From: Melioribacter sp.
GTDB taxonomy: Bacteria; Bacteroidota; Ignavibacteria; Ignavibacteriales; Melioribacteraceae
Length of the DNA stretch: 53,810 nucleotides
Direction of reading: 5' to 3'
Assembly: GCA_023250955.1 (NCBI GenBank)
Contig: JAHEZQ010000030.1
Location: forward strand, 1-53,810
Part shown: positions 1-53,810 of the stretch, in pieces
How positions within the stretch are numbered: position 1 is the stretch's first letter
Layout of the letters: each line of letters opens with the position of its first letter
The notes under the pieces: generated by a model
What the model was told of the DNA's origin: nothing
What the model saw: only the letters and a program-made list of their open reading frames with translations
Database searches by the model: none
Position numbers and translations under genes: made by a program

Positions 1-440
1 TCAGAAAGTCTTTCAAGAAATTTTCTAAGCAATGTTTCGCCGATTTCCGTATAAGCTAATTCTCTTCCTTTAAATATTACCGAAACTTTTACCTTGTCAC
101 CATTCTCAATAAAATTAACAGCATGCCTTGCTTTAAAATCAAAATCATGAGTATCTGTATTGGGATGTAAACGAATCTCTTTTAATACGCTGACTACTTG
201 TTTCTTTTTTTGGATCTTCTCTCGTTTTTGAATTTCATAAAGAAATTTACCATAATCAATTATCTTACATACCGGAGGAGTTGCTTGCGGTGCAATCTCA
301 ACCAAATCCATCTGAGCTTCTTCTGCTTTTTTAATTGCCTCTTTTGATGATACAACACCTAACGCTTCACCGTTAGGTCCAATGAGTCTAACTTCAGGAA
401 TTCTTATTTCCTGATTGACTCGGTATTTAATTTGAGTGAT
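1..440 (-). CDS. infC: Translation initiation factor IF-3 (3' end outside window), probable AUC start
   Basis: IF-3 binds the 30S subunit and proofreads start codon and initiator tRNA choice. The reading frame gives the typical N-terminal core (VNQEIRIPEVRLIGPNGEAL), the linker (KIIDYGKFLYE) and the start of the C-terminal domain (KEIRLHPNTDTHDFDFKARH). The frame runs off the left edge after 146 codons, with only the end of the C-domain missing. There is no ATG, GTG or TTG at the expected N-terminus. The frame begins ATC ACT CAA, six bases after a GAGAGG Shine-Dalgarno sequence, and thrS stops just upstream at 453. I therefore place the start on AUC at 438-440. Rare starts that IF-3 itself discriminates against are an established autoregulatory device of infC. 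The order thrS-infC is typical. Confidence 0.93.
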   Translation of the reverse strand, partial: MTQIKYRVNQEIRIPEVRLIGPNGEALGVVSSKEAIKKAEEAQMDLVEIAPQATPPVCKIIDYGKFLYEIQKREKIQKKKQVVSVLKEIRLHPNTDTHDFDFKARHAVNFIENGDKVKVSVIFKGRELAYTEIGETLLRKFLERLS

Positions 441-452
441 AAAATACCTCTC

Positions 453-2387
453 TTAATTGTGATTTACTTTGTTATCTATTTCGGTTTTTATTTTAGAAAC
501 AAACTCTTCTATTGATAAACTACCTTTGTCGCCAAGTTTATGCTGTCGTACAGAAACAGTACCGGATTCTTTTTCTTTTTCACCAACTATTAACATGTAA
601 GGTACTTTCTGCATCTCCCATTCGCGTATTTTATAACCAATCTTCTCATTTCGTTTATCAAGTTCGGCAATAATATCGTTCTTCGCAAGAATATCGCTTA
701 TTTGTTTTGCATAATCCATAAAATTCTGAGAAACTGCCAATACTGCAACTTGAACTGGTGCCAACCATGTTGGGAATGCCCCACCATAATGTTCAATTAA
801 GATACCCATAAATCGTTCAATGGAACCAAGTAAAGCACGATGAACCATATATGGCTGATGTTCTTTCCCATCCTCACCTATGTATTTCATATCGAATCGT
901 TGAGGCAAATTGAAATCAAATTGAATTGTACTTAACTGCCATTCACGATTTAGTGCGTCTTTGATTTTAATATCAATCTTCGGTCCGTAAAAAGCACCGC
1001 CGCCTTCATCCATTTCGAAAGGAAGGTTTTCTTTTTCCATTGCATGTTTAAGTGAGTTGGTAGCTTTTTCCCAGTCTTTATCTTCTCCAACTGCTTTTTC
1101 TGGTTTTGTAGCAACATAAAATTTCAAATCACTAAAACCAAATGATTTAAGAATGGAAATAGAAAATCTTACTACTTCAATAATCTCATCTTCAATTTGC
1201 TCTTGTGCACAAAAAATATGTGCATCATCTTGAGTAAATCCGCGTACACGAAGTAATCCATGAAGCACCCCACTCTTTTCATAGCGATATACTGTTCCTA
1301 ATTCTGCCCAACGTAAAGGCAAATCTCTGTATGAACGAAGTTTTGTTTTATAAATCATTATATGAAACGGACAATTCATGGGTTTGATAAAATAATCATG
1401 ATCATCCACTTTCATAGGCGCATACATATTTTCTTTATATGTAACTAAGTGCCCGCTTGTTTCCCATAACCAACTTTTGCCCATATGCGGAGAATAGAGC
1501 AGATCATAACCGTTCCTAAAATGTTCTGATCTCCAAAATGTTTCTATTGTATTTCTTATTCTAGAACCTTTCGGATGCCAATAAATTAAACCTGCACCAG
1601 CTTCTTCATGAACACTGAAAAGATCAAGTTGCTTTCCAAGTTTACGATGATCTCTTTTTTTTGCTTCTTCTAAGAAAATTAAATAATCATCAAGCATTTT
1701 CTTTTTAGGGAATGAAATGCCGTAGATTCTTTGCATCTGTTTATTCTTTTCATCACCGCGCCAGTATGAACCGGAAACAGTTAGCAGTTTTACAAATTTA
1801 ATTTTGCCTGCATCTGGGACATGCGGTCCGGTACATAAATCAGTAAAATCTCCTTCATCATAAATGCTTATTACTTCTGTTTTATCATCAAGTTCATTTA
1901 AAATTTCTAATTTGTAATTATCACCTTTTTTCTTGAAAAAGTTTACAGCATCATTTTTACTCAGTTCTGTTCTCTTAAATGGATTTTTTTGCGATGAAAT
2001 TTCCATCATCTTTTTCTCAATCTTCACCAAGTCTTCTTCGGTTAAGTTTGAGTTTATATCAATATCATAATAGAAACCAGCATCTATTGCGGGACCAACC
2101 CCAAACTTTGCTTCAGGATAGATTGACTGAACAGCGTGAGCCATTAAATGAGAAGTCGAATGCCAGTATGTATGTTTTCCTTCAGGATTTTCAAAAGTAA
2201 AAAGCTGCAGTGTCGCATCACTATTAATTGGTGTTAATAAATCACGTTCTTCACCATTAACTTTAGAAACAAGGGCTTCATCAGCTAAACGATTAGAAAT
2301 TGATTTTGCAACTTCAAATGCAGTAATACCTTTATCAAATTCTTTAACTGATCCATCTGGAAATGTAATTTTTATTTGTTCCATCAT
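453..2387 (-). CDS. thrS: Threonyl-tRNA synthetase
   Basis: Cytoplasmic class II synthetase that charges tRNA-Thr. The 644 residues are full length: N-terminal TGS domain (about 1-65), editing-type second domain (about 70-230), catalytic core and C-terminal anticodon-binding domain (from about 545). Class II motif 2 reads RVRGFTQDDAHIFC and motif 3 LLGSIERFMGILIEHYGG. Zinc ligands are expected in MNCPFH and later histidines. The frame opens with two Met codons. An AGGA abuts the first, so the second (2384) is the better spaced start. The gene lies 40 bases downstream of tRNA-Val with a terminator-like hairpin between, and no room is left for a separate promoter. infC follows after 12 bases. 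Confidence 0.97.
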   Translation of the reverse strand: MMEQIKITFPDGSVKEFDKGITAFEVAKSISNRLADEALVSKVNGEERDLLTPINSDATLQLFTFENPEGKHTYWHSTSHLMAHAVQSIYPEAKFGVGPAIDAGFYYDIDINSNLTEEDLVKIEKKMMEISSQKNPFKRTELSKNDAVNFFKKKGDNYKLEILNELDDKTEVISIYDEGDFTDLCTGPHVPDAGKIKFVKLLTVSGSYWRGDEKNKQMQRIYGISFPKKKMLDDYLIFLEEAKKRDHRKLGKQLDLFSVHEEAGAGLIYWHPKGSRIRNTIETFWRSEHFRNGYDLLYSPHMGKSWLWETSGHLVTYKENMYAPMKVDDHDYFIKPMNCPFHIMIYKTKLRSYRDLPLRWAELGTVYRYEKSGVLHGLLRVRGFTQDDAHIFCAQEQIEDEIIEVVRFSISILKSFGFSDLKFYVATKPEKAVGEDKDWEKATNSLKHAMEKENLPFEMDEGGGAFYGPKIDIKIKDALNREWQLSTIQFDFNLPQRFDMKYIGEDGKEHQPYMVHRALLGSIERFMGILIEHYGGAFPTWLAPVQVAVLAVSQNFMDYAKQISDILAKNDIIAELDKRNEKIGYKIREWEMQKVPYMLIVGEKEKESGTVSVRQHKLGDKGSLSIEEFVSKIKTEIDNKVNHN

Positions 2388-2396
2388 TCCTACATT

Positions 2397-2419
2397 AAAA
2401 AAAAACGGAGAATCCTCCG
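2397..2419 (-). terminator. Intrinsic terminator or attenuator between tRNA-Val and thrS
   Basis: On the minus strand the sequence reads CGGAG-GATT-CTCCG followed by nine T residues, ending ten bases before the first thrS ATG. It is a compact rho-independent terminator for the tRNA transcript. Because no promoter fits between it and thrS, readthrough probably supplies thrS-infC mRNA. Confidence 0.75.
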
Positions 2420-2427
2420 ATAGATTG

Positions 2428-2501
2428 TGGGTTCTATAGGATTCGAACCTATGACCTTCTGCACGTCAAGCAGACGCTCTAACCAACTGAGCTAAGAACC
2501 C
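2428..2501 (-). tRNA. tRNA-Val (GAC)
   Basis: A 74-nt cloverleaf is visible on the minus strand: acceptor GGGTTCT/AGAACCC, D arm GCTC...GAGC, anticodon stem TCTGC/GCAGA with loop TTGACGT (anticodon GAC), T arm ATAGG-TTCGAAT-CCTAT and discriminator A. CCA is not encoded. It is the last tRNA before thrS. Confidence 0.95.
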
Positions 2502-2538
2502 GCAGAATTACTTCGTCATCGTTATAAAACCCATATCA

Positions 2539-2546
2539 CAAATTTA
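2539..2546 (-). promoter_or_regulatory. Possible Bacteroidota-type -7 element for tRNA-Val
   Basis: TAAATTTG on the minus strand matches TAnnTTTG and lies about 38 bases before tRNA-Val. No clear -33 TTG is present, and that region would fall inside the tRNA-Leu 3' end. Processing of a common precursor is an equally good explanation. Confidence 0.3.
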
Positions 2547-2547
2547 G

Positions 2548-2633
2548 TACCGAGGGCCGGACTCGAACCGGCACGGGTGAAACCACCCACAGGATTTTAA
2601 GTCCTGTGCGTCTACCAATTCCGCCACCCCGGC
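2548..2633 (-). tRNA. tRNA-Leu (TAA)
   Basis: An 86-nt class II tRNA with a long variable arm lies on the minus strand. The acceptor is GCCGGGG/CCTCGGT (G-U at the first pair), the anticodon stem CAGGA/TCCTG encloses loop CTTAAAA (anticodon TAA), and the T arm is GCCGG-TTCGAGT-CCGGC. CCA is not encoded. Confidence 0.95.
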
Positions 2634-2645
2634 GAAAACGCGGTG

Positions 2646-2677
2646 CAAATATAATCTTTTTTCACAATTCGTTGCAA
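2646..2677 (-). promoter_or_regulatory. Bacteroidota-type promoter for tRNA-Leu/tRNA-Val
   Basis: On the minus strand TTG (2675-2677), 21 bases, then TATATTTG (2646-2653) match the TTTG/TAnnTTTG promoter of Bacteroidota. The predicted start lies about 7-10 bases upstream of the mature tRNA-Leu 5' end, as expected for a stable RNA gene. Confidence 0.6.
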
Positions 2678-2737
2678 TAATTTGGCTTTTGAGTATTAAT
2701 TAAATCATTTCTTTACCAAAAACCGTTAACCTTCATA

Positions 2738-2765
2738 TAAAACTAAAGCCGTATAAATACGGCTT
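2738..2765 (-). terminator. Terminator distal to the GIY-YIG/tRNA-fragment unit
   Basis: The minus strand reads AAGCCGTAT, a very short loop, ATACGGCTT, then TAGTTTTA. It follows the partial tRNA copy just as the GCCGC hairpin follows the intact CAU tRNA. The arrangement 'tRNA 3' end plus terminator' is therefore present twice. Confidence 0.6.
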
Positions 2766-2769
2766 CAAT

Positions 2770-2804
2770 TTAAGTGGGCCCTGAAGGACTTGAACCTCCG
2801 ACCC
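2770..2804 (-). repeat. 35-bp direct repeat, copy 1 (duplicate 3' end of the CAU tRNA)
   Basis: Positions 2770-2804 are identical to 3114-3148, an offset of 344 bp. The repeat covers the acceptor 3' strand, discriminator and T arm of the CAU tRNA plus a few flanking bases. Similarity to a tRNA continues weakly to about 2828: an anticodon-arm-like hairpin (CCCGA-CATAG-TCGGG on the minus strand) and a D-stem-like GAGAGC. This looks like a degenerate tRNA 3' half. Confidence 0.85.
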
Positions 2805-2810
2805 TCCCGA

Positions 2811-3077
2811 CTATGTCGGGATGCTCTCACTAAAATTTATCAAGTATTCTATTGCCTTCAAACTGTTTTTCATCTTTTTCAATTTAAATTCAAGATTTAC
2901 AGCTTCATGTCTAGTCTGAACTTTCTTTGATATAACAACCTCCCAATTTCCTTTGTTACGAGTATATGTGGATTGTTGAGAGTTGTGTCTCCTCAAACGG
3001 TCTTTAAGATTGTTAGTTTGTCCTATGTAGTAATAATCTAAATTTGATTTTAATATGTAAACAAAATATTCTTTCAT
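2811..3077 (-). CDS. Small GIY-YIG nuclease family protein (UPF0213-like)
   Basis: The 88 residues form one GIY-YIG domain: first strand YFVYILKS, second strand YYYIGQT, helix with the conserved arginine (LKDRLRRHN), and the catalytic-type glutamate in EAVNLEFKLKK. Family members are small stand-alone nickase-like domains whose in vivo role is mostly unknown. The ATG lies only a base or two beyond the T-tract of the upstream tRNA terminator and lacks a Shine-Dalgarno sequence. Expression would need readthrough or an unrecognised promoter. The last codons (SESIPT, stop) run into a degenerate tRNA 3' half. This intimate link with tRNA sequence suggests a homing-type or target-adapted gene, which is inference. 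Confidence 0.85.
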   Translation of the reverse strand: MKEYFVYILKSNLDYYYIGQTNNLKDRLRRHNSQQSTYTRNKGNWEVVISKKVQTRHEAVNLEFKLKKMKNSLKAIEYLINFSESIPT

Positions 3078-3108
3078 ATAAAAAAGCCGCTGATAACATT
3101 GCGGCTTT
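3078..3108 (-). terminator. Terminator after the CAU tRNA
   Basis: The minus strand reads AAAGCCGC, a ten-base loop, GCGGCTTT, then further T residues. It lies about ten bases past the tRNA 3' end. Its T-tract almost touches the GIY-YIG start codon. Confidence 0.75.
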
Positions 3109-3113
3109 GTTTG

Positions 3114-3148
3114 TTAAGTGGGCCCTGAAGGACTTGAACCTCCGACCC
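3114..3148 (-). repeat. 35-bp direct repeat, copy 2 (within the intact CAU tRNA)
   Basis: This segment is the 3' end of the intact tRNA and is identical to 2770-2804. Identity stops at 3149, where the intact copy continues into its own anticodon stem. Confidence 0.85.
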
Positions 3149-3192
3149 GCTGATTATGAGTCAGCTGCTCTAACCAACTGAGCTAAGAGCCC
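3119..3192 (-). tRNA. tRNA with CAT anticodon (Ile2 or elongator Met)
   Basis: A 74-nt cloverleaf lies on the minus strand: acceptor GGGCTCT/AGGGCCC, D arm GCTC...GAGC, anticodon stem GCTGA/TCAGC with loop CTCATAA, T arm GGAGG-TTCAAGT-CCTTC and discriminator A. CCA is not encoded. The body resembles tRNA-Ile2, whose C34 is modified by TilS to lysidine, more than elongator Met. The anticodon alone cannot decide. It is clearly not the initiator tRNA. Confidence 0.93.
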
Positions 3193-3217
3193 AAACACTA
3201 AAAAATTTAATGCGGCA

Positions 3218-3249
3218 CAAAAATAGTGCTTTGAAAAAATGGATGCAAA
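3218..3249 (-). promoter_or_regulatory. Bacteroidota-type promoter for the CAU tRNA
   Basis: On the minus strand TTTG (3246-3249), 20 bases, then TATTTTTG (3218-3225) are an excellent fit to TTTG-N19/20-TAnnTTTG. The predicted start lies roughly 20 bases before the tRNA 5' end. Confidence 0.65.
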
Positions 3250-3260
3250 TTGTACTTAAA

Positions 3261-5630
3261 CTATTTCATCAAAATCATTTTTTTTACCAATGTATACCCA
3301 GATGTTGTTAGACGATAGAAATAAATACCGCTCGTTAAATTTCGTGCATCAAAATTTATTCTATGATTGCCAGCTTCAAGTTCTTGATTAACTAATGTTG
3401 AGACTTCCCTTCCTAGAATATCATAAATTTTTAAGGTCACGTAACAGCTAACGGGTAATTGCCAACTTATTATAGTTTCCGGATTAAACGGATTAGGAAA
3501 ATTTTGATCTAAACTATAACCTGTAATAATATATTCTTTTGGAATCCCGGTCGGCGGGTCACCCCAAATTGAAGTAATCCATTCAGGATGATCAATAAAT
3601 GGATTTCTATTATGCTGATAAAAATAAATTACATTATTTCTATTAATCTCAAATGCGTCCGGAGGGTCTTGCAAATTCCATCTAAGCAAAGTTGAAAGTT
3701 TCCCATACAACGGTTCATTGTTTGGAGAACTTGGAATAGTATCTACTATATGTAAATTTGGTTCACCAGGATCACCTAGATATCTTGTAGCCATATAAAA
3801 AATCATTCTTGCAACATCTCCCTTAACTAAATCTCTTGGTTCCCATGAATCATTATCATATTTACTGCCTCCACCATTCGAAACTAGATTTCCACCATTA
3901 TCAAAATCTAAGTTACTCTTTGTGCTGTTAACGGCTGGATTTTCGGGACGCAAATGATGTCCGTCTGTTCCGGCTCCAGGTCCAACTATGTCTGGATCAA
4001 AACCTCCGTGAGACTTAGACCACACATGTTCTCTGTTCCAGTATGTTTGCGGGTCTTTTGCGATGGATAAACCCGAGTAGATTCCAATTACATTCTTAAA
4101 ATTTTTGGGATCTTCATCAGATGCTCTGCACATTTTCCATACATCAATGCTGTCTGGATGGCTGTTGGTATATAGATATTTAATTTGATTTTTAATCAAA
4201 TTATGAAGTGCAGTCTGTAAATTTTCTCCGGATAATCCATTAGTAATGTTTGAGTAATATGCACTGTCAATACCGCTGGTAATTGTTAATCTGAATTTCG
4301 ATAATGTTCCTGTTCTAGCTGAAATTCCCCCGCTTACATTTTGAATTTGTAGAATAGCTTTTTTAGGAAATTCTGAAACTTTGTTATCGGAGATTGTTAA
4401 AATAATTTTTTGATTTACTGAGCTGCCAGCTGGAAATGTTACTTGAAGTGGTGTGTAATAATTGAGATATGATGCTGTTGCAGTACTGGAATCGGGAATA
4501 AAAACAACAGAACATGTTGTTGCATTAGTAACATCCGGATCAGTAATGGATAATTCAAGATTATATGTACCGGCGGATTTAGAAACAGCATCGCTAATTC
4601 CTTGAAACTGCACATAAGTTATAATCGCATCTGTAGTGGTTGTGATTGTATTAGAATAACCACTTGGTCCGAAATTATTAGATGCTCTAACACGGTAGTA
4701 ATAAGTTGTCCCGGGATTTAATCCTGTTACATTTGCACTAATTGAATTACCTACATCCTTGTTGCTGTAATCAGAAATGAATGTTGAAAAATTTGAATTT
4801 GTCGAAACATCTAGCAAATAATCAGTTGCACTTACCGAGCTGTTCCAATTAGCTGTGAACTCTGACTTAGAAATATTCGTAGCGGAAGTAACAAGCGGTG
4901 CAAGCGGTGCTGTAATTGTCCCGCCTATATTATTCATTACAAAATTATCTATACCTAATGCTTGTGCATTACTTGTTGTTGTTCCTGATGTTACCGAATA
5001 ATTCCATGCTAGGAATAAACTATCGCTCTGATTAATATTTAAACCGGAAAGAGTTTGATTTAGAATATGTTTTGTTTCAATCGGTACAATTGCTGCACCA
5101 TTATTATCTGGGTTAGTTAAGAAACTTGATAAAAAAGTTGTTCCTGCAGTCGTCCAATTAGTTCCGTCTTTTGAAAAATACATTTGGATTGAAAATCCGG
5201 CATCATTTTTACCATTACGGAATCGCATAACATCGTAAGAAATATCAACCTGTGTGATTTGTTCCGAACTAATGTTCTTAAAGAAAGCATAAACGTTTAT
5301 ACTTTGTGAACCGGAACCTGAAGATAACCCACCGATTGCACGATTGTTTGCGGTAGCAGCTTCACCTAATCCAAAGTTATAAACTCCATTGCCTGCTGAC
5401 GAAGATAAATTTACACCTCCGTTATAATTAGTTGTATTTCCAGCTGAAGTATAATTACCAACTCTTCTTACTGTTGATATTTTATCAACTTTCCAATTTG
5501 TTGGTAATGTTGCGGAAGCACTTGTGCCCAGGCTGTAAAAATTTTCATTTATGTTATTCCCTTTTGAAATAGAAATTTGTGCAAATGATATAACAAAAGG
5601 GATAAAAAACATAAGTAGGATTTTTTTCAT
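3261..5630 (-). CDS. Secreted multidomain endonuclease I with T9SS sorting signal
   Basis: The 789-residue protein starts with a Sec signal peptide (about 1-19). A beta-rich jelly-roll-like region follows (25-235), then a fibronectin type III domain (240-335), a Calx-beta-like segment (338-450) and an endonuclease I (EndA/NucM) domain (455-695). The nuclease signatures are YWNREHVW near 530-537 and TDGHHLRPEN near 555-564. The last 90 residues are a T9SS type A sorting domain (DQNFPNPFNPETI...VKKMILMK). The predicted role is degradation of DNA or RNA outside the cell, either anchored or released through the type IX system. It lies downstream of another T9SS protein and a TonB-dependent receptor on the same strand, but gaps and a terminator suggest separate transcripts. 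Confidence 0.9.
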   Translation of the reverse strand: MKKILLMFFIPFVISFAQISISKGNNINENFYSLGTSASATLPTNWKVDKISTVRRVGNYTSAGNTTNYNGGVNLSSSAGNGVYNFGLGEAATANNRAIGGLSSGSGSQSINVYAFFKNISSEQITQVDISYDVMRFRNGKNDAGFSIQMYFSKDGTNWTTAGTTFLSSFLTNPDNNGAAIVPIETKHILNQTLSGLNINQSDSLFLAWNYSVTSGTTTSNAQALGIDNFVMNNIGGTITAPLAPLVTSATNISKSEFTANWNSSVSATDYLLDVSTNSNFSTFISDYSNKDVGNSISANVTGLNPGTTYYYRVRASNNFGPSGYSNTITTTTDAIITYVQFQGISDAVSKSAGTYNLELSITDPDVTNATTCSVVFIPDSSTATASYLNYYTPLQVTFPAGSSVNQKIILTISDNKVSEFPKKAILQIQNVSGGISARTGTLSKFRLTITSGIDSAYYSNITNGLSGENLQTALHNLIKNQIKYLYTNSHPDSIDVWKMCRASDEDPKNFKNVIGIYSGLSIAKDPQTYWNREHVWSKSHGGFDPDIVGPGAGTDGHHLRPENPAVNSTKSNLDFDNGGNLVSNGGGSKYDNDSWEPRDLVKGDVARMIFYMATRYLGDPGEPNLHIVDTIPSSPNNEPLYGKLSTLLRWNLQDPPDAFEINRNNVIYFYQHNRNPFIDHPEWITSIWGDPPTGIPKEYIITGYSLDQNFPNPFNPETIISWQLPVSCYVTLKIYDILGREVSTLVNQELEAGNHRINFDARNLTSGIYFYRLTTSGYTLVKKMILMK

Positions 5631-5711
5631 CTATACCTTAAATAAACATTGTAAAAATATGAAAAAGAGAATTGATCTAAATTTTCAGTTTTGTTGAAGT
5701 TAACAAATAAA

Positions 5712-5739
5712 AAAAGCGGCATTATAAATTGCCGCTTTT
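5712..5739. terminator. Intrinsic terminator downstream of the 358-aa T9SS protein
   Basis: AAAAGCGGCA and TGCCGCTTTT form a ten-base stem with an eight-base loop, with A and T tracts at both ends. It lies 24 bases past the stop codon of the 5763-6839 gene and can work in either direction. Confidence 0.8.
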
Positions 5740-5762
5740 AATAAATAAAAATTATACTTCAG

Positions 5763-6839
5763 TTATTTCATTAAAATCATTTTCTTGGTTTGAGTAAAAT
5801 TACCAGCTTGGATTTTATAGAAATAAACTCCACTAGGCATATTGCCGGCATCGAATCTCAATTCATAACTGCCTGCAGCTTTTTCTTCGCGTACTAATGT
5901 TCCAACTTGGTTACCTAGAACATCGTAAACATTTACACTAACAAAACTATTTTGCGGTACCTGATATTTTATTGTTGTTGACGGATTGAATGGGTTCGGA
6001 TAGTTCTGCGATAATTCAAATTTAGTTGGGAGAACAGAATTATTTTCTTCAACGCCTGTTGCGGTTCCGGTTACAGCCAATCCCCAATTGTCAGAAACCC
6101 TTATTCCATCAATAGATGCATTTGGTGTACCAGCACTACCTTGCCTAATCCCAACCTTACCGACATCCAAGTTCTCAGTGCTTGCAGAGGTAGCAGTTGC
6201 AGTTAAGTTGGCTATTGGCTCTGTTCCAGTCATAGCTGGGTTTATAAACAAGGACACAATATCATTGGGTGAACCTGAAATTATCGTATATTTAAGAACT
6301 ATTAAGTAGGTAGTACCAATATTCAAATCTGTTGTACTGAAGTTAACCGCAGCATCACTACTATTGTATCTTAAACCAAGTCTGAATTGTGTACCAGCTG
6401 TTGTTCCAGTTTGGATATATATGCGCCCCGCATAAAAGCTTGTACTTGCGGATGGTAACAACGCGAAAAAGTAATCACCAGCGGTTGTTAGACCTGTGGT
6501 ATTTGTTACATTCAGTAAAAAGGCAGCATACACATTTCCGGTGGTTACAGTTGTGAATGATCTGTATGTATCTTCTGCAGAACTTGTTGATGATATAATA
6601 TCAAGCTTGTTATTAATATTAGAAGAAGGGTAACCTGTATATGACAAACTACCAGATGTGATTTGTAAATAGCTACCTGTGCCTGTATTTGTGATCCAAT
6701 TTCCTCCGCCTACGCTAGCACCAGAGCTAGCATTTGTTAATTGACCTGTCATATAACTGAAATTTTCATCAAGCAAAAGCGTTTGAGCTTGGCTTACACT
6801 AAAACATAAAACAAAAATTAAAAGTAATAATTTTTTCAT
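5763..6839 (-). CDS. T9SS-secreted protein with lectin/LamG-like beta-sandwich
   Basis: The 358 residues begin with a signal peptide (MKKLLLLIFVLCFSVSQAQ). The body of about 240 residues is rich in Ser, Thr, Gly and Asn, with the feel of a concanavalin/LamG-type beta-sandwich (opening LLLDENFSYMTGQL, later IDGIRVSDNWG). The C-terminal 85 residues are a T9SS sorting domain (SQNYPNPFNPSTTIKYQVP, ending KKMILMK). No catalytic motif is apparent. Binding of carbohydrate or another surface role is a guess from fold appearance only. A GAGGCAATC Shine-Dalgarno stretch precedes the ATG. It lies between a TonB-dependent receptor and the secreted nuclease. Confidence 0.75.
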   Translation of the reverse strand: MKKLLLLIFVLCFSVSQAQTLLLDENFSYMTGQLTNASSGASVGGGNWITNTGTGSYLQITSGSLSYTGYPSSNINNKLDIISSTSSAEDTYRSFTTVTTGNVYAAFLLNVTNTTGLTTAGDYFFALLPSASTSFYAGRIYIQTGTTAGTQFRLGLRYNSSDAAVNFSTTDLNIGTTYLIVLKYTIISGSPNDIVSLFINPAMTGTEPIANLTATATSASTENLDVGKVGIRQGSAGTPNASIDGIRVSDNWGLAVTGTATGVEENNSVLPTKFELSQNYPNPFNPSTTIKYQVPQNSFVSVNVYDVLGNQVGTLVREEKAAGSYELRFDAGNMPSGVYFYKIQAGNFTQTKKMILMK

Positions 6840-6915
6840 GATTGCCTCGTTAGTTTATTGATATTCTTTGTTGTCTATATATAGTTACAACTAAATACGA
6901 ATTTTAAAATTAGAA

Positions 6916-6939
6916 GAGGCGTCATAACACGCCCCCCTC
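6916..6939 (-). terminator. Weak hairpin after the TonB-dependent receptor gene
   Basis: GAGGCGT pairs with ACG...CCTC across a six-base loop, with extra cytosines bulged out. On the minus strand it is followed only by TTCTAATTTT, so any termination is likely partial. Confidence 0.3.
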
Positions 6940-6964
6940 ATAAAAAATAAAAAAAAAGAATAGA

Positions 6965-9610
6965 CTAAAAAGTAAAAGCTAGACCAGCACTATACCATCT
7001 TTCTCTTCCAAAATAACCTTTTGCTGACTCAAAAGAATGTGCCTGTCCGTAAATAGAAGATGTTGGTCCATCGGTTGCTTCAACAATATAATCGTTATTA
7101 TTAAATACGTTGAACACATGGAAATTAAGATTAATCTTCTTTACAAAAAAATCTGTTAAGTAATATGTAAATCCAAGATGGAAATCTGTAATGTTATAAT
7201 CAGGTATTCTCCATGATTGAGATCTGTCAGCTGGATTTGTTCTATCGTCAACAAAATACCTAGAAAAATGTCTTCCATAAAATTTATAAACCGGATTAAT
7301 GTACATATTCAATCCGGCACCAAGATAAAGACTGTAATCTAAAGAAAGAGTAACTTGCTGCTGCGGAAATTCAGAAACAAATAAATTCTCGGAATAAATT
7401 CTTATCATAGTTATTCTTGTCGGGTCATCTTCAGGCCAAATAGCAGCATCAACATCATTTGTATATCTTGCATTGATAACAGAAGCATTCGCTTTTAATG
7501 TAAGCTTACGAATTGGTTTTGCCAAAATCTCCAGCTCAGCTCCGTAATGAAGTTCATTTGCACCAACTACATTTACATATGAAGTTGAGAATGTTTGTAT
7601 TCCTGTAACCGGATCAGTGACAGTATTCGTTACAGCAAAAGGAACCATTGCTCTATCTTTCCAATTTGTATAGAAACCATGAGCATTAATTGCCAAGATT
7701 GGTGAGGCATACTCATACCCAACTTCTAACCCCGTAACTTTTTCATTAACCGCTCCTAACGAAACAACATTTGTATTGCGCGTAAAAATTGTGTTAGGTA
7801 ATGGAGCTGTTGAAAAATATCCTATGTTGGTGAAGACGCTGTGGTTCTCATCTAAATTATAACGCGCACCGGTTTTTGCAGTATAACCAACAAAGTTTTG
7901 CCAATCTGTTGTATTGAAAGAATTATCTGCTTTATATAAAAAATAATCTTTTCTTTGATTGGCTGTTGTTGAAGCAGTCAAATTAATAAATGTAATCAGC
8001 GCACCTGTTTTATATTCAACTTGTCCAAAACCTCCAATTTGTTTTACATAAGTATCGTTGTAATATCCAACTTTATCTCCAACTACTGTCATTCTATTTG
8101 GATTGTTAACGTCCTTGTTGTCGAGATAATAATCTGCACCTAATAAATCTCTTACTTCCTGGTAATGAATTCCCGTATATAACCTTCCGTCTATTCCAGC
8201 TGTTAGAGTAAGCATATCAGAAAGTTTGTGTGTCAATGTCGAGAGTACACCAAACCAATTGTGATTGTTTACCGAGTTCACTCTAATAGATTTAGCGCTG
8301 TGGAGAGTAGAACTGAATCTATTATCAATGGCTGAAGCAGATGTGTTTGTTGTCCAGATAGCATCATAATCTTCGTAACCATCAATATCTCTGTACGGTG
8401 CAAAACTACCTAGTCCTGATGTACCATATCCTCTTCCAAACGAAAAGTAAGCTACAGTGGAGAGAGTAGATTTTTTATCTATCTGCCAATTCCAATTTAA
8501 GTTGAATGCCGGTTTGTGAAATTTGTTAACTCTATCATCGAACATATTTCCATTAAGAATTCCAACATTAGGATTATATAGATGCCCTCTTTTTTCCCAC
8601 GTTTGAGTTTTAGGATTAGTGCTTGTAAAATAAAGCTGAGTACTTCTCTGTCCGTGCTCTTGAGGTGTACCAAGTCCGCTTAACTCAAGTGTATGATTGC
8701 CAAATACTCCGCCGACTGAAAAAAAGTAAGTCCAATCATTTGCATAAGTACCAACTGCATATCCGTCCCAAGTTCTTCTTGAAATAAAAGCCGTAGCAGC
8801 AAAAGTTTCAGAAAGTTTTTTATGAAATGAGATACTGTTTTTTATATTGCTGCCAGATCCATATTCCGATCTCACTTTTACGAATTCTTGCTCGGATCCA
8901 ACTCCTCTTGTAGTCATATTTATCAAACCACCGACAGCACTTACTGAATATGGGGAAGCTCCCAACCCTCGTTGAATCTGAATATTATCTGTAACATCAC
9001 CAAGACCCTGCCAGTTGGACCAATAAAGAGTTTTCGTTTCCATATCATTGACGGGTACGCCATTAACCATAACTGCAATATTTCTTTGATTGAAACCGCG
9101 AATAAATAAATTTGCATCACCGGCACCACCACCTGAAGGAGATGCATATACGCTCGGTGTTTCAGCCAATTCCATTGGAACATCTCTTGAGGCTAATTTA
9201 AATTCAAGTTGCTCTCCTTTTATTTCTGTAAAAGCAACTGGTGTTTCTCTTAAAATTGCTTTCGTTCCTTTGACTACGGTTTCCTGTAGAATAACAGAAC
9301 TTTCTTCTAAAACGAAATCAATTTTTAGATCTTTCGTTAAATTTATATTTTTATTTTGTTTTATATAACCGATATAACTAACCGTCAACTCATAAATTCC
9401 TTCTTTTACATTTTCAATAACAAAATTTCCATCGGCATTTGTAGAAGCCCCGATTGATAAATCACTTATATACACACTAACCCCAATTAATTTTTCTCCG
9501 GTCTTAGCATCAGAAACAGACCCGGAAATTTTGAAATTCTGAGCTGAAATAATATTAGTCACTATTATAGAAAACATAATGATCGCTGTAACTTTCATTG
9601 TCTTATTCAT
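6965..9610 (-). CDS. TonB-dependent outer membrane receptor
   Basis: The 881-residue protein has a signal peptide (about 1-23), a CarboxypepD_reg-like domain (about 26-110, KISGSVSDAKTGEKLIGVSV), a plug domain (about 118-240, with RGFNQRNIAVMVNGVPVNDM) and a beta-barrel ending in aromatic residues (WYSAGLAFTF). Such receptors import siderophores, cobalamin, glycans or peptides using TonB-ExbBD energy. The plug-barrel arrangement is that of CarboxypepD_reg-type receptors of Bacteroidota. No SusD partner is adjacent, so this is not a classical glycan locus. The substrate cannot be read from the sequence. The neighbouring secreted nuclease and lectin-like protein may be unrelated. Confidence 0.92.
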   Translation of the reverse strand: MNKTMKVTAIIMFSIIVTNIISAQNFKISGSVSDAKTGEKLIGVSVYISDLSIGASTNADGNFVIENVKEGIYELTVSYIGYIKQNKNINLTKDLKIDFVLEESSVILQETVVKGTKAILRETPVAFTEIKGEQLEFKLASRDVPMELAETPSVYASPSGGGAGDANLFIRGFNQRNIAVMVNGVPVNDMETKTLYWSNWQGLGDVTDNIQIQRGLGASPYSVSAVGGLINMTTRGVGSEQEFVKVRSEYGSGSNIKNSISFHKKLSETFAATAFISRRTWDGYAVGTYANDWTYFFSVGGVFGNHTLELSGLGTPQEHGQRSTQLYFTSTNPKTQTWEKRGHLYNPNVGILNGNMFDDRVNKFHKPAFNLNWNWQIDKKSTLSTVAYFSFGRGYGTSGLGSFAPYRDIDGYEDYDAIWTTNTSASAIDNRFSSTLHSAKSIRVNSVNNHNWFGVLSTLTHKLSDMLTLTAGIDGRLYTGIHYQEVRDLLGADYYLDNKDVNNPNRMTVVGDKVGYYNDTYVKQIGGFGQVEYKTGALITFINLTASTTANQRKDYFLYKADNSFNTTDWQNFVGYTAKTGARYNLDENHSVFTNIGYFSTAPLPNTIFTRNTNVVSLGAVNEKVTGLEVGYEYASPILAINAHGFYTNWKDRAMVPFAVTNTVTDPVTGIQTFSTSYVNVVGANELHYGAELEILAKPIRKLTLKANASVINARYTNDVDAAIWPEDDPTRITMIRIYSENLFVSEFPQQQVTLSLDYSLYLGAGLNMYINPVYKFYGRHFSRYFVDDRTNPADRSQSWRIPDYNITDFHLGFTYYLTDFFVKKINLNFHVFNVFNNNDYIVEATDGPTSSIYGQAHSFESAKGYFGRERWYSAGLAFTF

Positions 9611-9821
9611 ACTTCGTTCCTTGTTCGCTTTTAGAGTAATAAGATAAAATATTCCAATAGTCTACTAATTCAAAATAATAAAGTTCTCTTAAATATGTGT
9701 GCTATTTTTTTACTCAATTGATTTGTATAACATTCATCAAGTGCAAATTCATTTTGATAAAATGTTCGGGTTTTTTTTGCTAGAAAATAATTTTCAACAT
9801 GGGATAAAATGCAGTAATTAA

Positions 9822-10760
9822 TCACTTCAGTTTATTTTTAAAATATTTTATCGTTTCTTTCAATCCTTCCATCAAATCAAATTCCGGATAAAAGCTAAGC
9901 TGTGCTTCTGTTTCTTTAATTGAAGCAAGACTATGTTTAATATCGCCGGGTCTTTCTTTTTCATATACAATTTTACTTCGGCTTTGCAGTTCATTAATTA
10001 CAATTTTTGCAATTTCATTTATCGTAATTGCTTTCCCTGATGCAACGTTGAAAACGCCGTTAACTTTTTCATTTGTTGCAGCAAGAATATTTGCCGATAC
10101 AACATCTTTCACAAAAATAAAATCTCGTGTTTGTTCTCCGTCTCCGTAAATAACAATTTGTTCGTTCTTTAGTGCTTTCTCAATAAAAATAGGGATGGCA
10201 GCTGCATATAGACTTTTAGGATCTTGTCGTGGTCCAAAAACATTAAAATATCTCAATGAGGTTGCACTAACACCTTCATTGTCATTATAGAGTTTTAATA
10301 ATGATTCGCCTTCAAGTTTTGTTTCACCATACGGAGATTTCGGATCAGGTTTTAGATTAACAGTTTTTGGTGAAATAGGATTTTCTCCATATATAGCTGC
10401 AGAACTGCTAAATACAATTTTCTTAACTCCAAATTCTTTGGATGCATCTAATACATTAATCAATCCGTTGACATTTATGTTGTAACATTCATCCGGTTTT
10501 TCAATTGATTCCGGAACAGAAACAAATCCTGCAAGATGATGAACGTAATCAGTTTCTTTAAATACTTGAAAAACAAGATCACGATCGGTTATACTTCCTT
10601 TGTGAAAAATTGCCTTGGGAAATATTTCGACATTTGATAAATATCCGCTCCGAAGATTATCTATTATATGGACTTCAGCATTTTCACTAATCCAGTATTC
10701 TACAATATGGCTTCCAATAAAACCTGCACCACCAGTAACAACAATTTTTAATTTATTCAT
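9822..10760 (-). CDS. NAD-dependent NDP-sugar 4-epimerase (GalE/WbpP type)
   Basis: The 312-residue short-chain dehydrogenase/epimerase has the Rossmann glycine motif GGAGFIGS near residue 11. It also has the active-site serine cluster SSSAAIYG and the Y-x3-K pair in PYGETK. Family members interconvert UDP-glucose/galactose or UDP-GlcNAc/GalNAc, or related sugars; SSSAAIYG resembles WbpP/Gne-like enzymes. It is the last gene of a three-gene unit, six bases after the nucleotidyltransferase. It would act on the nucleotide sugar made by the upstream pair. Exact substrate is not assignable. Confidence 0.85.
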   Translation of the reverse strand: MNKLKIVVTGGAGFIGSHIVEYWISENAEVHIIDNLRSGYLSNVEIFPKAIFHKGSITDRDLVFQVFKETDYVHHLAGFVSVPESIEKPDECYNINVNGLINVLDASKEFGVKKIVFSSSAAIYGENPISPKTVNLKPDPKSPYGETKLEGESLLKLYNDNEGVSATSLRYFNVFGPRQDPKSLYAAAIPIFIEKALKNEQIVIYGDGEQTRDFIFVKDVVSANILAATNEKVNGVFNVASGKAITINEIAKIVINELQSRSKIVYEKERPGDIKHSLASIKETEAQLSFYPEFDLMEGLKETIKYFKNKLK

Positions 10761-10766
10761 ATTCTT

Positions 10767-11636
10767 TCATGATAATTTGGGAAAGTTTTTTTCTAAATAC
10801 ATTTTTACTTTTGAAATATCTTCTTTACTTGTAAGATCCGGCACTTCTTCGCTTACAGGATATGCATAAAGTGATTTCGGAAATTTTACTATCATCATTT
10901 TGATTGCACTTGGTAATTCTTTTTCTTTCCTAATTGGATGAAGTGGAATAATTTCTAGAAACGGAAAGATCATATCATAATTCAATTTGAAAATATTCAT
11001 GCTGACACCAATCGAACCGCTTTTATCTTTCGATGATTCAATTTCATCTACCGTTGGTTTCTCAATTATATCAGCAAGAAATCCTTCATCATCTTTTTTT
11101 GTAACTGAGAATTTCTCAATTCTTTCCTGTTCAAAATTCAAACCGTCACGGTTATAATCAATCATCGCATTTTGATATTTTGATTCGTGCATTAGTTTAA
11201 ATACAAATTGAGAATAAAGGTTATCACTGTTGCAAACAGTGAATGAAAAACCGCTCCAACCGGAATTTAATTTAAGCGCATGGAATAAAGCATCGGCAGT
11301 TCCAAGCGGCTTTTCTCTTCCATCAGAAATCGGCTGCACAACATAACTGATAGAAAGTTCTGGGAATAATTTCCTGCTATTTCTCGATTCATAATATTTT
11401 TTTATTGAATTGTCTTTCTCATTGATCACTATAACTACTTCTCTATAACCGGATTCATAGGCATTGAATAATAAATAATCTAAAAATGGTCTTTCGTTCT
11501 CACCAAGACGAATCATCGTTTTTGATTTTAGTTCAGCATCTTTTATCAATTGCTGATCCATGTCATTATCAGACGATTGTGATTTCTTCATACGCGAAGA
11601 AATTCCGCCCGCAAGTATTATCAACTTTCCATTCAT
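10767..11636 (-). CDS. Sugar-1-phosphate nucleotidyltransferase
   Basis: The 289 residues match the NTP_transferase fold. The N-terminal LAGGISSRMKK is the nucleotide-binding loop, GTADALFHAL is the conserved base/sugar-contacting segment, and NSDNLYS supplies the expected metal-binding acidic residue. The segment at residues 20-45, between the loop and the conserved region, is longer and more charged than in GalU or RmlA. Its start overlaps the kinase stop by four bases (ATGA), implying translational coupling. The inferred reaction is NTP plus sugar-1-phosphate giving NDP-sugar, using the product of the kinase. Confidence 0.82.
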   Translation of the reverse strand: MNGKLIILAGGISSRMKKSQSSDNDMDQQLIKDAELKSKTMIRLGENERPFLDYLLFNAYESGYREVVIVINEKDNSIKKYYESRNSRKLFPELSISYVVQPISDGREKPLGTADALFHALKLNSGWSGFSFTVCNSDNLYSQFVFKLMHESKYQNAMIDYNRDGLNFEQERIEKFSVTKKDDEGFLADIIEKPTVDEIESSKDKSGSIGVSMNIFKLNYDMIFPFLEIIPLHPIRKEKELPSAIKMMIVKFPKSLYAYPVSEEVPDLTSKEDISKVKMYLEKNFPKLS

Positions 11637-12730
11637 TTCACAACTTCACTTTTTTCTTCACGTGTCCCTTCATCGGGATAGACAATGAACGAATCATTCG
11701 AAATCATTTTAACAGCTTCTAAAACTTTTTCAGGATTCTCCGGTGCATAAGCAAACATACACCCTCCTCCGCCTGAACCGTTTATTTTAGCTCCATAAGC
11801 TCCGGCATTTAAAGCGGCTTCAATCATTCTATCTATTTTAGGAGTGGATATTTTAAGTATATCTCTTAATATATTTTGATGCTGATTTAACAATTCGCCA
11901 ATTTGGTGATCATTCAACGGTTCATTATTAAATATTTTTTTTGCTTTAAATGTAATATCTCGGTTCGTCAAAGTTCCACCAAGCAATTCAAGTTGTTCGT
12001 TTGATAAATGTTTTTTGTAATCTTCAATTTCATCAAGTTTTATTTTATGAATTGAAAAATCGGAATATTCTTTTCTCAATTCATTTATAATATTTAATAC
12101 ACCATGTTTAACACGAGCTAAAATTGCTTTAGTATCTTTTGGCTCTAAAGAATTTCCTAAAACAAAAGCTCCAAGTCGTGAATTAATTTTCTCTAATTTT
12201 ATTTCTGGAGCTGATTCCAGCCAAATAATATTCCCAACCGAAGTGGAGTAGTGATCCATCATTCCGCCAGGTTCAGAAAATTCTAATACCTCGGCACAAT
12301 GAGCGTACTCGGCAATTTTTTCTGTGGGAAGAATTACAGATTGGTCGCTCATTCTTGAAATAAAATTAATCCATGTAACTACCAAAGCAGATGAGCTTGA
12401 TGTTCCGGAATTAATTGGAATATCGCCGTGAACTACACAATCAAATCCGTTTGAAAAAGTATATCCATTTTTCAATAACACATTCAAAGAACTTCTGTAA
12501 TAATCTCTTTCTTTAGTATACGGAAGCAATCCATTTAAGGTAATTGTCTCGGTGTCATGTATATCCGGCAGATTAATTCTAATTACTTTATCGTTTCGTT
12601 TAGTCCCTTCAATAAAGATTCTTCTAGAAATAGCAGTGGCAATAATAGGTAAACCCAAATAATCTTGATGTTCTCCAAATAAACAAATTCTTCCCGGTGT
12701 GGAAATTTTCAGCAATTTTTTTTTATCCAA
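11633..12730 (-). CDS. GHMP-family sugar kinase (galactokinase-like)
   Basis: The 365 residues carry the three GHMP motifs. Motif 1 (TPGRICLFGEHQDYLGLP) closely follows the galactokinase signature. Motif 2 is the ATP loop (PINSGTSSSSALVV), and motif 3 is the Gly-rich loop KINGSGGGGCMF. GGMMDHYS matches the galactokinase region carrying the catalytic Asp. The protein probably phosphorylates C1 of a free monosaccharide, though other GHMP substrates such as arabinose or a uronic acid cannot be excluded. First gene of a kinase-nucleotidyltransferase-epimerase operon, which together describes a free-sugar to NDP-sugar salvage route. Confidence 0.85.
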   Translation of the reverse strand: MDKKKLLKISTPGRICLFGEHQDYLGLPIIATAISRRIFIEGTKRNDKVIRINLPDIHDTETITLNGLLPYTKERDYYRSSLNVLLKNGYTFSNGFDCVVHGDIPINSGTSSSSALVVTWINFISRMSDQSVILPTEKIAEYAHCAEVLEFSEPGGMMDHYSTSVGNIIWLESAPEIKLEKINSRLGAFVLGNSLEPKDTKAILARVKHGVLNIINELRKEYSDFSIHKIKLDEIEDYKKHLSNEQLELLGGTLTNRDITFKAKKIFNNEPLNDHQIGELLNQHQNILRDILKISTPKIDRMIEAALNAGAYGAKINGSGGGGCMFAYAPENPEKVLEAVKMISNDSFIVYPDEGTREEKSEVVK

Positions 12731-13137
12731 AAGATCTCCAAGCGTTCATAACTCAAATGACAATACTTAAATAAAAAAATCACGTGCTTCCAAACTGAAT
12801 GCAAAATAAAAATTTAATCTTCAAATATTTTCTTTTTGAAAAATAAGTCTTTTCGATTAAATATTAATGTTCTTTTATGATCTTATAACTAATTTTAGTT
12901 TAAAGATTATCTAACGATGTGAATTAGGAAGTAAATTAATAGTTGATGTTGGACACAATTAGTATGAATACATCTTGACTATTGACTGCCCCGCGTATAA
13001 TTTGAGTTAGAAATATATTCACTTGTATTTAGTTATTGTTTATTTGAACAGCACGGTCTATTTCAGTTAATCATGTTTTATTTTATATAGATTTTATTTT
13101 GTTTTTCAACATATACTTAAACTGAAGAGGAGGCGTT
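12731..13137. other. 407-bp divergent intergenic region
   Basis: This AT-rich gap separates the sugar-kinase operon (minus) from the large T9SS gene (plus). I see no credible coding frame, RNA gene or repeat. It presumably holds two divergent promoters. The best candidate faces right at 12975-13001. The T9SS gene would then have a leader of about 130 nt ending in a strong GAGGAGG Shine-Dalgarno sequence. Confidence 0.5.
12975..13001 (+). promoter_or_regulatory. Candidate promoter for the 1054-aa T9SS protein
   Basis: TTGACT (12975-12980), a 15-base spacer and TATAAT (12996-13001) match sigma-70 boxes, though the spacer is short. The -10 continues into TTTG, echoing the Bacteroidota consensus. 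Predicted start is about 130 bases before the ATG. Confidence 0.35.
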
Positions 13138-16100
13138 ATGTATCAAAAGTACAGTAACTCTAAAATGTACATTGTAATTTTCTTTTTAATTATTACCGCT
13201 CTCAATTTTCAAGCACAAACTCTGCGTCAAGCATATCCTGAAGAAGTAAAACGACCTGAAATATACAACTCTGTTATCGGTTCAAATCAATTTATGTCGC
13301 CAAAAGAAACAAACGGAACTTTTGCCACCACAGTTTATACATTCGGTGATATTACAATCTTCTCATATTTCGACAATACGCAGATATCTGTTTATGATGC
13401 ATCCAATGTTTTGAAATATACTCAAACACTAACTGTTGACAGTTACAAAAATTGGACTTCAATTGGTGCCGGGGTTTACCGAATAGTCGGTAATAAGACA
13501 TATACTGTACTCGTAGGTGATGCAATTTCAACTGGTGTTGATGGTTACTTTGCAATTGATGAAGCTGGTAGAGCTGTCTCTACAAAACTCAACACATGGA
13601 TGACAAAAAATATTTGGGGTGCTGAAGATTTCATAGTATTTGCTTACCAAGATGGGACAGGATTTACAGTTAAAAATCTTTCAACTGGGGCAGTATTAGC
13701 AGCTGGAACATTGAATACTGGCCAATATTATTCTTTTAAAAATTCTGGAACAGTTCCCTACAATATGCCAATACAAGTCATCGGAACAAAACCAATTTCA
13801 GCACTATCTTATGCTGATCAGGATTATTACATACCAGCTACCAACGGAACATTTGCAGGTACTCTATTCTATGGATATTCCGGATATATCGGATCATGGG
13901 AAAATACTATTACTGTTACTTCATATGCTGATAATAACACTGTAACTGTTAAGAACCTTGCAACTGGTGCAACCATTAGTTCATTCACTCTTCAAAGAGG
14001 TCAAGTGCACAGAGATGAAGTATCAGCTCCCACATTTTGGTCAGTCACTTCATCTGGTAAGGTTACTGTTGCCAATATTCCATTTGCTGCAAGATTCTCA
14101 TCCAACTATTCATATATGACTCGTGCAATTGATGAATCCGGAAGAGGTTTTGGTACTTTGTTTTTTGTACCGACCATTCAAGGTGATTTCAAAGTATTTT
14201 CTTTCGAAAATGGAAATAGTGTAACTATTACAGAACTTGGTTTATTTGATTCATTCCCCTACACAGGTTCCACAGTTAAATATCAAGGCACACTTGATGA
14301 AGGAAAATTTTACAGTTTCAATTCAACTTATGGCCACTACGTTTATAAAGTTGAATCCACAAAAAACTGTTCGGTAGTACAGGATTACGCTGGGTATGGT
14401 GCCGACTTTATGCCTCTCGCTTACGCAGTTGATTATCCAGACCTTGGAGTTTCTTTGGCTGATATACAATACAGTAAAAACGATGCGGACATCAATGCAG
14501 GTGATAATGTTACCGTTACTGTTACTGTTCATAATTTCGGAAGTGTGGCAGCATCGAATGTTGTATGTTATGCTTATGATGGCGATCCTGATGCCGGTGG
14601 TAATGCACCTATTATTGGTACCGGTACAATTTCAAATATTGCAGTTAACGGAACTGGTACTTTTAATTTCGTTTATAAAGTTCCTGCAAGTCCGGAATAT
14701 CATCAACTTGTCGCCAAAGTTGATCCAGCCAATCAAATTACAGAATCGAATGAGTCAAATAACAAAGCTCAAAGAAGCATCAGACCAAGTATTGATCTTC
14801 AACCGCCTTTAGCAATATCAATTACTGCTCCATCAAGTTTACTTCTGAACAGCGGTATTCTTACACCAAATCCATTTACTGTTCACTTAGATATCTTTAA
14901 CACCGGCACTGTTGCAGCAACAAATGTTACTGTAACTTTAGAATTGTTTAACGGATTAACATTAGCAAGCAGTACTTTAGTTAGAAATGTTGGAACAATC
15001 AATGCAAGTACAACAGCAACTGTTGATTTTTCGATCAATGCTTTTGCTGCAACATCAGGATTTAATTTATATAGAATTACTATAACTGCAACTGGTTTAA
15101 CTCCTAAAATTATCAACAGAGCAGTGAACGTTCCCGATGCAGTACCACCATCTGCACCAACAAATTTTGCGGGACAAGTTGCCGGATCAGGTTCAGCTTC
15201 ATTCACCTGGACTGCAAATAGTGCAACAGATTTAGCGGGTTACTATTTGTATTACAGTACCGATGGCATTAACTATAATGCAACCGGTGCAAATCAAGGT
15301 AATTCCCCTGTACTGATTATAAATGCTACGGCTATTACATTAACCGGATTACCGGCCGGAAATTATTGGTTTATGCTCAAAGCTTTTGACTCATCCAATA
15401 ATCTTAGCATTGCTTCAAGTCAGATTGTTCAATTAACAATTAGTGGTTCAACAACTACTCAGGTTTTATTTTATGGAAATGGTAACGGTACAACATATAG
15501 CTTAACGTCCCCAAATTCAGGTTATGTGTTTGGTGCAAATTCATTTTTAGACGTTGGCAAATATCAAAGATTCGATTTCACCGGCAGTGCTACACTTACT
15601 GAAGCAAGAATTTATTTTTCTGTTAAAAAAACTGTTGGTACTGCTGATAACTTCACTTTAGTAGTTAGAAGCGTAGATTCAAATGGTGCACCGAAAGATC
15701 TTTTATATTCAAAAACATATTCAGTTTCTGTTATTGATACTTCCAACAAAGGTACAGTATATAATGCATTTGTTCTCGATACCCCACTTTCTGTTGCTAC
15801 ACCATTTTTTATTGGTGTTGAGTGGACCGGTACTATGGATGATTCTTTTTCAATAATGGCAGATCCAAACGGTCAAGGTAATAATCAAAAAAGAGCTTGG
15901 GAAAAGTGGAGTGATGGTACATACCATGATATGTATTCACAGTATAGTATCCAATCTGTAAACTTAGATGCCGATGCTTGGATTGCCGCCGTGTTAAGTG
16001 TTGCAACCGGTGTTGAAGACAATGTAAATGAGGTCCCTTCTAATTATGTTCTCTATCAAAATTATCCAAATCCGTTCAATCCATCTACCAAGATTCGTTA

Positions 16101-16302
16101 TTCACTACCACAGACAGCACATGTGAAATTAACATTGTATAACGTTCTTGGTGTTCAAATATTAACCTTAGTTGATTCTGAACAATCAGTTGGTAATCAT
16201 GAGGTTGAATTAAACGGTAATAATTTAGCAAGCGGTGTTTACTTTATTAAGATGAATGCAGGTAATTACTCCGTTACGAAAAAGATAATGCTGATGAAAT
16301 AA
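13138..16302 (+). CDS. Large T9SS-secreted surface protein with CARDB and FN3 domains
   Basis: The 1054 residues start with a signal peptide (cleavage near residue 28, NFQAQ). The first 400 residues contain repeated beta-rich units with similar phrases (NNTVTVKNLATGA, GTGFTVKNLSTGA) and may be IgGFc-binding-like. A CARDB domain spans about 434-545 (DLGVSLADIQ...ADINAGDNVTVTVTVHN), a second CARDB-like domain 558-665, and FN3 670-765. A beta-sandwich of unknown type runs to about 965. The last 78 residues are a T9SS sorting domain (YQNYPNPFNPSTKIRYSLP, ending KKIMLMK). The domains point to adhesion or surface display rather than catalysis. A GAGGAGG Shine-Dalgarno supports the start. Single-gene unit closed by a strong terminator. 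Confidence 0.88.
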   Translation: MYQKYSNSKMYIVIFFLIITALNFQAQTLRQAYPEEVKRPEIYNSVIGSNQFMSPKETNGTFATTVYTFGDITIFSYFDNTQISVYDASNVLKYTQTLTVDSYKNWTSIGAGVYRIVGNKTYTVLVGDAISTGVDGYFAIDEAGRAVSTKLNTWMTKNIWGAEDFIVFAYQDGTGFTVKNLSTGAVLAAGTLNTGQYYSFKNSGTVPYNMPIQVIGTKPISALSYADQDYYIPATNGTFAGTLFYGYSGYIGSWENTITVTSYADNNTVTVKNLATGATISSFTLQRGQVHRDEVSAPTFWSVTSSGKVTVANIPFAARFSSNYSYMTRAIDESGRGFGTLFFVPTIQGDFKVFSFENGNSVTITELGLFDSFPYTGSTVKYQGTLDEGKFYSFNSTYGHYVYKVESTKNCSVVQDYAGYGADFMPLAYAVDYPDLGVSLADIQYSKNDADINAGDNVTVTVTVHNFGSVAASNVVCYAYDGDPDAGGNAPIIGTGTISNIAVNGTGTFNFVYKVPASPEYHQLVAKVDPANQITESNESNNKAQRSIRPSIDLQPPLAISITAPSSLLLNSGILTPNPFTVHLDIFNTGTVAATNVTVTLELFNGLTLASSTLVRNVGTINASTTATVDFSINAFAATSGFNLYRITITATGLTPKIINRAVNVPDAVPPSAPTNFAGQVAGSGSASFTWTANSATDLAGYYLYYSTDGINYNATGANQGNSPVLIINATAITLTGLPAGNYWFMLKAFDSSNNLSIASSQIVQLTISGSTTTQVLFYGNGNGTTYSLTSPNSGYVFGANSFLDVGKYQRFDFTGSATLTEARIYFSVKKTVGTADNFTLVVRSVDSNGAPKDLLYSKTYSVSVIDTSNKGTVYNAFVLDTPLSVATPFFIGVEWTGTMDDSFSIMADPNGQGNNQKRAWEKWSDGTYHDMYSQYSIQSVNLDADAWIAAVLSVATGVEDNVNEVPSNYVLYQNYPNPFNPSTKIRYSLPQTAHVKLTLYNVLGVQILTLVDSEQSVGNHEVELNGNNLASGVYFIKMNAGNYSVTKKIMLMK

Positions 16303-16308
16303 GCTATT

Positions 16309-16340
16309 AAAAAGCCCCGCACACGCGGGGCTTTTTTTTT
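16309..16340. terminator. Strong bidirectional terminator
   Basis: AAAAGCCCCGC-ACAC-GCGGGGCTTTT is a GC-rich stem with long A and T tracts on either side. It lies between the convergent T9SS gene and the DegT aminotransferase gene and serves both. Confidence 0.93.
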
Positions 16341-17508
16341 ATTTGTTCTTTATAAATTCTGCAATCGAATCAACAACATATTTAATTTGTTCGTGAGACA
16401 ACTCAGGATAAATCGGTAATGCTAAAGAATTTTCTGCAGCATAATTAGAATTTGGGAACTCTTCATCTTTACAATTCAAATAAGAAAAACATTCTTGCCT
16501 ATGAAAAGGTACCGGATAATAAATTGCACAGCCCACTTCTTTCTTTTTTAAGAATTCTAAAAGTGCATTCCTATTTTCTACTCTAATAATATACTGGTTA
16601 TAAATATGATAATTTTTTACACTGCCAGTTTTATAAACTGCTTTCGGCAGCAATACTTTATTCTTAGAATCAAACTTCAATCTTCCTTCTTCGTCAGCTA
16701 AACCGGCTTCATTAAAATATTTTGTATATGCAGAAGCATTTTCTCTTCTCTTTGCAGACCATGCATCAAGTTGAGGAAGTTTTACTCTAAGTACTGCCGC
16801 TTGAAGTGCATCAAGTCTGAAATTTCCGCCAACTACTTTATGATAATAACTTTGTTCCATTCCATGAACGCGCATAATTCGAAGTTTCTCTGCAAGCACT
16901 TCATCATTTGTTGTTACAATTCCACCGTCTCCAAATCCTCCAAGATTTTTACTCGGGAAAAAAGAAAAGCATCCAATATCACCGATAGCTCCAACAAATC
17001 TTCCGTCTTTATACTGTGTTCCGATAGCTTGTGCGGCATCTTCAACAACTTTAATATTATGTTTTTTAGCAATTAGCATAATCTCATCCATCTCAGCACT
17101 TTGTCCGTACAGATGAACCGGAATAATCACTTTTGTCTTGGAAGTTATTCTTTCTTCAATCTTTTTTGGATCAATGTTGAATGTAACAGGATCACAATCA
17201 ACAAAAATAGGAATTGCATTTAAGCGGGCGACAACTCCAGCGGTAGCAAAGAAAGAATATGTCGGTACAATAATTTCATCACCCGGTTTAATATCTAATG
17301 CCATAAGAGCTAATAGTATTGCATCAGTACCGGATGAAACACCGATAGCTTTTTTACATTTTAGATAGCTGCAAATTTCTTCTTCAAGTTTTTGAATATC
17401 CGGACCCATAATAAAATATTGCGAATCAATAACACGCTGAACAGCTTCATCAATTTCTTTTTTTAATGATTGGTATTGAGGTTTAAGATCTAATAAGGGG
17501 ACTTTCAT
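16339..17508 (-). CDS. wlbC: DegT/DnrJ/EryC1 sugar aminotransferase (WlbC/WbpE-like)
   Basis: The 389 residues are a full-length PLP-dependent NDP-sugar aminotransferase. The Schiff-base lysine is Lys187 in FSFFPSKNLGG. SSGTDAILLAL and VEDAAQAIG are the phosphate- and ring-contacting segments. The N-terminus (VPLLDLKPQYQSLKKEID) fits WlbC/WbpE, which aminate C3 of UDP-3-keto-GlcNAcA. The adjacent WlbA- and WlbB-like genes complete the three steps to UDP-2,3-diacetamido-2,3-dideoxyglucuronate. The gene is separated from wlbB by 622 bp, almost all occupied by the inverted-repeat-flanked four-helix-bundle unit. A GGAG Shine-Dalgarno precedes the ATG. Confidence 0.85.
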   Translation of the reverse strand: MKVPLLDLKPQYQSLKKEIDEAVQRVIDSQYFIMGPDIQKLEEEICSYLKCKKAIGVSSGTDAILLALMALDIKPGDEIIVPTYSFFATAGVVARLNAIPIFVDCDPVTFNIDPKKIEERITSKTKVIIPVHLYGQSAEMDEIMLIAKKHNIKVVEDAAQAIGTQYKDGRFVGAIGDIGCFSFFPSKNLGGFGDGGIVTTNDEVLAEKLRIMRVHGMEQSYYHKVVGGNFRLDALQAAVLRVKLPQLDAWSAKRRENASAYTKYFNEAGLADEEGRLKFDSKNKVLLPKAVYKTGSVKNYHIYNQYIIRVENRNALLEFLKKKEVGCAIYYPVPFHRQECFSYLNCKDEEFPNSNYAAENSLALPIYPELSHEQIKYVVDSIAEFIKNK

Positions 17509-17570
17509 TTTAACTCCAGTTTAAAGTACGAAATTAAACACGCTATAGAATGAATTCAGTATTGAATGAA

Positions 17571-17603
17571 GAATGCTTGATTGATTGAATGTTTGAATGC
17601 TTG
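17571..17603 (+). repeat. 33-bp inverted repeat, left arm
   Basis: This arm is complementary to 18099-18131 at 30 of 33 positions. The inner 22 bases (17582-17603 against 18099-18120) are perfect. The sequence is built from degenerate TTGAATG/ATGCTTG heptamer-like words. It lies 15 bases past the stop of the four-helix-bundle gene. Confidence 0.85.
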
Positions 17604-17617
17604 ATTTTACAAATGAT

Positions 17618-18043
17618 TTATTCATAGTCTAAATTCCATTCTTGTCCGGAATTTATTCTGTTGATTAAACTTTTATTCATTTTGATTAATCCATTTTCAA
17701 ATTCATATAATTTGGCATCGTAATCATTAAAATCATCTTCTAGAATTTGTTCAGCATTAAAAAGTGTAAATATCTGTGAATAATTTTCTGCTGATGATGC
17801 TAAAGCAATTTCATAAAATCTTAATGTTTCTTTTATACTTCTTCTTGAATACCCTTCTGCAATGTTACTTGATATTGATAAAGCTGAATCTTCGATCTGA
17901 GCTTTTACTTTAAATGGTATATCTCGATTCTTCTGTATCACATTATGAACTTGACGATAAATCTCTACCGATTTTTTCCATATTTCAAGTTTTCGAAAAC
18001 CACGATTAATATTTCTATTCCTTTCTAAAAACTCACTCTTCAT
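17618..18043 (-). CDS. Four-helix-bundle protein (23S rRNA intervening sequence/S23 family)
   Basis: From the ATG at 18043 the protein has 141 residues. FRKLEIWKKSVEIYRQVHNV, SSNIAEGYSRRS and the helical SIKETLRFYEIALASSAE segment are hallmarks of the S23/IVP family (TIGR02436 type). Members form pentameric four-helix bundles, and the related Avd protein works with diversity-generating reverse transcriptases. No reverse transcriptase or variable repeat is present here. Most members have no known function. I chose the ATG at 18043 over the upstream TTG at 18067 because it follows a G-rich GGGGGGAG tract. The gene lies inside 33-bp inverted repeats in a sugar operon. Confidence 0.88.
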   Translation of the reverse strand: MKSEFLERNRNINRGFRKLEIWKKSVEIYRQVHNVIQKNRDIPFKVKAQIEDSALSISSNIAEGYSRRSIKETLRFYEIALASSAENYSQIFTLFNAEQILEDDFNDYDAKLYEFENGLIKMNKSLINRINSGQEWNLDYE

Positions 18044-18098
18044 ACTCCCCCCAATAATCAATTTCAAAATATTTCAATCACCCAAACATCCATGCAAC

Positions 18099-18131
18099 CA
18101 AGCATTCAAACATTCAATCACCCAAGCATCC
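18099..18131 (-). repeat. 33-bp inverted repeat, right arm
   Basis: This arm is the reverse complement of the left arm at 17571-17603 with three mismatches. Its outer base coincides with the last base of the wlbB stop codon. Further degenerate copies of the same word (CAATCACCCAAACATC, at 18074-18089) sit just inside it. Confidence 0.85.
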
Positions 18132-18706
18132 TAACATTCTATCACTACACCCTTTTCCAATTTGTATTTCTTTTTAGATTTCTCACAGTACGCAATTCCG
18201 CTATCGTCGAATATTAATTTCTGCCCGGCTTCACTTAACCACCCAACTTGCTTTGCCGGATTGCCGACAACCAATGCATAATCCGGGACATCTTTCGTAA
18301 CAACAGCACCTGCACCAATGAATGCGAATTTTCCAATTGTGTGACCGCAAATAATTGTAGAGTTAGCACCGAGTGATGCGCCTTCTTTAACTAATGTTTT
18401 GATATAATATCTTGAACCAACTTGAGGATACTTACTTCTTGGGTCAATAATATTTGTGAAGACCATAGAAGGACCGCAAAAAACAAAATCTTCAAGAGTT
18501 ACACCTTCATAAACAGAAACGTTGTTTTGTATCTTGACAAAATTTCCAATTACAACATTTGAACCGACATTTACATTTTGACCTAAGATGCAATTCTTAC
18601 CAATCTTTGCACCGGACTGTATATGTGAAAAGTGCCATACTTTTGTTCCGTCACCGATTTCAACGTTTTCATCAATGTAAGCAGATTCATGTTTGAAATA
18701 ATTCAT
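18131..18706 (-). CDS. wlbB: Hexapeptide-repeat N-acetyltransferase (WlbB/WbpD-like)
   Basis: The 191 residues form a left-handed beta-helix of hexapeptide repeats (YIDENVEIGDGTKVWHFSHI, AKIGKNCILGQNVNVGSNVVIGN). The C-terminal segment VPDYALVVGNPAKQVGWLSEAG is diagnostic of WbpD/WlbB. The family acetylates the C3 amine of UDP-GlcNAc3NA with acetyl-CoA. The catalytic histidine is expected within the helix. It lies four bases after wlbA and has a GAGGTG Shine-Dalgarno. It forms the third enzymatic step with the aminotransferase on the other side of the four-helix-bundle insert. Confidence 0.88.
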   Translation of the reverse strand: MNYFKHESAYIDENVEIGDGTKVWHFSHIQSGAKIGKNCILGQNVNVGSNVVIGNFVKIQNNVSVYEGVTLEDFVFCGPSMVFTNIIDPRSKYPQVGSRYYIKTLVKEGASLGANSTIICGHTIGKFAFIGAGAVVTKDVPDYALVVGNPAKQVGWLSEAGQKLIFDDSGIAYCEKSKKKYKLEKGVVIEC

Positions 18707-18710
18707 TCTT

Positions 18711-19658
18711 TCACCTCAAATTATTTTGAAGAAAGGGGTGAACAAAATCGTTCCTAGTTGAAACTTTTGCAAAACGTATATTGTAAACTGTCTCGATCGA
18801 AGGTCGTGAATCAGATATTCCTAATCCATTTCCGTTTAATATTTCTCGATATACCTTTGTGTGAAGTTCTGTAAATCCTTCCGAGAATTCTACTTCATTG
18901 CCATCAATTTTTATGGAACGGTAAGTCGTTTTTTTACGCGATTTAATTTCTGTAGGTAAATCATTTTCATCAATAGAAAGAAACCATTTAACATTTGCAT
19001 TTTTTAATTCAAACACTCCCGACATTTTTTTATTATCAGAAAGATAAACATCACTTTTCTGAACCTCTCCGAACAACCATAATATTAGATCAAAAAGATG
19101 TATACCAATGTTAGTTGCAATGCCTCCGCTCTTTTCATCTTCACCCTTCCATGAATAATGATACCAATTCCCTCTTGAAGAAATATAAGTCAGTTCTACT
19201 TCATGTTTTTTATTCGAAGAAGTTTTTAACTCTTCTTTAAGTTTTATTATCGAAGGATGATATCTCAACTGCATGACTGTATAAACTTTTTTCCCACTTT
19301 TCAATTCAAGTTCTTCCAGCGAATCTAAATTTTGAGGATAAAGAACAATTGGTTTTTCACAAATTACATTTGCACCAAGATTTAATCCCAATCTGATCTG
19401 TGAATCGTGAAAATAATTTGGAGAGCAGACACTTAAATAATCAATCTTAGAATCATTATGCTGTGAAAGTTTTACAAGATGTCTTTCAAATCTTTCATAC
19501 TCATTAAAGTAATCGGCATGCGGAAAGAATTGATCCAACACTCCAACAGAATCGTGAGGATCGAACGATGCAACAAGAAGATTCCCGGTTTCTTTAATTG
19601 CTTTCAAGTGACGTGGAGCTATATAACCCGCTGTTCCCGTTAATGCAAATCTTTTCAT
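18711..19658 (-). CDS. wlbA: UDP-GlcNAcA 3-dehydrogenase (WlbA/WbpB-like), Gfo/Idh/MocA family
   Basis: Starting at the ATG at 19658 the product has 315 residues and opens MKRFALTGTAGYIAPRHLKA, very close to WlbA. The N-terminal Rossmann fold binds NAD. CEKPIVL carries the conserved lysine of the Gfo/Idh/MocA active site, and GGIATNIGIHLFD holds the conserved histidine. An in-frame extension to 19694 adds MLNLSIKLLHFV, which does not match the family and is probably untranslated. First gene of the wlb-like series. It makes the 3-keto sugar for the aminotransferase. The 103-bp gap to the divergent transporter gene should contain its promoter. Confidence 0.87.
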   Translation of the reverse strand: MKRFALTGTAGYIAPRHLKAIKETGNLLVASFDPHDSVGVLDQFFPHADYFNEYERFERHLVKLSQHNDSKIDYLSVCSPNYFHDSQIRLGLNLGANVICEKPIVLYPQNLDSLEELELKSGKKVYTVMQLRYHPSIIKLKEELKTSSNKKHEVELTYISSRGNWYHYSWKGEDEKSGGIATNIGIHLFDLILWLFGEVQKSDVYLSDNKKMSGVFELKNANVKWFLSIDENDLPTEIKSRKKTTYRSIKIDGNEVEFSEGFTELHTKVYREILNGNGLGISDSRPSIETVYNIRFAKVSTRNDFVHPFLQNNLR

Positions 19659-19761
19659 AACAAAGTGTAATAATTTTATTGACAAATTTAGCAAATAGTG
19701 TTTGAATAACTATATGGAATTAGATTAAATTTGTTCAACTTCAAATCGTATAGGAGTAATT

Positions 19762-21015
19762 GTGAATCTTACTGCAGAACTTCAAAAAGTAAAATCCGGT
19801 TTTCATCGTTCATTCTGGGTTGCAAATGGAATGGAGTTGTTCGAACGGTTAGCTTATTACGGTCAGCAAATTGTTTTTGTGGTTTACCTAAGAAATAATT
19901 TAGGATTTACTGAATCTGAAGCCGGACAACTTTCCGGTATGTTCGGAGGATTGATTTATTTATTACCAATTCTCGCCGGTACCCTTGCAGATAAATGGGG
20001 ATTCCGCCGAGCATTCAGTATTGCATTTTCAATTCTTGCTATTGGATATTTTTTAATCGGCTCAATGGGAATGTCAGCATTCTCCGGTATATATGGAACA
20101 GAACCTAATTACTGGCTGCTAATGAGCTTCCTTGTATTGACAGCATTAGGCGGATCATTTATTAAACCGTCGGTTCTTGGAACTGTTGCGGTTACTTCTA
20201 AAGAAGAAGTTAAATCTCTCGGCTATGCAATTTATTATTGGCTGGTAAATATCGGTGCAATGGTTGGACCAACAATAGCTTACTTTGTACGAGATAGTTT
20301 TGGTAATGAATTTGTTTATCTGGTATCATCAGCAAGTTGTATTGCAATGCTTGCAGTTAATTTATTGTTTTATAAGAACGCAAAAGAAGCCGTGGTAGTT
20401 GAATCATTTGGGAAAAAAATTACCAATTTGTTTGTTGTACTTGGCAATTTCAAATTCATGATCTTTCTATTAATCTACTCGCTTTATTGGATTATTTTTT
20501 GGCAAGAGTTTATCATAGTTCCTTATTATGTAACTGATTACATACCAAATTTTTTCTCTTACGAAATTCTACAATCTTGGTCCGGTGCAGGCGCTATAAT
20601 TCTTTTTCAAATACCAATTAATAGATTGACAAAAAAAATGTCAACACCGAATGCTATTCTAAGCGGATTTGCAGTTTCAAGTTTGATTTGGATTATTATT
20701 TGGATTAATCCGAGTATTATAACTATTGCAGCCGGAATTATTGCATTTGGTATCGGTGAGGCAATGCAAGCGCCAAGATATTATGAATATATTTCAAAGA
20801 TAGCACCTGAAGGTCAGCAAGGGCTATATCAAGGTTATGCATTCTTACCAATTGCTATTGCACGATTTGTAGGAGACCCGTTCGGCGGATGGTTATATCA
20901 AACTTCGAAAGCATCAGGCCATCCGGAATATGTTTGGTATTCAATGATTGCTATCGGTTTATCTGCTGCGTTTTTTATGTACTTGTATAATAAATTCGTT
21001 GTGAAAGAAAAATAA
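19762..21015 (+). CDS. POT/PTR2-like major facilitator transporter
   Basis: The 417 residues show about 12 hydrophobic segments. The N-terminal ANGMELFERLAYYGQQIVF recalls the E-x-F-E-R-x-x-Y-Y-G proton-coupling motif of oligopeptide (POT/PTR2) transporters. LADKWGFRRAF is the MFS loop 2-3 motif. The length is a little short for classical POT proteins, and substrates could be peptides or another small solute. The start is GTG, with TAGGAG six bases upstream. It is divergent from wlbA and is followed by a palindromic repeat pair that may serve as terminator. Confidence 0.8.
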   Translation: MNLTAELQKVKSGFHRSFWVANGMELFERLAYYGQQIVFVVYLRNNLGFTESEAGQLSGMFGGLIYLLPILAGTLADKWGFRRAFSIAFSILAIGYFLIGSMGMSAFSGIYGTEPNYWLLMSFLVLTALGGSFIKPSVLGTVAVTSKEEVKSLGYAIYYWLVNIGAMVGPTIAYFVRDSFGNEFVYLVSSASCIAMLAVNLLFYKNAKEAVVVESFGKKITNLFVVLGNFKFMIFLLIYSLYWIIFWQEFIIVPYYVTDYIPNFFSYEILQSWSGAGAIILFQIPINRLTKKMSTPNAILSGFAVSSLIWIIIWINPSIITIAAGIIAFGIGEAMQAPRYYEYISKIAPEGQQGLYQGYAFLPIAIARFVGDPFGGWLYQTSKASGHPEYVWYSMIAIGLSAAFFMYLYNKFVVKEK

Positions 21016-21023
21016 TTTGTTTT

Positions 21024-21085
21024 TGTAGAGACGGGATATATCCCGTCTCGTTTATTTTTGAGACGCCATTTTTGGCGTCTCTACA
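21024..21085. repeat. Paired GAGACG palindromes (REP-like element)
   Basis: Two 22-bp palindromes lie in tandem: one with stem GAGACGGGAT (21028-21049), one with stem GAGACGCCA (21060-21081). The block begins TGTAGAGACG and ends with its exact reverse complement, so the whole 62 bp is also one larger inverted repeat. Such TAGAGACG...CGTCTCTA elements are scattered in many genomes. Here it ends the transporter transcript before rsgA. Confidence 0.8.
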
Positions 21086-21130
21086 TTCATTCTGTACGAT
21101 ATAATTAATAGTTAGGTGTTCTAAAAGAAT

Positions 21131-22207
21131 ATGAATAGCATTGAAAAGTTCGGCTTCGATAAATGGTTTCAAGATAAAATTGATTTATCTAAAATGACTG
21201 ATTATCAAATTGCCAGAGTAATTACTGTAAATAAAAATAGTTTTGTTGTTTCGAATGGTAAAAATGATATTTATGCTGAATTAACTGGAAAATATTTATT
21301 CAATTCAGATTCTGTTTTGGATTTTCCAACCGTGGGTGATTGGGTATATGTCCAATTATTTGATGATGATTCGTTAGCTATCATTCATGAAATATTTCCT
21401 CGGAGATCATTATTAAAAAGAAAAACCTCCGGTAAAAAAATCGAATATCAACTAATCGCTGCAAACATAGATACGGCAATTATTATGCAATCACTTGATT
21501 CCAATTTTAACTTAAGAAGATTGGAACGTTACTTGGTAATGATTAACGAGAGTAATATTACACCGGTTATTTTTCTTAGTAAAAGTGATCTTATAGGCCT
21601 ACCTGAAATTGAAAGCAAGATAAATGATATTTATAAAATCATACCGGATATTAAAATAATAGCTTTTAGTAACAACAATTTGTCCGACATAGAAAATATT
21701 AGAACTCACTTCACTCCTTCCGAAACTTTTTGTTTACTTGGTTCATCCGGTGTTGGCAAAACTACATTATTAAATAATCTAATACACCAAGAGTTGTACA
21801 AAACTCAGCCAATAAGAGAGAAAGATGGAAGAGGGAGACATACTACTTCACGCCGCGAACTTATTGTTCTGGAAAATGGGGCAATTGTAGTAGATAGTCC
21901 CGGGATGCGCGAACTTGGGATTATTTCTATTGAGTCCGGTCTTGATGATACCTTCAATGAAATTGCTGAACTATCTAGCCAATGTCGTTACACTGATTGT
22001 ACTCATACAATAGAGGAAGGTTGTGCCGTATTAGAAGCATTAGAAGAGGAAATAATTTCCAAAGAACGTTATCAGAATTATATAAAAATGTACAAGGAAT
22101 CTCTGTATCACGAAATGTCATATTTTGAAAAGAGACAGAAGGATAAAAAGTTTGGAAAATTTATACACACATATATGAAAAATAAAAATGGTAGTAATCG
22201 CACCTAA
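21131..22207 (+). CDS. rsgA: Small ribosomal subunit biogenesis GTPase RsgA
   Basis: This 358-residue protein has the circularly permuted GTPase order typical of RsgA/YjeQ. An OB-fold (about 25-95) is followed by G4 (SKSD near 152-155), the P-loop GSSGVGKTTL and G3 (DSPGMRELG). A C-terminal zinc motif reads CRYTDCTHTIEEGC. It acts in late 30S assembly. The ending is rich in Lys and Asn. No operon partner is evident; a REP-like palindrome block separates it from the transporter. Confidence 0.95.
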   Translation: MNSIEKFGFDKWFQDKIDLSKMTDYQIARVITVNKNSFVVSNGKNDIYAELTGKYLFNSDSVLDFPTVGDWVYVQLFDDDSLAIIHEIFPRRSLLKRKTSGKKIEYQLIAANIDTAIIMQSLDSNFNLRRLERYLVMINESNITPVIFLSKSDLIGLPEIESKINDIYKIIPDIKIIAFSNNNLSDIENIRTHFTPSETFCLLGSSGVGKTTLLNNLIHQELYKTQPIREKDGRGRHTTSRRELIVLENGAIVVDSPGMRELGIISIESGLDDTFNEIAELSSQCRYTDCTHTIEEGCAVLEALEEEIISKERYQNYIKMYKESLYHEMSYFEKRQKDKKFGKFIHTYMKNKNGSNRT

Positions 22208-22248
22208 CCTGCAACTCAAAGCGACCGCTTCTTAAATACGGTATTTTT

Positions 22249-22264
22249 GTAAATAATTATTTAC
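22249..22264. other. 16-bp AT-rich perfect palindrome
   Basis: GTAAATAATTATTTAC is a perfect palindrome between rsgA and the next gene. It could be an operator or a weak stem. AT-rich palindromes arise by chance at this base composition, so I give it little weight. Confidence 0.25.
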
Positions 22265-22373
22265 ATTTATAAAAGAAATTCCAATCAAAAAAGGAACGAA
22301 CAAATATAGAATAAGTTGTTCCAGCCAGCCGATAGATAATTAATAATATTCTCAAAGTATATTCAGGTGTTCA

Positions 22374-22838
22374 ATGAAATTATTAAAAGATAATTCATCA
22401 ATCGCCATTCTATTTTCAATAATTGTTTTGTTAATTCTATTCTTAAATAATGTTCTTGGTATCTACCCGTTACTTGATGTAATTAAGTATTTAGAGACTA
22501 AAAACCATTATTGGATAATTCCTACAACTAGTTTATTGCTATTCGGGATATGGCTATACAATGATAGAATGAGAAGAAAAGTTATTAATGAAAGAATAGA
22601 AGTATTTAAAGCAATCATGCGTACAGTGCAGGACATTCTGCACAACTCATCTTCTTCCATACAGTTATTAATAATGGATATGAAAGATGAAGGTGTTGAC
22701 GAAGAAATAATTATGAAAGCTGAAAATAATATGGAAGAGTTAAAGACTGTAATCAAAACGTTAGCATCAATTGATCCAAAGACCATTGAACTAAAAGAAT
22801 TGAATCAGACCATGTCAATAATAAAAATGCACAAATAA
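22374..22838 (+). CDS. Membrane protein with histidine-kinase DHp-like helices, no kinase domain
   Basis: The 154 residues have two hydrophobic segments (about 10-30 and 45-62). A helical C-terminus then contains IMRTVQDILHNSSSSIQLL with His90. This resembles the dimerisation/phosphoacceptor helix of some histidine kinases (H-N/E-N followed by a hydrophobic helix). No ATP-binding N, G1 or G2 boxes follow, and the protein stops at residue 154. It might be a phosphotransfer or dimerisation module, or merely a helical membrane protein. No response regulator is adjacent. Real gene status rests on length and coherent topology. Confidence 0.6.
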   Translation: MKLLKDNSSIAILFSIIVLLILFLNNVLGIYPLLDVIKYLETKNHYWIIPTTSLLLFGIWLYNDRMRRKVINERIEVFKAIMRTVQDILHNSSSSIQLLIMDMKDEGVDEEIIMKAENNMEELKTVIKTLASIDPKTIELKELNQTMSIIKMHK

Positions 22839-22968
22839 TTATTTGCAACCCCACCTTTCTCAGCAGACTCTAAAATTAATTCTGATGATAGCATGGATCG
22901 TTATGCGGTTTTACGGTTTGAAATGATATGAATATTCGGCGGTAATATTAAAATTGATTCGATAAAGA

Positions 22969-24357
22969 CTAATTGCGAGACTTTTTACCTAACTCAACTC
23001 TATTCAATCCATTTAATGCTGCAACACGGTAAGCTTCCGCCATAGTGGGATAATTAAACGTACTGTTGATGAAATACATCAAAGTATTTCCATTACCCTC
23101 TTGAGACATTATTGCTTGTCCGATATGAATTATTTCCGACGCTTCATATCCAAAACAATGGATACCAAGAATTTTCAAATTCTCCCTATGAAAAAGAATT
23201 TTTAACATACCGACAGTTCTTCCGGTTATTTGAGCACGTGCTAAATGGCGAAAGAATGAATGTCCAACTTCATAAGGAATTTTTTTCTCCGTTAATTCCC
23301 GTTCATTTAATCCAACAGAACTAATTTCCGGAATGGTATAAATTCCGGTTGGTATATCTTCGATTTTTAGAGTTGTTCCCTCACCTAAAATTAAATGTCT
23401 CCCGGCAAATCTCCCTTGATCATATGCAGCACTGGCAAGACTTGGATAACCAATCACATCACCAACAGCATAAATATTTGCAACAGATGATTGATAAAAT
23501 TCATTAACCGGAATTGAACCTCTTGCATCGGTTTTAATCCCAAGTTCTTCAAGACCAATATTTTGAGTATTGCCGGTTCTACCCTGAGCCCACAATAAAT
23601 AATCACTTCTGATTTCTTTGTTAGACTTTAAATAAATTGTAACTCCGCAATCATCTGCAACAACTTTTTCATATTCTTCGCCATGTCTTAACAATACTCC
23701 ATTTTCTCTTAGATGATATGCTAATGCATCAATAATTTCATCATCTAAAAAAGCAAGCAGCTGGTTGCGTGTGTTTATCAAATTAACTTTTACACTTAAT
23801 CCCCTGAAGATAGAAGCATATTCGCAACCAATTACACCGGCACCATAGATCGTTAACGTTTTTGGATTTTCTTTTATTTTTAAAAGTTTATCGCTATCAA
23901 TTATTCTTGGATGTGAAAAATCCACATCTGAAGGGTGATACGGACGCGAACCGACAGCAATAATAAATGCATCAGCTTGGTATTTCTTTTTTAGTCCAGT
24001 TGCTTCAGTTACTTCAATGGTATGTTCATCTAAAAATTTTGCACGGCCGATAATCAAATCAACATTGTTCCGCGTATAAAAACCATGTCTTAATTCAACT
24101 TGAGATTTAATAACAGTTTGTGTTTGTACTAATAATTCTTGGTAAGTAGTTCCTTCAAACTTATTACTGTCATATAAGATTTGGCTTGCATGTCTTAATG
24201 CTTTGCTGGGAATTGTACCTTTGTGGGTATTACTTCCGCCAACAAGAGAAAATTCTTCGCACACTGCAACTTTCTTACCTTCTTTAGCACATGTCATTGC
24301 AGCGCCTTCACCCCCAGGTCCACTGCCAATAATTATTACATCATATTTATTTTCCAT
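22969..24357 (-). CDS. sthA: Soluble pyridine nucleotide transhydrogenase (SthA-like)
   Basis: The 462 residues are a full-length flavoprotein of the disulfide reductase family: FAD motif [11 protein letters not shown] at the N-terminus, a second Rossmann motif [13 protein letters not shown], the ATS-like [14 protein letters not shown], and a C-terminal dimerisation domain. The segment that carries the redox CxxxxC in lipoamide dehydrogenase reads [16 protein letters not shown], with no cysteine. This fits transhydrogenase (NADPH + NAD+ giving NADP+ + NADH) rather than lipoamide or glutathione reduction. The gene is convergent with the preceding unknown membrane protein. Confidence 0.88.
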
Positions 24358-24411
24358 TTACTCATTTCCAAATATTAAATAACAGATTACAGGTACAACT
24401 TGTTTGTTAGA

Positions 24412-25431
24412 TTAATCAAACTTAAGAATAATTGAATCCTTCCCTCGTGCAGTGAGTTCGTCTGATTTATTAGTTGTTTTGAACAGATCAAAAACATTAT
24501 TTACTTCGGGTGCAACATTTTTTGTCTCAAATTTTTGTTTTTCGTCAGGACTGATATTTTCAGTTGTCTTAAACAAATCCATTGCATTATCAATCTTGGT
24601 CTCTTTTTTTATTGATTCAACTTTTAGTTCAGGTTTTGAATCTTCAATAACAGTTTTAATATGTTGAGAAGCTTGCAATGGTGTAATTGAACTGCCTTCC
24701 GGAATACCGAGTGCCTGTTTGAGTAATACAATAATTTCTTCTCTTAGATCCTGAACTCTGTTAAAGTCAGGCGGAATTGGCGATTGAAATGAGGTTTTAG
24801 TTTCACCTTTATCTTCTGAAATATTTTTTACTTTTGAAATTAATGCGGTTTCGGAATCAGATGATATTATTGTGTTAGGGACAGCATTTCTTTTCTCCGG
24901 TTCAATATTTTCCGGCAGTTCACTGTCTGTAAAATTCTCATCGAAGGCAAATATTGCATCTGCAAATATTTTATCATTCTGACTCTGAGCTTCAACAGCT
25001 TTTAAATCAAAGCAATATACCTCAGCAAAGTTAGGTTCAGATTCTTTTTTTGTTAACGAAGTTAGTCCTACTTGCTGTATCTTAAATCTAAATCTTGATG
25101 GATTGAGATCAAACCGTAAATGACGTAAATCTTTTATTGCAAAGATCGGGTCAAAATAAATCAATTCAGCTTTGTTATTGATCTTAATAAAATATCCATA
25201 CTTAGTGGAATAAGCATCAAGTTGATCAACATTAGTAAGAAGTCTGTAAATGATTAAATTTTTTGGCGATGGATCTTTAACATAAGCACAAACATCAAAG
25301 TAACTAATTCGGCGAGGTCTCTTCAGCTTTTCATTCTTAAATATGATCTTAAAACTATCATTAAAGTTGAATAAATTTTGAGAATAAACCAGTATATCAT
25401 TATTCCGCAAATCAAGAGTTTCTAGTAACAT
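24412..25431 (-). CDS. Uncharacterised protein with duplicated DLFKTT motif
   Basis: I do not recognise this 339-residue protein. Residues 1-150 look folded, with alternating beta-like strands (YGYFIKINNKAELIYFDPIF). Residues 160-225 are acidic and low in hydrophobics. A short helix follows (VQDLREEIIVLLKQALGI). The tail holds two near copies of N-x2-DLFKTT-x-(N/E) about 30 residues apart, joined by a charged linker. No signal peptide or membrane segment is visible, so it is probably cytoplasmic. The repeated motif could be a docking peptide. It lies 39 bases after the phosphorylase gene and may be cotranscribed with it and sthA. Confidence 0.7.
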   Translation of the reverse strand: MLLETLDLRNNDILVYSQNLFNFNDSFKIIFKNEKLKRPRRISYFDVCAYVKDPSPKNLIIYRLLTNVDQLDAYSTKYGYFIKINNKAELIYFDPIFAIKDLRHLRFDLNPSRFRFKIQQVGLTSLTKKESEPNFAEVYCFDLKAVEAQSQNDKIFADAIFAFDENFTDSELPENIEPEKRNAVPNTIISSDSETALISKVKNISEDKGETKTSFQSPIPPDFNRVQDLREEIIVLLKQALGIPEGSSITPLQASQHIKTVIEDSKPELKVESIKKETKIDNAMDLFKTTENISPDEKQKFETKNVAPEVNNVFDLFKTTNKSDELTARGKDSIILKFD

Positions 25432-25470
25432 CTGTTCTCTTTTGAATATTTAGTTTTGAAACATGTTTTA

Positions 25471-28041
25471 TTAATTTCCTGCCCAGCGTATTAATCCTAA
25501 TTCAAAAGGATTAATTAACTGAGAATGTTTTGGAAGAATTCTAAGTGTAAATCCAAATTGTCCGGTATCATTGCATTCTATTTGTCCGCGGTAAGTATAT
25601 TTAGCCGCTTTCGTTTTTTTACCAACATGCGACATAGTAATTGAATACTTGGTACCATTCACACCTTCATCAACTTTACCGTAATAAATCTGCACTTCAA
25701 CATCATCGGGAGTAAGTTCACCAAGTTCCACTTCAGCAAGAATTGGATATTTTAGCCCAAATTTCAGATCGCCATTTTTTTCTTCTTCAGTAACGCTAAT
25801 GAATTTTACCTTGTTCCAATTTTCATATAAAATACTTTTCCATCGAGAAAATTCTTTTCCCTTTTCCCAACTATTTTTCATAAGGTTCATTCGTTTTTCA
25901 TAAGATTCGAAATAAAATTTCTTAGCGTATTCTTCAACCATTCTGTGCGAATTATATTCTGATCCCAAAGTCTTCATGGAATTTTTCATAATAGAGATCC
26001 AGTTGCGCGGTAGTTTATCTTCACCTCTATTATAAAATATTGGAACAAGTTCCTTTTCAATTGTTTCGTAAATCAAACGAGATTCAACTTCATCTTGATA
26101 ATCCAAATCGTCATATTCTTCTCTATTGCCAATCCTCCAACCAACATTAGGTGTAAATGCTTCATCCCACCAACCATCCATAACACTTAAATTCAAACCA
26201 CCGTTTGCAATAACTTTCATTCCCGAAGTTCCGCTTGCTTCAAATGGACGGCGCGGATTATTCAACCAAACATCACAACCGGCAACCATGTAGCGGGCAA
26301 TATTCATATCATAATTTTCGATAAAAACAATTTTCTTTTTTAAATGTGGTTCTTTAGATATTGCAATCACTTCTTGTATAAGTTTTTTCCCCTCTTCGTC
26401 TTTTGGATGGGCTTTACCAGCAATAATTAACTGAACAGGAAAATCAGGATTGCTAAGTATATTGCTTAGACGATCAACATCTTTAAATATTAGAGTTGCC
26501 CGTTTATAAGTTGCAAACCTTCGGGCAAATCCTATGGTTAGTGCTTGTACATCTAATACTTCTTTTGCAAATGCAAGTTCCGACGCAGAACCTCCGCGTT
26601 CGGAGATTTGTCTTATTAATCTATTTCTCGCGAATGCAACTAATCTTTCTCTTCTTCTTTCATGGGTACGCCATAATTCTTCATCGGGAATTTCATCAAT
26701 CCGCTTCCAAGCTTCCTTGTCGGAAGGATTCTGCATAAATCTTTCACCAAGGTAACGGTATAATAATTCCTGCATATCGTTCGATAAATGTGAATGCGTA
26801 TGCACACCGTTTGTAATATAGTCTATTGGAATTTCATTAAATGGAACATCAACAAATCCGGACATCCACATTTTTTTAGATACTTGTCCATGAAGTTTAC
26901 TAACACCATTAACGAAACCCGCCATGTTCATTGCAAGATGTGCCATGTTGAAGTTAGTTGCCGGTTTTTCTTTAATGATTGTTCCAAGACTGTAAAATAT
27001 TTTGTCGCTAATTTTTAATTCATTTCTATAATACTGATCGAAATATTTTTCTACAAGGTCATTTGGGAAAATATCTATCCCAGCCGGAACAGGTGTGTGT
27101 GTTGTGAAAACATTTGAATAAAAACCAATGTCTTTTGCTTCATCAAAAGAAAGATTATTATTTTTTATTAAATGTCGGATTCGTTCTAAAGAAAGAAAAG
27201 CTGAATGACCTTCGTTCATGTGGCAAACGACCGGTTTAATATTCATTGCATCTAATGCACGAATTCCGCCAATGCCGAGTACAATCTCTTGTTGAATTCT
27301 TGTTTCAATATTACCGCCATATAATGTGCGTGTAATTTTTCTATCTTCTTCCGAATTTTCAGTAACGTTAGTATCAAGAAGAAATAGAGGAATACGACCC
27401 ACTTGAATTTTCCAAACTTGTAAAACAACTTTTCGTCCCGGAAAATCCATTTCAATTTTTAATGGTGTATTATCTTTATTTGTAACTAAGGATATTGGTT
27501 GATTAAAAAAATCGGTTAACTCATATCGCTCTTGCTGCCAACCATCGTTTGTAAGGTATTGTTGGAAGTATCCTTCTTTGTAACATAAGCCAATTCCTAC
27601 TAATGGCAATCCAAGATCGCTCGCAGATTTTAAATGATCTCCAGAGAGAACACCGAGACCACCAGAATACACTTGCAAGCATTCCGTCAAACCAAATTCT
27701 GCAGAAAAGTAAGCAATAAATTTATCGCCGTTATATTTATAATTTTTCTGATACCAGCTTTTCTCTTCAAGATAAACATTGAGATGAACTGAAACACGGT
27801 TCATGTGGGATATAAAGCTATCATCGTTTGCTATTTCATTTAATCTGTCTTGACTAATCTTACCGAGCAGCAATACCGGATTATGATGTGTATCTTCCCA
27901 TAATTTTCGGTCTAATCTTCTGAACAACTCTATTGCGTCATGATTCCAGGTCCAGAACAGATTATAAACTATTTCACGCAATGGCTCTAATTTCTCAGGT
28001 AAAGAAGGAATTACATTAAATCTTCCTATATAGTTTGCCAT
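25471..28041 (-). CDS. glgP: Alpha-glucan (glycogen) phosphorylase
   Basis: The 856-residue enzyme releases glucose-1-phosphate from glycogen-type glucans. The PLP lysine lies in EASGTSGMKVIANGGLN. NEGHSAFLSLERIR and THTPVPAGIDIF are typical of the shorter alpha-glucan phosphorylase subfamily (TIGR02094 type). The C-terminal 110 residues have an extra beta-rich domain (VELGELTPDDVEVQIYYGKV). An upstream TTG at 28044 is in frame, but the ATG at 28041 has a GGAGAAATTG leader and is preferred. The window contains no other glycogen gene. Confidence 0.93.
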   Translation of the reverse strand: MANYIGRFNVIPSLPEKLEPLREIVYNLFWTWNHDAIELFRRLDRKLWEDTHHNPVLLLGKISQDRLNEIANDDSFISHMNRVSVHLNVYLEEKSWYQKNYKYNGDKFIAYFSAEFGLTECLQVYSGGLGVLSGDHLKSASDLGLPLVGIGLCYKEGYFQQYLTNDGWQQERYELTDFFNQPISLVTNKDNTPLKIEMDFPGRKVVLQVWKIQVGRIPLFLLDTNVTENSEEDRKITRTLYGGNIETRIQQEIVLGIGGIRALDAMNIKPVVCHMNEGHSAFLSLERIRHLIKNNNLSFDEAKDIGFYSNVFTTHTPVPAGIDIFPNDLVEKYFDQYYRNELKISDKIFYSLGTIIKEKPATNFNMAHLAMNMAGFVNGVSKLHGQVSKKMWMSGFVDVPFNEIPIDYITNGVHTHSHLSNDMQELLYRYLGERFMQNPSDKEAWKRIDEIPDEELWRTHERRRERLVAFARNRLIRQISERGGSASELAFAKEVLDVQALTIGFARRFATYKRATLIFKDVDRLSNILSNPDFPVQLIIAGKAHPKDEEGKKLIQEVIAISKEPHLKKKIVFIENYDMNIARYMVAGCDVWLNNPRRPFEASGTSGMKVIANGGLNLSVMDGWWDEAFTPNVGWRIGNREEYDDLDYQDEVESRLIYETIEKELVPIFYNRGEDKLPRNWISIMKNSMKTLGSEYNSHRMVEEYAKKFYFESYEKRMNLMKNSWEKGKEFSRWKSILYENWNKVKFISVTEEEKNGDLKFGLKYPILAEVELGELTPDDVEVQIYYGKVDEGVNGTKYSITMSHVGKKTKAAKYTYRGQIECNDTGQFGFTLRILPKHSQLINPFELGLIRWAGN

Positions 28042-28281
28042 CAATTTCTCCGATTGTAAGCGAATATCATTTGCTGCGCAAATTTAATATATATTTTTTG
28101 AATAATTAACTATTTCAGACATTTTAAAGTATGTTATATTTATGAATATGACTAATGATCTTAGAGATCCGAGATAACAAGTAGCACTTTATTTTTCTTC
28201 CGGGAACAATTCATTATCTATGACTATAAAAGCAATAAATCATATTCTTATAATAGTGTTTTACAACCTAATGATTTTTAG

Positions 28282-28289
28282 TAAATTTG
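28282..28289 (+). promoter_or_regulatory. Candidate Bacteroidota -7 element upstream of plsY
   Basis: TAAATTTG fits TAnnTTTG and lies 25 bases before the plsY ATG, so the leader would be very short. No convincing -33 TTG was found. Confidence 0.35.
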
Positions 28290-28313
28290 CTTTGTAACTA
28301 AGCTACTGAGATA

Positions 28314-28928
28314 ATGAATTACTTAATAAGTTTAGCAATCGGATACTTAATTGGTTCTTTTCCAACAGCTTATCTTATTTTAAAAATGTCTCGTGGTTTA
28401 GATATTACTCAAACTGGGTCCGGAAATGTAGGGGCCTTAAATTCATTTCGAATAACAAAATCAAAACGGATTTTTCTATTTGTCCTAATTATAGATTTCT
28501 TAAAAGGTTTTCTAAGTGTAATACTAACAATCTTACTATTTGGACCAGAATTTATTTTCCCAATGCTTAGCATAATTGCAGCAGTATTCTCACATTGTTA
28601 TTCTCCATGGCTAAATCAAAAAGGCGGTAAAGGTTTGGCCACAGCTACTGGCGGCACATTCGGTTTATCAATCCCTATTATTGTAATATGGATTTTTATG
28701 TGGGGAATTCTATATCAATTTAAAAGAGATATAAATTCTGCAAGTGTTTACGCTTCGATTATGACAGCTCTCTCTTCTGTTTTCGGTTTTTCTGTTATGA
28801 ACAAATTTTCCTATTTCCACGCTCACAGTAATTTTGAATTTGGATTTCTAGTTTCAATAGTGATGTTAATTATAATCTCCAAACATTCATCCCCCTTAAA
28901 AGAAAGATTAATGAAAAAAATAAATTAG
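28314..28928 (+). CDS. plsY: Acyl-phosphate:glycerol-3-phosphate acyltransferase PlsY
   Basis: The 204-residue integral membrane enzyme makes lysophosphatidate, the first step of phospholipid synthesis. Five hydrophobic segments are visible. The three PlsY motifs are present: GSFPTAYLI followed by GSGNVGALNSFR, the loop HCYSPWLNQKGGKGLAT, and a conserved region near the C-terminus. It begins a unit with an HtrA-like protease (9-base gap) and purB. Confidence 0.94.
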   Translation: MNYLISLAIGYLIGSFPTAYLILKMSRGLDITQTGSGNVGALNSFRITKSKRIFLFVLIIDFLKGFLSVILTILLFGPEFIFPMLSIIAAVFSHCYSPWLNQKGGKGLATATGGTFGLSIPIIVIWIFMWGILYQFKRDINSASVYASIMTALSSVFGFSVMNKFSYFHAHSNFEFGFLVSIVMLIIISKHSSPLKERLMKKIN

Positions 28929-28937
28929 GAATTAACT

Positions 28938-30131
28938 ATGAATAGATTAAAACATATTCTCTTTTCATCTGCTATAACTTTAATAATAGTGTCTCTTGTT
29001 TTTACAATCTTTATGAAGAATGATTCAACAGGGCGCGATTATCTGAGTTCAATCTTAAATCAACCATCATCAAATTATTTACAACGTCAACAACTAAATT
29101 CTTCCTTAGCTAATGAAAGACAAAATATTATTACAAAAACTGTAGCTGAGGTAAGTCCTGCTGTTGTTGGAATAAATGTGACAGAGATACGTGAATACCG
29201 TGATCAATTCAGCATGGATCCTTTTTGGCGGCAATTTTTTGGAGATAGAGTTTCTAGGCAACAAGTAAAAAGTTTAGGAAGCGGTGTAATAATATCGCCA
29301 GATGGATATATTTTAACAAACGATCACGTTGCCGGTAATGCGATAGAAGCAATAGTTACATTAACAGATGGAAGTCAATATGATGCTAAAGTTATTGGCA
29401 GTGATAAAATTTCTGATATATGTCTCCTGAAAATAAATGCAAAGAATCTTCCATACGTTAAATTTGGCAATACAGATGATATAATGATTGGAGAATGGGC
29501 AATTGCTCTTGGAAATCCATTCGGTCTTTTTGATATTAACGATAAACCAACAGTAACAGTAGGTGTCATTAGCGCTGTTGGAATGAATATTGGGACAATT
29601 GATGAGCGCTCATATGTAAACATGCTTCAAACTGATGCCGCAATTAACAGCGGTAACAGTGGTGGACCTTTAGTTAATGCTGTCGGTGATTTGATTGGTA
29701 TGAACACGTTAATATTACAATCTCTGGACGCTCAAAGATATGGTTTGAATTTAGGAAGTATTGGTGTTGGTTTTGCAATTACCGTAAACAAAATTAAAAA
29801 AGTTGTTGCTGAATTAAAAGAAAAAGGGAAAGTTGATCGTGATTTTTGGACAGGTCTAAGTATACTGACAATAAACGAATCGATTGCCAAAACATACAAT
29901 TTGAAATCATCAAGAGGTGTTGTAGTTACACAGGTTTCAAAAAATTCACCGGCATCTAAAGCAGGGCTTTTAATTGAAGACATTATAACAGCAATTAATG
30001 ATTTTAGAATTAATGATGACGCTACCTTGATTGGAATACTTCAGGAATATAGAACTGGTGATGTTGTAAAAATAAAAATACTAAGAGATGGAAAAGAACA
30101 AATACTTACGATGAAATTGGAGAAGAAATAA
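28938..30131 (+). CDS. HtrA/DegP-family serine protease, membrane-anchored with one PDZ domain
   Basis: The 397 residues have an N-terminal hydrophobic segment (about 8-26) that anchors or exports the protein. The trypsin-like domain has the triad His in LTNDHVAG, Asp in SDICLLKI and Ser in NSGNSGGPL. A single PDZ domain covers about 300-395 (GVVVTQVSKNSPASKAGLLI). The one-PDZ layout is DegS- or HtrA-like rather than DegP-like. It serves quality control of envelope proteins. The stop codon TAA directly abuts the purB ATG, so the genes are translationally linked. Confidence 0.93.
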   Translation: MNRLKHILFSSAITLIIVSLVFTIFMKNDSTGRDYLSSILNQPSSNYLQRQQLNSSLANERQNIITKTVAEVSPAVVGINVTEIREYRDQFSMDPFWRQFFGDRVSRQQVKSLGSGVIISPDGYILTNDHVAGNAIEAIVTLTDGSQYDAKVIGSDKISDICLLKINAKNLPYVKFGNTDDIMIGEWAIALGNPFGLFDINDKPTVTVGVISAVGMNIGTIDERSYVNMLQTDAAINSGNSGGPLVNAVGDLIGMNTLILQSLDAQRYGLNLGSIGVGFAITVNKIKKVVAELKEKGKVDRDFWTGLSILTINESIAKTYNLKSSRGVVVTQVSKNSPASKAGLLIEDIITAINDFRINDDATLIGILQEYRTGDVVKIKILRDGKEQILTMKLEKK

Positions 30132-31433
30132 ATGATAGAGCGATATACTCGTCCCGAGATGGGAAAGATATGGAATGATCAATTCAAATTAGAAACGTGG
30201 TTGAAGATTGAGATTCTTGCCTGTGAAGCTCGTGCTGAAATGGGAGAAATTTCTAAATCTGATTTTGAACAAATAAAAAATAAATCCACATTTGATATCA
30301 AACGAGTATTAGAAATTGAAGAAACAACAAAGCATGATGTAATAGCATTTTTAACAAATGTAGCTGAATATGTCGGTCCCGCTTCACGGCATATCCATTA
30401 TGGAATGACTTCTTCAGATGTTTTGGATACTGCTCTTGCTATTCAAATGAAAACTGCTGGTGAACTTCTCCTTAAAAATCTCAATGAACTAAAACAAGTT
30501 TTAAAAAAACGAGCTCTTGAGCATAAAAAAACAATTTGCGTTGGGAGAAGTCATGGAATTCACGCAGAGGCTTATTCAATGGGTTTGAAATTTGCACTTT
30601 GGTTTGAAGAAGCAAAAAGAAATATCGAACGTCTTCAACATGCTATTGATTCGGTAAGTACAGGAAAAATTTCCGGTGCAGTTGGTACATTTGAACATCT
30701 TTCTCCAAATGTTGAAGAATATGTTTGTAAAAAGTTTGGATTAAAACCAGAACCGGTAGCAACCCAAGTTGTACAAAGAGACCGTCACGCAGAATTTATA
30801 TCAGCTCTTGCTATTATAGGTTCTTCTTTAGAAAAAATTGCAATCGAAATTCGTCACCTTCAGAGAACAGAGGTTTTAGAAGCGGAAGAATATTTTTCGA
30901 AAGGTCAAAAAGGTTCTTCGGCAATGCCCCATAAAAGGAATCCAATTGTAAGTGAAAGAATAACCGGTATCGCAAGAATTCTTCGTGGAAATTCTATTGC
31001 TGCTTTAGAAAATGTTGCTCTCTGGCACGAGCGCGATATTTCCCATTCATCTGTTGAACGAATAATTATTCCGGATTCTTGTATTGCACTTGATTACGCT
31101 TTTGGACTTACAATCAAACTAATAGATAACTTAATTATCTATCCAGAAAACATGTTAAAGAATCTAAATCTAACCCGCGGATTAATCTTTTCTCAAACTG
31201 TACTACTTAAACTTACAGAGAAAGGAATGTCGCGTGAAGATGCTTACCAAATAGTGCAAACTTCAGCTATGAAAGTCTGGGAGGATTCATCTAAGAACCT
31301 CAAAGGCGAACTATCAAATTCATCTGAAGTTAAAAAATTCCTATCCCAGAAAGATATTGATGAGCTATTTGATCCTCGTAAACTCTTAAAAAATGTTGAT
31401 TATATTTTTTCAAGATCAATTGAATTGAACTAA
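30132..31433 (+). CDS. purB: Adenylosuccinate lyase
   Basis: The 433-residue enzyme cleaves SAICAR and adenylosuccinate in purine synthesis. The fumarase/aspartase superfamily signature GSSAMPHKRNP is present, as are the active-site histidine regions (TKHDVIAF, GRSHGIHAEA) and TSSDVLDTALA. Length is normal. The start ATG abuts the preceding protease stop codon. It ends the plsY-protease-purB unit. purS and purQ lie 8 kb further on. Confidence 0.96.
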   Translation: MIERYTRPEMGKIWNDQFKLETWLKIEILACEARAEMGEISKSDFEQIKNKSTFDIKRVLEIEETTKHDVIAFLTNVAEYVGPASRHIHYGMTSSDVLDTALAIQMKTAGELLLKNLNELKQVLKKRALEHKKTICVGRSHGIHAEAYSMGLKFALWFEEAKRNIERLQHAIDSVSTGKISGAVGTFEHLSPNVEEYVCKKFGLKPEPVATQVVQRDRHAEFISALAIIGSSLEKIAIEIRHLQRTEVLEAEEYFSKGQKGSSAMPHKRNPIVSERITGIARILRGNSIAALENVALWHERDISHSSVERIIIPDSCIALDYAFGLTIKLIDNLIIYPENMLKNLNLTRGLIFSQTVLLKLTEKGMSREDAYQIVQTSAMKVWEDSSKNLKGELSNSSEVKKFLSQKDIDELFDPRKLLKNVDYIFSRSIELN

Positions 31434-31513
31434 GTTTTACTTAGTATCACAAAAATAGATCATCACTCTATTATCTTTATATTCTTTATTTTTCCCTTAT
31501 TTTCTAACAATTC

Positions 31514-31893
<380 letters not shown>

Positions 31894-31903
31894 TAAAGTT
31901 TGA

Positions 31904-33559
<1,656 letters not shown>

Positions 33560-33578
33560 GATCCATTATGATTCAATT

Positions 33579-33608
33579 AAAAAAACCCCGACATAATCGG
33601 GGTTTTTT
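33579..33608. terminator. Bidirectional terminator after groEL
   Basis: AACCCCGA, loop CATAA, TCGGGGTT form a stem flanked by A and T tracts. It lies between convergent groEL and the UDP-glucuronate decarboxylase gene and can serve both. Confidence 0.92.
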
Positions 33609-33637
33609 ATAAATAATGTGTAAGCTAAAATTTATCT

Positions 33638-34582
33638 CTACTTCTTTAATTCTTTCTTAAAATATTCCAAAGTAATTTTTAATCCTTCCTCCCTGCTCAC
33701 TTTTGGTTCCCAGCCTAATATGGATTTTGCTTTGCTAATATCTGGCTGACGAACTTTTGGATCATCTGCTGGTAATTCTTTATAAACAATTTTACTCTTA
33801 GAATTAGTTAGACGAATTACTTCTTTTGCAAAATCTTCGATAGTAATTTCATTTGGGTTACCAATATTTACAGGTAAAGTTTCGTGTGATAAAAGAAGCT
33901 TAAAAATTCCATCAACTAAATCATCAACATAACAGAAACTTCTCGTTTGTAAACCATCACCAAACACAGAAATATCTTCATTCTTCAAAGCTTGAGAAAT
34001 AAAAGCCGGCAGTGCACGTCCATCATCAAGACGCATTCTTGAGCCGTAAGTATTAAATATTCGGACTATTCTAGTATCAAGATTATGAAAGTTATGATAT
34101 GCCATTGTTAATGCTTCAGCAAATCGTTTTGCCTCATCATAAACACCACGTGGACCAACGGGATTTACATTTCCCCAATATTCCTCGCTTTGAGGATGAA
34201 TAAGTGGATCTCCATAAACTTCAGAAGTGGAAGCCAATAAAAATGTTGCTTTCTTTTCCTTAGCTAAACCGAGAGCTTTATGTGTTCCTAATGAACCCAC
34301 TTTTAATGTTTGTATTGGATATTTTAGATAATCAATAGGACTTGCAGGGGATGCAAAATGCAGAATAAAGTCAACGTTAGAAGAAATTTGTATAAAATTA
34401 GTTACATCTAAATTGATATACTGAAAATTTGTATTTGTTATTAAGTGTTCAATATTTTCGAATCGACCTGTTAGTAAATTATCTATGCAAATAACATTAA
34501 AATCTTCCTCTATAAGTTTATCACAAAGATGAGAACCAAGAAAACCAGCACCACCAGTAACTACAGCTACTTTTTTTTTCAT
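33638..34582 (-). CDS. uxs: UDP-glucuronate decarboxylase (UDP-xylose synthase)
   Basis: This 314-residue extended SDR has [10 protein letters not shown] near residue 10, [29 protein letters not shown] and [11 protein letters not shown] (catalytic Y-x3-K). RTFNTYG-like and [12 protein letters not shown] segments are also present. The [12 protein letters not shown] phrase is diagnostic for UXS rather than dTDP-glucose dehydratase. It converts UDP-glucuronate to UDP-xylose for surface polysaccharide. It stands alone, convergent with groEL and 92 bp downstream of ftsX. Confidence 0.92.
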
Positions 34583-34674
34583 TTATACTTTTGCACAAAT
34601 TTTCTTAAATCAGTTTGTTTATAATTAAATATTAAGATCTAAATTTATAGTTTAATTATATTCTTAATATTTTA

Positions 34675-35544
34675 TTATTTCTCGTCAAGTAACTGAGAAA
34701 TCTTTAATGAAGAAATAAAACTACCAATAAAACCTAATGCTAATCCGATGAAAAGAATAACTAAATTCATTATTCTTATCGGGTTAATAAAACTAAAATT
34801 AATGAGAACTTTAGTCAATAAAACCGAAATAACGTTGAATAAGACAATACAAATAAGAGATGATATAATTCCAATTATAATACCATTCAGTATCAATGGA
34901 ATTTTCATTGTGCTAATTTGTGCGCCAACTAATTTCATAGTTAGATAATGATTTCTATTACCATACATCTGTATTTTATTATTACTGTAGACAAGATATG
35001 TTGCCAATAGTATTAGCGTAATTGATAGAAAATAAATTACGTATTCGAATGATTTCAACAAATTCAAAATTCGCAGTACAGTTTTGTAATCATAGATAAC
35101 ATCAGTGACCCCCTTCATTTTTCTAATTAGATCAGTTAACTGTTCAATATTTGTTTCATCCAACGGTTGGGGTTTGAATTTAACAATAAAAGAATTAGGT
35201 AAAGGATTCTCATCAAGCACTGATCTAAAATCTTGCCCGGTTTCTTTTACAAAATTTATCACTGCTTGATCTTTATTAACAAAGACTACTGATAGAACAG
35301 ATGTGATTTTCTGAATTTCGATTTTTACATCATCAATTTCGTTTTGACTTAAATTTTCATTTAGATAAACATTAACCTCAATAGATTGTTTTATTTGGTC
35401 TGAGAATTTATTTGCACTGAATACAAGGAAAATTGAAATTGTACTTAAGATTACCGCAATAGTAGTTATAGTTATGGTAATAGCAGTGGCAAGAGATGAT
35501 TTTCTAAATATTCTAAATGCTTCTTGAAAATAAAATATGATCAT
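34675..35544 (-). CDS. ftsX: Cell division protein FtsX (permease-like)
   Basis: The 289 residues have one N-terminal membrane segment (about 20-42), a periplasmic domain of some 120 residues (IEVNVYLNENLSQNEIDDV), then three more membrane segments from about 168. This is the FtsX topology. With the ATPase FtsE it normally couples divisome assembly to peptidoglycan hydrolases. No ftsE is in the window. It is the last gene of ybaB-recR-methyltransferase-lipoprotein-lipoprotein-ftsX, five bases after the preceding lipoprotein. Confidence 0.92.
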   Translation of the reverse strand: MIIFYFQEAFRIFRKSSLATAITITITTIAVILSTISIFLVFSANKFSDQIKQSIEVNVYLNENLSQNEIDDVKIEIQKITSVLSVVFVNKDQAVINFVKETGQDFRSVLDENPLPNSFIVKFKPQPLDETNIEQLTDLIRKMKGVTDVIYDYKTVLRILNLLKSFEYVIYFLSITLILLATYLVYSNNKIQMYGNRNHYLTMKLVGAQISTMKIPLILNGIIIGIISSLICIVLFNVISVLLTKVLINFSFINPIRIMNLVILFIGLALGFIGSFISSLKISQLLDEK

Positions 35545-35549
35545 AAAAT

Positions 35550-36047
35550 TTAAAAATTTGATTCATCAGCCCAGCGTAGTATTTTCCATTTTTTATTTTC
35601 GTCTTTAGCAAGAGTTAAATTCACTCTACCGTCTACAAAAATAATATCCGTTGGGTTAAATGTAATTGTTAAATTAAAACTTCTTATTATTCTTGTTGAA
35701 TCACCTGTCATTGAAACAATATTATTCCATATAAGATCCAACCGTTGAGAATTTTGGAATAAACCATTCGTAACTTTCATCTCATCCTCTCGTCCCCAAG
35801 AAACATCAGCACCAAGGTCGTAATCACGGTACGTAAAAGTAAAGTTTTTATCTAATACTTGACGATAAATTAATGTGTCCTTAAATGTATAAGCGTATTG
35901 AAAATTTTGGAATACTCCTCCAATATCAGTCTGATTGCTTATTAAGCCTTCATTGCTTCCCAGATTTTCATCAATGCTAGGAGCAAACGGATTAACACAG
36001 CTGTTAATTGCAAAAATTATTAAACAGTAAAAGAATAACCGTTTAAT
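35550..36047 (-). CDS. Small lipoprotein, probable AUU start, paralogue of upstream gene
   Basis: The open frame reaches a stop just above 36047 and contains no ATG, GTG or TTG before residue 90. ATT at 36045-36047 follows GGGAGG by four bases and overlaps the previous stop (ATTAA). Initiating there gives a 165-residue protein starting with K-R, then a hydrophobic stretch and lipobox AINSC, exactly a lipoprotein signal. The internal ATG at 35780 would remove it. The mature part is beta-rich and ends DENKKWKILRWADESNF. It weakly resembles the preceding lipoprotein (tail NQWVIGEWYDLRKDN), suggesting tandem duplication. Function unknown. Confidence 0.7.
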   Translation of the reverse strand: MKRLFFYCLIIFAINSCVNPFAPSIDENLGSNEGLISNQTDIGGVFQNFQYAYTFKDTLIYRQVLDKNFTFTYRDYDLGADVSWGREDEMKVTNGLFQNSQRLDLIWNNIVSMTGDSTRIIRSFNLTITFNPTDIIFVDGRVNLTLAKDENKKWKILRWADESNF

Positions 36048-36618
36048 AAAGCCTCCCTTTTAATTCACTCCAACTAGAATAATTATCTTTTCGCAAATCA
36101 TACCACTCGCCTATCACCCATTGATTCCGGCTGTCCAAATAAATTTTAAATTGTACTGAACCTTTGTATTCGCCTGAAACAGTTTGATCATTTGCCAGAA
36201 AAGATAATGAATAATCATATTGATAAACAGCACTATCTCCAAGTTGTGTATTATTGCCGTTACTTAAAGTTAGAGTTATAGATTGACCCTCTTTTGCAAT
36301 TGCTTTGAAATTTTTAAAATATTGTCTTTCAGAATCAATATTCCAACCGATTAGTACAGGATACTGTGATAGTGATCCTGCAGAAGCAATAAATTTATAT
36401 TTTTTGTTTGAAAAAGATGGATCAATAAAACAAACTAAATAATTCTCTAAGATTTTATCCTGTATTGATGAAACAAAATTACCGAACAATATATCCGGCG
36501 TTGTTGCAGGTATATTACTATTCCCTGCTGTATTTGGCTGTTCGGGATCTCTTGTTGTTAATATATCACAAGAGATAAGTGAGAACATTAAGATTAACAC
36601 AGTTATTACTTTTTTCAT
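36043..36618 (-). CDS. Small lipoprotein of unknown function
   Basis: The 191 residues start with a lipoprotein signal (MKKVITVLILMFSLISC, lipobox LISC). A short Pro/Asn/Thr linker follows, then a beta-rich domain (YQYDYSLSFLANDQTVSGEYKGSVQFKIYLD). It looks like an NTF2-like or SnoaL-style fold, but I cannot assign a family. The start overlaps the methyltransferase stop by four bases, and its stop overlaps the ATT start of the next lipoprotein. Tight coupling to ftsX may point to an envelope role. Confidence 0.8.
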   Translation of the reverse strand: MKKVITVLILMFSLISCDILTTRDPEQPNTAGNSNIPATTPDILFGNFVSSIQDKILENYLVCFIDPSFSNKKYKFIASAGSLSQYPVLIGWNIDSERQYFKNFKAIAKEGQSITLTLSNGNNTQLGDSAVYQYDYSLSFLANDQTVSGEYKGSVQFKIYLDSRNQWVIGEWYDLRKDNYSSWSELKGRLY

Positions 36619-37349
36619 TTCTTAAAAAATAATATTAATCGTGTAGAGTTTTGTTCATCATAATTAGTTCCATCATAATCACCAAAGACAAAAACGGGAG
36701 TAAAACCAATTCTTTTGAATTCACTTTCAATTTCTGCCTTTGAATATAACCGTACCGATTCAACAAAGTGTTGTTCTTCAGGACCTTTTTTAATCTGGAT
36801 CTCTTTTATGATTCGATTATTAATAACTTTCCTTTTCTCGATGATTGTTCTACCATTAATTTCTTTTTCACTTTCTCCGGTTAAATTTGCCAAAAGAAAA
36901 TTTTTGTTTAAGTAATCTAAAACATAAAAGCCGTTTTCATTTAATAAACTGAAAGAAGTATTAATAAACTTGAAATTCTCTTTATCATTCTTAAAATATC
37001 CAAAACTTGTAAAAAGATTTATTATCAGATCGAATTTTTTTCTAAAATAAATTTCTCTTAAATCAGCACAAACAAAATTATTTTCAACTAATCTATTTTT
37101 AGCATCCTCTTTAGCTTTTAAAAGAAGTGTTTTACTCAGATCAAAACCAACAACTTTAAATCCCTTCGATGCTAAATATATAGAATGCCTCCCCGCACCG
37201 CACGCTGCATCAAGAATATGATTTTGTTTAGTTGGGTTTGTTTGTTTAAGAATTAGTTCCAGCAGCTTTGTTGCATCTTCATCATTTCTGTGTTTATAAA
37301 CATTTAAGTACTCTTCTGAACCAAACCAATCTTTGAACCAGTTTTCCAT
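36615..37349 (-). CDS. Class I SAM-dependent methyltransferase
   Basis: The 244 residues contain the Rossmann motif I HILDAACGAGRHSIYLA and motif post-I VVGFDLSKTLL. FVCADLREI and FDLIINLFTSFGYF follow, with a C-terminal beta domain. The DAACGAGRHS phrasing is common in small-molecule or lipid methyltransferases annotated only at family level. Substrate unknown. Its ATG overlaps the recR stop by one base (TAATG), so it is cotranslated with recR. Confidence 0.85.
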   Translation of the reverse strand: MENWFKDWFGSEEYLNVYKHRNDEDATKLLELILKQTNPTKQNHILDAACGAGRHSIYLASKGFKVVGFDLSKTLLLKAKEDAKNRLVENNFVCADLREIYFRKKFDLIINLFTSFGYFKNDKENFKFINTSFSLLNENGFYVLDYLNKNFLLANLTGESEKEINGRTIIEKRKVINNRIIKEIQIKKGPEEQHFVESVRLYSKAEIESEFKRIGFTPVFVFGDYDGTNYDEQNSTRLILFFKK

Positions 37350-37945
37350 TAAAGAGAAATTCTTCCTATAAATGCACGTCCTATTGTCGCCGAGTCAGCA
37401 AATTCCAAATCACCTCCGATTGGAAGTCCCCTTGCAATTCTAGAAACTTTAATAGGTAAATCTTTTAATAATTTTATGAGGTATAATGATGTTGTATCAC
37501 CTTCCGAATCGGGATTCATGGCAAGGATAATTTCTTTTACTTCATCGTTCTTAAGTCGTGAAAGAAGTTCTTTAATTTTAAGTGAATCTACTGTAATTCC
37601 TGCTAAAGGATTTAGTACACCGCCAAGTACGTGATAAAGTCCATTGTATTCATTTGTTTTTTCAATTGCAATTACATCACTTGCATCTTCCACTACGCAA
37701 ATTATAGAGCGGTCACGTTTTGTGCTTTTACAAACGTCACATTTTTCTTCTTCAGATATATTAAAACATTCTTCACAAAATCGAATCTTTTCTTTTAAAT
37801 CTATCAGTGATCTAACTAAAGCATCAACATTTTGCTGATCATTTTTCAGAATATGAATCGCCAAACGTTGTGCAGTTTTTCTGCCAATGGAAGGCAGCTT
37901 GCTTAATTCATCAATGGCTTTTTGTAATGGTTCTGCTATTAACAT
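37349..37945 (-). CDS. recR: Recombination mediator RecR
   Basis: The 198 residues are standard. A helix-hairpin-helix (LPSIGRKTAQRLAIHIL) is followed by a C4 zinc motif (CEEC...CDVC) and a Toprim domain with VVEDASDVIAIE. The C-terminal Walker-B-like tail includes RIARGLPIGGDLEFAD. It acts with RecO and RecF to load RecA at gaps. It begins one base after the ybaB stop codon, with AGGA as Shine-Dalgarno. The ybaB-recR pair is widely conserved. Confidence 0.97.
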   Translation of the reverse strand: MLIAEPLQKAIDELSKLPSIGRKTAQRLAIHILKNDQQNVDALVRSLIDLKEKIRFCEECFNISEEEKCDVCKSTKRDRSIICVVEDASDVIAIEKTNEYNGLYHVLGGVLNPLAGITVDSLKIKELLSRLKNDEVKEIILAMNPDSEGDTTSLYLIKLLKDLPIKVSRIARGLPIGGDLEFADSATIGRAFIGRISL

Positions 37946-38272
37946 TTAAAATCCTGGTAGATTCATACCCGGAGGCATCATTCCCTTTGTTATCGCACCC
38001 ATTTCATCTTCAGCCATCTTTCCGGCCGATTGCAATGCTTTATTTACAGCTGCAACAACAAGATCTTCCAACATTTCTTTATCACCACTCTTGGCTATTT
38101 CTTCATCTATTACAATTGAAATAATTTCCTTCTTACCATTGGCTGTTGCTTTAACCATTCCACCGCCGCTTTCTTCGGTAACAGTTTTATTTCCTAATTC
38201 TTCTTGAACTTTTGCCATGTCTGATTGCATCTTCTGAACTTGTTTCAGCATATCCTGCATGTTCAACTTCAT
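37946..38272 (-). CDS. ybaB: YbaB/EbfC nucleoid-associated protein
   Basis: The 108-residue protein has the family's N-terminal coiled helix (DMLKQVQKMQSDMAKVQEEL), the central strand GMVKATANGKKEIISI and the helix LEDLVVAAVNKALQSA. The Met/Gly/Pro-rich tail is usual. It binds DNA as a dimer. A CCGGAGGAAG Shine-Dalgarno precedes the ATG. dnaX, often upstream of ybaB, is not here; the 176-bp gap to psd must hold divergent promoters. Confidence 0.94.
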   Translation of the reverse strand: MKLNMQDMLKQVQKMQSDMAKVQEELGNKTVTEESGGGMVKATANGKKEIISIVIDEEIAKSGDKEMLEDLVVAAVNKALQSAGKMAEDEMGAITKGMMPPGMNLPGF

Positions 38273-38391
38273 TCTTCCTCCGGATTACAAATTGATTAGC
38301 TTTTTTGTAGAATTTAATGATTTCTTTCATGTTTCTTGTTGGCGAAAGTTAGCAAAAAAAAGTTTCACAAGAAATTAAACGTAGAAAATAT

Positions 38392-38399
38392 TACATTTG
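38392..38399 (+). promoter_or_regulatory. Candidate Bacteroidota -7 element upstream of psd
   Basis: TACATTTG fits TAnnTTTG and lies 49 bases before the psd ATG. A matching -33 TTG is not obvious, so this is tentative. Confidence 0.35.
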
Positions 38400-38448
38400 T
38401 GCCGTTATTCTGATAAAAGCTTTCCATTTTCAACAGTTAACTACTCGA

Positions 38449-39099
38449 ATGATGATAACTAAATACGGATTAAGTACATTTCTATTTTGTGCCGGTTTTT
38501 CGGTTATTTTAATAATCATTTCCTTGTTTATTCAAAATCACTGGATCAAATACCCGATCTTATTTCTCAGCATAACCTTCTTATTATTTTGCATTAATTT
38601 CTTTAGAGATCCTGATAGAATTACACCAAATAAAAAAAATGTTATTATATCACCGGCGGATGGAGAAATTGTTATAGTGAAAGATGTGGTTGACAATGAA
38701 TTTTTAAAAGAAAAAGGTAAGCAAATTTCTATTTTTATGTCGCCTCTTAATGTTCATGTAAATCGAATTCCGATAGATGGTAAAGTTGATTATTTTAATT
38801 ACGTAAAAGGTGAATACCTTGTAGCTTTTCATGAAAAAGCAGATAAACGTAATGAACGAACTGAAATTGGTATAACAAGTAATTATGGGAAAGTATTCTT
38901 TACACAAGTGGCCGGATTTATTGCACGCAGGATTGTATGTTCACTTCAAGTTGGCGATTCTGTTAAGATGGGAGAAAGATTTGGTATGATAAAATTCGGC
39001 AGCCGATCCGATGTGATTGTACCTTCAAATTGGAAATTGAAAGTAAAACTTGGTGATAAAGTAACAGCAGGCGAAACAATACTATTCGAGATCGAATAA
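38449..39099 (+). CDS. psd: Phosphatidylserine decarboxylase (short, archaeal-type)
   Basis: The 216-residue proenzyme starts with two hydrophobic segments (about 10-27 and 33-48). It carries ISPADGEIVIV, MSPLNVHVNRIPIDG and the self-cleavage region IKFGSRSDVIVP, where the Gly-Ser bond yields the pyruvoyl group. It converts phosphatidylserine to phosphatidylethanolamine. Its stop overlaps the start of pssA by one base, coupling synthesis and decarboxylation of phosphatidylserine. Confidence 0.94.
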   Translation: MMITKYGLSTFLFCAGFSVILIIISLFIQNHWIKYPILFLSITFLLFCINFFRDPDRITPNKKNVIISPADGEIVIVKDVVDNEFLKEKGKQISIFMSPLNVHVNRIPIDGKVDYFNYVKGEYLVAFHEKADKRNERTEIGITSNYGKVFFTQVAGFIARRIVCSLQVGDSVKMGERFGMIKFGSRSDVIVPSNWKLKVKLGDKVTAGETILFEIE

Positions 39100-39842
39100 T
39101 GAATAAATTTACTTTTCAAAAATCTTTTATTGCAAATACAGTAACTGTTCTAAACTCTGTTTGTGGTTTCTTCTCTATTGTATTTGCTTCTCAAGGGGAA
39201 TTCCGAATTGCATCAATAATGATTATTGCTGCTGCAATTTTTGATTTGCTTGACGGTATCGTTGCTCGTCTTCTAAATACATCAAGCAGATTTGGTGTTG
39301 AACTTGATTCTCTATCAGATGTAGTCAGTTTTGGTGCAGCACCGGCATTTTTAATTTATAAAGCTTATATGTTCCAAATGGGTGGTCTTGGAATATTATT
39401 AAGTTCTTGCCTTTTGGTTTTTGGCGCTTTACGTCTGGCTCGTTTCAATATTCGAATTGAAAACTTAAATACTAAAGCCGATTTTGAAGGATTGCCGATC
39501 CCGCTTTCTGCTTTAACAACTTCCCTTTTTGTACTTTCATTTTTTAGAAATGGTATAATCATAGAACCATATAACAAAGCAGTAATCCCTTTGATAATTC
39601 TTTTATCGCTTTTAATGGTTAGCAAAATTCGATATAACGCTTTCCCAAAATTGCGAAAGAAAGATATAAAACAGAAAATTTATTTGTTCGCGATACTAAT
39701 AGTTGCATTAATTTTGGCGATTGTAACAAACGGTGAAATTCTTTTTTATATTTTTATTGGAATTGTTCTATTCGGAATTTTTAGAAAGATTTATTACTTA
39801 GTACTCAATAAAAAAGATGAGAACGGCAACGGATCAACTTAA
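39099..39842 (+). CDS. pssA: CDP-diacylglycerol-serine O-phosphatidyltransferase
   Basis: The 247-residue membrane enzyme has the CDP-alcohol phosphotransferase motif (FDLLDGIVARLLNTSSRFG followed by ELDSLSD). There are about seven hydrophobic segments, and the C-terminus is hydrophilic. It makes phosphatidylserine, the substrate of Psd encoded immediately upstream (TAATG overlap). Confidence 0.95.
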   Translation: MNKFTFQKSFIANTVTVLNSVCGFFSIVFASQGEFRIASIMIIAAAIFDLLDGIVARLLNTSSRFGVELDSLSDVVSFGAAPAFLIYKAYMFQMGGLGILLSSCLLVFGALRLARFNIRIENLNTKADFEGLPIPLSALTTSLFVLSFFRNGIIIEPYNKAVIPLIILLSLLMVSKIRYNAFPKLRKKDIKQKIYLFAILIVALILAIVTNGEILFYIFIGIVLFGIFRKIYYLVLNKKDENGNGST

Positions 39843-39854
39843 CGGAGAGTTAAA

Positions 39855-40106
39855 GTGTTCAAAGCAACAGTCATTATAAAGAGAAGACCAAAGATTTTAG
39901 ACCCGCAAGGAAAAGCTGTGGAACAAGGTGCGAAACTTCTTGGCTTTAATAATGTTAAACAAACACGGATTGGCAAATACATAGAGTTCTTTGTGGATAC
40001 AACTGATAAGAAATTAGCTGAGAATGAAGTTCGTGAATATTCCGAAAAGCTTCTTTCTAACCCGATCATGGAAGATTTTGTTTATACTTTGGAAGAAGTT
40101 ATATGA
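39855..40106 (+). CDS. purS: Phosphoribosylformylglycinamidine synthase subunit PurS
   Basis: The 83-residue protein has the PurS pattern (FKATVIIKRRPKILDPQGKA, then GFNNVKQTRIGKYIEF). The start is GTG, preceded by GGAGAG. PurS bridges PurQ and PurL in the three-protein FGAM synthase. Its stop overlaps the purQ start by four bases. purL is not in the window. Confidence 0.95.
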   Translation: MFKATVIIKRRPKILDPQGKAVEQGAKLLGFNNVKQTRIGKYIEFFVDTTDKKLAENEVREYSEKLLSNPIMEDFVYTLEEVI

Positions 40107-40798
40107 AACCAAAATTTGGAGTTGTTGTTTTCCCCGGATCTAATTGCGATCATGATGCTTACTATTCCCTAAAAAAGGTTTTGGGATATCAAGCAGAATT
40201 TCTTTGGCATAAAGAGAAAGACTTAAAAGGTAGTGAGGTTGTAATTCTTCCAGGTGGTTTTTCTTATGGAGATTATCTTCGTACAGGAGCCATTGCAAGA
40301 TTTTCTCCTATTATGGATTCTGTATATAAGTTTGCAGAAAGCGGTGGTGTTGTTATTGGTATTTGCAATGGATTCCAAATCCTTTTAGAAATAGGTTTAT
40401 TGCCAGGAGTTATGATAAAAAACGAATCATTAAAGTTTGTGTGCAAGGATGTTTATCTTAATATAGAGAGTAGAGAAAATATTTTTACAAAATCCATTCA
40501 ACAAAATATTTTGAAAATACCCATAGCTCATGGAGACGGTAATTATTTTACAGATGAAATAACATTAAAAGAACTCGAAAAGAATAATCAAATATTATTT
40601 CGTTATGTTTCTTCAGATGGGAAAGTTAATTCGGAATCTAATCCGAATGGTTCTTTTATGAACATAGCAGGAATTATGAACAAGAGAAAAAATGTGATGG
40701 GACTTATGCCTCATCCGGAACGATGCTGCAATCCCCTTCTTGGAGATACTGATGGTTCATTAATTTTTAGATCAGTTGCACAGCATTTTCTTAATTAG
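40103..40798 (+). CDS. purQ: Phosphoribosylformylglycinamidine synthase, glutaminase subunit PurQ
   Basis: The 231-residue class I glutaminase has the nucleophile in GVVIGICNGFQILLE and the His-Glu pair in MPHPERCC. VVFPGSNCDHD and PGGFSYGDYLRTGAIA are characteristic of PurQ. It feeds ammonia to PurL. It overlaps purS by four bases. Confidence 0.97.
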   Translation: MKPKFGVVVFPGSNCDHDAYYSLKKVLGYQAEFLWHKEKDLKGSEVVILPGGFSYGDYLRTGAIARFSPIMDSVYKFAESGGVVIGICNGFQILLEIGLLPGVMIKNESLKFVCKDVYLNIESRENIFTKSIQQNILKIPIAHGDGNYFTDEITLKELEKNNQILFRYVSSDGKVNSESNPNGSFMNIAGIMNKRKNVMGLMPHPERCCNPLLGDTDGSLIFRSVAQHFLN

Positions 40799-40827
40799 AA
40801 AAATAATAACAATAAATAGAGGTAATT

Positions 40828-41022
40828 ATGTTTGGAAATTTAGGCGCAGGGGAAATACTTTTAATAGTCCTTGTAATTTTAATACTCTTCGGTTCTAAAA
40901 AAATTCCAGAATTAGCACAAGGAATTGGTAAAGGAATGAGAGAATTTAAAAAAGCATTAAATGATGTTCAGGAAGACATTAAGATTTCCGATAAGAAAGA
41001 TTCCTCCGACGAAAAAAAATAA
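40828..41022 (+). CDS. tatA: Sec-independent translocase subunit TatA
   Basis: The 64 residues have the TatA layout: an N-terminal membrane helix ([20 protein letters not shown]), the hinge [21 protein letters not shown] amphipathic helix, and a charged Lys/Asp tail. It forms the pore of the twin-arginine system. No tatC is nearby. It lies 29 bases after purQ with an AGAGGT Shine-Dalgarno. Confidence 0.94.
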
Positions 41023-41055
41023 TTTAATAAATTCTTAAGTCCTCCGGTGATCTAA

Positions 41056-42462
41056 TTGCTGAGTTACAAAAATCACTCCGAAAAAATTTCTTTAATAAAA
41101 GAGAGCAACCTTTCTCTACGCGAGAATGTTGCTTTCTTTCTTAAGCGTATAAAAGATAATTCCGACCTAAATGCTTTTAATTTTGTTTTTGAAGATTGCA
41201 TAGAAAGTGCTGATCTTATCGAAAGGAAAATAAAGAATGGAAATGCCGGTAAACTAGCCGGTATGGTAATTGCAATAAAAGATGTACTTGCAATAAAAGA
41301 CCGTCCATTAACTTGCTCTTCAAATATCTTAAAAGATTTCCACTCTCTGTATACAGCAACAGCAATTCAAAAATTAATTGATGAAGACGCAATTATAATT
41401 GGTAAAACTAACTGCGATGAGTTTGCTATGGGTTCATCAAATGAGAACTCGGCATTCGGCGCTGTAAAAAATCCAGTTGATCATTCTCGTGTCCCTGGTG
41501 GTTCCAGCGGCGGATCCGCAGTCGCAGTTGCTGCAAATCTTTGTGATGTTTCTTTCGGAACGGATACGGGCGGTTCAATTCGTCAACCAGCAGCTTTTTG
41601 CGGTATATATGGACTTAAACCTACATACGGGAGAGTATCGCGTTACGGATTAACAGCTTTTGCTTCTTCATTCGATACAATAGGTCCATTTGCAAAAAAT
41701 ATTTATGACATTGCACTTGTTCTCTCAGTTATTTCCGGTTATGATCCTAAAGATTCCACAAGTCAGAATGTTGATGTTCCGGAATTTAGTTCCATTAGAA
41801 CATCAGAGAAGAAATTTAAGATCGGCTTGCCTAAGGAATATTTTGCAGAAGGATTGAACGGAGAAATTAAAAGTGCTATTCTTAAAAAAGTTGAATCACT
41901 TAAAAATGCCGGGCATGAAATAATTAACATTGAACTTCCACACACTGAATATTCAATTGCCACTTATTATATACTTACAACTGCAGAAGCATCATCTAAT
42001 CTTGCGCGGTTTGACGGAGCGCGTTATGGTTACCGTTCAAAAGAAAGCAGCACTTTGAGAAATATGTATCTTAATTCCCGATCTGAAGGATTTGGCTCAG
42101 AAGTTAAAAGGAGAATAATGCTCGGTACTTATGTTTTATCGGCCGGATATTACAACGCTTACTACCGTAAAGCTCAAAAAGTAAGAAGATTATTGAAACA
42201 GGATTTCGATAATGCTTTTGAGAAAGTTGATCTTATCCTAACTCCAACTACTCCTACAACTGCTTTTAAATTAGGAGAAAAATCAAACGATCCGCTTGAA
42301 ATGTACCTTGAAGATATTTATACAACTTCTGCAAATCTTGTTGGTATACCGGGGATTAGTATTCCAATTGGAAGAGATAAGCAAGGTCTACCAATTGGGA
42401 TGCAGATAATGGCAAATCAGTTTGATGAAAATAAATTATTAACATTCTGTTCGGATTTTTGA
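41056..42462 (+). CDS. gatA: Glu-tRNA(Gln) amidotransferase subunit A
   Basis: The 468-residue amidase has the Ser-cisSer-Lys triad: Lys in GMVIAIKDVL, and the serines in PGGSSGGSAVAVAANLCD plus GTDTGGSIRQPA. The C-terminal GIPGISIPIGRDKQGLPIGMQIM is typical of GatA. It supplies ammonia for Gln-tRNA(Gln) (and Asn) formation. An in-frame TAA directly precedes TTG at 41056, and no ATG occurs until well inside the amidase core. TTG is therefore the start, with only a weak upstream GGTGA. gatB and gatC are not adjacent. Confidence 0.95.
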   Translation: MLSYKNHSEKISLIKESNLSLRENVAFFLKRIKDNSDLNAFNFVFEDCIESADLIERKIKNGNAGKLAGMVIAIKDVLAIKDRPLTCSSNILKDFHSLYTATAIQKLIDEDAIIIGKTNCDEFAMGSSNENSAFGAVKNPVDHSRVPGGSSGGSAVAVAANLCDVSFGTDTGGSIRQPAAFCGIYGLKPTYGRVSRYGLTAFASSFDTIGPFAKNIYDIALVLSVISGYDPKDSTSQNVDVPEFSSIRTSEKKFKIGLPKEYFAEGLNGEIKSAILKKVESLKNAGHEIINIELPHTEYSIATYYILTTAEASSNLARFDGARYGYRSKESSTLRNMYLNSRSEGFGSEVKRRIMLGTYVLSAGYYNAYYRKAQKVRRLLKQDFDNAFEKVDLILTPTTPTTAFKLGEKSNDPLEMYLEDIYTTSANLVGIPGISIPIGRDKQGLPIGMQIMANQFDENKLLTFCSDF

Positions 42463-42533
42463 TAGGTAAAATTCATTAACCTTTATTAATTTTGTCCGGT
42501 CAGTTTTTGAAATCAATAATCTAAGGAATAGAT

Positions 42534-43502
42534 ATGAGCATTCTTCTCGACAAAAAAACACGAGTATTAGTTCAAGGAATTACGGGCGGTGAAGGTTCAT
42601 TTCATACTAAGCAAATGATTGAGTATGGTACTAATGTAGTTGCAGGCGTAACACCAGGAAAAGGCGGTCAAAAATTTGAAGACACAAACGTTACCATTTT
42701 TAATACCGTAGCAGAGGCCGTTAACGCAACCAAAGCTGCCGCATCTGCTATTTTCGTTCCGCCACCGTTTGCTGCCGATGCAATTCTTGAATCAGCTAAT
42801 GCAGGAATTAAATTTATTGTGTGTATCACGGAAGGTATTCCGGCTAAAGATATGATCGCAGTTTATAATTCCATCAAAGAAAAAAATGTAAGATTGGTTG
42901 GACCAAATTGCCCGGGTGTTATTTCTCCCGGTAAAGCAAAGATAGGTATCATGCCTGGTTTCATTCACAAACAAGGCAAGGTTGGAGTTGTATCACGCAG
43001 CGGCACATTAACTTACGAAGCAGTTAAACAACTTTCCGATCTCGGAATCGGCCAATCAACATGTGTTGGAATTGGCGGCGATCCGATAATCGGTTCAAGA
43101 TTTATTGATGTAATAAAATTATTCAACGAAGATCGTGATACAGAAGGGATTGTAATGATCGGTGAGATTGGCGGAAGTGCTGAGGAAGAAGCCGCAGAGT
43201 TTATTAAGAAAAATGTTAAGAAGCCTGTAGTTGGATTTATTGCAGGTAGAACAGCACCTCCAGGCAGAAGAATGGGTCATGCGGGCGCAATAATTTCTGG
43301 TGGTAAAGGAACCGCTGCAGAAAAAATGATAGCCATGAAGAAAGCAGGTATTCATGTTGTTGAAAGTCCTGCTGAAATTGGAATTACAATGAAGAAAGCG
43401 CTGGATAAAGGAAAGAAGAAAATTTCTAACAAGAAAATCGTCGTTAAGAAAGTAACAAAGAAAAAAGTATCACCAAAGAATAAAACTAAAAAGAAAAAAT
43501 AA
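42534..43502 (+). CDS. sucD: Succinyl-CoA synthetase alpha subunit with lysine-rich tail
   Basis: The 322-residue subunit has the CoA-binding Rossmann motif ([16 protein letters not shown]) and [16 protein letters not shown]. The phospho-histidine loop is [18 protein letters not shown]. Normal SucD ends near residue 290. Here a tail of about 31 residues follows in which over half are lysine (17 of the last 31). It may contact nucleic acid or membranes, or be inert. sucC is not adjacent. The stop overlaps the ndk ATG (TAATG). Confidence 0.95.
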
Positions 43503-43945
43503 TGGAGAAACAATTGAACAATAGAACACTCGCAATTCTTAAACCGGATTGTGTAAAAAAGAATTTGATCGGTAAAGTAGTAACTTTAATACAGAATGCA
43601 GGATTTAAGGTTTCAGCTATGAAAATGGTTAAGTTAACCCCAGGTGCTGCAAAAGGATTTTACGAAATACACAACGGAAAACCTTTCTTCAACGATTTGA
43701 TAACATATATGACTTCTGGTCCCTGTGTGCCTATTGCACTTGAGAAAGAAAATGCAGTTGAGGATTTCCGTAAATTAATCGGTGCAACTGATCCTTCAAA
43801 GGCAGCAGAAGGAACAATCAGAAAATTATATGCTGATAGTATTCAAGAAAATATTGTTCATGGTTCAGATTCTAATGAGAACGCGGCAATTGAAATTTCG
43901 CACTTCTTCTCCCGCAAAGAACTTCTTGATATAAATGGTTTCTAA
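43502..43945 (+). CDS. ndk: Nucleoside diphosphate kinase
   Basis: The 147-residue enzyme has the phospho-histidine motif NIVHGSDS, the start [17 protein letters not shown] and [18 protein letters not shown]. It balances NTP pools. Coupled to sucD by a one-base overlap, it could consume the NTP made by succinyl-CoA synthetase. Confidence 0.96.
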
Positions 43946-44015
43946 ATTTTAATATACTTCCCCATTTAACTGAAATGACTAAGGGAAGAATTTTTAATCA
44001 TAAAATGAGAATTAC

Positions 44016-45062
44016 ATGAAAAGTAAATTAACAGGAATTGCATTTCTTCTTTTATTAATTGTAATAGGGATAGGATGCGGTAAGAAAGATGAGAAGCAAA
44101 ATATTCAGCCAGCGGTAAGTTCAGAGGAATTAAACAATCTGAAAAGCGTTGACTTGAATGGACAGAAAGTTTTTCTGAAATATAAATTTGAGAAAGGTGA
44201 AAAACTTCACTATAAACTAACTACCAATACATCAACGCAACAAACAATCAAAGCTGATTCTTTAATGAAATCTACCGGGGAGCAATCATTAATTTATTTC
44301 TTCGATATTGAAGTTTTAGAAGTTGATTCCGATAATATCGCTGAACTTTCAATTAATATTTCTCAAATTATTTTTGACGGATTGATCAACGGACAAAAAA
44401 TGCACTACGATACTAAAACAAATGTATCCAAAGAAGATAAATTGAAATATGTGGAATTTGAAACAGTGTCGAATACTCCATTCAGGGCAAGAATAAATCA
44501 AAAAGGAGAAATTTTAGAAGTAACAAGAGTTGATAAGATGGTTGATAAAATGATAACGCTTCAACCTGAAATGCAAAAAATAACCGCCGATCAAAAAGCT
44601 TCTTTGTTAAAAAATATTAGCGAAGGTGAACTTAAACCGAGGACACAACTTCTGTTTAGAGAACTAACAACAAACGAAGTTGGTAAGGATTCAACTTGGC
44701 AGAAATCAACACCAGCAAACTTAGGCGTATTCAAACTTGAAAATATTATTAACTATAAAGTAACCGATTTCGTAAAAGTTGGCGATAATAAAGCAGCTAA
44801 ACTTTCAGCAGTACTTTCAGTAAAATGGTCAGGCGATAAAAAAGGTACTGATAATGGAATGAACTATATGTTTGATGATCCTAAAGTTTCCGGTGGAGGA
44901 GCCATTCTTTTTAATATTGATAAAGGCAAAGTTATTCGTGGTGAAACAACGACCAACATCGAAATGGGTGTTCAGATTGATGCAAAAGATTCAATGAAAA
45001 AAATGAAAAAGACATTCCGAAAAGATACATCCGTTAACAAAAATATTGTTGAACTGCTGTAA
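44016..45062 (+). CDS. Lipoprotein of unknown function (DUF6263-like)
   Basis: The 348 residues begin with a lipoprotein signal (LLLLIVIGIGC, lipobox GIGC). The body alternates strands and short helices, with FEKGEKLHYKLTTNTSTQQT near residue 57 and RARINQKGEILEVTRVDKM near 150. This layout of a beta-rich domain asking 'gradient' of strands is seen in DUF6263-type lipoproteins of Bacteroidota. I remember the family only loosely. No catalytic motif is visible. It is a single gene closed by a perfect 13-bp stem. Confidence 0.72.
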   Translation: MKSKLTGIAFLLLLIVIGIGCGKKDEKQNIQPAVSSEELNNLKSVDLNGQKVFLKYKFEKGEKLHYKLTTNTSTQQTIKADSLMKSTGEQSLIYFFDIEVLEVDSDNIAELSINISQIIFDGLINGQKMHYDTKTNVSKEDKLKYVEFETVSNTPFRARINQKGEILEVTRVDKMVDKMITLQPEMQKITADQKASLLKNISEGELKPRTQLLFRELTTNEVGKDSTWQKSTPANLGVFKLENIINYKVTDFVKVGDNKAAKLSAVLSVKWSGDKKGTDNGMNYMFDDPKVSGGGAILFNIDKGKVIRGETTTNIEMGVQIDAKDSMKKMKKTFRKDTSVNKNIVELL

Positions 45063-45082
45063 TTTATAATATACCGAACAAT

Positions 45083-45114
45083 GTGAAGAATCTCTGAATT
45101 GAGAGATTCTTCAC
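45083..45114. terminator. Perfect 13-bp hairpin between convergent genes
   Basis: GTGAAGAATCTCT pairs fully with AGAGATTCTTCAC around a six-base loop. It lies between the converging lipoprotein and nfeD genes. No T-tract follows on either side, so it may be rho-assisted or an RNA end-protecting stem. Confidence 0.55.
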
Positions 45115-45130
45115 TCGTTCAGAATGAATA

Positions 45131-46456
45131 TTATTTTTTTATTCCAACCACTATTTTTGATCCTTCCACAGCTTTCACGATAATTACAGAATTATGACTG
45201 ATATAATCGCCTTCTGTGACAACATCAATTCTTTGTTCGTTAATAATTGCAGAGCCGGCTGGACGTAAATCTGTTAATGCTATTCCTTCAACTCCAATTA
45301 GATGATCAAAGATTGGTTTCGAAGTATAACCCGATTTACCCGGAACATGGTCCTGTAAAATTAATCTGTTCCAAATATTTGTTTTGGGTAATATTTTTGA
45401 AAGCAGATAAATAAATATTCCTGTTCCGACAAATACTGCTGCTAATTGAATAATTGCAATAGATATTAATGATCGGTCTGTTATTTCAAAATCTCCGATC
45501 AAGCCTAGGAATAAACCGGTTATCATCAAAATAATTCCCAATACGCCAACAATACCAAATCCCGGAATAATAAATATTTCGATCAAGAGCAGAATGACAC
45601 CAATTATAAAAATTACAATCTCTATCACTGAAGCTAATTGAAGAATATATCCCGAACCAAAAAATAAAACGAGAGCAATAACAGCTATTGTCCCAGGTAA
45701 ACCCCAAACTCCCATTTTTATTTCAGTGAAGATTCCAAGAAGCCCAACCATGATTAGCAAAGAAGAGACAATTGGATTGTTTAAGAATCTAACAAAACTT
45801 TCAGCCCAGTTTGAACTAATTGTAAGTTCTTCGGCTCTTTCATAACCAAAGACTTTTTTTACGTCTTCTAAGTTAGTTAATACTGTATCTGCCATTTTAT
45901 ATTTGAGGGCTTCCTCTGCAGTAAGTGTAATTAATTTTGTGCTGTCATCTTTTAGATCTGCCACGGAAATGGTCTCATCAACCATGCCTTGAGCAATATC
46001 AGTCCGCCGATTATTTTTTTCTGCCGTTGCTCTCATTTCTGAGCGCATATATGATTGATATTTCTCAGATTGTTTTTGTCCGGATTGATCTACAACAGTT
46101 GAAGCACCAATTGAAGCGCCAGGTACCATTACAATTTTCTCGCATGATAATGCAATTAATGCACCGGCTGATATTGCGCGTTTATCAATGAATGCAATAG
46201 TTCTAACTTTACTGTTAAGAATAGCGTCCTTGATTTGTGTTGCCGCATCAACCCTTCCGCCGAATGTATTAATCTTAAATATTATTGCATTGGCACCATT
46301 CTTTTCGGCTTCTTCAACAACCCGTTTTACATAAGGTGCAATTCCAAGATCAATTTCACCTTCAATATTTCCAATATAAATTTTTTGACGTTGGGCAGAT
46401 ATACTATTTAACAAAGCTAAAGTGAGTAGAACAAAAAATAAGATTGAACGTTTCAA
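45131..46456 (-). CDS. nfeD: NfeD-family membrane serine protease (ClpP-like)
   Basis: The 441 residues have a signal peptide, then a ClpP-fold protease (about 25-220): INTFGGRVDAA, the nucleophile region AISAGALIALSCE and the general-base lysine region SEKYQSYMRSEMRATAE. Four to five membrane segments (about 230-350) follow, then a C-terminal OB-like NfeD domain (GVEGIALTDLRPAGSAIINE). Long NfeD proteases usually pair with a stomatin/SPFH protein. None is adjacent in this window. Role in membrane protein turnover is inferred from the family. Confidence 0.92.
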   Translation of the reverse strand: MKRSILFFVLLTLALLNSISAQRQKIYIGNIEGEIDLGIAPYVKRVVEEAEKNGANAIIFKINTFGGRVDAATQIKDAILNSKVRTIAFIDKRAISAGALIALSCEKIVMVPGASIGASTVVDQSGQKQSEKYQSYMRSEMRATAEKNNRRTDIAQGMVDETISVADLKDDSTKLITLTAEEALKYKMADTVLTNLEDVKKVFGYERAEELTISSNWAESFVRFLNNPIVSSLLIMVGLLGIFTEIKMGVWGLPGTIAVIALVLFFGSGYILQLASVIEIVIFIIGVILLLIEIFIIPGFGIVGVLGIILMITGLFLGLIGDFEITDRSLISIAIIQLAAVFVGTGIFIYLLSKILPKTNIWNRLILQDHVPGKSGYTSKPIFDHLIGVEGIALTDLRPAGSAIINEQRIDVVTEGDYISHNSVIIVKAVEGSKIVVGIKK

Positions 46457-46528
46457 GGTTTTCTCATATGAAGTGAATAATTACATGATCTACTTACTCA
46501 AAAAGTAGAAATTATTCAATAGAAATGA

Positions 46529-47419
46529 TTAGCGATTTATGAAGGCGTAATTCAATATCTTATAAACAAGTTTGGCAGCAACATAATTTGATGAAGGTGA
46601 GTATTTTGATGGAGCCAACTCAACAACGTCAAATCCTACAATATTTTTTTCTAGACCGACAATTTTCAGAAGATTCATTGTCTCATCCCAAAACAATCCG
46701 CCCGGTTCCGTTGTACCGGTGGCCGGTAATAATGATGGATCAAATCCGTCAACATCAAATGTGATGTAAACATTTTCTGATAAATTATTCACTACTAATT
46801 CTTGCCAATTGTCTCCGTACATTCCCAATTTTATTTCACGGGCATAAAATGTTTTTATACCCCTTTGTTTTCTTAATTCAGATTCCTCTTTACACTGAGC
46901 ACGAATTCCAACTTGAACTATGTTCGAATTGAATTCGGCAACTCTTGCCATTACACTTGCATGCGAATACTTAGAACCTTCATAACTTTCACGGAGATCG
47001 GAATGAGCATCAATTTGTAATATCGAAAGGTTTGGAAATTTTTTATTATGAGCTTTAATTGGTGCTGTAGATAATGAATGTTCACCACCCAATGTCACCA
47101 CAAACTTACCGGCATCTAAATGTTTGGAAACTTCTTTATAAATTTTATCAAGAGATTTTTCTACAGAAAATTTTTGCAAGTTTAATGCTTCAAGCGTACA
47201 AATCCCTTTTTCAAAACATAATTCCCTGCCCTGCTCTTCATCATAAAATTCAATGTAATGAGAAGCTTCCAAAATTTCTTCCGGTCCCTTAATTGTACCT
47301 TTACCGTAAGAAACAGTTTTTTCTAATGGGGCAGAAACAATTACAATCTTAGAATCCTTGTAATTGGAATATTCTTTTTCTATTGCTAGAAAATTTTTCT
47401 TTATTCTGAGTTCTTTCAT
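46529..47419 (-). CDS. speB: Agmatinase-like ureohydrolase
   Basis: The 296-residue arginase-superfamily protein has all manganese-ligand motifs: GGEHSLS, QIDAHSDLR and FDVDGFDPSLLPATGTTEPGG. The last phrase and the overall length match agmatinase (agmatine to putrescine and urea) better than arginase, but other guanidino substrates are possible. It lies 54 bases after yajC with a hairpin between. No arginine decarboxylase is visible nearby. Confidence 0.88.
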   Translation of the reverse strand: MKELRIKKNFLAIEKEYSNYKDSKIVIVSAPLEKTVSYGKGTIKGPEEILEASHYIEFYDEEQGRELCFEKGICTLEALNLQKFSVEKSLDKIYKEVSKHLDAGKFVVTLGGEHSLSTAPIKAHNKKFPNLSILQIDAHSDLRESYEGSKYSHASVMARVAEFNSNIVQVGIRAQCKEESELRKQRGIKTFYAREIKLGMYGDNWQELVVNNLSENVYITFDVDGFDPSLLPATGTTEPGGLFWDETMNLLKIVGLEKNIVGFDVVELAPSKYSPSSNYVAAKLVYKILNYAFINR

Positions 47420-47430
47420 ATGTACTCATC

Positions 47431-47459
47431 ATTTCCCCTTCTAAAGAAGAAGGGGAAAT
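47431..47459. other. Perfect 12-bp stem-loop between yajC and speB
   Basis: ATTTCCCCTTCT pairs fully with AGAAGGGGAAAT around a five-base loop. No T-tract follows on the minus strand. It is probably an intercistronic stabiliser or a weak terminator. Confidence 0.5.
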
Positions 47460-47473
47460 GCTAAAAATTATTC

Positions 47474-47785
47474 TTAATCCTTTAATACAGATAAAATTGA
47501 GGATCTTTCAAATTTTATTTTTACATTATTGCCAACATCGACAAGAACTGTCTTATCTTCTAAACCGGCAATAATTCCATGCATACCGCCGCTTAGAATA
47601 ATTTTATCTCCTTTTTGTAAAGCTTCAATCATTTTTTTCTGGTCTTTAGCCCTTTTCTGTTGTGGTCTAATAATCATAAAATAAAAGATTGCAAAAATTG
47701 CACCGAACATGATCAAAGTGCTAATCATACTTCCGCCGCCGCCTTGCCCATCAGGTGCGGGTGCCATTGCTAAAAGAATATCCAT
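47474..47785 (-). CDS. yajC: Preprotein translocase accessory subunit YajC
   Basis: The 103-residue protein has a Gly-rich N-terminus, one membrane helix (STLIMFGAIFAIFYFMIIRP) and the signature RPQQKRAKDQKKMIEALQKGD. The beta-rich C-terminus includes GGMHGIIAGLEDKTVLVDV. It associates with SecDF. It lies two bases after tgt, a widely conserved pair. Confidence 0.95.
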   Translation of the reverse strand: MDILLAMAPAPDGQGGGGSMISTLIMFGAIFAIFYFMIIRPQQKRAKDQKKMIEALQKGDKIILSGGMHGIIAGLEDKTVLVDVGNNVKIKFERSSILSVLKD

Positions 47786-47787
47786 TA

Positions 47788-49008
<1,221 letters not shown>

Positions 49009-49061
49009 TTATAATATGATTTGTAAGACAGAAATCTATTTGAAAAACCCCAAGAAGGTAA

Positions 49062-49415
49062 TTACCCTTTTTCGGTTTTACCACTCCAACTGATAATCCC
49101 GCCTTTGAGGTTATATACTTTCTCAAAACCCATACTTTTCATTTGTTTGCAGGCAGAATGACTTCTTCTTCCTGCACGGCAATAAACAAAATAAGGTTTC
49201 GAACGGTTAAGCTTTTCAATCTGATCTTGAAAACTTGGTTTGTAAATATCAATAAGTTTTGAATTCGGTATTCTTAATGATTTGTGCTCTTCAAGAGTCC
49301 GAACATCAATAAGGATAAAATTCTTTTCTTCATTCATCATTCTTTCAAATGAATCCGAATCTAAGTTTGATATATCATTATGATTTCCAAAGAGAGAGGA
49401 TAACAGTGATGCCAT
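49062..49415 (-). CDS. Rhodanese-like domain protein
   Basis: The 117 residues are a single rhodanese domain: FILIDVRTLEEHKSLRIPNS, the active-site loop YCRAGRRSHSAC with its cysteine, and VYNLKGGIISW. The first 25 residues are a poorly conserved leader. It is likely a sulfur carrier or sulfurtransferase. Such stand-alone domains rarely have a known partner. It lies 26 bases downstream of the hemolysin-like gene. Confidence 0.9.
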   Translation of the reverse strand: MASLLSSLFGNHNDISNLDSDSFERMMNEEKNFILIDVRTLEEHKSLRIPNSKLIDIYKPSFQDQIEKLNRSKPYFVYCRAGRRSHSACKQMKSMGFEKVYNLKGGIISWSGKTEKG

Positions 49416-49441
49416 ATTTTTACTTTCTGAATTTGATTTGG

Positions 49442-50677
49442 TTAAATTTCCGTTTCCGGAATAAGTGTGAGTTTTAATAAGTCAATTTTTGTTTTGTCTG
49501 CTTTTAAGATTTGTACAGATAAATTAACGATCTTAAATGATTCTCCTTTTACAGGGATCCTTCCAATTTTAAACGTTACATATCCTGCAATAGTTTCATA
49601 ATCGCCTTCGGGAATTTGAAAATCTAATTCTTCATTCAAATAATCTATTTCTACCTTACCATTAACTAAGTAAGAATTCGCATCAATCTTCTTGGCAATT
49701 TTTTCTTCCACATCATCAAACTCATCGCGTATTTCTCCAAATAATTCTTCAATCAAATCCTCAACAGTAAGAATCCCGGCGGTTCCTCCAAATTCATCAA
49801 CAACAATTGCGATTGAAAATTGCTTATCTAAAAATTCATTGAGCATTTCTAAACTTTTTTTTGTCTCCGGTACAAATACTACATCACGCATAACAGTTTT
49901 AAGATCATCCGGTTGCTTAAAAATATCCTTACTGAAAACAACTCCTTTTATATTATCTAAATTTTCATCATAAACAGGAAGCTTGGAATAACCTGAATCA
50001 ATAAAAGATTTCATTACTTCATTCATTGTGCTTGCAATTTCTACCCCGACAATATCTGTACGGGGAGTCATAGCTTCGTAAACGCGCTGCTCGCGTATAT
50101 CAATAACTTTACTGATAATATCAGATTGTTCTTCATCCATCTTTCCGGCTTCAGAACTTTCTTCAATTAAATTCTGGATATCTTCCTTATCGAATAAATG
50201 TTGAATCTCTTCCTCTTCTTTTAAGTTCGTTCTACTTAAAATTGAAGATACTTTAGATGTTATTTTCACCAATGGGTAGAGCACAATTGCTATTATCCTT
50301 AATGGAATAGCAACAATCATAATTAGTCGGTCCGCTAATTCTCTTCCAAAATATTTCGGGATCAGTTCACCAAACAGAAGAATTAGCGCAGTAGATATCA
50401 ACAGAATTTCGAATTCCCTCAGACCAAATAGTTTGGAAAGAAAGATAGAGCTCAGTGATGCAAAGGCAATGTTAACAGCACTATTTGAAATTAATATCGT
50501 GGAGAAAAATTGATCGGGGTTATTAATAAAATATCTTGCGTTAAGTGCAGATAAATTTTTCTTGCGCGCACGTATTTCTATTTTAATTTTATTCCCAACG
50601 ATGAATGCAATCTCGGACGAGGAAAAAAATGCGCTTAGTAGTAGCAAAATAAATAAACTTAGTAGATAATCAGTCAT
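49442..50677 (-). CDS. CorC/HlyC-type CNNM transporter-like membrane protein
   Basis: The 411 residues contain an N-terminal DUF21/CNNM membrane domain (FFSSSEIAFIVGNKIKIEIR and three further segments to about 135). Two CBS repeats follow (RVYEAMTPRTDIVGVEIAST at about 200, and VPETKKSLEMLNEFLDKQFSIAIVVDEFGG). A CorC_HlyC domain closes it (from about 325). Family members are magnesium/cobalt transporters or efflux regulators; the 'hemolysin' name is historical. The gene lies 18 bases after the prenyltransferase. Confidence 0.92.
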   Translation of the reverse strand: MTDYLLSLFILLLLSAFFSSSEIAFIVGNKIKIEIRARKKNLSALNARYFINNPDQFFSTILISNSAVNIAFASLSSIFLSKLFGLREFEILLISTALILLFGELIPKYFGRELADRLIMIVAIPLRIIAIVLYPLVKITSKVSSILSRTNLKEEEEIQHLFDKEDIQNLIEESSEAGKMDEEQSDIISKVIDIREQRVYEAMTPRTDIVGVEIASTMNEVMKSFIDSGYSKLPVYDENLDNIKGVVFSKDIFKQPDDLKTVMRDVVFVPETKKSLEMLNEFLDKQFSIAIVVDEFGGTAGILTVEDLIEELFGEIRDEFDDVEEKIAKKIDANSYLVNGKVEIDYLNEELDFQIPEGDYETIAGYVTFKIGRIPVKGESFKIVNLSVQILKADKTKIDLLKLTLIPETEI

Positions 50678-50695
50678 TTCAATTCCCTAATCATA

Positions 50696-51586
50696 TTATC
50701 TTGAGTAAATGATAATCATAGTTGTTGCTATGTATAAAATTAAATTAATTATCATTGGGAGATCAGTCATTAACACCTCAATCACATTCTCACCTTTGTC
50801 TTTTTTATAAACCAAATACATATATCTAAAAATTCCGAAGATCACATATGTTGTTGTAAATACTAAATTCTCAGAACCAAAAGAATGAACTGTTCTATCG
50901 GCTACAGAATACAAAGCATAACTTAATATAACACCGCTGCCTGTCATTGCAGCAATTTGATCTATGAAACTCAGCGAGTAATCTTTCAGTACTAATCTTT
51001 GTTCCGAAGGATTATTACTATTTGAAATTTCCACACGTCTTTTCATCACTGCAAGGAAAAGTGATAGGAACATTGTTGTAAGTATTAGCCAGTTTGATAT
51101 ACCAACCGAAATTAAAAATGCACCGGCAATTACACGTAGCATAAATCCGGAGGCGATACAAAATAGATCAACTATCACAACTTCCTTTAGAAATGAAGTG
51201 TATAAAATATTTATGATAACATAGGACCAAATGATCAAACTAAAATAAAGAGACATTTGCAATGTAATTGCTGCAAGTATTAAGAAGAAAATAACTGATA
51301 TTACTGCCGCAGTAATCTTGTGAACAGCTCCGCTGGCGATTGGTCTGTTTTTCTTTAAGGGATGGAATTTATCTTTTGGCGCATCTATTATATCGTTAAA
51401 AACATACACAGCACTTGAAGCGATAGAGAACGTAAAAAAACCCAGCAAAACTGTAAGAAAATAATCTAAGCTAAAAATATGTTTAGAGAATACTGCCGGT
51501 ACAAAAATAAAAAAATTCTTCGGCCAGCTTGTAACCCGAATCAATTCTATATAAATGGATATGTTAGAATACCACGGCTTCTTCAT
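50696..51586 (-). CDS. UbiA-family prenyltransferase (decaprenyl-phosphate phosphoribosyltransferase-like)
   Basis: From the ATG at 51586 the protein has 296 residues and about nine membrane segments. The metal-binding motif [25 protein letters not shown] (N-D-x-x-D-x-x-x-D) and the opening [17 protein letters not shown] are closest to DPPR synthase. That enzyme joins PRPP to decaprenyl phosphate on the way to DPA for arabinan-type glycans. A quinone-pathway role is the alternative. The start overlaps the mutase stop by 23 bases; an upstream TTG (51595) is less likely. No DprE-like partner is in the window. Confidence 0.82.
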
Positions 51587-53219
51587 AAGTCCCAAAGTGT
51601 TGTTTCAATTCTTCCACCATTTCGCCCAAAGTAACATAATTATTAGCTGCCTTTACAAAAACCGGCATTAAATTATTTCCATTAAGTGCAGCTTCACTTA
51701 TTTCTTTCAAACTAATTTCAACTTCATTTTGATTTCTGCTCAGATGCAATGCCGCTAATCTTTTTCTTTGTTGGATTTCCACATCGGGAGAAATTGTTAA
51801 AATCGGAATATCAACTTTGCTTTCTTCTTCTACAAACTCGTTAATGCCAACAATAAACTTTTCTTTCTTCTCCAACTCTCTTTGATAACGGTAAGCTGAA
51901 TCAGCAATTTCTTTCTGGAAATATCCGTGTTCAATTGCATCTATTACTCCGCCAAGAGAATCAATCTCGCCGAAAATTCTATTTGCTTCCGCTTCCATTT
52001 TATTTGTAAGTGATTCAACAAAATAACTTCCGCCGAGAGGATCTACGGTATTTATCACGCCAGTTTCATAAGCAAGTATTTGTTGGGTACGGAGAGCAAT
52101 CTTCACCGCTTTCTCACTCGGAAGTGCTAAAGTTTCATCCATCGAATTTGTGTGAAGCGATTGTGTACCGCCAAGTACAGCCGCCATGGCTTGAAATGCA
52201 GTGCGAACAATATTGTTTTCCGGTTGTTGTGCTGTTAAAGTACATCCGGCAGTTTGTGAATGAAACCGCAGCCACCATGATCTTGGACTCTTAGCTCCAT
52301 ACTTTTCACGTAATCTCTTTGCATAAATTCTTCTTGCCGCACGGTACTTTGCAATTTCTTCAAAGAAATCTAAATGAGAGTTAAAGAAAAAAGAAAGCCG
52401 TGGTGCAAAAGAATCAATATCCATTCCTCTTTCCAGACAAGCTTCAATGTATGCAAATCCATCTGCTAAAGTATAAGCAAGTTCCTGGGCAGCAGTTGAG
52501 CCCGCTTCTCTAATATGATAACCGCTTATTGAAACCGGATTCCATTGAGGTACTTCATTAGCACAGTACTCGATCATATCAGTGATAATTCTCATTGAAG
52601 GACGAGGCGGAAATATAAATTCCTTTTGTGCAATGTATTCTTTTAAAATATCGTTTTGAAGAGTTCCGCGAAGTTTATCAAAACCTACTCCTTGTTTCTG
52701 AGCAACTGCAAGATAAAATGCAAAGATCATTGCCGCAGGCGAATTGATGGTCATCGAAGTTGATACTTTATCAAGTGGAATACCGTCAAATAAAATTTCC
52801 ATATCTTGAAGTGAAGAGACCGCAACTCCGCAAATTCCTACTTCACCTTGACTCATTGGTGAATCAGCATCCCAACCCATTAAAGTCGGAAGATCGAATG
52901 CTACGGAAAGCCCTGTCTGTCCGTGTTCAAGTAAATATTTGAACCGCTGGTTTGTATCTTCAGGAGTTCCGAATCCGGCAAACTGCCGCATTGTCCAATT
53001 TTTTCCGCGATAACCGTTTGTATGAATCCCACGTGTGTAAGGATATTCTCCCGGAAATCCGATCTCGTCAAGTTGATTAGTATTTCCAATATCATCTTGA
53101 GTATAAAGCGGTTTGACCGGTTCACCGGATACTGTAGAAAATTTCATTCCGGTTTCGTCCGACTTCGAAAGTTTATTAATGTAAGCTTCTTTTGCTTTAT
53201 TATATTTATCTGAAGACAT
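51564..53219 (-). CDS. icmA: Acyl-CoA mutase large subunit, isobutyryl-CoA mutase-like (IcmA)
   Basis: From the ATG at 53219 (GAGGATTCC leader) the product has 551 residues. It is the substrate-binding half of a B12-dependent acyl-CoA mutase, without the C-terminal cobalamin domain. The TIM-barrel signatures [22 protein letters not shown] and [15 protein letters not shown] are present. At the two positions that define substrate, it has Phe80 (MRQFAG) and Gln198 (YIAQKEF). Methylmalonyl-CoA mutase has Tyr and Arg there; isobutyryl-CoA mutase has exactly Phe80 and Gln198. A separate small B12 subunit is required but not visible in the window. Confidence 0.82.
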
Positions 53220-53289
53220 GGAATCCTCAACTTTCAAATTAAATTGTTCAAATTTCTAAAAGTGAATTACAGAAAAAATACAAAAGTGC

Positions 53290-53810
53290 TCATGTCCTTC
53301 CAAATCTTTTATCAAACTCTTCGAGAGGAATTTTAATTACAATTGGCCTGCCGTGTGGACAAACATAAGGCATAGACGTAGCAAAAAGTTTATCAACAAG
53401 AATTCTCATTTCTTTTTCGGTTAGTTTGTCCCCCGCTTTAATTGCCGCTTTGCAAGAAAAGGACTTTGCAAGATTGTCGCGAACTTCAAGCTGATTATGC
53501 TGTTCGTTTTTTCTATACTCATTAAGAATATCAAGCAACGTTTCAACTTCATATTCAACTTTTACATCAGAAGGTATTCCAACAATTACAATTTTATTCT
53601 TTGCTTGGAATTTAATTTCAAAACCAAGATTTGTTAGATAAGGTTCTAACTCTTTCATCAACTGGTAATCAGCCGGATCAAGATTTACTGTCTGCGGAAA
53701 AAGAAGATGCTGAGCAAACGGAATATTGGCTTCGAAAGACTGCATCGCTACCTCATAAAGAATTCGCTCATGCGCAACATGAGCATCTATTATCATTAAT
53801 CCGCTTTTTA
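53290..53810 (-). CDS. mutL: DNA mismatch repair protein MutL, C-terminal part (5' end outside window)
   Basis: About 172 codons of the C-terminal dimerisation/endonuclease domain are present; the ATPase half lies off the right edge. IDAHVAHERILYE corresponds to the DQHAx2Ex4E endonuclease motif, keeping Asp, His and both Glu but with Q to A and A to V. SCKAAIKAGDKL and CPHGRPIVIKI are the other conserved zinc-site elements. It therefore looks like a nicking MutL, as expected without MutH. A translatable frame continues through KSGLMII beyond position 53796. Confidence 0.93.
   Translation of the reverse strand, partial: KSGLMIIDAHVAHERILYEVAMQSFEANIPFAQHLLFPQTVNLDPADYQLMKELEPYLTNLGFEIKFQAKNKIVIVGIPSDVKVEYEVETLLDILNEYRKNEQHNQLEVRDNLAKSFSCKAAIKAGDKLTEKEMRILVDKLFATSMPYVCPHGRPIVIKIPLEEFDKRFGRT

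What the first reader, a model, noticed from the sequence alone, without database searches (positions are those of the whole stretch)
17571..18131. Four-helix-bundle gene framed by 33-bp inverted repeats inside a sugar operon
Seen: arms 17571-17603 and 18099-18131 pair at 30 of 33 positions, with 22 consecutive perfect bases. They enclose only an S23-family gene and split the wlbA-wlbB-wlbC series, the right arm ending exactly at the wlbB stop codon. Known: the same protein family lives in 23S rRNA intervening sequences, where complementary arms form an RNase III-cleaved stem. Inference: this is a mobile or RNA-processed cassette of the same design transplanted into an mRNA. The arms would pair across the gene in the operon transcript and could allow its excision or stabilise flanking cistrons. 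The TTGAATG-like word repeats could be the recognition unit.
Basis: partly seen in the sequence, partly recalled or inferred. Interest (0 to 1): 0.78.

Follow-up and report, generated by a model that had tools for sequence, protein, structure and literature searches.

The report
Gene cassette with protein-matched repeat ends
A small gene of long-unknown function sits between two mirror-image arrays of short repeated DNA words, and comparing about 200 related genes suggests that the protein and its private repeat word evolve together as one insertable unit, which could explain the puzzling seven-letter repeats seen in many bacteria.

Summary
In detail: the arms match at 30 of 33 positions with a 22-base perfect run. 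They are not one fixed terminal repeat. Each arm is a tandem array of a short word, 8 nt here, in mirror orientation around an S23 four-helix-bundle gene (PF05635). The design is common: inverted flank matches in 61 of 105 S23 loci of 12 genomes of the genus, 63 of 80 named loci and 6 of 6 plasmid loci opened, against 0 of 93 control ORFs. The word is usually 7 nt and follows the S23 protein clade more than the site: the nearest relative at another site has the same word length in 150 of 161 loci, and word similarity rises with protein identity. Relatives have empty sites, some with overlapping stop and start codons. In the genus the gene upstream is co-directional in 94 of 101 loci, elsewhere less strictly. 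Mismatches show no G.U bias (90 vs 99), so selection for an RNA stem is not supported. Best reading: a small inserted cassette whose S23 protein recognises its own end arrays. How it moves is unknown.

The parts
17618..18043 (-). S23 / 23S_rRNA_IVP four-helix-bundle gene from its ATG to its stop codon (the mechanical ORF starts further upstream at a TTG, 18067)
   Evidence: Pfam PF05635 E 4.6e-20; start and stop codons; AlphaFold2 pLDDT 91.8; best structural matches 2GSC and 2RLD
17571..17606 (.). downstream word array (after the S23 stop), period 8
   Evidence: inverted match; period-8 array
18075..18146 (.). upstream word array, period 8, from before the S23 start into the wlbB stop and last codons
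18131..18706 (-). host gene just upstream (hexapeptide transferase, wlbB-like); overlaps the start of the next gene in relatives without the cassette
16339..17508 (-). host gene just downstream (DegT/DnrJ/EryC1 aminotransferase)

Best explanation
This is one copy of a widespread small cassette: word array - S23 gene - inverted word array, about 0.5-0.6 kb here, inserted at the stop codon of an expressed gene, usually in sense orientation. Shown: gene and arms together are present or absent at orthologous junctions; both ends carry the same word in mirror orientation; word length and sequence go with the S23 protein clade more than with the site. Inferred: the S23 protein (a homopentamer in its solved Xanthomonas relative, by the literature) recognises its own end arrays, perhaps one word per subunit, and this recognition is needed to keep or move the cassette; transcription comes from the host gene upstream. 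The enzyme that inserts it, and whether DNA or RNA is the moving form, are unknown.
For: Inverted flank match at score 28 or more: 61 of 105 loci, versus 6 of 105 in direct orientation, 25 of 1564 across loci, 0 of 93 other ORFs (4 of 93 at 24 or more) and 15 of 4061 sliding windows. Named genomes 63 of 80, direct 10 of 80; phylum draw 11 of 28, direct 4 of 28; plasmids 6 of 6 opened, scores 38-55. Flanks of 168 loci stand out at lags 7, 14 and 21 (0.50/0.47/0.43; control gene ends about 0.31). Both arms have the same period in 114 of 119. Own-locus word similarity 0.824 versus 0.435 at other sites. Nearest protein neighbour at a different site has the same period in 150 of 161. One locus per site: period changes on the protein tree 9 versus 11.6 shuffled (P 0.0055), or 9 versus 14.3 with finer sites (0 of 2000); word-protein Mantel rho 0.317 and 0.274, 0 of 2000 permutations each. 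At one site (HD gene to leuC-like gene) G021 carries an S23 74% identical to L005, a protein from another site, with an L005-like word. Empty sites. Upstream array starts at or before the end of the host stop codon in 17 of 22.
Against: No excision or movement was observed. S23 has no recognised catalytic domain, so the mover is missing. One orthologous S23 group of 11 (L006 and counterparts) has no matching arms, and 44 of 105 genus loci score below 28. Three period-8 loci (L005, L073, L075) have nearest other-site neighbours with period 7. A smaller site effect remains: pairs at the same site with 30-50% protein identity have word similarity about 0.50 against 0.40-0.43 at different sites. 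In plasmid locus L339 the direct match (132) exceeds the inverted one (50). Word and protein could be linked partly because both travel together after each insertion.
Confidence: 0.6

Rival explanations
1. RNA-processing cassette, the rRNA intervening-sequence mechanism: the arms pair in the operon mRNA, RNase III cuts the stem and frees the S23 message, so that host genes on both sides tolerate the insert.
For: The sense transcript is predicted to form the long stem (-138.5 kcal/mol, z -4.7). Coxiella's 23S IVS has a 28-bp terminal stem cut by RNase III and tandem heptamers next to the S23 start (PMC4990558, abstract and passages). Sense orientation in the genus (upstream gene antisense in 0 of 101). 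In-register arm identity 0.875 versus 0.673 one word out of register (n=55; the register is the best-scoring one, so this is biased upward).
Against: No G.U excess among mismatches: 90 G.U-type versus 99 A.C-type in 133 loci, p 0.56; an earlier count of 72 loci with gapped alignments gave 66 versus 52. Orientation is not strict elsewhere: upstream gene antisense in 7 of 28 phylum and 7 of 77 named loci, and L341 is antisense to both neighbours. A stem alone does not explain why the word follows the protein clade or why tandem words of fixed length are used.
Confidence: 0.2
2. Autoregulation: S23 protein binds its word array on its own mRNA (one word per subunit) and controls translation of itself or its neighbours; no mobility today.
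For: Period-7 arrays peak at five words (D arm 27 of 65, U arm 17 of 66, genus and phylum loci, not reduced to one per site). 2GSC and 2RLD, five chains each, are the nearest folds; PMC4990558 calls the Xanthomonas protein a homopentamer. Word follows protein.
Against: On RNA only one arm has the word and the other its complement, so a mirror copy is not needed. Scattered presence and absence, and arms without a gene, look like insertion and loss.
Confidence: 0.12
3. The arrays are ordinary polymerase-slippage repeats that arise near S23 genes or anywhere; the mirror match is secondary.
For: Bacterial heptamer repeats have been ascribed to a 7-nt polymerase contact (reported in PMC4692102 and PMC4679880, passages).
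Against: Word length 6 or 8 goes with particular S23 clades. In 254 kb of this genome three lag-7 arrays reach score 14 away from S23, and the only two lag-8 arrays are the two arms of this cassette. The mirror arrangement and shared word in both arms are not expected from slippage.
Confidence: 0.03

Closest known systems
23S rRNA intervening sequences with an S23 ORF (Coxiella as described in PMC4990558; Leptospira named there)
   Same: S23 ORF between inverted arms; tandem heptamers beside the S23 start in Coxiella; in a transcribed host locus
   Different: here the host is a protein-coding operon junction, not a 23S rRNA helix; word lengths 6, 7 and 8 by protein clade; RNase III cleavage untested
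Bacterial heptamer arrays: TAACTGA (PMC4679880), GGGAATC and GGGGA(C/T)T (PMC4692102), Geobacter heptanucleotides (PMC2700814), cyanobacterial STRRs (recalled)
   Same: 7-nt tandem words, mostly intergenic, near stop or start codons; one Geobacter class is described as five tandem heptanucleotides, and another class as pairs of sites on opposite strands
   Different: in the passages I saw, none is linked to an S23 gene or to a protein that matches the word
Avd of diversity-generating retroelements (4DWL, 8UB7)
   Same: four-helix-bundle fold, weak structural match
   Different: sequence identity 10-14% in the match; I did not search for a reverse transcriptase or template repeat
Insertion sequences with terminal inverted repeats
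   Same: gene between inverted ends, present or absent at orthologous sites
   Different: no transposase in the single gene; ends are tandem word arrays, variable in order and number; preference for the sense side of a stop codon

Membership tests
S23 / 23S_rRNA_IVP protein family (PF05635) | profile match above the curated cut-off | tested here: met
   72.3 bits against a cut-off of 33.8
S23 / 23S_rRNA_IVP protein family (PF05635) | four-helix-bundle fold of 2GSC/2RLD | tested here: met
   model pLDDT 91.8; 2GSC E 9.1e-6, 2RLD E 3.7e-4
S23 / 23S_rRNA_IVP protein family (PF05635) | homopentamer | not testable with these tools
   stated for the Xanthomonas protein in PMC4990558; not modelled for this protein
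23S rRNA intervening sequence | located inside a 23S rRNA gene | tested here: not met
   lies between two protein genes; no Rfam match at gathering score in 16000-20000
23S rRNA intervening sequence | complementary terminal arms around the ORF | tested here: met
23S rRNA intervening sequence | cleaved by RNase III | not testable with these tools
   needs RNA data
IS-type transposon | encodes a transposase | tested here: not met
   the only Pfam hit of the single gene is PF05635
IS-type transposon | present or absent at orthologous sites | tested here: met
IS-type transposon | target-site duplication | not tested
   junctions were read by eye only; the arrays blur the boundary
Diversity-generating retroelement | reverse transcriptase and template/variable repeats next to Avd | not tested
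   the genes beside this cassette are sugar-pathway types; no search for a reverse transcriptase was run

The most novel reading that the evidence does not exclude
The unexplained heptamer repeat arrays of bacteria (cyanobacterial STRRs, TAACTGA and similar) are largely the ends, or the leftover ends, of one class of minimal mobile cassette without a transposase, in which an S23 pentamer reads its own array, one 6-8-nt word per subunit, and protein and word evolve together; rRNA intervening sequences are its best-known members.
Probability: 0.35. Interest if true: 0.95.

Novelty: new variant of a known kind. Interest (0 to 1): 0.85.

Why it matters
S23 proteins have solved structures but no known function, and heptamer repeats have been reported for years without a mechanism. 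The coupling found here (word length and sequence follow the protein clade; arrays flank the gene in mirror image) ties the two problems together and gives a simple binding experiment that could settle both. It also suggests a class of inserted element that repeat or transposase searches would miss, because each copy has its own word.

Tried and rejected
Host-seeded words: because arrays start at the host stop codon and the last 7 nt of the host gene resemble the next 7 (0.471 vs 0.342 at control gene ends), I first thought the word is copied from the host gene end. A matched-versus-mismatched test at one site with 12 occupied loci was weak (mean 8.17 vs 7.77 of 12, P 0.06); over 181 loci the host tail matched its own downstream arm at 10 or more of 12 in 21 (cross 21 of 1799). 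The clade result explains the words better. Some host contribution is not excluded: empty nitrilase sites carry CAGAAATAG, close to the word of the occupied ones.

RNA-stem selection: tested by G.U versus A.C mismatches, no excess.

Stop codons in all three frames as the purpose of 7- or 8-nt words: U arrays have them in 50% against 25% shuffled (52 loci, one per site), but D arrays nearly as often (46%), so not distinctive.

Five-word mode: survives lower thresholds but is only a peak, with lengths up to 18 words.

Strict sense orientation: held in the genus but a late check of the other sets found antisense upstream neighbours in 7 of 28 and 7 of 77, so I withdrew 'always'. A hairpin of arms in G019 that I had noted as a lost cassette turned out to have an intact cassette with the same word one gene upstream.

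Rows dropped: L104 (match outside the stretch), L078 (short flank), a few fragments listed not analysed apart, L257 (no ORF found), five loci near contig ends and three; junctions L121, L128, L133, L140 not found and L171. The cross-locus control for the named set is inflated (289 of 1259), since many named loci are the same site.

Full report
What was checked. Between them lies a single gene, an S23 / 23S_rRNA_IVP protein (E 4.6e-20). The host genes on either side are a hexapeptide transferase and a DegT-type aminotransferase, with an oxidoreductase next in line.

Not a fixed repeat but word arrays. The window's genome has seven S23 genes. Reading their flanks by eye, six show short word arrays in mirror image on both sides, each with a different word: ACAGTTA-like, AATCAGAAATAAG-like, TTATGAATT-like, TTGAATG-like, ATTGTTAAATGG-like and TTGATGGA-like. 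By score, four of seven reach 28 and five reach 24; L003 (22) and L006 (16) do not. All 12 genomes of the genus searched have S23 genes, 4 to 17 each.

Quantified in the genus. With one scoring scheme, the flanks of 61 of 105 S23 loci match in inverted orientation at 28 or more; the same flanks in direct orientation do so in 6 of 105, and flanks of different loci in 25 of 1564. Controls from the same genome gave 0 of 93 other ORFs of 80-200 codons (4 of 93 at 24 or more; 2 of 93 direct at 28) and 15 of 4061 sliding windows. The armless loci include one orthologous group of 11, one in each of 11 genomes, between the same two genes, with scores of 14-20 (L006 and counterparts), a kind of internal negative control.

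Beyond the genus. A draw of 60 genomes of the phylum had S23 in 44; of 29 new loci 28 could be scored, 11 reached 28 and 16 reached 24, with 4 of 28 at 28 in direct orientation. Of 80 named loci (Pedobacter, Chitinophagaceae, Anaerolineales, Acidobacteria, Opitutaceae, SAR324 and others) 63 reached 28, direct 10. On plasmids, 24 records had a match, mostly cyanobacteria; I opened 6 of 24. All 6 had inverted flank scores of 38-55 and their best period at lag 7 in both flanks, at junctions such as cas6/cas4 and beside tra genes; in one, L339, the direct match (132) is higher than the inverted one (50), because its long arrays occur in both orientations.

Period. Over 168 loci the stretch after the host stop stands out at lags 7, 14 and 21 (0.50, 0.47, 0.43) among lags 3 to 21, against about 0.31 at 204 control gene ends; lag 8 is slightly raised (0.320 vs 0.296). 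In 214 loci, 143 upstream and 150 downstream arrays passed the threshold, 119 and 129 of them with period 7; where both did, 114 of 119 had the same period; shuffled flanks passed in 4 of 214. In 254 kb of this genome (ten stretches plus the window) such arrays are rare away from S23: three of lag 7 at score 14, and the only two of lag 8 are the arms of this cassette.

The word follows the protein. A period could be called for 161 loci: 139 of 7, 16 of 8, 4 of 6 and 2 of 9 nt. The nearest protein neighbour at a different site has the same period in 150 of 161 (the same table with stricter site clusters). A period-8 clade shares AGTNNCT-type words at different sites in the genus (L008, L011, L020, L022) and in another family of the phylum (L232); L238 and L243 belong by protein and period, with more divergent words. 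The window's own S23 groups with L076 (same site) and L080 (other site), all period 8. The period-6 clade is L070, L072, L074 and, at another site, L083. Exceptions: L005, L073, L075 (period 8) have nearest other-site neighbours of period 7 in that table; but an S23 74% identical to L005 sits at a third site in G021 (L212) with a word like that of L005. Word similarity between different sites is 0.40-0.44 for proteins under 50% identical and 0.72 for those at 60% or more (200 pairs); at the same site with 30-50% identity it is about 0.50, so a smaller site effect remains. With one locus per site the trend holds: rho 0.317 (n=44) and 0.274 (n=51), 0 of 2000 permutations each; period changes on the protein tree are 9 against 11.6 shuffled (P 0.0055), or 14.3 with finer sites (0 of 2000). 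This is the strongest new result: protein and word are coupled.

Insertion. At the wlbB junction four relatives (G011, G001, G016, G013) have wlbB overlapping the start of the aminotransferase gene and G002 has a 50-nt gap, while G010 and G009, like the window, hold S23 with arms; G007 keeps the word at the wlbB end but has no ORF over 60 codons before the aminotransferase gene, and no S23-like ORF was found in the G002, G007, G011, G001, G016 and G013 loci. At nuoC-nuoD, empty sites with TGA overlapping the next ATG are found in G000, G005 and G015; occupied ones in G002, G009 and G011 and, in other genera, G019, G020 and G037, with an S23 of another type in the G028 locus; G001 keeps what reads as a right arm only. 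At a third site G019 has a pair of arms without a gene, and an intact cassette with the same word one gene upstream, as a gene-less copy or a deletion would give. So gene and arms behave as a unit that is gained and lost.

Orientation and target. Of 101 genus loci with enough flank, the gene upstream is co-directional in 94, antisense in none and not identified in 7; downstream it is co-directional in 89, convergent in 10 and not identified in 2. Elsewhere the rule is weaker: the upstream gene is co-directional in 21 of 28 phylum loci and 68 of 77 named ones, antisense in 7 and 7, and plasmid locus L341 is antisense to both neighbours. In 22 genus loci, one per site, the upstream array starts at or before the end of the host stop codon in 17 (median -3).

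DNA or RNA. The sense transcript can form the long stem (z -4.7). Arms agree in register beyond their shared word (0.875 vs 0.673, n=55), though the register was chosen as the best one. If RNA pairing were selected, G.U-compatible mismatches should outnumber A.C ones. In this locus all three mismatches of the 33-nt arms are G.U-compatible; over 133 loci the counts are 90 and 99, and 66 and 52 in an earlier count of 72. The likeness of the arms is therefore better explained at the DNA level, by copying or by a protein that needs both ends. This is an inference.

The protein. The model is confident (pLDDT 91.8). Nearest solved folds are 2GSC and 2RLD (five chains each), then, weakly, Avd of diversity-generating retroelements. 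PMC4990558 describes the Xanthomonas S23 protein as a homopentamer (passage). Period-7 arrays peak at five words (D arm 27 of 65, U arm 17 of 66). One word per subunit is a tempting but unproved reading.

Literature. PMC4990558 (abstract and passages) reports that the Coxiella 23S intervening sequence has a 28-bp terminal stem, RNase III cleavage, and two or three tandem heptamers plus a degenerate one just before the S23 start. PMC4679880 (abstract, outline, passages), PMC4692102 (passages) and PMC2700814 (passages) describe heptamer arrays in Beggiatoaceae, cyanobacteria, Bacteroidetes, Xanthomonas, Nostoc and Geobacter; the term searches in these three texts found no S23 or four-helix mention. 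My searches showed no listing that joins heptamer arrays to S23 genes outside rRNA; the library holds open-access papers only.

Verdict. The feature is real and common. I read it as a small inserted cassette with protein-matched word arrays as ends. The mover and the moving form remain unknown.

Noticed in passing
L345-L360 (PF13366 genes of the genus), e.g. L348, L349, L351: A second small gene family, PDDEXK_3 (a predicted nuclease; 'GxxExxY' is a recalled name), is also often flanked by inverted arrays of another word type (CACGGATNA, GCAGAGAC): of 12 loci scored (4 more had no ORF found), 7 have inverted scores of 31 or more, up to 63, without a control set. Perhaps a parallel kind of cassette.
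   Followed up: partly
L114:3838-3878 (G000:C43 about 23838) and L115:19831-19874 (G000:C50): Solo word arrays without an S23 gene beside them, at the ends of other genes; possible scars of lost cassettes.
   Followed up: partly
L228:2053 onward (G019) and L228:1064-1420: A pair of arms without a gene between, one gene downstream of an intact S23 cassette with the same word: perhaps a non-autonomous copy.
   Followed up: partly
L006, L092-L094, L096, L097, L099-L103: An S23 gene kept between the same two genes in 11 genomes without matching inverted arrays; looks domesticated and could show what the protein does on its own.
   Followed up: no
L205, L206, L217 and the G007 wlbB site (L122): Gene-less inverted repeats of a CACGGAT-like type at sites that hold S23 cassettes in relatives; the same junctions seem to attract different elements.
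   Followed up: no
L339, L340 (Pseudanabaena and Anabaena plasmids): S23 genes with long heptamer arrays between cas6 and cas4 of CRISPR loci in two cyanobacteria.
   Followed up: partly
L080 (G011:C2:266000-270900): Several S23 genes or fragments in a row within 3 kb.
   Followed up: no
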